DNA of 32,653 nt. Origin: an uncultured Gammaproteobacteria bacterium. Lineage in GTDB: Bacteria; Pseudomonadota; Gammaproteobacteria; Enterobacterales; Psychrobiaceae. The stretch covers positions 1 to 32,653 of the forward strand of contig CAJXRU010000035.1 of assembly GCA_913060565.1 (NCBI GenBank). Direction: 5' to 3'. Of the stretch, positions 1-32,653 are shown piece by piece. The notes below the pieces were generated by a model, which searched no databases, was not told where the DNA came from, and saw only the letters and a list, made by a program, of their open reading frames with translations. Each line of letters begins with the position of its first letter. The stretch's first letter is position 1. A program made the translations under genes and the position numbers.

Positions 1-1338
1 GTTCATATCGTTATTGAGTTTATAATTTGCTGATAAACGTGGCTTCATAAAATCAAAATTTTGCTTATTTTCGCTATCACCTTCAACTTCAATTTGTGAA
101 AACTCGGCGGTCAATCCACCATCAATTGTCAGTTTGTCAGTATATGAATACACAAAACTAGCGAAGACTTCTGCCCGATTTTCAGTTACTTGAATTGTCG
201 CATTAGATAATTCTACTGCTTGGTTATTTTCAATATAGGCTTGTTTAGTATTTAGGTAATTTCGAGCGACTTCAACGCCAAATTCTGGCTTAAACTTGTT
301 ACTACCTGTATAACCGTAGGTGTTTCGAATAATATATTCACTTGCATAGTTATCGCTTTGATACACACTATTATGTGTAGAGACATCTAGCTCAGTCGTT
401 TTTGAAATGCTCTTATTCTTGCGATCTTCGATCTTCCCTAACGCTAAACTATGCCATTTCCAATCATCAAATTTTTGTACCCAATCGACACCGAACTCAC
501 CTGTTCTAAAGCGATTGATTTGATCTAATTCCCACACGTAATCCGGCTCGCCTTCACCTATTGCTCGCAATTTATAATAGTCACGCGATAAATCATTGGT
601 CCATTTATCACTGCCCAATCGACCATTTAGCGTTAGCTTACCTAGATCAAAATTCCGTGAAATCTGTCCATTGGTAAATGAAAAACGGCCTAAATTTTCA
701 CGCTCTTCATACGCAGACTCTTCTAATGCATTATCTTTATCATAATTATTAATGACGGCCTTTCTAAAACCGGGTCCATAACCAATATCAATATCTGCAA
801 CCGCTTCCCATTCACCTAAATTCGTATTGATAGCCGCTTCAATATTCGGTTTTGGATCGCCAAAAGGTGCTCGGCGAAATTTTAGCGCCCAGGTACCAGA
901 TGTTATATCAGTGCGTTTAATAACATTTGCCACAACAGACTGACCTGCGGCATCGCCAGCGCTTACGCCGCCACGAATGATTTCAATGCGCTCGACTTGC
1001 TCTGCTGGAATACGTTGTAATGCACCAACCAAACCACCAGATTTAGAGGTAGGGCGAGCACCATCGATTAAAACGTTACCGGCATTGCCACCAAAACCAC
1101 GAGCATTATCCCCACGGTCAAAGCTAAAACCAGGGAGGCGGTCTATCATGTCGAACGCGTTTTGCGGCTGATATTGACTGAAGAATGAAGCAGGATAATT
1201 AGAATGATTTTGTGCTGACTTTGCCGTTGCTTGAGCAACTTCTTGTGCTAGCGTAGAAAGTGGAAAGGCTAGCGTAAAAACACTCAAACATCCGGTTAAA
1301 AGAATCTTTTTAGATGAAAAAACTGAAGAATTTATCAT
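1..1338 (-). CDS. TonB-dependent outer-membrane receptor, N-terminal part (runs off left edge)
   Basis: An open frame of 446 codons starts at the ATG at 1338-1336 and stays open to base 1, so the C-terminal barrel is missing from the window. Residues 1 to about 31 look like a signal peptide (KKILLTGCLSVF core, cleavage near STLA/QE). Soon afterwards comes a TonB plug domain: QNAFDMIDRLPGF, then RGFGGNAGNVLIDGARP, then IPAEQVERIEIIRGG, the hallmark plug strands. The NVLIDGxRPxSKSGG form resembles, from memory, a receptor subgroup common in Caulobacterales and Sphingomonadales. The visible barrel part ends with PRLSANYKLNND. Such receptors import siderophores, vitamins or glycans using TonB energy; the substrate cannot be told here. 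The start has only a weak Shine-Dalgarno sequence. About 100 bases separate it from the upstream gene, so it may have its own promoter. Confidence 0.93.
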   Translation of the reverse strand, partial: MINSSVFSSKKILLTGCLSVFTLAFPLSTLAQEVAQATAKSAQNHSNYPASFFSQYQPQNAFDMIDRLPGFSFDRGDNARGFGGNAGNVLIDGARPTSKSGGLVGALQRIPAEQVERIEIIRGGVSAGDAAGQSVVANVIKRTDITSGTWALKFRRAPFGDPKPNIEAAINTNLGEWEAVADIDIGYGPGFRKAVINNYDKDNALEESAYEERENLGRFSFTNGQISRNFDLGKLTLNGRLGSDKWTNDLSRDYYKLRAIGEGEPDYVWELDQINRFRTGEFGVDWVQKFDDWKWHSLALGKIEDRKNKSISKTTELDVSTHNSVYQSDNYASEYIIRNTYGYTGSNKFKPEFGVEVARNYLNTKQAYIENNQAVELSNATIQVTENRAEVFASFVYSYTDKLTIDGGLTAEFSQIEVEGDSENKQNFDFMKPRLSANYKLNNDMN

Positions 1339-1439
1339 TATAGTTATTTAATTATGATCACTTAAGAATGTGACTACATTGTAACGTAAATTAATGTTAA
1401 TTCTGCGGTTAAACTGTGTCTAAATATTTCGCTTTAATA

Positions 1440-2486
1440 TTATTTAGATGGCTTACGTTGATTGATACCCACTGAACGACACGGCTCGACTTTATAACTA
1501 TAACCATATGCGGCGCTGTCATCTGGAGTGATGGTTAACATTTCATAATCATTTATTTCAACCACTCTGACGGGTTCTTCAAATTGACAACGGGAAAAAT
1601 TATCGGCTTCAAGTACGTAGATAAAAGAATTGAGACTAACGAGTACAACATTGCGGTAGCTGTAATAAATTGACATTTGTTGCTCTTGATCACCGGTATT
1701 CAACCGAACGCCAAACGCGCTGTCGCCTAATTCACTCGATAGGCTAGCGACTTCACTTGTCTCATCAACAGTTTGTTCAGACGACGCTTCTTTGCCATCA
1801 TCTTGCGCTATTTTAGCTTGCTTTTGTTCCTGCACAACGCCATCCAATACACCATTGAGCTGCTTACTAATATCAACAAAGTTCTTTTCATTTAGTGCTA
1901 TCAACTGCATCAAGAGCACCAAGGATAGTCCCATACGGATCATGGTCGTTAACACTGGAAATTTAGATTGACTAAGAAACTTAACCGCTCGCACACCAAA
2001 GGGTCTAAGCAATAAAATCGCAAAAATGTATACGGGCGATAAAACTTGCAAAAACAATAATGCAAGAAACGTAAATCCAATAATCCATACTGGCAAATAC
2101 ATTAAAATAACTAAGTTATGGGTATATGGAAGGTGCTCTGCTGCGATCCCTGAAACATCATTAACAATTGATGCAGCACTAACCAGCGCGAAATTTGCCA
2201 CTATTGCATAAAAAAACAACAGGCATGACTTTCCTAATAACGAATGCCAGATCCGAGTGAAGCGTGGCCAAAATTCTAATCCTAGCGCAAGCAAGGTAAA
2301 AATACAGACTAAAGGCCAATTAGGCTCAGGAAAACACAGTAAAATTAGCGCCAAGCCATACAGTTTTTGCGGCGTATTTAACTGGCCAATCCCGGACCAT
2401 AAACGATGATGAATAGTTGCTAGCCATCCAATAAGCGACTGAGCAAGAGATTTCGGTTGCTTAAGAAGATTGGCTAAACGCTCCAT
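1440..2486 (-). CDS. Unrecognised inner-membrane protein
   Basis: A 348-residue protein that I do not recognise. Hydrophobic stretches at about residues 43-68, 88-108, 122-160 (probably two helices) and 180-198 suggest four or five membrane segments. A charged, Gln/Glu-rich region follows (about 205-245), then a polar C-terminal domain of about 100 residues rich in beta-type sequence (YYSYRNVVLVSLNSFIYVLE), probably soluble. The start ATG at 2486 has an AGGAAAGGAA ribosome site. It begins 30 bases after the stop of the solute-binding protein gene, so the two are probably co-transcribed. The frame is long and intact with good start signals, so the gene is real, but no function is assigned. Confidence 0.8.
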   Translation of the reverse strand: MERLANLLKQPKSLAQSLIGWLATIHHRLWSGIGQLNTPQKLYGLALILLCFPEPNWPLVCIFTLLALGLEFWPRFTRIWHSLLGKSCLLFFYAIVANFALVSAASIVNDVSGIAAEHLPYTHNLVILMYLPVWIIGFTFLALLFLQVLSPVYIFAILLLRPFGVRAVKFLSQSKFPVLTTMIRMGLSLVLLMQLIALNEKNFVDISKQLNGVLDGVVQEQKQAKIAQDDGKEASSEQTVDETSEVASLSSELGDSAFGVRLNTGDQEQQMSIYYSYRNVVLVSLNSFIYVLEADNFSRCQFEEPVRVVEINDYEMLTITPDDSAAYGYSYKVEPCRSVGINQRKPSK

Positions 2487-2516
2487 GAATTATTTTTCCT
2501 TTCCTAATGATGAGAA

Positions 2517-3329
2517 CTACTTTATACAATGCTCGTCAAATGTCTTGTTATGACGACGATATATCTGACGAATCGTATCGTTATTCGTTAATGTATCAAG
2601 TGATTGACTAAGTTTAACTGCGAGCTGAGTCTGTTGGGCCAACTTGCTGTGCTTAGACACTAAAATATACATTGCAAGGCTATTAGTATTAGACAACGGA
2701 AAGTTGATAAACTGGTGTTTTAAATCTAGCTTGTTTACCGCTGATTGAAATGCATCAGTACTGGCTACAACCGCGTCAAACCGTCCTTTATCTAACATCT
2801 TAGCTAACACGCTATAACTAGCAACGTCAGTTTTTGATACTTGATGTTCGGTAAAAACATCGGTTAACCTCTGCCCCCAGTTCGCGCCGCGTAACATACC
2901 AATACGTTTTGGGCTAAAAGACGCTGGTAAACCTGATATTTGTTGATTTTTTGTCACGGGAACAAATAAGTTTGCACATACCCAGCCAATTGGCAGCGCT
3001 AGATAATCGGCATATACTTCACGCTCTTGACGCTTAAACAACCCAATGACAGCATCAAGGCGACCGACTTCTAATGATTTGAGTAAGCGCTTTATCGGCA
3101 TTGGCTGAAGTTTGACATCAAAATTAACTTCAGACGCAGTTGCTCGCATGATATCTGGCAGTGCACCAACATACTTTCCTTCGTCCACTCTTTTAATCGA
3201 ACTCATAAAACCAACATTCACTATTTGTTTCTTAGTGCCTGCTATTGGTTCAGATTGCAAAGTATTAGAGAAAATAACACTGACGATAGCTAGCACGCTA
3301 TATGTAAATAAACGATTATATTTTTCCAT
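2517..3329 (-). CDS. Periplasmic family-3 solute-binding-like protein
   Basis: A 270-residue protein with a signal peptide (hydrophobic YSVLAIVSVIF, cleavage near residue 26). The fold pattern is that of bacterial extracellular solute-binding proteins family 3: VNVGFMSS at the first strand, GALPDIMRATASE helix, LEVGRLDAVIGLFKRQERE, RIGMLRGANW, and MLDKGRFDAVVASTDAF. These proteins bind amino acids or related small solutes in the periplasm, but stand-alone versions without ABC permease genes, as here, can also act as sensors. No transporter permease or ATPase is adjacent; the next gene is an unrecognised membrane protein that may be its partner (inference). The ATG at 3329 is preceded by AAGGGG at good spacing. 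Confidence 0.85.
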   Translation of the reverse strand: MEKYNRLFTYSVLAIVSVIFSNTLQSEPIAGTKKQIVNVGFMSSIKRVDEGKYVGALPDIMRATASEVNFDVKLQPMPIKRLLKSLEVGRLDAVIGLFKRQEREVYADYLALPIGWVCANLFVPVTKNQQISGLPASFSPKRIGMLRGANWGQRLTDVFTEHQVSKTDVASYSVLAKMLDKGRFDAVVASTDAFQSAVNKLDLKHQFINFPLSNTNSLAMYILVSKHSKLAQQTQLAVKLSQSLDTLTNNDTIRQIYRRHNKTFDEHCIK

Positions 3330-3533
3330 GCGGCCCCTTAAATAAACAGCCTAACAACCTTTTTCTAGTGCGTAATTTTGCAAGACAGGCTTCCAATGCC
3401 TAACTGCCAACATAATACTAAGAAAAATGGCTTACTACTAATGGACAAAGATTATCAAACTCCACAGGCCTGAGGCAACTTAAGTTTGTGATTTTTCAGG
3501 CGCAATTAATTAGGGCCTGTTGATCTTTGTGGC

Positions 3534-4877
3534 CTAACTATTTTCTTCAGCTTTTTTACTGATAGGCAAAGATATGGCCACTTGCAACCCACTAATCTGA
3601 CCGTCTTGGTATAAATTACTGATGGTCAGTTTACCTGCATGAGCTATCACAATATCATTACACAGCGCTAGCCCTAAGCCACTTCCTTGATGTTTTGTCG
3701 TATAGAAAGGTAATAACGCCTGTTGTAATTGTTGCTCCGACATACCTTGCCCGCCATCGGTTACTATTAAGAGAACGCAATCGTGATTTTGCCTTAAATT
3801 AACCTCAACACCTTCAAGTGTTGAGCCGGATTCAGCAGCATTTTTTATTAAATTGAGAAGCGCTTGCTCTAATTGCGCTTTATCGCCATTAACAACAATA
3901 GTGCCGGTGGAGATACTCCCTCGAACACGCATTAACCCAGCAACGCTCATCACCAATTCATTCAGATTAATCGACTGCATTTTAGGTGCCGGTAGTCGCG
4001 CGTAAGTCGCGTATTGTGTTAAAAACACATGCAAACTTTCTATTCGGTCACTGATGGTATCTAACACATTAGGTAACATGGATAAGTGTTCTGGAGCATC
4101 GATTATCTTTTTAGCTGAACTTGTTAAGGACTTTAGCGGCGCTAACGAATTATTAAGTTCATGACTAATTAAACGGATAGCATTTTTCCAAATATCACTC
4201 TCTTTACGGGAAATATCCTTGGTTAAGTTTTTATATAAGAATAATTGATGAGACTGATTATTAAGGGTTAAATGATGACAGGTTAAACTATAGCTAATTT
4301 TCTCATTCGCTAACATTTCACTAAACAATCCACTGCGTTTTTCTCGAGTCGCTTGTTGCAACGCTGTAGGCATACCGTCAATAAGTTGTGTTAACAACTC
4401 GCCATCTAATCGCTGATGATAATCGAGTAAATTTTTTGCAGCGGTATTACTAAGCATTATCCGATTTCGATTATCGGTTAGCATAATAGCAACAGGCGTT
4501 TCTTGAATGACTCTATTTAATAGCTGCTCTCGCTGGAACAGCGTTAAGCGCTGTTCACGCAGTACTTGCGAGAGTTCATTAAAGGTGTCAAGCAATTGAC
4601 CTAACTCATCATATTGCTTGTTATGAATGGTAATACTAAAGTCATTATTTTTAAAACTACGTACCCCCACATCCATCGCATCCATTAACTCCTGCAGAGG
4701 GATCAAACTATGTTTGATCAACATAGCCGTGATTGTGATAGCGAAGAATGTAACTACCGCGATAAACAGACTTGTGGCGTTATAGCTCATCAGTAAATAG
4801 ACCAACAAACCATAGCTACAAATAATTAACGACATATAGCCAAGTAAGCGACGAAATAAACTACGGGGAGAATTCAT
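3534..4877 (-). CDS. Sensor histidine kinase, NtrY-like, short-loop membrane sensor
   Basis: A histidine kinase of 447 residues from the ATG at 4877; a TTG one codon earlier is also possible. Two N-terminal membrane helices (about 11-29 and 34-52) are joined by only a few residues, so there is almost no periplasmic sensor. A HAMP-like linker (about 55-108) and a PAS domain (about 120-225, TPVAIMLTDNRNRI) follow. The H-box reads LISHELNNSLAPL, the N-box NLIKNAAES, the G1 box DGGQGM and the G2 region GSGLGLALC, so the catalytic parts are intact. It starts within 6 bases of the stop of the NtrC-type regulator gene, a clear two-component pair. It closes a unit that begins with ABC exporter genes, suggesting that it senses membrane or exporter state (inference). 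Confidence 0.93.
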   Translation of the reverse strand: MNSPRSLFRRLLGYMSLIICSYGLLVYLLMSYNATSLFIAVVTFFAITITAMLIKHSLIPLQELMDAMDVGVRSFKNNDFSITIHNKQYDELGQLLDTFNELSQVLREQRLTLFQREQLLNRVIQETPVAIMLTDNRNRIMLSNTAAKNLLDYHQRLDGELLTQLIDGMPTALQQATREKRSGLFSEMLANEKISYSLTCHHLTLNNQSHQLFLYKNLTKDISRKESDIWKNAIRLISHELNNSLAPLKSLTSSAKKIIDAPEHLSMLPNVLDTISDRIESLHVFLTQYATYARLPAPKMQSINLNELVMSVAGLMRVRGSISTGTIVVNGDKAQLEQALLNLIKNAAESGSTLEGVEVNLRQNHDCVLLIVTDGGQGMSEQQLQQALLPFYTTKHQGSGLGLALCNDIVIAHAGKLTISNLYQDGQISGLQVAISLPISKKAEENS

Positions 4878-4882
4878 CAATC

Positions 4883-6223
4883 TCAGCTCTCTATGTCAAA
4901 CTTTTTCATGCGGCGATACAACGCAGATCGGCTCAAACCAAGCTGTTTAGCAGCTGCTGAAACAACGCCGTTATGTTTAGCTAATGCATTGTTAATCATC
5001 TCAACATCCGGTTCTTCAAATCCTTTATTCACAACGCTTTCAACAATTTTTACATCAATATCTGACGCATCTATTGTCGAATCATTACAAATCAACATGG
5101 CGCGTTTGATTATATTTTGAAGCTCCCGTACATTGCCTGGCCAATGATATTGATTCAGCTTATCAGCTGCTGGCATGGTTAACTTATAAGGGGATTGCAA
5201 AAAGAAGTTTGCAAGCGGGATAATATCGTCTTGGCGTTGGTTAAGCGCCATTAAACTCAATTCAATAACGTTTAAGCGATAAAATAAATCTTCCCGAAAT
5301 TCACCGTCTAAAATAGCTTGCGCAAGATCAGTATTGGTCGCACTAACGACTCTAACATTAACAGTAATAGTTTCGCTGCCACCTATACGCTCTAATTCGC
5401 CAGTTTCGAGTACTCGCAGTAACTTTGCCTGCCCATCCAAGGATAAATTGCCAATTTCATCCAGAAACAGCGTTCCGTTGTTGGCACGCTCGAATCGACC
5501 AATTCTCGTCTTTGTAGCGCCAGTAAACGCCCCTGCTTCGGCGCCAAAAAGCTCTGCTTCCATTAAATCTTTTGGCAGTGCGCCAACATTGACTTTGACA
5601 AACGGTCCTTGAGAAACTGAGGAATTTTTTTGAATTATCTGGGCAATTTTTTCTTTACCTGCTCCGTTGGGACCCGTGATTAATACGGGAACATCAGCGT
5701 GTGCCACCTTGGTGGTTAATTCAAGTAACGACAACATTTCATCACTTTGAAATTGTAAGTCGCAAAGATCAAATTTAGCCGTCAGCGCATTAATGCGATG
5801 CTGGCGTTTTGTCGCAATATTACGATGTGCATAAGTTAACTCACCCAATTCTACCAAGTTGTTAATCGCATTGAGCATTTTATCGTCATCCCAAGGTTTT
5901 GCTAAATAATCAGCAAAACCACAGCGCACAAGATCCACCGCCGTTTCAAGATGTGTCCACGCTGTAATGACAATAATTGGGATATCGCTAGCAATCTCTC
6001 TTATCTGATGAAATAGCGCAATGCCTTCATCGCCCGAAGTCATATCACTGGTAAAGTTCATATCTTGAATAACAAGATCAAAGGATTGTTGAGAAAGCTT
6101 AGCAAGCCCTTGCGCTGGGGATAACACTGCAGTGCATTTAATATTGGCCAACGTACATAACACACTCAGTGCCGTACCAATATCTGGATTATCGTCGATA
6201 ACTAAAATCGATTTACTGTTCAA
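4883..6223 (-). CDS. NtrC-family sigma54-dependent response regulator
   Basis: A 446-residue response regulator. The receiver domain (1-120) has acidic D10 and D11, phospho-acceptor D54, T87 and K109. The AAA+ domain follows with Walker A GPNGAGKE, the sigma54-contacting GAFTGA motif, Walker B GTLFLDEIG and FREDLFYRLNV near the arginine finger. A C-terminal Fis-type helix-turn-helix (AAAKQLGLSRSALYRRMKKF) binds DNA. It should activate a sigma54 promoter when phosphorylated by the kinase encoded just downstream. The start is a TTG at 6223, supported by AAGGAG at 6235-6230 with a six-base spacer and by the receiver beginning at once. A 138-base gap containing an inverted repeat separates it from the ABC permease gene. 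Confidence 0.95.
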   Translation of the reverse strand: MNSKSILVIDDNPDIGTALSVLCTLANIKCTAVLSPAQGLAKLSQQSFDLVIQDMNFTSDMTSGDEGIALFHQIREIASDIPIIVITAWTHLETAVDLVRCGFADYLAKPWDDDKMLNAINNLVELGELTYAHRNIATKRQHRINALTAKFDLCDLQFQSDEMLSLLELTTKVAHADVPVLITGPNGAGKEKIAQIIQKNSSVSQGPFVKVNVGALPKDLMEAELFGAEAGAFTGATKTRIGRFERANNGTLFLDEIGNLSLDGQAKLLRVLETGELERIGGSETITVNVRVVSATNTDLAQAILDGEFREDLFYRLNVIELSLMALNQRQDDIIPLANFFLQSPYKLTMPAADKLNQYHWPGNVRELQNIIKRAMLICNDSTIDASDIDVKIVESVVNKGFEEPDVEMINNALAKHNGVVSAAAKQLGLSRSALYRRMKKFDIES

Positions 6224-6296
6224 CTACTTCTCCTTTCGCATTAGCGATTGCTATTGTCGATCTAAAAACCGAGATAACATTGATGTTCACGTTATC

Positions 6297-6340
6297 TATA
6301 CCCAAGCCTGACACCTGTAATTTCAAGCGGCTTGAGTATA
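6297..6340. repeat. Intergenic inverted repeat between exporter and two-component genes
   Basis: The arms TATACCCAAGCC (6297-6308) and GGCTTGAGTATA (6329-6340) are complementary at 11 of 12 positions with 20 bases between them. As RNA it would form a stem-loop between the permease and regulator genes. No T-run follows on either strand, so it is not a standard intrinsic terminator. The terminal TATACnCAAG form resembles, from memory, small intergenic repeats seen in Alteromonadales genomes, but no second copy was noticed in this window. Confidence 0.5.
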
Positions 6341-6361
6341 AGTTATTGATATATTTTACGG

Positions 6362-7576
6362 TTATGAACTGCGAGTTACAATGGCCGGTGATACTTGAGC
6401 AGCTCTGCGTGCTGGCAACCATACCGCACAAATATTAATAAGCCACACAAAGCACAAACAACCAATAAGCACATCAAATTGTAAAAATGAATCACCAATA
6501 TTTTGAGCCATAATGTAGGCAAATGTCATTGTTAAACCAAACCCACCCGCTAATCCTATTAACGTTAAAATAGAGTTTTCGACAATAAAATATCGCACCA
6601 CTGACCACTTTGTCCCGCCTAACGCACGGCGAATACCAATTTGTTTACGGCGTTGAGTAATAAGAAATGAAACTAATCCAGCGATACCAAAACTCGCAAT
6701 TAACACTAACACTACACTCACCACCAGCAAGATTGCTCCTTGACTTCCACGCCCATCATACATACGTTTTTGAGTCCGCTTTAAGCGCTCGATGCCGTAA
6801 ATATAACGCCCAGGAATTTTGTAAAGTGCTTCTTGAATTGGGTCAAACAAGCGCGGGCCAGCACCTTTCTCAACACTTATTAAGTAATTAGGATTAGCAT
6901 TGTGCGCCCAAGTTACCGTTGGTCTTAAAACACTATGATATGACTTGCCACGACCATTTAATCGCTCACCATTCATAAAATTAGAGTAAACACCGATAAT
7001 TTGAGCTGGATTATTATCCTTACTCAAATACAGTGTTTTACCCAATGCACTTTTTTCACCAAACAGCTCAGTTGCCATATCTTCACTAATCATAACGACC
7101 GATGGCGAGTTGACTTCATTATCTTGTCCACGAACAACTTCATTGGCCTGATAAAATCGACCTGCAATAAGTGTTAATCCTAAAACAGCTGGACCATTTT
7201 CGTCCATATCAAAAAAGTTAGTGTTATAGCCTTGGGCTTCTTCACCACTGTCTAAATACACTCTTGAAGGACGCCCAGCATCAAAAGGAATTTCTTTATT
7301 CGGGGTCACGTCTAGCACGCCTGGGATCTTCTTAATTCGATTAACATCATTGATAATGGCTTGTTCTAAATTAACGGATGGATCAAAAAACTGAGTGCGT
7401 ACCGAGACAATATTATCGTGATCTAAACCAGATGGCATATTCCACTGTGATAGCGTTTGATTGGTGATTGAAACAGCCAACGTTAACACCGTAACAGTTA
7501 ACATCACTTGCAGTGAAATCACCATCGATAGAAACTTATTGTGTTTCATGCTCAATAAAATAGGTCTAATTTCCAT
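6362..7576 (-). CDS. ABC transporter permease, MacB/FtsX type (second permease)
   Basis: A 404-residue permease with the MacB/FtsX plan: one N-terminal helix (about 15-37), a large periplasmic MacB_PCD-like domain (about 40-270), then three C-terminal helices (ILLVVSVVLVLIASFGIAGLVSF and two more). The cytoplasmic coupling signature QRRKQIGIRRALGGTK lies between helices two and three. Unlike MacB it has no fused ATPase; the ATPase is encoded two genes upstream. The ATG at 7576 has a GAGGAGA ribosome site. It lies 13 bases after the other permease gene, so the two probably form a heterodimer in a mechanotransmission-type exporter with the adaptor and ATPase. Confidence 0.93.
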   Translation of the reverse strand: MEIRPILLSMKHNKFLSMVISLQVMLTVTVLTLAVSITNQTLSQWNMPSGLDHDNIVSVRTQFFDPSVNLEQAIINDVNRIKKIPGVLDVTPNKEIPFDAGRPSRVYLDSGEEAQGYNTNFFDMDENGPAVLGLTLIAGRFYQANEVVRGQDNEVNSPSVVMISEDMATELFGEKSALGKTLYLSKDNNPAQIIGVYSNFMNGERLNGRGKSYHSVLRPTVTWAHNANPNYLISVEKGAGPRLFDPIQEALYKIPGRYIYGIERLKRTQKRMYDGRGSQGAILLVVSVVLVLIASFGIAGLVSFLITQRRKQIGIRRALGGTKWSVVRYFIVENSILTLIGLAGGFGLTMTFAYIMAQNIGDSFLQFDVLIGCLCFVWLINICAVWLPARRAAQVSPAIVTRSS

Positions 7577-7589
7577 TTTATTCTCTCCT

Positions 7590-8951
7590 CTATTGTGATT
7601 TTAATTGGCTGGCAGGCGCAATATTTACGATACGCCAAATTGGATATAGCCCGACAATGACGGTACTTATCACTGAAATGACAACGGCTTTAGAAATCAT
7701 CCACAAATCCAATGAGAATGCATGTCGTAAATTATCAATCGTGACTGAATAATCAGATTGATACACCATCACTCGCATCATGCCTTGTAGCCCCAAATAA
7801 GCAAGTGCACAACCAACAATGCCTCCCATCACACCAATGACAATGATTTCTAACAAATATTGATTCATTAACATTGCTTTATTGGCCCCTAATGCCCTTC
7901 TTAAGCTCACTTCACTTGTTTTTCGCATAAATTTAGCCAATAAAATACCGATGGCATTGAGCAAGCAAACAATAAAAAACAGTGGTGCGATAAAGCTCAA
8001 TGGGTCATTACCGCTGCGAAGCTCATTCGCTAACGTCACCATGGTGTGCAGTGAAGTCACAAAATTATTCATTTCGCGCGGGAAACGGCCCAACTCTTTT
8101 TGTGAGTTAACATAATTAACTAGGTATGTTTCATAATCCTCCGCACGGGATTCATCATCTATTTGCGCCCATAACCGCACAAAATTACACTCGGAATTAA
8201 TCAGCCCTTGAATATCATTAGTACGCCAAAAACCACGTTTATCGCGATTTTCAGGCAAACAATCTAATCGTTCATTACGCATAATATTATTCTTAATCGC
8301 AAACGAATCTGAGATAAACGCCGTATCATGTCGCGATGTTGAATAACTTTCATCGTAGAATCGACGTTTTATATCCCATGTGTCTAACACCCCAACAACC
8401 GTCACTGCATGCTCATTGATACGAAGTTGTTTACCAACACTGTTTTCTCCGCCAAAGAGCAATTCATTACTTTCTTTGGTTAAAACGATAACCGGAGCGC
8501 CATCAATATCGCTTTGTGCATCCCAAGGTGCACCGTATAAAAAAGGCACATCAAACATCGAGAAAAATGAGCTATTGGTTACCGTGGTCGCGGAACGAAA
8601 TGGTCTCACCTCTTGCGATAGTGAATTTAGAATAATGTCACTTTTCCACACCGTTGTGTGCGCTGTTGCCGGAGACTGACCTTGCATCAAGTTAGTAGCG
8701 TCGCGATGCGTCAGATAAATCATAAACGGCTGACGCACAATAGGATCTGCGCCTAACTCACGATTATCTGCCTGAATAAAATAAATATCATTGGCTTTGT
8801 GTGCCAATGGCATTTTCTGATTGTGATACGCCATCGTCTGAACCGTGATTAATAGCCCAATACCGATACCTATTGCCATAACCATTAGAATGGTTAGATA
8901 CTTTCGCTGCCTAATACTACGCAGCGCTAATTGGAAATTATATGCAAACAT
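7590..8951 (-). CDS. ABC transporter permease, MacB/FtsX type (first permease)
   Basis: A 453-residue permease with a first membrane helix at about 18-38 (TILMVMAIGIGIGLLITVQT), a large periplasmic domain to about residue 325, and three C-terminal helices. The FtsX-family coupling motif is present as KTSEVSLRRALGANKAML. The periplasmic domain is somewhat longer than in the partner permease and contains two cysteines (ERLDCLPEN and NSECNFV) that could form a disulfide (inference). Its ATG at 8951 follows AGGAG and lies 9 bases after the ATPase stop. It appears to be the heterodimer partner of the following permease. The exported substrate cannot be deduced; relatives act on macrolides, peptides or lipoproteins. 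Confidence 0.93.
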   Translation of the reverse strand: MFAYNFQLALRSIRQRKYLTILMVMAIGIGIGLLITVQTMAYHNQKMPLAHKANDIYFIQADNRELGADPIVRQPFMIYLTHRDATNLMQGQSPATAHTTVWKSDIILNSLSQEVRPFRSATTVTNSSFFSMFDVPFLYGAPWDAQSDIDGAPVIVLTKESNELLFGGENSVGKQLRINEHAVTVVGVLDTWDIKRRFYDESYSTSRHDTAFISDSFAIKNNIMRNERLDCLPENRDKRGFWRTNDIQGLINSECNFVRLWAQIDDESRAEDYETYLVNYVNSQKELGRFPREMNNFVTSLHTMVTLANELRSGNDPLSFIAPLFFIVCLLNAIGILLAKFMRKTSEVSLRRALGANKAMLMNQYLLEIIVIGVMGGIVGCALAYLGLQGMMRVMVYQSDYSVTIDNLRHAFSLDLWMISKAVVISVISTVIVGLYPIWRIVNIAPASQLKSQ

Positions 8952-8960
8952 AATAAGCTC

Positions 8961-9662
8961 CTAGGCGCGTTTAACGAGAACATCTGACGAATCAAGATTG
9001 ATATCACTGACTTGGCCATCAAAAATTTGAATGTTTCTTCCAGCACGTTTTGCTAGTTGATCATCATGCGTCACCATGATAATGGTCGTTCCTTGCTTGT
9101 TGATGTCTTCAAGTAATTCCATCACCGAATGCGCCATCATCGAATCTAGGTTACCCGTTGGCTCATCGGCTAATAAGAATGCAGGTTCACCGGCTATTGC
9201 TCGTGCAATGGCGACGCGTTGCTGTTGTCCACCCGATAACTGTGTTGGTAAATGCTGCATACGCGCTGATAAACCGACGGTTTCTAATGCGTGCTCAATA
9301 CGTTCTTTACGTTCCTTGCGATTGAAGCCACGGTAGCGTAGTGGTACATCAACGTTATCAAACAACGGAAGATCAGGGATCAAATTAAAGCTTTGAAAAA
9401 CAAATCCAATTTTTTCATTTCTTAATGCCGAAATCTGATTGTCATTCATGCCTTTAACATTAACACCATCAAGAAAGTAATCACCCTCTTCAAAGGTTTC
9501 TAATAATCCAGCTAGGTTTAGAAACGTCGTCTTGCCTGAACCTGACGGACCTGTAATAGATACAAATTCACCTTTTTTAATATGCAGATTTACATCGCGT
9601 AAGGCATGAGTTTCAATCAGTTCTGTTCTAAATATTTTGCTTATATTTTGCATTTTCAACAT
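8961..9662 (-). CDS. ABC transporter ATP-binding protein, MacB/LolD type
   Basis: A 233-residue stand-alone nucleotide-binding domain of the MacB/LolD group. It has Walker A GPSGSGKT, Q-loop FVFQSFNLIPDL, ABC signature LSGGQQQR, Walker B FLLADEPTGNLDS and switch histidine in VTHD, so all catalytic motifs are complete. The usual short C-terminal extension follows. It acts at the cytoplasmic face of the inner membrane, powering the two permeases encoded directly downstream. It begins 10 bases after the adaptor stop. An internal ATG three codons in is an alternative start, but the first ATG has AGGAAG upstream. Confidence 0.96.
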   Translation of the reverse strand: MLKMQNISKIFRTELIETHALRDVNLHIKKGEFVSITGPSGSGKTTFLNLAGLLETFEEGDYFLDGVNVKGMNDNQISALRNEKIGFVFQSFNLIPDLPLFDNVDVPLRYRGFNRKERKERIEHALETVGLSARMQHLPTQLSGGQQQRVAIARAIAGEPAFLLADEPTGNLDSMMAHSVMELLEDINKQGTTIIMVTHDDQLAKRAGRNIQIFDGQVSDINLDSSDVLVKRA

Positions 9663-9672
9663 GAGGTTCTTC

Positions 9673-10944
9673 CTAATTTGAGATAAATACGGTGTTATTA
9701 CCGCTAAACATATCAGTACTTGAAATCACCACACGGTCACCCTCTTGTAACCCTGAGACAATCTCAACTTCACTTAAACTTCTTGCGCCAACGACTATGT
9801 CGGTTTTTATTGCATTATTTGCCGTCACTAAATAGGCGATACGTCCGCCGCCCGTTTCAACAAATTGGCCGCGGCGTATTGTCAAAACATTACTGCGCGT
9901 TTCAATAAGAACACGTGCATTGATGCGTTGGTTTTGACGTAAACCAGACGGAGAGCCATCAACAAATCGCATGCGTCCAACCACTTGACCATTATTAACT
10001 TCAGGAGAAATTGCGGTTAACTCCCCCACATACATTTGATTATTCAACGATATTTCCGTTGGTAATCCCACACCAAGATCGTCCGCATAGTTTTCTGGGA
10101 TATTGACTTCTACTTCAAAGTCAGACAAATCGACAACGGTTATCAATGGCGCATTAATAGCGACTAAATCTTTTTCGCGAATATTCACTAAACCAATAAT
10201 GCCATCAAGCGGGGACCGCAAAGTGAGTTCATTAATTTGACGTTGTAAATCATTGACCACAAACTGTTGACGATCCAATTGCAATTGCTTGGTTTTTAAT
10301 TCAAATGCTAGGGACTCTTTTTCAAGAATGAGTCCTTGTTTAGCATGGGTATAAGCCAATTGCGTTTTCTTTAACTCAGCTTGATTTTGTTCAAATTCTT
10401 CGCGGCTTATCACCTGATGTTTCATGCTTTGCTTAGCACGAGACATATTTTTTGATTGAAGCTCAAGATTTACGGCCGCCAATTCAATGGACTGTTGATT
10501 ATTAAGTAAGGTGGTTTTGTTTTGGATTTGTTGACGTTCAACCGCAAGTTTAAGCTCTTCTAAGCTTGCTTTTTCTTGATCAAGTCGATTGGTCAAGATA
10601 GGGCTATCTATTTGTAATAACAGTTGCCCTTCACTCACTCTATCGCCGGCTTTTACATGCAAACTAACATTGCCGGAAGATGGGGAGTAAAGTGTAGGGC
10701 TGTTCGCGGCGACTACTTGGCCTTGCACAGCGATGTCACGTTGTAAATCACCACGTGTTACAACGCCATAACGTAGTTGCTCAGACGAAATAGACATATC
10801 ACTGCTAAACAATTCATTAAATTGTGGCGTAGCAAAGCTAACAACAGCAACGCTCAATAACACAGCAGCGCCAATGTAGACTAAGCGTTTCTTTTGCTTA
10901 TTTTTAGGTTTTAGAACGACATCTTGTCCCGATGTGTCACGCAT
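9673..10944 (-). CDS. Periplasmic adaptor (membrane-fusion) protein, HlyD/MacA-like
   Basis: A membrane-fusion adaptor of 423 residues. I place the start at the ATG at 10944, which has AAAGGAA six bases upstream; the frame can be extended to a TTG at 10971 but that lacks a ribosome site. A cytoplasmic Lys-rich head (KPKNKQKKR) precedes one membrane anchor (about 21-40). Then come a lipoyl half-motif, a long coiled-coil hairpin (about 110-225, rich in Gln, Leu, Lys and Glu), the second lipoyl half (LRSPLDGIIG), and beta-barrel and membrane-proximal domains. It should link the two FtsX-type permeases to an outer-membrane channel. No TolC-like gene is in the window, so it may borrow one encoded elsewhere. 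It is the first gene of the exporter-regulator unit. Confidence 0.94.
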   Translation of the reverse strand: MRDTSGQDVVLKPKNKQKKRLVYIGAAVLLSVAVVSFATPQFNELFSSDMSISSEQLRYGVVTRGDLQRDIAVQGQVVAANSPTLYSPSSGNVSLHVKAGDRVSEGQLLLQIDSPILTNRLDQEKASLEELKLAVERQQIQNKTTLLNNQQSIELAAVNLELQSKNMSRAKQSMKHQVISREEFEQNQAELKKTQLAYTHAKQGLILEKESLAFELKTKQLQLDRQQFVVNDLQRQINELTLRSPLDGIIGLVNIREKDLVAINAPLITVVDLSDFEVEVNIPENYADDLGVGLPTEISLNNQMYVGELTAISPEVNNGQVVGRMRFVDGSPSGLRQNQRINARVLIETRSNVLTIRRGQFVETGGGRIAYLVTANNAIKTDIVVGARSLSEVEIVSGLQEGDRVVISSTDMFSGNNTVFISN

Positions 10945-11025
10945 AATATTTCCTTTAAAATACCTGTTCAACTTATCTTAATCAGCGATAGCCTGAACAA
11001 TGTAAAGTGAATTTACGCTAAGACA

Positions 11026-11041
11026 AACACAAAACGTGCCA
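11026..11041 (-). promoter_or_regulatory. Candidate sigma54 promoter (partial match)
   Basis: On the minus strand the sequence reads TGGCACG, TTTT, GTGTT. The -24 part matches the sigma54 consensus TGGCACG completely; the -12 part (GTGTT against TTGCA) keeps the G but not the invariant following C, so the match is incomplete. It lies about 80-95 bases upstream of the adaptor ATG, the first gene of a unit that encodes a GAFTGA-containing activator. Context raises its value, but the poor -12 element means it could be chance. Confidence 0.35.
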
Positions 11042-11101
11042 ATTTTTAAAGTCGTTACAATACAGCAAGTTAAGAGTTTTAAAGGAGTAAAACCAACTGT
11101 C

Positions 11102-11128
11102 CGAACACACGACGAACAGCGGCGAACA
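11102..11128. promoter_or_regulatory. Three phased CGAACA repeats, possible activator sites
   Basis: CGAACA occurs at 11102-11107, 11113-11118 and 11123-11128, with starts 11 and 10 bases apart, close to one helical turn. The first copy sits in TGTCCGAACA, a near-palindrome. The array lies just after the elaA stop, about 60-90 bases upstream of the candidate -24 element, a distance usual for NtrC-type enhancer sites. That role is an inference from position and phasing. Confidence 0.35.
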
Positions 11129-11136
11129 GCGATTAC

Positions 11137-11607
11137 TTAGCTAGCGGTAGCAATCATCGCAATATGAGGAATGTCATCTTCTAGGTACATGTCAGAGGCC
11201 TTCACAAAACCAAACTGATTGTAAAACTTTTCAAGCGGCTCTTGTGCTGATATTTTTATCGCTGCGTTAGGCCACATTAATTGAGCAAGTTCAACCGACC
11301 GTGACATTAGATCATAACCAACGTTTGTGCCTCGACAAGATTTATCAACGATCACTCGGCCAATGCTTGCATAATTATCGTAACTTACACCAGGCGCCAA
11401 TACACGCGTATAAGCCACTAATTCCTCACCTTTATAACCAAGTACATGATGAGTTTGAGGGACTAAATCTTTACCATCAATTTCTTGGTAATAGCACGTT
11501 TGCTCCACCACAAAAACAGCCACTCGTAGCTGCAATAACTGATACAATTGCGCGGTCGTTAATTTTTCGAAAGGTAATACTTGCCAATCGATTGTTTGTG
11601 AAGACAT
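11137..11607 (-). CDS. elaA: ElaA-like GNAT N-acetyltransferase
   Basis: A 156-residue GNAT-fold acetyltransferase with strong ElaA resemblance: LYQLLQLRVAVFVVEQTCYYQEIDGKDL near the N-terminus, then an HHVLGY strand, the core strand ASIGRVIVDKSCRGTNVGYDLM carrying the acetyl-CoA loop, and FYNQFGFVKASDMYLEDDIPHI at the end. The acetyl-CoA loop reads CRGTNVG, close to the usual R/QxxGxG/A pattern. ElaA's substrate is not well established. The ATG at 11607 follows AAGGA. It is transcribed away from the nucleoside transporter and upstream of the exporter unit, from which it is separated by about 190 bases. Confidence 0.9.
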   Translation of the reverse strand: MSSQTIDWQVLPFEKLTTAQLYQLLQLRVAVFVVEQTCYYQEIDGKDLVPQTHHVLGYKGEELVAYTRVLAPGVSYDNYASIGRVIVDKSCRGTNVGYDLMSRSVELAQLMWPNAAIKISAQEPLEKFYNQFGFVKASDMYLEDDIPHIAMIATAS

Positions 11608-11780
11608 AAAAATCCTTATACAAAAGCATGAAAGTCTCGTGAGTAATCTGTGATGCTATTCAAGGATTCATTATTTAATCCTGAGTTTGTCACATTTCCA
11701 CGACATAAGAGGCTACTATAGCCAACATTGATATTTAAACACACTTTTTGTGTGTGTTGACGTAAAATAATATTTTTTAG

Positions 11781-11809
11781 TTGTCAAGACAATAACTTAC
11801 ATGCATTAT
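11781..11809 (+). promoter_or_regulatory. Candidate sigma70 promoter of the nucleoside transporter gene
   Basis: A -35-like TTGTCA (11781-11786) and a -10-like CATTAT (11804-11809) are 17 bases apart, about 44 bases before the transporter ATG. The -35 lies in an inverted repeat TTGTC-AA-GACAA (11781-11792) that could be a repressor site. A six-pair hairpin with a T5 loop (11739-11755) lies further upstream. The promoter is a visual match only. Confidence 0.35.
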
Positions 11810-11852
11810 CACGCGTAAAATTAATAATAATTAAAAGCATAGGAAATTTTAA

Positions 11853-13091
11853 ATGAATGTACTTATGGGCATAGTCGGTATTATTACCTTAATCACTATC
11901 GCCATTTTAATGTCGGAAAACCGTAAAGCAATTAACATTCGAACTGTTGTTGTTGCCTTTTTGCTGCAAGCAGGATTAGGCGCATTTGTTCTTTACGTAC
12001 CGGCAGGTCAAAGTGTTCTAGAAGGGATTTCTGGTGCTGTTCAATCTATTATTGATAGCGCCCAAGAGGGATTAAATTTCTTATTCGGCGGTTTGGTCGG
12101 ACCGAAGATGTTTGAAGTATTCGGTGATGGTGGGTTCGTTTTCGCACTGCGTGTACTTCCAATTATCATATTCTTCTCTTCATTTATTGCTGTACTTTAT
12201 TACCTTGGTGTCATGCAAAAAGTTATCACCGTGTTAGGTGGGTTATTGCAAAAAGCGATGGGAACGAGCCGAACAGAGTCTTTATCTGCAACCGCCAATG
12301 TATTTGTAGGCCAGACAGAAGCACCTTTAGTTGTTCGTCCTTATATTAAGGGAATGACTCGTTCAGAATTATTTGCGGTAATGGTAGGTGGCTTAGCGTC
12401 TGTTGCTGGTTCCGTATTAGCGGGATACGCCAGTTTAGGTATCGAACTAAAATATCTTGTAGCGGCATCCTTTATGGCCGCTCCTGGTGGCTTGTTAATG
12501 GCAAAACTGATGGTACCAGAAACACAGACGCCAACGAATGCATCAGACGAAGATGAAGAAGGTAACGAAAAACCTGCAAATGTTATTGAAGCCGCGGCCA
12601 GTGGTGCAAGTTCAGGGATGCAGTTAGCACTAAACGTTGGTGCGATGTTATTAGCATTTATCGGTTTAATCGCGGTAATGAATGGTTTGGTTGGCTACAT
12701 TGCATCATTAGCTGGATATGACGGCATCACCATTCAACTCATTTTAGGTTATATATTCTCACCGCTTGCATTTTTAATTGGTGTGCCTTGGCATGAGGCA
12801 GTACAAGCAGGTAGCTTTATCGGCCAAAAACTCGTTGTTAATGAGTTCGTTGCTTACATTGATTTTGTCAATATCAAGGACACGTTATCCCCGCATACTC
12901 AAGCGATTGTCACCTTTGCACTATGTGGTTTTGCTAACCTGTCTTCAATCGCTATCCTTTTGGGTGGTATTGGCGCGATGGCACCGTCACGACGCACTGA
13001 AATTGCAAAACTAGGCTTAAAAGCAGTTGCTGCAGGTAGCTTATCTAACTTAATGAGTGCAACGATTGCGGGTTTATTTTTATCCTTCTAA
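11853..13091 (+). CDS. nupC: Concentrative nucleoside transporter, NupC family
   Basis: A 412-residue inner-membrane transporter of the CNT (NupC) family, which imports nucleosides with cations or protons. Landmarks are the N-terminal helix with ENRKAINIR, the [12 protein letters not shown] segment, the substrate-binding [16 protein letters not shown] helix-hairpin, a [16 protein letters not shown] helix, LMVPETQTP followed by an acidic loop ([10 protein letters not shown]), then [20 protein letters not shown] and [14 protein letters not shown]. These match family order and length. Whether it is the NupC or NupX subtype is uncertain. The ATG at 11853 follows AGGAA seven bases earlier. It appears monocistronic: a hairpin follows it and the next gene is 256 bases away. 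Confidence 0.93.
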
Positions 13092-13100
13092 TTTAGTACA

Positions 13101-13126
13101 ACGGCGCTGTATGTAAGCAGCGTCGT
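13101..13126 (+). terminator. Hairpin after the nucleoside transporter gene
   Basis: ACGGCGCTG (13101-13109) pairs with CAGCGTCGT (13118-13126) over nine positions, with one G-U pair and an 8-base loop, 9 bases after the stop codon. The downstream bases (CACTCCTATC) are not a T-run, so it may be a weak or factor-dependent terminator or a 3'-end stabiliser. Confidence 0.45.
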
Positions 13127-13347
13127 CACTCCTATCACCTAATTACTGCCTTCCTGTTAGCCCTTATTTCTCACAAAAAGATTGATTAAATTAACGTTAT
13201 ATAAGATATTGTCTTCTCAATAAAATATGACGTGTAACCATACTGATTAGACGCAATATTTACTTTTTTCATTGTCACTGCAAGCTTTATTAGCGAAAGC
13301 CGCTTTAACCACTAAGCTTGTGTGGCCACCTAAAGATATATGGATAT

Positions 13348-16300
13348 ATGAGCAAGAATTTAACGAAAGTTAAAATTATCGGCGCCTTCGTTTGTTTTCT
13401 GGTGTTATTTTTTGCTATTAACTTCTGGTCTGATATTTCTCAGAAAATTCTCAATCGCCAAAAGAGTTCATTGACGCAAGAACTTACAATAGCCAATGCC
13501 ATTCAAATTGAAAACTTACTTAATGACGCGATTAATTCTGAAAAAATTATCCAATCAGCGTTAAAAAATAACCCAGAAAACGTATCAGAACTGTCTGCCC
13601 TAGCAAATTCAGTCGTTGAGAACTTCCCTGAAATAAACCAAGTTCGTTTATCGCCCAATAATATTACCTCGTACGTATTCCCTGAGCGTTTCAAAAATCA
13701 ATATCTTGGCAAAGTTATTGTCGCACCTATCAACCGACAAAATCGTGAACTGTCATATACTGCTTTTTTATCGCCGCCGCAGATTATTAATGGCGACTAT
13801 ATTGTAAAAAGTCACACGCCCGTTTCAGTCGAAGAAGCGCATTGGGGCTACATTACCTATCACATTAATCTGTCAACATTGTTCAAAAAGATCCAACTAA
13901 ATCAACTAGACGCGACTCAATATAGTTACCAAGTAATTCACCAAGGTACCTATAATAAGTCAACGGTATTAGCAGAATCATCAACCCCTTTACATCAAGA
14001 TTATTATTCTGCGGCGATACGGGTTCCTAATAATGCTTGGTATTTAAAGTTGAGTGCCAATGCAACGACTGACAATCCATTATTCATTATTAATTTAATA
14101 TTTAGTTTTATGTTGGCGTCAGTTTTCACATTAATTGGATTCTTGGGCATTTCAGAGCCATCGCGTTTACGTAATAGTATGAAGCGTTTACTTGAACGAT
14201 TCGAGTACCAACAGCTCATCTTAAATCAAGTTCTTGATAACGTTTCCGATGAAGTCTACATTTCTGATCGCAATGGCAAAGTCTATTTAAATAGCAGTAA
14301 TGCGACTGAAAATTACCACATTCCGTCCAACATTATTTTAGAGAATAATAACCAACGACTCACCGACAACTATCTATACGAAATAGATAGTAAAACACCC
14401 ATAGTGCAAACTGATCATCCATTTAATCGCGCGTTATTTAATAATGAAACAGTGACTAAACAGGTGATGATTACACCACCAGATCAACCGAGCTATCGAT
14501 TAGAATTACGAAGCCAACCTATCTTTGACGCGTTGTACAACAAAGTTGGTGCATTGTGTATCGGTCAGCGTCGAGAAGTTGTTCAAGATTCACCAACGCC
14601 TAACACAAGTCGCAATGTTATATTGGATATGTTGGCGCACGACAAACCCTTAAAGTCTGTTTTTGAACATATCATCAATGAAACCCAGTCTAGTCTTGAC
14701 AATGTTCACGCTGCAATTACCCTAATCAATCCTAAAACACAGCAAATTAGCGATGTTATTAGTAAGGATTTGCCTTCATTCTATGTCGACTCGCTGATTG
14801 GACTGAATGTCGAAGATCGCGTCATGTCTAATTGCAGCGCCATTTATCATGATAAGCTGACCATTGTTGAAGATATTGAAGTACACCCATTTTGGGTGGA
14901 CTATAAAGAACTAGCACGCCAAGCTAAATTCCGCTCATGTTGGTCTCAGCCAATACACGATACCAATAACAACGTACTCGGCACATTAGATATATACAGC
15001 GCTAATGTAAACCAGACCGCACCCGCAGATATTATGGTGCTCAAAGAAGCGGCAATATTATGTTCACTCACCCTAGAGCGCCATCGTGATAGTCATCGTC
15101 TACAAAAGATGTCTCTTGCGGTACAGCACAGTAGCAATGCCGTGATTATTACCGATGACGCGGGTATTATTGAATATATCAATCCTCATTACACCAAGGT
15201 CAGTGGCTATGCGCCAATCGAGAAACTAGGCACTTTAATTCCTATATTTGATCATAATGTCACTCCTAGTCACATTGTTAATGACATTAATCAGCATTTA
15301 TCGGTTAATAATAAATGGCAAGGAGAGCTTAAGGGGCAAACTAAAAAACGAGGTGATTATTGGGCAATGGTGAGTGTGACGCCTATTTTGTCAGAAGACA
15401 GAAAGATTAATCATTTAGTGTTTGTACTTGAAGATATCACTCAAATTAATCAAAACGTTAATCGAATTGATTATCACAATTCACATGATCCCCTCACCAA
15501 CTTATACAACCGTCAAGCGTTTGATCATCGTTTGCAGTTTTTGTTTACACGTGCGCAAGAAGATATTCGAACACACAGCCTTTGCGCCATTAATATCGAC
15601 CAATATAACTACCTAGATCAACAATACGGTTATCAAGCGAGTGACGAATTACTGCGCCAAGTGAGTCAAATTCTCAGCCAACAATTACGCCGTAGAGATA
15701 CCCTAGCCCGTTTAGGTAGCGATCAATTTGTAGTCTTAATGGAAGATTGCGATAGCGCCAGTGCGATGGGGACAGCTAAAGAGCTGACTGCACGTATGAA
15801 TGGATTTAAATTTGATTGGGCTAACCAAACCTTTGATATTTCATTAAGCGTGGGTATTAGTGAGGTAACCAGTCAAAGTGAATCCCCAGTACAGGTTTGT
15901 CGCCAAGCTGATATGGCGTGTAATAAAGTCAAAACACTGCCAAAACAAACCGTACTTATTTATCAAGAAAGCGGCGACGACATGCCTTTAAGTGGCGATA
16001 TGTTTTGGGCAGAGCAAATAAAAATCGCATTAAATGAACAACAGTTTTTACTTTATGTTCAGCCTATCGTTGCCATCAACCAAACTGTTTCACAGCGCTT
16101 TGAAGTCTTATTGCGCCTGCGAGACAGTAAAGGAAATTTAGTTAATCCAGATATATTTTTGCCCGCTGCTGCTCGATATAACTTGAGCCTATCCATTGAT
16201 AAATGGGTGATAGAGCAAACTTTAGTGTGGTGTCAAAGTAACCGCGATATGATGAATGATATTGAAAAAATATCTATTAACCTAAGCGCTGATGCATTGA

Positions 16301-16746
16301 CCGATGAATCTTTTACTTACTATCTCATTGAGCTTTCGGCCCTTCACCCTGATCTATTTAAGCAGCTAATGTTTGAATTTAGTGAATATCATTTACTGAG
16401 TAACTTGGCGCATAGCAAGCGATTTATAGAAGCGCTATCGCATACAGGTTGTGAGTTTATTATTGATAACTTTGGGCGAGGCCTATCTTCCTTTACTCAT
16501 TTACGAGAATTAGCAATCAGTAACATTAAGATTGATGGTCAATTAATCAAATCTCTAATCAATGATCCAATCGCTGGCGCAACACTGCAATCAATCTTAC
16601 ATTTAAGTGAGGCATTAGCTATTGATATTGTTGCCACAAACGTTGAGAATGATGACATTGCAAATAAGCTGCGAGACTATAATATTAACTACGCACAAGG
16701 CTATTTGCTTGGAGAGCCCTTCCTACTGACAACCATGAGAAAATAA
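13348..16746 (+). CDS. CHASE-PAS-GAF-PAS-GGDEF-EAL protein with degenerate c-di-GMP domains
   Basis: I take the ATG at 13348 as start (1132 residues); an upstream TTG at 13318 is less likely. There is a membrane helix at about 9-28, a periplasmic CHASE-like domain at about 40-225 (FPEINQVRLSPN, HTPVSVEEAHWGYITY), a second helix at about 247-268, then PAS (285-395), GAF (424-580), PAS (588-704), GGDEF (710-868) and EAL (889-1131). The GGDEF signature is GSDQF (790-794) and the metal-binding D of the DxD loop is N (INIDQYN), so cyclase activity is unlikely, while the I-site RxxD (RRRD, 781-784) remains. In EAL, E919 (EVL), N978, E1010, D1040 and K1061 are kept, but the second Asp of DDFG is N1041 and the Glu of AEGVE is T1097. 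A receptor or scaffold role is inferred. The next gene starts 4 bases on. Confidence 0.92.
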   Translation: MSKNLTKVKIIGAFVCFLVLFFAINFWSDISQKILNRQKSSLTQELTIANAIQIENLLNDAINSEKIIQSALKNNPENVSELSALANSVVENFPEINQVRLSPNNITSYVFPERFKNQYLGKVIVAPINRQNRELSYTAFLSPPQIINGDYIVKSHTPVSVEEAHWGYITYHINLSTLFKKIQLNQLDATQYSYQVIHQGTYNKSTVLAESSTPLHQDYYSAAIRVPNNAWYLKLSANATTDNPLFIINLIFSFMLASVFTLIGFLGISEPSRLRNSMKRLLERFEYQQLILNQVLDNVSDEVYISDRNGKVYLNSSNATENYHIPSNIILENNNQRLTDNYLYEIDSKTPIVQTDHPFNRALFNNETVTKQVMITPPDQPSYRLELRSQPIFDALYNKVGALCIGQRREVVQDSPTPNTSRNVILDMLAHDKPLKSVFEHIINETQSSLDNVHAAITLINPKTQQISDVISKDLPSFYVDSLIGLNVEDRVMSNCSAIYHDKLTIVEDIEVHPFWVDYKELARQAKFRSCWSQPIHDTNNNVLGTLDIYSANVNQTAPADIMVLKEAAILCSLTLERHRDSHRLQKMSLAVQHSSNAVIITDDAGIIEYINPHYTKVSGYAPIEKLGTLIPIFDHNVTPSHIVNDINQHLSVNNKWQGELKGQTKKRGDYWAMVSVTPILSEDRKINHLVFVLEDITQINQNVNRIDYHNSHDPLTNLYNRQAFDHRLQFLFTRAQEDIRTHSLCAINIDQYNYLDQQYGYQASDELLRQVSQILSQQLRRRDTLARLGSDQFVVLMEDCDSASAMGTAKELTARMNGFKFDWANQTFDISLSVGISEVTSQSESPVQVCRQADMACNKVKTLPKQTVLIYQESGDDMPLSGDMFWAEQIKIALNEQQFLLYVQPIVAINQTVSQRFEVLLRLRDSKGNLVNPDIFLPAAARYNLSLSIDKWVIEQTLVWCQSNRDMMNDIEKISINLSADALTDESFTYYLIELSALHPDLFKQLMFEFSEYHLLSNLAHSKRFIEALSHTGCEFIIDNFGRGLSSFTHLRELAISNIKIDGQLIKSLINDPIAGATLQSILHLSEALAIDIVATNVENDDIANKLRDYNINYAQGYLLGEPFLLTTMRK

Positions 16747-16750
16747 CAAT

Positions 16751-16942
16751 ATGTCAAAATTCCTCGCTGTAATCGCCATCGCATTTTTAGTAAGTGCCTG
16801 TGCAAGCCAGTCATCGACTGCCAATGATACAACGTCAATTAGCAATGACTGTCAAAAAATGGCCCAAAAGATTAAATCATCAAATACCGCCAGCACAACC
16901 AAATCAACACTCACTGCCTATTACAATAAACATTGCAAGTAA
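16751..16942 (+). CDS. Small lipoprotein of unknown function
   Basis: A 63-residue predicted lipoprotein. The signal sequence MSKFLAVIAIAFLVSAC ends in a good lipobox (LVSAC, cysteine at residue 17), followed by a Ser/Thr-rich mature part of about 46 residues with two more cysteines (NDCQKM and the C-terminal HCK) that could form a disulfide. The residue after the lipid cysteine is Ala, not Asp, so outer-membrane sorting is expected. It lies 4 bases after the GGDEF/EAL gene and 11 before the PqiA-like gene, so all three are probably one transcript. I do not recognise a family. Confidence 0.8.
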   Translation: MSKFLAVIAIAFLVSACASQSSTANDTTSISNDCQKMAQKIKSSNTASTTKSTLTAYYNKHCK

Positions 16943-16953
16943 TAGTCTCCTAA

Positions 16954-17670
16954 GTGAATCAATTTAACGCCAAACAATGGGTTCTCAATGCTTTATGGCT
17001 TGTTACTGCCATATTACTAATCATTGGGTTAACCCAGCCGATGTTTACCTTTACCCATTTCTATTTTTTCGATGACACGTTTTCTCTCGTCGACGCTATT
17101 TTTCATTTGGCTGCACAAGGTGAGTACATTCTCTTTGGGCTATTGTTTTTATTTAGTTTAGTCATGCCTGTCGTAAAAATGCTTATGCTGCTCTATAGCG
17201 TTAATGCAGGGCAATTACTTACCAATACACAGCGCATGCGACTGGATAAAATTGCAAAATTAGGTAAATGGTCAATGCTTGATGTTTATGTCATCGCAAT
17301 CCTCGCCGTGACAATCAAACTTAGCCTTATCGCGTCTGTGACCATTCATTATGGTCTTGTAGCGTTTGCACTATCAGTGACGTTAAGCATGGCGTTACCA
17401 TGGATGATAGCGGCCCTTTATCACGTAAAAGCAACGTTAGTTATCGATGACTCAAAAGCTATCATTTGGAAGAGTGAGTGCGCATTACAAGCGAATAGTG
17501 ATGTGGTGAATGCGCTGCAAATAGGTCAATCTGTTGTTATCAGTCATCAACACAATAATAATCCACTAATAGATGTCTATGACGAGCATAGCCTGTGGCA
17601 AATTAAAGCCCAAACAACCCAAGTAAATAACGGCTTACAACTACACCCTATTGCAAGCCGCCATCACTAA
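16954..17670 (+). CDS. PqiA-domain (paraquat-inducible protein A-like) membrane protein
   Basis: A 238-residue inner-membrane protein with one PqiA domain. It has helices at about 10-30, 57-82, 109-130 and 134-157, with the family signatures FSLVDAIFHL, LFSLVMPVVKML and KLGKWSMLDVYVIAIL. Classical PqiA has two such halves plus zinc-ribbon cysteines; here there is one half and no cysteine ribbon. A soluble C-terminal tail of about 70 residues follows. PqiA-type proteins partner with MCE-domain PqiB proteins in lipid traffic between membranes, but no MCE gene is nearby. The start is a GTG at 16954 with no clear Shine-Dalgarno sequence, so translation may be coupled to the lipoprotein gene ending 11 bases earlier. 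It ends 10 bases from the convergent maiA. Confidence 0.88.
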   Translation: MNQFNAKQWVLNALWLVTAILLIIGLTQPMFTFTHFYFFDDTFSLVDAIFHLAAQGEYILFGLLFLFSLVMPVVKMLMLLYSVNAGQLLTNTQRMRLDKIAKLGKWSMLDVYVIAILAVTIKLSLIASVTIHYGLVAFALSVTLSMALPWMIAALYHVKATLVIDDSKAIIWKSECALQANSDVVNALQIGQSVVISHQHNNNPLIDVYDEHSLWQIKAQTTQVNNGLQLHPIASRHH

Positions 17671-17680
17671 TTTAGCCCTT

Positions 17681-18334
17681 TTAGGTCGCGTCAGTTTGAT
17701 TCTCAGGCAGTGCCTGTGCAAAAGCAGGGATTGCTAAACAACGCTGCTCAATCGCAGAAATTGTCGGATATTTATCAAGCGACAACCCAAATCGATGTGC
17801 GTTATATAGCTGAGGAATTAGGCAAACATCCACAAGACTAAGTTCATTGCCAACACAATATTGTCCAGCACACTTTGCTAGTTTTTTCTCAAGCGCATTA
17901 AAGCCTGTCGCCATCCAGTGACGCATCCATTGTGCTTTATCATCCGCCTCAAACGATGCTATATCGCCCAAATGCTGGATGACTCTAAGATTATTAAGGG
18001 GATGAATATCACAACAGATATCTTGCGCTAATGCTCTGATGTGAGCGCGCTTCACAGGATTATCCCCCGTTAGTTTACCTTCACCAAAAACCTCGTCCAA
18101 ATACTCCATAATTGCCATTGATTGACTAATAACAACGGGATCGTATCGCGTATTATCTTCTAACGTTGGCACTAAGTGACTCGGGTTTAGCGCGTCATAC
18201 TCAACACTGTGTTGTTCACCACCGTTTTTCACTAAATGAACACTTTTATGTTCATGGGTCAGTGCAAGTAAATTTAAAACGATACGTACTCGATACGCGG
18301 CACTTGAGCGCCAATAGCCATGCAAAATCAACAT
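17681..18334 (-). CDS. maiA: Maleylacetoacetate isomerase (zeta-class glutathione transferase)
   Basis: A 217-residue zeta-class GST. The N-terminal thioredoxin-like domain carries the active-site motif SSAAYRVRIVLNLL, followed by NPSHLVPTLED and the SQSMAIMEYLDE glutathione-binding segment. The C-terminal helical domain has RALAQDICCDIHPLNNLRV, typical of MaiA. It isomerises 4-maleylacetoacetate to 4-fumarylacetoacetate, the penultimate step of tyrosine/homogentisate breakdown, using glutathione in the cytosol. Its ATG is 3 bases after the tyrR stop, so tyrR and maiA are one transcript, linking a regulator of aromatic amino acids with their catabolism. No other homogentisate gene lies in the window. 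Confidence 0.93.
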   Translation of the reverse strand: MLILHGYWRSSAAYRVRIVLNLLALTHEHKSVHLVKNGGEQHSVEYDALNPSHLVPTLEDNTRYDPVVISQSMAIMEYLDEVFGEGKLTGDNPVKRAHIRALAQDICCDIHPLNNLRVIQHLGDIASFEADDKAQWMRHWMATGFNALEKKLAKCAGQYCVGNELSLVDVCLIPQLYNAHRFGLSLDKYPTISAIEQRCLAIPAFAQALPENQTDAT

Positions 18335-18337
18335 AAA

Positions 18338-19909
18338 TTAGGAGTCCTTGTTGTTCAAAGTGTTTTTATTAATGCCAAAGTCACGCAATTTATTAGCGAT
18401 TGCCGTATGTGACACGCCAAGTTTTTTAGCGAGTAAGCGAGTACTCGGATAAGCAGGATAGAGACGTTTTAAAAGGTTAGCTTCAAATTGTTTGGTTGCT
18501 TGATCCAGCGTACCTTCAAATTCACAATCGAAATAACCAAAATCTTTGCTATACGAGGGTAATTCAAGCTCTGCGACATCAACTTCTAGTGTGTCTAGCG
18601 ATTGACTCACCCCGCGATAAATGGCGTTCTTTAACTGCCGAATATTACCTGGCCAACTATAATCTTGAATGTATTTTTTAGCCTCTATTGATAAGCGCTG
18701 CGCATTGCTATTAAGTTTGAGCGCGTAATAGGCCAAGAAGGTTTCTGCTAGTGGAATAATATCCTGCTTACGCTGGAGCAGCGGCAATAGGTTTATCGAT
18801 AGCACATTAATTCTATAATAGAGATCTTCTCTAAACTTGCCCGTTTGAATCAACTGACTCAAATCTTGCTGTGAGGCACATATAATTCGAATATCGACTG
18901 ACACCTCTTCGCTACCACCAACGCGTCTGAATTTATTCGATTCAATTAAGCGCACTAATTTAACTTGCATTAACGGGGTCATCTCAGCAATTTCATCAAA
19001 GAATAACGTCCCGCCTTGCGCTTGTTCAATTAAGCCTTGTTTTCCTTCTAGTCGCTTAGTCACCGAATTTGGCGCATAACCGAATAATTCAGATTCTGCC
19101 ACCTCATCTGGAATTGCAGCACAATTGATGGCAATAAATGGCTTATCTCGACGATGGCTATGTTCATGACACGCACGAGCCAGTACTTCTTTTCCCGTAC
19201 CCGTATCACCGCTAATGAGTAATGGCGCTTCTAAAACTGCGTGTTGTTTGGCAATATCAATCACATCTTTCATGGCTGGCGAAAACGCCAATACGTTAGA
19301 AAAACTATTTTCTGGCGTTGATTTTAATGCGTTATATTGTTTGTCGATACGCTGCGATGACTTTAATAAGATGACTGCCCCGGTTAAAATTTTCTTATCA
19401 TCAACATCAGGTAAATAGACCGGAATTATTTCAGCCAGATATTCGATGCGTTCTACGCTCACACGTGCAGCTCGCGGGTTAACATCTGAGCTGCCAAGCC
19501 ATTTAGTAAATGAAAAACCGGTTACCCAGTTATTAAGCGGTTGCATGGCGCTGCTAGATTCATCTTCGTTGAGCAGTTTAAGCGCCGCATCATTTGAACG
19601 AGTAATATGCCCTTTTAAATCAATTGAGATAATAGGATCTGGTAGGTTTTTAAGTAATGTTAACAATCCATAATGTTCTTGCTCAGAAGGCATATGGGAG
19701 ACACTACGTACATCATTAACACCGTCAATTTTACGAATAGACTGCATCAACTTTTGAAAGTCAGAGAATTCTATTTCTGGAAAATGGACATAAACTCGAC
19801 CAGTCTGATCGGCATCAATACCACGTAGATTAAGATTAAAGCTCGCTAGTAGCCCCAAGATTTCTTGAGCAATACCTAAGCGGTTTTCACAAAGCACTTC
19901 TAAACGCAC
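18338..19909 (-). CDS. tyrR: TyrR-family transcriptional regulator of aromatic amino acid metabolism
   Basis: A TyrR orthologue of 523 residues from the GTG at 19909, which gives an N-terminus (M)RLEVLCENRLG matching E. coli MRLEVFCEDRLG; a TTG at 19927 would add six residues but lacks a ribosome site. Domains are ACT (1-70), PAS (about 75-190), AAA+ (about 205-435; Walker A GDTGTGKE, Walker B GTLFFDEIAEM, REDLYYRINV) and a C-terminal TyrR helix-turn-helix (TRLLAKKLGVSHTAIANKLRDFGI). The sigma54-contacting GAFTGA loop is missing (YAPNSVTKRLEGK in its place), as in E. coli TyrR, so it should act at sigma70 promoters. It probably binds Tyr/Phe/Trp. A TyrR box lies 34-51 bases upstream, implying autoregulation. 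maiA follows directly. Confidence 0.94.
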   Translation of the reverse strand: MRLEVLCENRLGIAQEILGLLASFNLNLRGIDADQTGRVYVHFPEIEFSDFQKLMQSIRKIDGVNDVRSVSHMPSEQEHYGLLTLLKNLPDPIISIDLKGHITRSNDAALKLLNEDESSSAMQPLNNWVTGFSFTKWLGSSDVNPRAARVSVERIEYLAEIIPVYLPDVDDKKILTGAVILLKSSQRIDKQYNALKSTPENSFSNVLAFSPAMKDVIDIAKQHAVLEAPLLISGDTGTGKEVLARACHEHSHRRDKPFIAINCAAIPDEVAESELFGYAPNSVTKRLEGKQGLIEQAQGGTLFFDEIAEMTPLMQVKLVRLIESNKFRRVGGSEEVSVDIRIICASQQDLSQLIQTGKFREDLYYRINVLSINLLPLLQRKQDIIPLAETFLAYYALKLNSNAQRLSIEAKKYIQDYSWPGNIRQLKNAIYRGVSQSLDTLEVDVAELELPSYSKDFGYFDCEFEGTLDQATKQFEANLLKRLYPAYPSTRLLAKKLGVSHTAIANKLRDFGINKNTLNNKDS

Positions 19910-19942
19910 GACATATTCTTCTATCAATCAAATAATCGAAAG

Positions 19943-19960
19943 TGTAAACCTTTCTTTACT
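19943..19960. promoter_or_regulatory. TyrR box upstream of tyrR
   Basis: TGTAAA-CCTTTC-TTTACT matches the TyrR operator consensus TGTAAA-N6-TTTACA at 11 of 12 defined positions with exact six-base spacing. It lies 34 bases upstream of the proposed tyrR GTG start, where it would overlap the promoter, so autoregulation of tyrR-maiA is likely. Confidence 0.75.
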
Positions 19961-20011
19961 GCCGATGCAAGAGCAATCACGATTTGTTACAAAGTTAACG
20001 GGGATAAATAT

Positions 20012-20052
20012 AGAAAAGAAACAATGGCTAGTAATGAATTACTAGCCATTGT
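20012..20052 (-). terminator. Intrinsic terminator of the secDF transcript
   Basis: Bases 20021-20035 and 20038-20052 are perfectly complementary (15 pairs, arm ACAATGGCTAGTAAT, nominal two-base loop that would open slightly). On the minus strand the hairpin is followed by TTCTTTTCTATATTT, a T-rich tract. It begins 9 bases after the secF stop. The orientation fits termination of the leftward sec transcript before the tyrR promoter. Confidence 0.88.
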
Positions 20053-20060
20053 GATTGAGA

Positions 20061-21011
20061 TTAGAGATTCATCTCTTCTTGGTCTTCACCTTCTTTCTCA
20101 ACCTCAACAGGCATGAGATCTTCTTTAGTAATGCCTAGTGATAAGGCCACTGAAGAAGCAACGTAGATAGATGAATAAGTACCAATAAATACACCAAATA
20201 GTAATGCGGTAGCAAAACCATGAATTAATGCGCCGCCTTTAAAGAACAGTGCAAATAATACAATGATGGTCGTTAATGACGTAATTAACGTTCGGCTCAT
20301 CGTTTGCGTCAATGAAATATCAATGACTTCACTTGGCAAGCCGGTACGCAATTTTCTGAAGTTTTCACGAATACGATCCGATACAACAATGGTATCGTTT
20401 AATGAATAACCAATAACCGCTAGAATCGCCGCTAGAACCGTTAGATCAAACTCTAACTGCAATAACGAGAATAAACCGATGGTTAAGAAAACATCATGCG
20501 CTAAGGCGGTTACAGCGCCTAAAGCAAAACGCCATTCAAAACGCAGTGCCACGTAAATCATGATACAAATCAGCGCAGCTAGCATCGCTAGTCCGCCCTT
20601 CTCTGCTAATTCATCACCAACTTTAGGACCAACAAACTCGATACGGCGCATCTTGACGTCTTGCTCAGACTTAGCATTAAGTAATTCTAATACTTGGCTG
20701 CCAATGGTTTCTGCTTTAACGTCCTGGCGCGGCGCTAAACGAATCAATACGTCACGCGGGCTACCAAAACGCTGCACAATCGCATCGTCAAAACCATTAT
20801 CTTTCAAAATACCGCGTACATCTTTTAAATTAGCTTCTTGACTAAAGCCAACTTCAATAACGGTACCGCCGGTAAAATCAAGGCCCAGATTTAATCCCTT
20901 ACTTGACACCAACCCAACACTTGCAATCATTAACACTGCAGAAAAAACCATGGCGAGCTTTCGCCATTTCATAAAGCTGATAGTGCTTACATTTTTAAGT
21001 ATTTGAAACAT
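20061..21011 (-). CDS. secF: Protein translocase subunit SecF
   Basis: A 316-residue SecF. An N-terminal helix (about 18-37) is followed by the conserved LGLDFTGGTVIEV segment, a periplasmic P1 region, VEFVGPKVGDELAEKG, and the five C-terminal helices of the RND-like core with ALAHDVFLTIGLF, AVIGYSLNDTIVVSDRIREN and LTTIIVLFALFFKGG. Length agrees with E. coli SecF (323). With SecD and YajC it uses proton motive force to pull preproteins through SecYEG. It starts 10 bases after the secD stop and ends just before a strong terminator. The C-terminal tail is short and acidic (EVEKEGEDQEEMNL). Confidence 0.97.
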   Translation of the reverse strand: MFQILKNVSTISFMKWRKLAMVFSAVLMIASVGLVSSKGLNLGLDFTGGTVIEVGFSQEANLKDVRGILKDNGFDDAIVQRFGSPRDVLIRLAPRQDVKAETIGSQVLELLNAKSEQDVKMRRIEFVGPKVGDELAEKGGLAMLAALICIMIYVALRFEWRFALGAVTALAHDVFLTIGLFSLLQLEFDLTVLAAILAVIGYSLNDTIVVSDRIRENFRKLRTGLPSEVIDISLTQTMSRTLITSLTTIIVLFALFFKGGALIHGFATALLFGVFIGTYSSIYVASSVALSLGITKEDLMPVEVEKEGEDQEEMNL

Positions 21012-21021
21012 TATCTACCAC

Positions 21022-22854
21022 CTATATAGAAAGTTTATCAACGCGCTTACCACCAACCCACAGGTTGACAATGGCACGAGTAACTACCACAGCGGTAAAT
21101 ACCGACGTGATAATACCGATTGATAATGTAATCGCGAAGCCTTTAATTGGACCAGCACCGAATGAGAATAGAATGATCGCTGCAATCAACGTTGTGATAT
21201 TGGCATCAAAAATCGTTGAGAATGCACTATCATAACCATGATGAATTGCTTGCTGTACGCTTCGTCCAGCACGAATTTCTTCACGGATACGTTCAAATAT
21301 TAATACATTAGCATCAACCGCCATACCAACGGTTAATACGATACCGGCCATACCTGGTAAGGTTAACGCGACATCTGGGATCATTGACATAACACCGATG
21401 ATTAATACCACGTTAGCGCCAAGAGCGACATTTGACACTAAACCAAAACCGCGATAGTAAACCAACATGAATAACAGTACGCCAGCTAAACCTAACACGA
21501 TCGCCGTTGCACCTAATTCAATATTCTCTTTACCAAGACTTGGTCCTACAGTACGTTCTTCAACAATCTGAATCGGTGCACGTAACGCACCTGCTCGTAA
21601 TAATTGTGACAATGAACGTGCTTCTTGTGGATTATCTAAACCAGTAATACGGAAATTCTTGCCCAGTTGGGTACTAATGTTTGCAACACTAATAACCTCT
21701 TCAACTTTCTTTAGAATTTGTTTTCCTTCACCATCAACTTTACCAGTAGGTTTGTATTCAATAAATACCGTTGCCATTGGGTTGTTGATATTGTTCTTAG
21801 AAAATTCAGACATTTTATTACCGCCTTGAGCATCAAGTTTGATACTAACTTGCGGCATGCCATTTTCGTCAAAGCCAGACTGTGCACCAGTGATACGCTC
21901 ACCACGTAAAATAACCTTTTTCTTAAGCACCACAGTACCACCTTCGCGGCGCTGGTATAACTTTGAATCGGCTGGCACGTTATTTGGCGATGCTTGAGGG
22001 TCAACAAGTCTAAACTGTAACGTAGCAGTAGCCCCTAACAGTTCTTTTGCTTTTGCAGTATCTTGTACGCCTGGTAACTGAACAACAATACGATCTTCAC
22101 CTTGACGTTGAACATCAGGTTCAGCAACACCTAGCTCATTAACACGAGAACGGATGATGGTGATATTTTGTTCAACAGCTTCCAATTTAGTTTGACGTAA
22201 AAGCTCAGGGCTCATACTCGCACGAAGCGCTAATGGATCAGACTTAAGCTGTTTAAAACTCGTTGTACGATAATTTGTTTCTAACAAAGTAAGCGCTTTA
22301 TCCAATGCTTCTTCATTACGAAATTTAAGATCAACGCCATCGTTACCCATGCGAACGCTGCGGTAACGTATACGCTCTTTACGCAAATCTGTTTTAAAGT
22401 CCAACACCATTTGTTCATGGGTTGTTTTCATCAAATCACGCATATCCACTTCCATTAAGAAGTAAATACCACCACGTAAATCTAGACCAAGATTTAACGG
22501 TGATGCACCAAAGGCAGACAACCAAGCAGGCGTTGTTTGTGCCATGTTAAGTGCCACAGTGTATTGATCACCTAATAATTGAGTGGCAATTTCACGTGCT
22601 TTTGTTTGTGAATCTAAATCGTTTAATCGAATTAACGCCTGACCGCCATCAAGTGACGCAGACTTTATTTCCAATTGCGAATCTAACTTGCTTTTAATAC
22701 GTTCAAAGGTCTTAAGCTGTACATCACGACCCTTAATGCCCGATATCTGCAATGCAGGATCAGGCGCATACAAGTTAGGCGCCGCATATAGAAAACCAAT
22801 GATTACGGTTAACGTAATCAATAATGTTTTCCATAGTGGATACCTATTTAACAT
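21022..22854 (-). CDS. secD: Protein translocase subunit SecD
   Basis: A 610-residue SecD (E. coli 615). The N-terminus MLNRYPLWK is nearly identical to the E. coli protein. After the first helix comes the large periplasmic region with LGLDLRGGIYFLMEVDM, VEQNITIIRSRVNELGVAEPDVQRQG and the P1 head. The C-terminal core has AVDANVLIFERIREEIRAG and the final helices (FAITLSIGIITSVFTAVVVTRAIVNL). It lies in the same transcript as yajC and secF, with 14 and 10 bases between genes. It acts in the inner membrane to complete Sec-dependent export. Confidence 0.98.
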   Translation of the reverse strand: MLNRYPLWKTLLITLTVIIGFLYAAPNLYAPDPALQISGIKGRDVQLKTFERIKSKLDSQLEIKSASLDGGQALIRLNDLDSQTKAREIATQLLGDQYTVALNMAQTTPAWLSAFGASPLNLGLDLRGGIYFLMEVDMRDLMKTTHEQMVLDFKTDLRKERIRYRSVRMGNDGVDLKFRNEEALDKALTLLETNYRTTSFKQLKSDPLALRASMSPELLRQTKLEAVEQNITIIRSRVNELGVAEPDVQRQGEDRIVVQLPGVQDTAKAKELLGATATLQFRLVDPQASPNNVPADSKLYQRREGGTVVLKKKVILRGERITGAQSGFDENGMPQVSIKLDAQGGNKMSEFSKNNINNPMATVFIEYKPTGKVDGEGKQILKKVEEVISVANISTQLGKNFRITGLDNPQEARSLSQLLRAGALRAPIQIVEERTVGPSLGKENIELGATAIVLGLAGVLLFMLVYYRGFGLVSNVALGANVVLIIGVMSMIPDVALTLPGMAGIVLTVGMAVDANVLIFERIREEIRAGRSVQQAIHHGYDSAFSTIFDANITTLIAAIILFSFGAGPIKGFAITLSIGIITSVFTAVVVTRAIVNLWVGGKRVDKLSI

Positions 22855-22868
22855 GGGACTTCCTTAGT

Positions 22869-23195
22869 CTATAGCGACTTCATTGTGCCTTTAGGCAATA
22901 CAGCCGACACGTAGTCTTTCTTCACTGTAATGTGCAAATCAGTACTGATTTCAATTTGAATGTAATCATTGTCTTCGCTGATTTTTGCGATTTTACCAAT
23001 GATGCCGCCATTCGTAAGAATCTCATCACCCTTATTCATCGAAGACATTAAGCTTTTATGCTCTTTTACACGCTTAGCTTGTGGACGATAGATAATAAAA
23101 TAAAACACCAAACCAAATACAGCTAACATAATTAAACTGCCGTATTCGCCACCTGGTGCTACGCTAGCCGCTGCATGTGCATTAGAAATAAACAT
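22869..23195 (-). CDS. yajC: Sec translocon accessory protein YajC
   Basis: A 108-residue YajC: a short N-terminal segment, one membrane helix (SLIMLAVFGLVFYFIIY, about residues 20-36), then the hallmark RPQAKRVKEHKSLMSSMNKGDEILTNGGIIGKI domain and a final KKDYVSAVLPKGT. It associates with SecDF at SecYEG. The ATG at 23195 follows GGGGAAG. It lies 14 bases before secD and 91 after tgt, the same gene order as in E. coli. Confidence 0.97.
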   Translation of the reverse strand: MFISNAHAAASVAPGGEYGSLIMLAVFGLVFYFIIYRPQAKRVKEHKSLMSSMNKGDEILTNGGIIGKIAKISEDNDYIQIEISTDLHITVKKDYVSAVLPKGTMKSL

Positions 23196-23286
23196 TACTT
23201 CCCCTTTGTTTTTATAATTAAACGATTAAAAATTTTGACCCTACCCTATCATAAATATCACAGGATTTTGTCGATAAATTAAGGCA

Positions 23287-24531
<1,245 letters not shown>

Positions 24532-25578
24532 TTACTGCGGCGATTTCTCAATAAACATCGCATCTCCATAGCTGAAGAATCGATATTCCTTTTCTATCGC
24601 ATGTTGGTAGGCATTCATTACATGCTCAAAACCTGCAAACGCGCTAATAAGCATGATTAATGTTGATTCTGGAAGATGAAAGTTAGTTACCATGGCATCA
24701 ACCACTTTAAATTTGTACCCTGGATAGATAAAAATATCACTGTCACCATAAAACGGCGCCATTGTTTCACCCGATTCAAGCGCTTTATTGGCGGCACTTT
24801 CAAGTGAACGCATCGAAGTTGTACCCACAGTAATAACACGCTTACCAGCCGCTTTTGTTGCTTTTATTAGCTCACTAACGTCTGCTGAAACTTCAATGTA
24901 CTCTTTATGCATGACATGCTCATCAACCGTTTCTACCTTAACAGGTTGAAAGGTTCCAGCGCCAACATGAAGGGTAACAAAGCCAATATTCACACCCTTT
25001 GCTTTGAGCTTATTTAAAATTTCATCATCAAAATGTAAGCCAGCCGTTGGCGCAGCAACAGCGCCAGGATTCTTATTGTAAACCGTTTGATAACGTTCTT
25101 TATCACTATCTTCATCAGGGCGGTCAATGTACGGTGGCAACGGCATATGCCCAACATTTTCCAAAATATCGAGCACACTACGCGTGTCTTCAAAGCGCAA
25201 TTCAAATAACGCATCATGGCGAGCAACCATGGTTACTTTGATGTCACCATCTAAAATAATAGTCGAACCTGGCTTAGGTGATTTAGAGCAGCGAACATGT
25301 GCTAAAACAGAGTGTTCATCAAGCATACGCTCAACTAAGACTTCAAGTTTACCACCACTTTCTTTTTGGCCAAAAACACGCGCAGGAATAACGCGCGTGT
25401 CGTTAAAGATCATGAGATCTCCTTCATTAACTTTATCAAGCACATCAACAAACTGACCGTCTGTTAAGGCGCCATCCGACCCATCTAAACCTAGAAGACG
25501 ACTTGCAGTACGTTCTGGCTGTGGATATCGGGCAATCAAATGAGGAGGTAAATCAAAAGAAAACTGGGATACTTTCAT
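24532..25578 (-). CDS. queA: S-adenosylmethionine:tRNA ribosyltransferase-isomerase
   Basis: A 348-residue QueA (family about 340-356). The N-terminus [22 protein letters not shown], then [72 protein letters not shown] and [20 protein letters not shown] are all characteristic. It transfers and isomerises the ribosyl part of S-adenosylmethionine onto preQ1 in tRNA to give epoxyqueuosine. It heads the queA-tgt-yajC-secD-secF series, with 120 bases to tgt. The ATG at 25578 has a weak ribosome site. Confidence 0.97.
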
Positions 25579-25611
25579 GGGTATTATTCGTAAAAAACTT
25601 AATGCGGCGCT

Positions 25612-25640
25612 AGTCTATTATTGCGCTGAGTAATTAGCAA
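25612..25640 (-). promoter_or_regulatory. Candidate sigma70 promoter of queA
   Basis: On the minus strand TTGCTA (25640-25635) and TAGACT (25617-25612) are 17 bases apart, followed by a GC-rich discriminator (AGCGCCGC). Both hexamers match the consensus at four positions. It lies about 35 bases upstream of the queA ATG. This is a visual match only. Confidence 0.4.
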
Positions 25641-25818
25641 GTTTGTCGTGATTTTAATCGCTAAAACTCGGGTAAACTCAAAGAATTTAACCGCAATGAC
25701 ATAATGTATTAATCGTCGACCAATTAGAAGCGATTAACAGACCTAAGATATTCCAACTACCAATAAATATATCGGTAGCATCGTATGCATGAGAAGTTAA
25801 TTATCTGGATTGGTATAA

Positions 25819-26214
25819 CTATTTTCCGTGGAGAGAGACAAGAAGCTCAGCTTCACCGCGCGGCAACTCACATTCGCGGATAATATCATCGACACTTGCG
25901 CCCAATTCGACCATCTTCATGGCATGCCCATAGAGTTTGGACTGCGGATCTGAATTTACTTGAGATAACTGTTCTTGACGTTCCATCGCTTGAGCCAATT
26001 TGCCTTCGACGTCCTGAACTCGACTACCAACCCCTAAAGTACCGGTTCGTAATTCGTGGATTTGTGCTTTAACTGATGAAATTTGACGCTGTTGTTCATG
26101 AAACAACAACTTTAGCGCGCTAATTTGGCGTTGACGTTTATTAATCGCTAACCATAAGCCAACAATTGCTAGCAATAGCACAGCAGGCACAATCCATAAA
26201 AATAACTCGTTCAT
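25819..26214 (-). CDS. DUF2802 protein of the chemotaxis cluster
   Basis: A 131-residue protein from the ATG at 26214; a TTG at 26235 would add seven residues. It has one N-terminal membrane helix (LFLWIVPAVLLLAIVGLWLAI), a coiled-coil stretch (about 25-85, QRQISALKLLFHEQQRQISS) and a C-terminal small domain KLYGHAMKMVELGASVDDIIRECELPRGEAELLVSLH, the DUF2802 signature. Homologues sit after cheW at the end of polar flagellar/chemotaxis operons in Pseudomonas, Vibrio and Shewanella. I know no settled function. It is the last gene of the cluster, starting 31 bases after the cheW stop, and no clear terminator follows it. Confidence 0.88.
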   Translation of the reverse strand: MNELFLWIVPAVLLLAIVGLWLAINKRQRQISALKLLFHEQQRQISSVKAQIHELRTGTLGVGSRVQDVEGKLAQAMERQEQLSQVNSDPQSKLYGHAMKMVELGASVDDIIRECELPRGEAELLVSLHGK

Positions 26215-26245
26215 GTATAAACCTGCTGCTAACAAATCGACAAAC

Positions 26246-26737
26246 TTAGAATGACGCTATGTCATCCCACTCTTCATCACTTAATAGTTTATCTAAATCT
26301 ACTAAAATAAGTAGCTCACTTTCACGATTACAAACGCCTTTAATAAACTTAGCACTTTCGTCAGTACCAACATTGGGTGCCAGTTCAATTTCAGAGGCTT
26401 TCATATAAACTACTTCAGCAACGCTATCAACTAAGATCCCAATCACTTGCTTGTCTGACTCTATGATCACGACACGCGTATTATCGGTAATGTCTGATGG
26501 TGGCAAACCAAAACGTGACCGAGTATCAATAACGGTAACAACACTACCACGGAGATTGATAATACCTAATACGTACGAAGGTGCGCCAGGAACAGGTGCA
26601 ATATCACTGTAACGTAATACTTCTTGTACTTGCATTACATTAACGCCGTATGTTTCATTCTCTAGCTTGAATGTAACCCATTGCAGCATTTCGTCATTAT
26701 CGACTGAATTTACTGACATTTCTGTTTCTGCATTCAT
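26246..26737 (-). CDS. cheW: Chemotaxis coupling protein CheW
   Basis: A 163-residue CheW. After a short acidic N-terminal tail come the typical segments QWVTFKLENETYGVNVMQVQEVLRY, PGAPSYVLGIINLRGSVVTVIDTRSRFGL, VVIIESDKQVIGILVDSVAEVVYM and the final ESELLILVDLDKLL. It couples chemoreceptors to the CheA kinase in polar arrays. The ATG at 26737 follows GAGGAA. It lies 27 bases after the ParA/CheW-like fusion gene, in the order seen in Pseudomonas and Vibrio polar chemotaxis loci. Confidence 0.97.
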   Translation of the reverse strand: MNAETEMSVNSVDNDEMLQWVTFKLENETYGVNVMQVQEVLRYSDIAPVPGAPSYVLGIINLRGSVVTVIDTRSRFGLPPSDITDNTRVVIIESDKQVIGILVDSVAEVVYMKASEIELAPNVGTDESAKFIKGVCNRESELLILVDLDKLLSDEEWDDIASF

Positions 26738-26764
26738 TTTAATTTCCTCTATTACAGCGAGCCG

Positions 26765-28381
26765 TTACTTCGTCTCATTGTTCTCAAATAATTCGATTAA
26801 GGCATCGACGGCTAATAAGCCACACATCCGGTGTTTTACTGTTCCTGCGAGCCATGGACTACGAGTCACATCGGTTCGCCATTTTATTTCATCGTGCGAT
26901 AACGTGGTGCTATCAATAAGTCTATTACACTCTAAGCCCCAATTACTATCACCTATTACAATAATATACTGATAATTTGGTGAATATTCTAGTGACGTCC
27001 CATATTTTTCAGGCATCAAGTAACGTGCAGTATCGATAACATTAAGCTGCTCATCGCGCTCAATTTGAACGCCGCTAAACCAATTTGGTTTACCAATTAA
27101 TTTAGTCAGAGATTTTCTGCGATAAATGCCTTTAAGTTTTACTAACGGAACTGAAAAAGTCTGCCCCATGACTTCAAAAAATAGTGCAGGAAAACCTTCT
27201 TCTAGTTCATTCATTGCTGTATTGACGTGCAATGGTCCCGTAGCAGGGAGAGTTGTTTGCTCTGAAGCGCTTTCAACATCCGGTTTTTCCGGCTCAATAA
27301 CCTCTTCTATAATAGGTGCCGACTCTGCAATGACTGACTTTACATCAATCTCATCAATTACAGAGGGCTCTTCAATAACTTCGGCGTCTGGTTCAGGAGA
27401 GATTTCATTCAATAGTGAAGGATCTATCAATTCAGGAGCAACATCGATTTGCGGTGCGACATCACCAACTTTCTCTAACAACTTTGCCAGTGGTTGAGAT
27501 TCAACAGCGCTATTCTTAGGTTCATCTAACAGCACATCAAAGAAATCTTTGACAGCTTGCGAGGAACGGCTTTCCATTAATTTTTTTTCGTCCAAAGCTC
27601 TATTACCGGTGTAATCTTCTTCTAAGAGTGAATCTAATAACAATCCATATGCAACAACACCTCTGCTTCGCGGCGCAAATTGTGGCAATGGTAAATGACG
27701 TTCACTCGCATCTCTAAATTTTGTATCGACGGGAATGACCTTATCCCAAACTCGATGTTCAAATGTTTCTTTCATAGTTTCTAACGACTGCGCACTCGCC
27801 TTTGTTCGGCGATCATACATAGTAGGCACAATTATATAATTATACGGCGTTTTATTAGAACGTTGCATGATGAGTAAGGTTTTCACCATGCGCTCCAGCC
27901 CTTTAAAGGCTAGATATTCCGTTTGCACTGGCACAATGACTTTGCTACTACATGCCAATGCATTCACCATAAGCACGCCAAGTACTGGAGAGCAATCAAC
28001 AATCACATGATCATAATCAGCCGTAACACCAGCCAAAATACGCTTAAGTATTAGACCCATCCCTTCTTTGTGGCCTAATTCACGATCTAGGGTTGCAAGC
28101 GCCATTGATGAGGGAATTAAATCTATTTCTTCAACATTGGTTTTTTGAATCACGCGCTGCGTTAATCGGTCGATAAATTTATCTGGGCAAGTAAACAAAT
28201 CGTACAGTGAATATTCTAACTCATCACAATCGACACCTAATGAAAAACCCATTGAAGAATGGGGATCGATATCAACCAACAATACACGTTTTTTACGACG
28301 CGCTAAAATTCCCGCTAAGGTTAAAGCGGTTGTCGTTTTACCCACGCCACCTTTTTGGTTAGCAATGCTCCAAACTTTCAC
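26765..28381 (-). CDS. Fused ParA-type ATPase and CheW-like protein (ParC-ParP-like)
   Basis: One uninterrupted 538-residue frame. Residues 1-255 are a ParA/MinD-family ATPase with deviant Walker [10 protein letters not shown] (signature lysine K10, K15), [16 protein letters not shown], and [14 protein letters not shown]. Residues about 260-382 are an acidic, Pro/Glu/Ile-rich low-complexity linker. Residues about 383-538 are a CheW-like domain ([25 protein letters not shown] to [13 protein letters not shown]). In Vibrio and Pseudomonas the same place is held by two genes: a ParA-like ATPase (ParC) and a protein with a proline-rich region and CheW-like AIF domain (ParP), which place chemotaxis arrays at the pole. 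Here they appear joined. The start is GTG at 28381 with an AGGAG site overlapping the motD stop region. Confidence 0.92.
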
Positions 28382-28384
28382 ACG

Positions 28385-29344
28385 TTACTCCTGTTTACGG
28401 GTGGTGATTCGTAATCCACCATTTGGCAATTCAATAACTTGTATCTCTTTGCTATCTTCAATAGGCCCAACGTCTTTAAGTGGCAGAGCCTCAGCCACAT
28501 CTTGCGTAACAGGTCGTGGTTTTACCCAGCCAAATTTACTAATCGCGATTACCACTCGTCTGTTTTGAGCACGAGTTTGCGCGTTACTATTGTCTACCTT
28601 TGGACGATATTGCCCATAGGCTTCGATCGCTAAGCGTTCAGGTTCAATGTCAAGTTGCTGTAATTCTTGAACAATTGCACTAGCTCGTGCTGATGATAGC
28701 TGCCAATTAGATTGAAATTGTTCATTACTAATCGATTGATCATCCGTATACCCACGCACATGTACATAGTTATTTGCTGGTGCAATGGTTCCAATTACTT
28801 GCTTTAAAACAGCCTTAGTTGCACTACGAGTCACTGCACTACCACTATCAAAAAGCAGTCCACTACGAAACTCAATCGTTAGCCAGTTATCATCTTGCTC
28901 TATCTGGGCGTAACCTTTTTCGACGACCTCAAGAAGGTCCTGTGCCAATTTTTCTTTCATTGATGAAAACGGGGTACCCAGCTGTTTCACATCTGGATTC
29001 ACCAACTGGCTGTCACCCGGCACAGGTTCGGTTCCAACCTCATCCAACAGGCCTTTATTGAAATCTTTAAGTTCTGATAATTTATCGCCTGATGTCAACG
29101 GCGTATCACTACTGTTTTGCTCAACCTTTCCTAATCCACCCTGCTCTTTTTTACCGGCTAAGTGAAAAATCTCTCCTAAGCTATTTGATAAAATGGCATG
29201 TTTTTCTTCTTTGATTAAAGCAAACGCGTAAAGCACAACAAATAATGCAAATAATAAGGTCATATAATCGGCGTATGAAACTAGCCATCGCTCTAGATGG
29301 CTATCTTCTTGCACTACATTCTGTGCTCGTCGACTATTGAGCAT
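28385..29344 (-). CDS. motD: Flagellar motor stator protein, MotB/MotD type
   Basis: A MotB-family stator protein, 319 residues from the ATG at 29344, which has AAGG upstream; an ATG six codons earlier is weaker. One membrane helix carries the proton/ion-binding aspartate (WLVSYADYMTLLFALFVV, D26). A long plug/linker follows, then the OmpA-like peptidoglycan-binding domain (FDSGSAVTRSA, VHVRGYTDD, NWQLSSARASAIVQEL, YGQYRP, NRRVVIAI). A C-terminal extension of about 50 residues follows that domain. Start and motC stop overlap (ATGCTCAATAG). Position after cheB and motC is as in Pseudomonas, hence the symbol; which ion it uses is not decided. Confidence 0.93.
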   Translation of the reverse strand: MLNSRRAQNVVQEDSHLERWLVSYADYMTLLFALFVVLYAFALIKEEKHAILSNSLGEIFHLAGKKEQGGLGKVEQNSSDTPLTSGDKLSELKDFNKGLLDEVGTEPVPGDSQLVNPDVKQLGTPFSSMKEKLAQDLLEVVEKGYAQIEQDDNWLTIEFRSGLLFDSGSAVTRSATKAVLKQVIGTIAPANNYVHVRGYTDDQSISNEQFQSNWQLSSARASAIVQELQQLDIEPERLAIEAYGQYRPKVDNSNAQTRAQNRRVVIAISKFGWVKPRPVTQDVAEALPLKDVGPIEDSKEIQVIELPNGGLRITTRKQE

Positions 29345-30086
29345 AGGCGACCTTATAGGCATCTAAACGACGACTGATATGTTGAGGATTTTCACCTCGG
29401 TGAATCATTAACGTACCCTCAAGCACCATTTCGTAATACAGCGTGTTTTGAAAAATAATATGACGTAATTTGTAATGAATAGGTAGGTAAATAAGGTTAG
29501 CGAATCCCACACCATAAATCGTTGCAACAAACGCCGTTGCAATACCGCCCCCTAACGCATCAGGTTGATCAAGATATTGCATCGATTGAATCAGACCTAA
29601 GACAGCGCCTAAGATTCCAAGTGTTGGGCTATATCCCCCCATTGACTCATACACCTTGGCACTATGACCAAATTCATCCCGCTGGAAATAAATTTGAGTT
29701 TCCATCGTTTCTTGCAACACTTCAGGCGAAGAGCCGTCAATCAACATCATTAAACATTGGCGAACAATAGGGTCTTCTTCTTGCTCTAACTGATTTTCTA
29801 ATGGTAAAAATCCGTCACTTCGTGAGATATTACACCACTTAACTAACGTATCTATCCGCGTTTGAATATCAAATCGTGGCGGAAACAAGACCCATTTAAG
29901 CAATATAAAACTACGTGTAAAAATGTGCCACGGTGTCTGAATCATTACAGCCGCAAGCGTTCCGACTACAACAATTAGCAGCGCAGGGCCGTTATATAAG
30001 GCGATTAACGAGCCGCCCTCGAGTACTTGACCACCGATAATTGCGACCAGCGCTAATAAAAGACCAAATAGACTCAGTCTATCCAT
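29334..30086 (-). CDS. motC: Flagellar motor stator protein, MotA/MotC type
   Basis: A 250-residue MotA-family protein with four membrane helices: about 5-25 and 31-52, then 150-170 and 185-205. The cytoplasmic loop between helices two and three has the usual charged region. Signatures are GGSLIALYNGPALLIVVVGTLAAVMIQTP near the N-terminus and ESMGGYSPTLGILGAVLGLIQSM followed by GGGIATAFVATIYGVGFANLIYLP. With the MotD-type partner it forms the ion-conducting stator around the polar flagellum. Its ATG overlaps the cheB stop by 8 bases, indicating translational coupling. Named motC by gene order as in Pseudomonas. Confidence 0.94.
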   Translation of the reverse strand: MDRLSLFGLLLALVAIIGGQVLEGGSLIALYNGPALLIVVVGTLAAVMIQTPWHIFTRSFILLKWVLFPPRFDIQTRIDTLVKWCNISRSDGFLPLENQLEQEEDPIVRQCLMMLIDGSSPEVLQETMETQIYFQRDEFGHSAKVYESMGGYSPTLGILGAVLGLIQSMQYLDQPDALGGGIATAFVATIYGVGFANLIYLPIHYKLRHIIFQNTLYYEMVLEGTLMIHRGENPQHISRRLDAYKVAYAQ

Positions 30087-31245
30087 GAGTCATCTCTTTA
30101 ACGATAGATTCACCAATAACATCAATTGGCATCACTTTATCGGTTAATCCCGCTTTTTTTACCGCTTGTGGCATTCCATAAACAACGGATGTCGCTTCAT
30201 CTTGAGCCCACACGGTTGCACCGCGTGTCTTTAACATTTTAGCACCGTCACAACCATCTGCGCCCATACCCGTTAACACGACGGTTAATGTATTTCCGTC
30301 ATTAAATTTCGACACTGTTGCAAAAGTGACATCTGCACAAGGCTTATAATTCAAATCACTCGGGCCAGGCACAACTTTAAGTCTGTTGCCTCGTTCAAGT
30401 AACATTTGCATGCCACCGGGTGCCAGATAAGCTTGCCCAGGACGAATGACATCACCATTTTTAGCTTCTTGGACACCAATATTACAAAGTCGATTTAAAC
30501 GCTCAGCAAAGGCACCGGTAAATGCAGCAGGCATATGCTGTACAAGTAAGATAGGGTACGGAAAGTTAGCAGGGAGTTTACTAAGTACAGACTGTAATGC
30601 AACAGGGCCGCCGGTAGACGATGCAATAGCAAGTAAGGAATATTTTTTACCACTAGCACTACTAACGCCAGAAGCTCGAACAGGTGTAGTACGCTCGGGA
30701 ACAGCAGTAGCTCGTTTGATAACTTGAGTTTGATTAGCTAGCGGCGCGCCGCGAGATCGACTTGCGGTCGTTGCGGTATTACGATCTAATCTACGAGAAG
30801 AGGAAGGCGCAGTAGATGTTGTTGTAAATGATGCGCGTCTTGCAACACTACGCCCGCCTAACGCTTTAATTGCAGTTGTAATTCGCTCTGTCGCAACCTT
30901 TCCTGACCCTGCTATCTCTTCAAATTTCTTAGGTAAGAAATCTGCGGCACCAGCGTCTAATGCATCAAGGGTCGCTTTAGCGCCTTCATGAGTCAACGAT
31001 GAAAACATCAAAATAGGCATCGCCTGCTTTGCCATAATTTCGCGCGTTGCATCAATGCCATTCTTGATGGGCATTTCGATGTCCATCATTACAACGTCTG
31101 GTTTTAATGACAGTGCTTTTTCAACACCTTCTTGACCATTTTTTGCATAATCAATGACTTCCATCCCTTGCGCTTTCGTGATGATATCACCAATACAACG
31201 TCTAAAAAAATGAGAGTCATCAACAATTAATACCTTAATACTCAT
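30079..31245 (-). CDS. cheB: Chemotaxis protein-glutamate methylesterase CheB
   Basis: A 388-residue CheB. The receiver domain (1-125) has D9, D10 and phospho-acceptor D55 (VVMMDIEMP) plus the conserved Lys in PKKFEE. A Ser/Thr/Arg-rich linker (about 135-195) is longer than in E. coli CheB. The methylesterase domain has the catalytic serine in SSTGGP, the histidine in VQHMPAAFTGAFAERL, and the aspartate in LTGMGADGCDGAK. It removes methyl groups from receptors when phosphorylated by CheA, giving adaptation. The ATG at 31245 follows AGGAGG; it starts 39 bases after the cheA stop and overlaps motC at its end. Confidence 0.97.
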   Translation of the reverse strand: MSIKVLIVDDSHFFRRCIGDIITKAQGMEVIDYAKNGQEGVEKALSLKPDVVMMDIEMPIKNGIDATREIMAKQAMPILMFSSLTHEGAKATLDALDAGAADFLPKKFEEIAGSGKVATERITTAIKALGGRSVARRASFTTTSTAPSSSRRLDRNTATTASRSRGAPLANQTQVIKRATAVPERTTPVRASGVSSASGKKYSLLAIASSTGGPVALQSVLSKLPANFPYPILLVQHMPAAFTGAFAERLNRLCNIGVQEAKNGDVIRPGQAYLAPGGMQMLLERGNRLKVVPGPSDLNYKPCADVTFATVSKFNDGNTLTVVLTGMGADGCDGAKMLKTRGATVWAQDEATSVVYGMPQAVKKAGLTDKVMPIDVIGESIVKEMTHG

Positions 31246-31284
31246 TTAAGGTAATTCCTCCTACCAAGGGCACTTGCTTTCTAC

Positions 31285-32602
31285 TTAAGCGTATCGCTTA
31301 AGTAGATTTCCAATATCGACAATCAATGCAATGCTACCATCACTGGTAATAGTTGCCCCAGATATGCCTGGTGTACCGTGTAATAATGCGCCTAATGGCT
31401 TAATAACAACTTCTTCTTGGCCAATGAGTCCATCGACAACAAAACCAACAGTTTGCGGTCCTATTTGCACAATAACAACATGACCTTCAGTGCGATCTTT
31501 ACCCGGAATGTAATCTTTACTGAGCCATTCATCTAAATAAAATAATGGAATGGCGCGATTGCGCACTGAAATTGTTTTACGTCCATCGACGATATTTGTT
31601 TTAGTTAAATCAAGATTAAAAATTTCATTAACCGCAGCCAATGGCAACGCAAAGATCTGTTGGCCTAGCTGAACCATTAACGTCGGCATGATTGCGAGTG
31701 TTAACGGTACGGTAATATTAAGCACCGTACCAACGCCCTTTTCTGACGAAATTTTCACCGTACCGTTAAGTTGAGTAATCTTAGTTTTAACAACGTCCAT
31801 GCCTACACCACGACCTGAAATATCAGATATCTCAGTCTTAGTAGAGAAGCCTGGCGCAAAAATTAATTCATAAGCATCCTCGTCGCTCATTCGCGCCGCA
31901 GTTTCTTCATCAAGAACACCGCGAGAAATGGCGATACTTTTAAGTTTATCAGCATCCATACCGGCACCGTCGTCTTTAATAGACAACAGAATATGATCGC
32001 CCTCTTGCGACGCTGACAAAATAACAGTTCCGTTACGAGGTTTACCTGCTGCTTCTCGGTCATCAGGCATTTCAATACCGTGATCAACTGAGTTACGTAC
32101 TAAATGCACCAATGGGTCTGCGAGGGCCTCTACCAAATTCTTATCTAAATCGGTATCTTCACCTTCCATTGTTAACGTGATGTCTTTTTTAAGGCTTCGA
32201 GCCATATCACGAACAACACGTGGGAATCGACCAAATACTTTCTTGATTGGCTGCATTCGCGTTTTCATTACAGAGCCTTGAAGATCAGCTGTAACATTGT
32301 CTAAATTAGCAACCGCCTTAGACATTTCTTCATCGCCACTAGTTAGTCCTAAACTAACTAATCGGTTACGAACTAATACGAGTTCACCGACCATATTCAT
32401 AATATCGTCAAGGCGCGCTGTATCAACACGAACAGTTGTTTCGGCTTGCGCAGCCGGTGCGGCAGCTTTCTTAGAAGATGCAGCTTTATTAGCTTCGTTG
32501 GCTTTTGCTGGAACCGCAGCTGCTTTTTTAGGTGCAGCTTTAGGTGTCGATACTTTATTTTTTACTGGTGGGGCTTTCTTTGCCTCAGGAGCAGGCTTTG
32601 CG
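31285..32602 (-). CDS. cheA: Chemotaxis histidine kinase CheA, 5'-truncated at contig end
   Basis: About 439 C-terminal residues of CheA. An Ala/Lys/Pro-rich linker of about 60 residues precedes the P3 dimerisation helices (DDIMNMVGELVLVRNRL), the P4 kinase domain (N-box LVRNSVDHGIEMP, DDGAGMD, FAPGFSTK, GRGVGMDVVKTK) and the CheW-like P5 domain (PLTLAIMPTLMVQLGQQIFALPLAAVNEI to IALIVDIGNLL). The P1 domain with the phosphorylated histidine and the P2 domain are missing because the contig ends. The apparent start MCIRDS at 32619 is encoded by Nextera adapter and is not real; genuine sequence stops at about 32602. Confidence 0.96.
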
Positions 32603-32653
32603 CTGTCTCTTATACACATCTGACGCTGCCGACGAAGAGGATAGTGTAGATCT
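32603..32653. other. Illumina Nextera adapter contamination
   Basis: 32603-32621 is the 19-base Tn5 mosaic end in the orientation found at the end of Nextera reads. 32622-32635 is the rest of the Nextera read-1 adapter. 32636-32643 (AGAGGATA) is the reverse complement of index TATCCTCT, which I recall as i5 index 503, and 32644-32653 is the start of the P5 oligonucleotide. None of this is genomic. Confidence 0.98.

Follow-up and report, generated by a model that had tools for sequence, protein, structure and literature searches.

Introduction

ATPases of the ParA/MinD type position their cargo by means of adaptors that they bind reversibly. In Vibrio, ParP binds chemoreceptors and CheA through its C-terminal AIF domain, thereby tying the arrays to ParC, and its N-terminus, separated from this domain by a long proline-rich linker, contacts ParC (PMC5706961). 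The same source assigns the contact with CheA to W305 of the V. cholerae protein and the contact with the receptors to L209. One sentence in a review (PMC7534058) places ParC binding at the C-terminal side of ParP, whereas PMC5706961 places it at the N-terminus. The review further gives the stoichiometry of the V. cholerae array as 1.4 ParP : 7.5 CheA : 50 CheW. In Halothiobacillus neapolitanus, the ParC/PpfA homolog Hn0722 is encoded in a chemotaxis operon and is needed for both the assembly and the positioning of the clusters, according to PMC10241942. Among the papers listed by searches of the open-licence PubMed Central literature, none showed a ParC-ParP or ParA-CheW fusion.

Here, we describe a locus at which a ParC-type and a ParP-type module share a single open frame. 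It lies in a stretch of 32,653 nucleotides that was analyzed as a whole and is referred to as the window.

Domain Composition of the Open Frame

A single uninterrupted frame runs from position 28381 to 26765 on the minus strand of the window, starting with GTG and encoding 538 amino acids (aa); the plus strand over 26765-28381 has stops throughout. The initial annotation had described this frame as a ParA-type ATPase and a CheW-like domain in one chain, and the Pfam profile search bears this out. AAA_31 covers residues 1-175 (E 5.5e-48) and CbiA residues 5-232 (E 5.1e-21), and CheW (PF01584) covers residues 399-530 (E 1.4e-11; 44.6 bits, cut-off 23.5). The N-terminal module is an ATPase of the ParA/MinD type with an intact deviant Walker A box, and it shares 96%, 94% and 89% identity with the separate ParC proteins encoded at the related loci L031, L030 and L025, respectively. 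The CheW-like domain can be aligned with its counterparts in 41 relatives. Among the matches listed, all NCBIfam ParA models stayed below their cut-off for this chain. The ParP part retrieved no NCBIfam family, and no chain among the solved structures matched the CheW-like domain at E values up to 1. It had also been stated that ParC and ParP are encoded side by side at this locus in Vibrio and Pseudomonas, and this arrangement is indeed seen in the syntenic loci of relatives. Judged by orthology to these neighboring genes, the N-terminal module is almost certainly an ATPase of the ParC type and the C-terminal one a protein of the ParP type; as assembled, they form one frame instead of separate polypeptides.

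The region between the ATPase and the CheW-like domain had initially been taken for an acidic, proline-rich linker of 120 residues. The composition stands, as residues 290-395 comprise 26 D/E and 12 P out of 106, but the region is not a single element. It consists of spacer codons 257-268, the ParP N-terminal segment (residues ~269-288) and the acidic stretch itself. A segment resembling [DE]YFxxLLxEP is found near the ParP start of most relatives (e.g., L036, L042, L048, L051), while the linkers are highly variable, both as judged by eye; the segment is a candidate ParC-binding motif. Since the N-terminal segment of ParP, which is the reported ParC binder (PMC5706961), lies within the presumed linker and is still present, the contact between ParC and ParP has probably been kept, with the segment now in cis, rather than removed by the fusion as was first proposed.

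A structure model of the whole chain, built from a 10-row alignment, has low confidence (mean pLDDT 50, pTM 0.42). At this level of confidence, it places strands at residues 397-494 and a helix at residues 266-285, which fits the module layout, and its pLDDT drops below 50 over residues 255-395. The coordinates of all features are collected in Table 1.

Table 1. Features of the open frame and of the surrounding operon, in window coordinates.
Feature	Position	Strand	Basis or remark
DUF2802 gene, downstream of cheW	25819..26235	-	Pfam DUF2802
cheW, downstream of parP	26246..26737	-	Pfam CheW, E 1.5e-40
parP module, 270 residues, possible internal start	26768..27577	-	Conserved ATG at 27577
CheW-like (AIF) domain, residues 399-530	26792..27187	-	Pfam PF01584
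Trp510	26852..26854	-	W in 40/42 rows, Y in 2; on spacing alone, a candidate counterpart of the CheA-contact residue W305 in the ParP of V. cholerae
Leu413 and Leu416	27134..27145	-	Each in 42/42 rows; on spacing alone, candidate counterparts of the receptor-contact residue L209 in the ParP of V. cholerae
Acidic, proline-containing ParP linker, residues 289-396	27194..27517	-	Composition; pLDDT <50 for residues 255-395
ParP N-terminal segment, residues 269-288	27518..27577	-	Resembles the [DE]YFxxLLxEP-like segment of most relatives (alignment by eye); presumed ParC-binding helix
36 bases that formerly separated parC from parP, read as codons 257-268 in the open frame	27578..27613	-	Alignment
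Codon 257 = TAC	27611..27613	-	Aligned with the parC stop TAA of L031 and L030, the two nearest relatives
parC module, residues 1-256	27614..28381	-	GTG start; ParA/MinD-type ATPase; AAA_31, E 5.5e-48
motB/motD-like gene, upstream of parC	28385..29362	-	Pfam MotB_plug, OmpA
motA/motC-like gene	29334..30086	-	Pfam MotA_ExbB
cheB	30079..31245	-	Pfam Response_reg and CheB_methylest
cheA, 5' part lost at contig end	31285..32602	-	Pfam H-kinase_dim, HATPase_c, CheW; adapter beyond 32602

Genomic Context

The genes around the frame follow the order cheA-cheB-motA/motB-like-X-cheW, which is the same in relatives, and parC is located in this chemotaxis operon beside parP and cheW. At the far end, positions 32603-32653 of the window are a Nextera-type adapter that adds a spurious start, MCIRDS, to the cheA frame; a literature search for this string gave no match. 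In the related genome G006, cheA (L071:15115-17340, minus strand) contains four ITDDEFEALLDELHG-like copies between the HPt part at the N-terminus and the dimerization domain. A CheA with a LID domain is among the features of ParC/ParP systems, and this acidic repeat stretch, which precedes the dimerization domain, is possibly a LID-like region; the window cheA is cut off in the stretch that follows such repeats. A different arrangement is found at L022:2745-3515, where parC is part of a flagellar/chemotaxis operon with cheW immediately following it and no ParP match in between.

A separate full-length parP elsewhere in the genome had been named in the initial annotation as an observation that would count against a fusion. 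It was searched for and not found, the ParP query giving one match in this 215-contig draft. Eight CheW domains occur in the genome, i.e., those of the fused chain, the operon cheW, two CheA proteins, a second CheW, two CheV-like proteins (L003 and L005, a pair assigned by eye) and one 166-aa frame (C6:29036).

Occurrence of Split and Fused Forms

Out of 58 related genomes, 51 gave some match to the whole chain, and the 39 loci compared are those of relatives for which ParC as well as ParP had a match among those listed. The survey of split and fused forms suggested along with the initial annotation came out on the side of the split form throughout. In 39 out of 39 relatives' loci, parC and parP are separate frames, and the window alone has them in a shared one. 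Two more distant loci with full-length tblastn matches in a search of named genomes (L021 and L023) consist of two genes that overlap by a few bases. The eight genomes of the same genus in the survey are all split, including the nearest one with a 96% identical ParC. In four genomes (G002, G006, G007 and G038), one match spanned both parts, as a fusion would, yet stops are present inside these matches and all four have two genes.

In the wider surveys, a locus counted as a possible fusion when the open frame holding the ParP match reached about 450 aa, and matches at a contig edge (e.g., G192, G461) are uninformative. A ParP match was present in 101 of the 158 genomes of the order and in 96 of the 369 genomes of the class, with the window included in both counts and G014 and G038 common to both surveys. 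No second fusion was found among the other 100 ParP-bearing genomes of the order, nor among the other 95 of the class. The longest frames were also considered individually: G099 and G083 (>450 aa) and G121 (446 aa) in the order, and G224, G284 and G374 together with G282 (429 aa) in the class, are all two genes, with parP in a different frame from parC. A larger survey of the order yielded a ParP match in 245 of 394 genomes, and among the matches listed only the window and G099, the latter being the two-gene case, exceed 450 aa.

Junction between the Two Modules

The nearest relatives of the window are L031 (genome G007) and L030 (genome G006). In both, ParC ends with a TAA located exactly at the position of the TAC of the window. 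The two versions of the parC stop thus differ by one base, and the frame is open because of this codon. The former spacer is identical to that of L031 at 33 of its 36 bases and to that of L030 at 27 of 36. The parP ATG follows 36 bases on and is conserved and in frame in the window, L030 and L031, with 28 identical bases around it in all three. As the change from TAA to TAC is the single difference at the stop and the nearest relatives have the same frame, the fusion is one base away from the two-gene form. At 4 of the 41 split loci (L030, L031, L051 and L053), parP lies directly in frame after the parC stop with no further stop in between, so that one substitution there suffices for a fusion; the other split loci differ from this in-frame arrangement in frames, spacing or additional stops. 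An established fusion would be found in more than one genome, and the ParC-ParP architecture put forward initially was seen in one of those surveyed, at a single base from the ordinary pair.

Reliability of the Assembled Sequence

Between the window and L031, dN and dS amount to 0.027 and 1.35 for parC and to 0.014 and 0.51 for the last 150 codons of parP. These dS values indicate that the branch leading to the window is long enough for a real substitution. The low dN relative to dS in both modules points to strong constraint, with neither of them decaying. Of the other window genes, 25 out of 25 end where those of relatives do, with deviations of no more than 13 codons across the alignments; one poor partial alignment (54% identity) among these comparisons runs on for 50 codons. 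When the ORFs of G006 were compared with stretches of this genome, 10 of 186 were flagged, comprising six start-codon extensions, one C-terminal alignment slip, parC and two unexplained cases. The reverse direction flagged 13 of 186, namely the window pair, one partial match (62%), two frame flags located in neighboring ORFs of 111 aa, and nine early stops, all within the first 33 codons. With so few flagged ORFs and with intact stops in the window, broken frames are not widespread in the assembly.

Two genes of this genome may carry an internal stop (codon 95) or a frame change relative to G006, i.e., L080/L142-L144 (G000, contig C2) and L079/L139-L141 (contig C1). Finally, the 215-contig genome contains 215 exact copies of a 19-base adapter end, which we take to be the Nextera mosaic end; of the copies listed, those on contigs of known length lie at contig ends. 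That 215 adapter matches were left in the assembly indicates that the reads were not adapter-trimmed.

Interpretation of the Open Frame

The open frame is best explained by a real, private stop-loss in an ordinary parC-parP pair that yields a fused product, a reading to which we assign a probability of about 65%. The parC stop would then have changed from TAA to TAC by substitution in this one genome, and ribosomes finishing parC would continue via the 12 spacer codons into parP. The output would mostly be a ParC-spacer-ParP chain, perhaps accompanied by a share of free ParP initiated at the retained ATG. A chain of this kind could act as ParC and ParP do, with the ATPase holding the pole and the CheW-like domain inserting into the array of receptors and CheA, and it would provide one adaptor per ATPase on a flexible acidic tether of about 110 residues. 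Placement of the array at the pole is a proposed role for the chain, by analogy with the described systems. A natural single-chain ParC-ParP, in which a positioning ATPase of the ParA type and the adaptor for its cargo are linked covalently and the ATPase-binding segment of the adaptor is kept in cis, is a more tentative proposition, to which we give less than even odds.

What speaks against a real fused product is that a single genome shows it, compared with 0 of 39 relatives, 0 of 100 other genomes of the order and 0 of 95 others of the class. The absence of a fused relative is what a consensus error would predict, in which the genome truly has TAA, one base was miscalled and the two proteins are separate, as they are in all relatives compared. 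One base is enough for this, a single difference at the most visible place looks like such an error, and the adapters left in the assembly betray light quality control. On the other hand, none of the 25 other window genes compared has lost its stop, few genes are disrupted relative to G006, and the site is situated about 5 kb inside the contig, away from its end. Moreover, at the dS of parC, real substitutions should be far commoner than the usual consensus errors, although this is a general argument. We give a miscalled base about half the weight of a real stop-loss. Still less can be said for the fusion being adaptive, established and typical of the lineage: both modules are intact and constrained and 4 of the 41 split loci are one step away from it, but the same-genus genomes are split without exception, the one with the nearly identical ParC among them, and the order and class surveys show no other case. 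We consider this quite improbable.

A real stop-loss may also have a mixed output, consisting of the fused chain and of separate ParP started at the ATG at 27577, in which case their ratio is not fixed. The 1:1 ratio that the initial annotation derived from the fusion is not secure for this reason, as translation of a separate ParP could begin at the parP ATG, which is unchanged together with the sequence around it. The conservation of this start in the window, L030 and L031 extends to its anti-Shine-Dalgarno score, which is -3.0 kcal/mol in all three. This is weak compared with cheW (-5.8) and cheB (-10.2) of the operon, and initiation within the frame may be blocked by ribosomes arriving from parC. 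The score decides little, however, because the starts of motC (-2.9), motD (0.9) and queA (0.1) are no stronger. An unchanged ATG context would be expected of a recent change, of an erroneous one and of continued initiation of ParP at this site. On balance, a mixed output appears rather unlikely, and predominant synthesis of the fused chain from a real stop-loss is the reading that we prefer.

If functional, the chain would place the array at the pole without dissociation of ParC and ParP, a state reached by one base change. A functional one-chain ParC-ParP would test both the need for dissociation and the importance of ParP being scarce in arrays. Should the base be an error, the locus offers a lesson for gene calling, since one base makes a normal pair an apparent fusion.

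Comparison with Known Systems

The case is a one-genome, unconfirmed variant of a known system. By orthology, the system of the window is ParC/ParP, except for the separate chains. It has the same modules in the same order as in Vibrio, where ParP likewise consists of an N-terminal segment, a long proline-containing linker and a C-terminal CheW-like domain (PMC5706961). ParC and ParP are, however, two proteins there and in every relative checked, whereas they share one frame in the window. Similarly, Hn0722 resembles the ParC module of the window in being a ParC/PpfA homolog encoded in a chemotaxis operon; Hn0722 and Hn0723 are two overlapping genes instead of one, and the partner is named CheW in PMC10241942. 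CheV offers a likeness of another kind, as it also has a CheW-like domain fused to another array module, but it carries a receiver domain where the chain of the window has a ParA ATPase.
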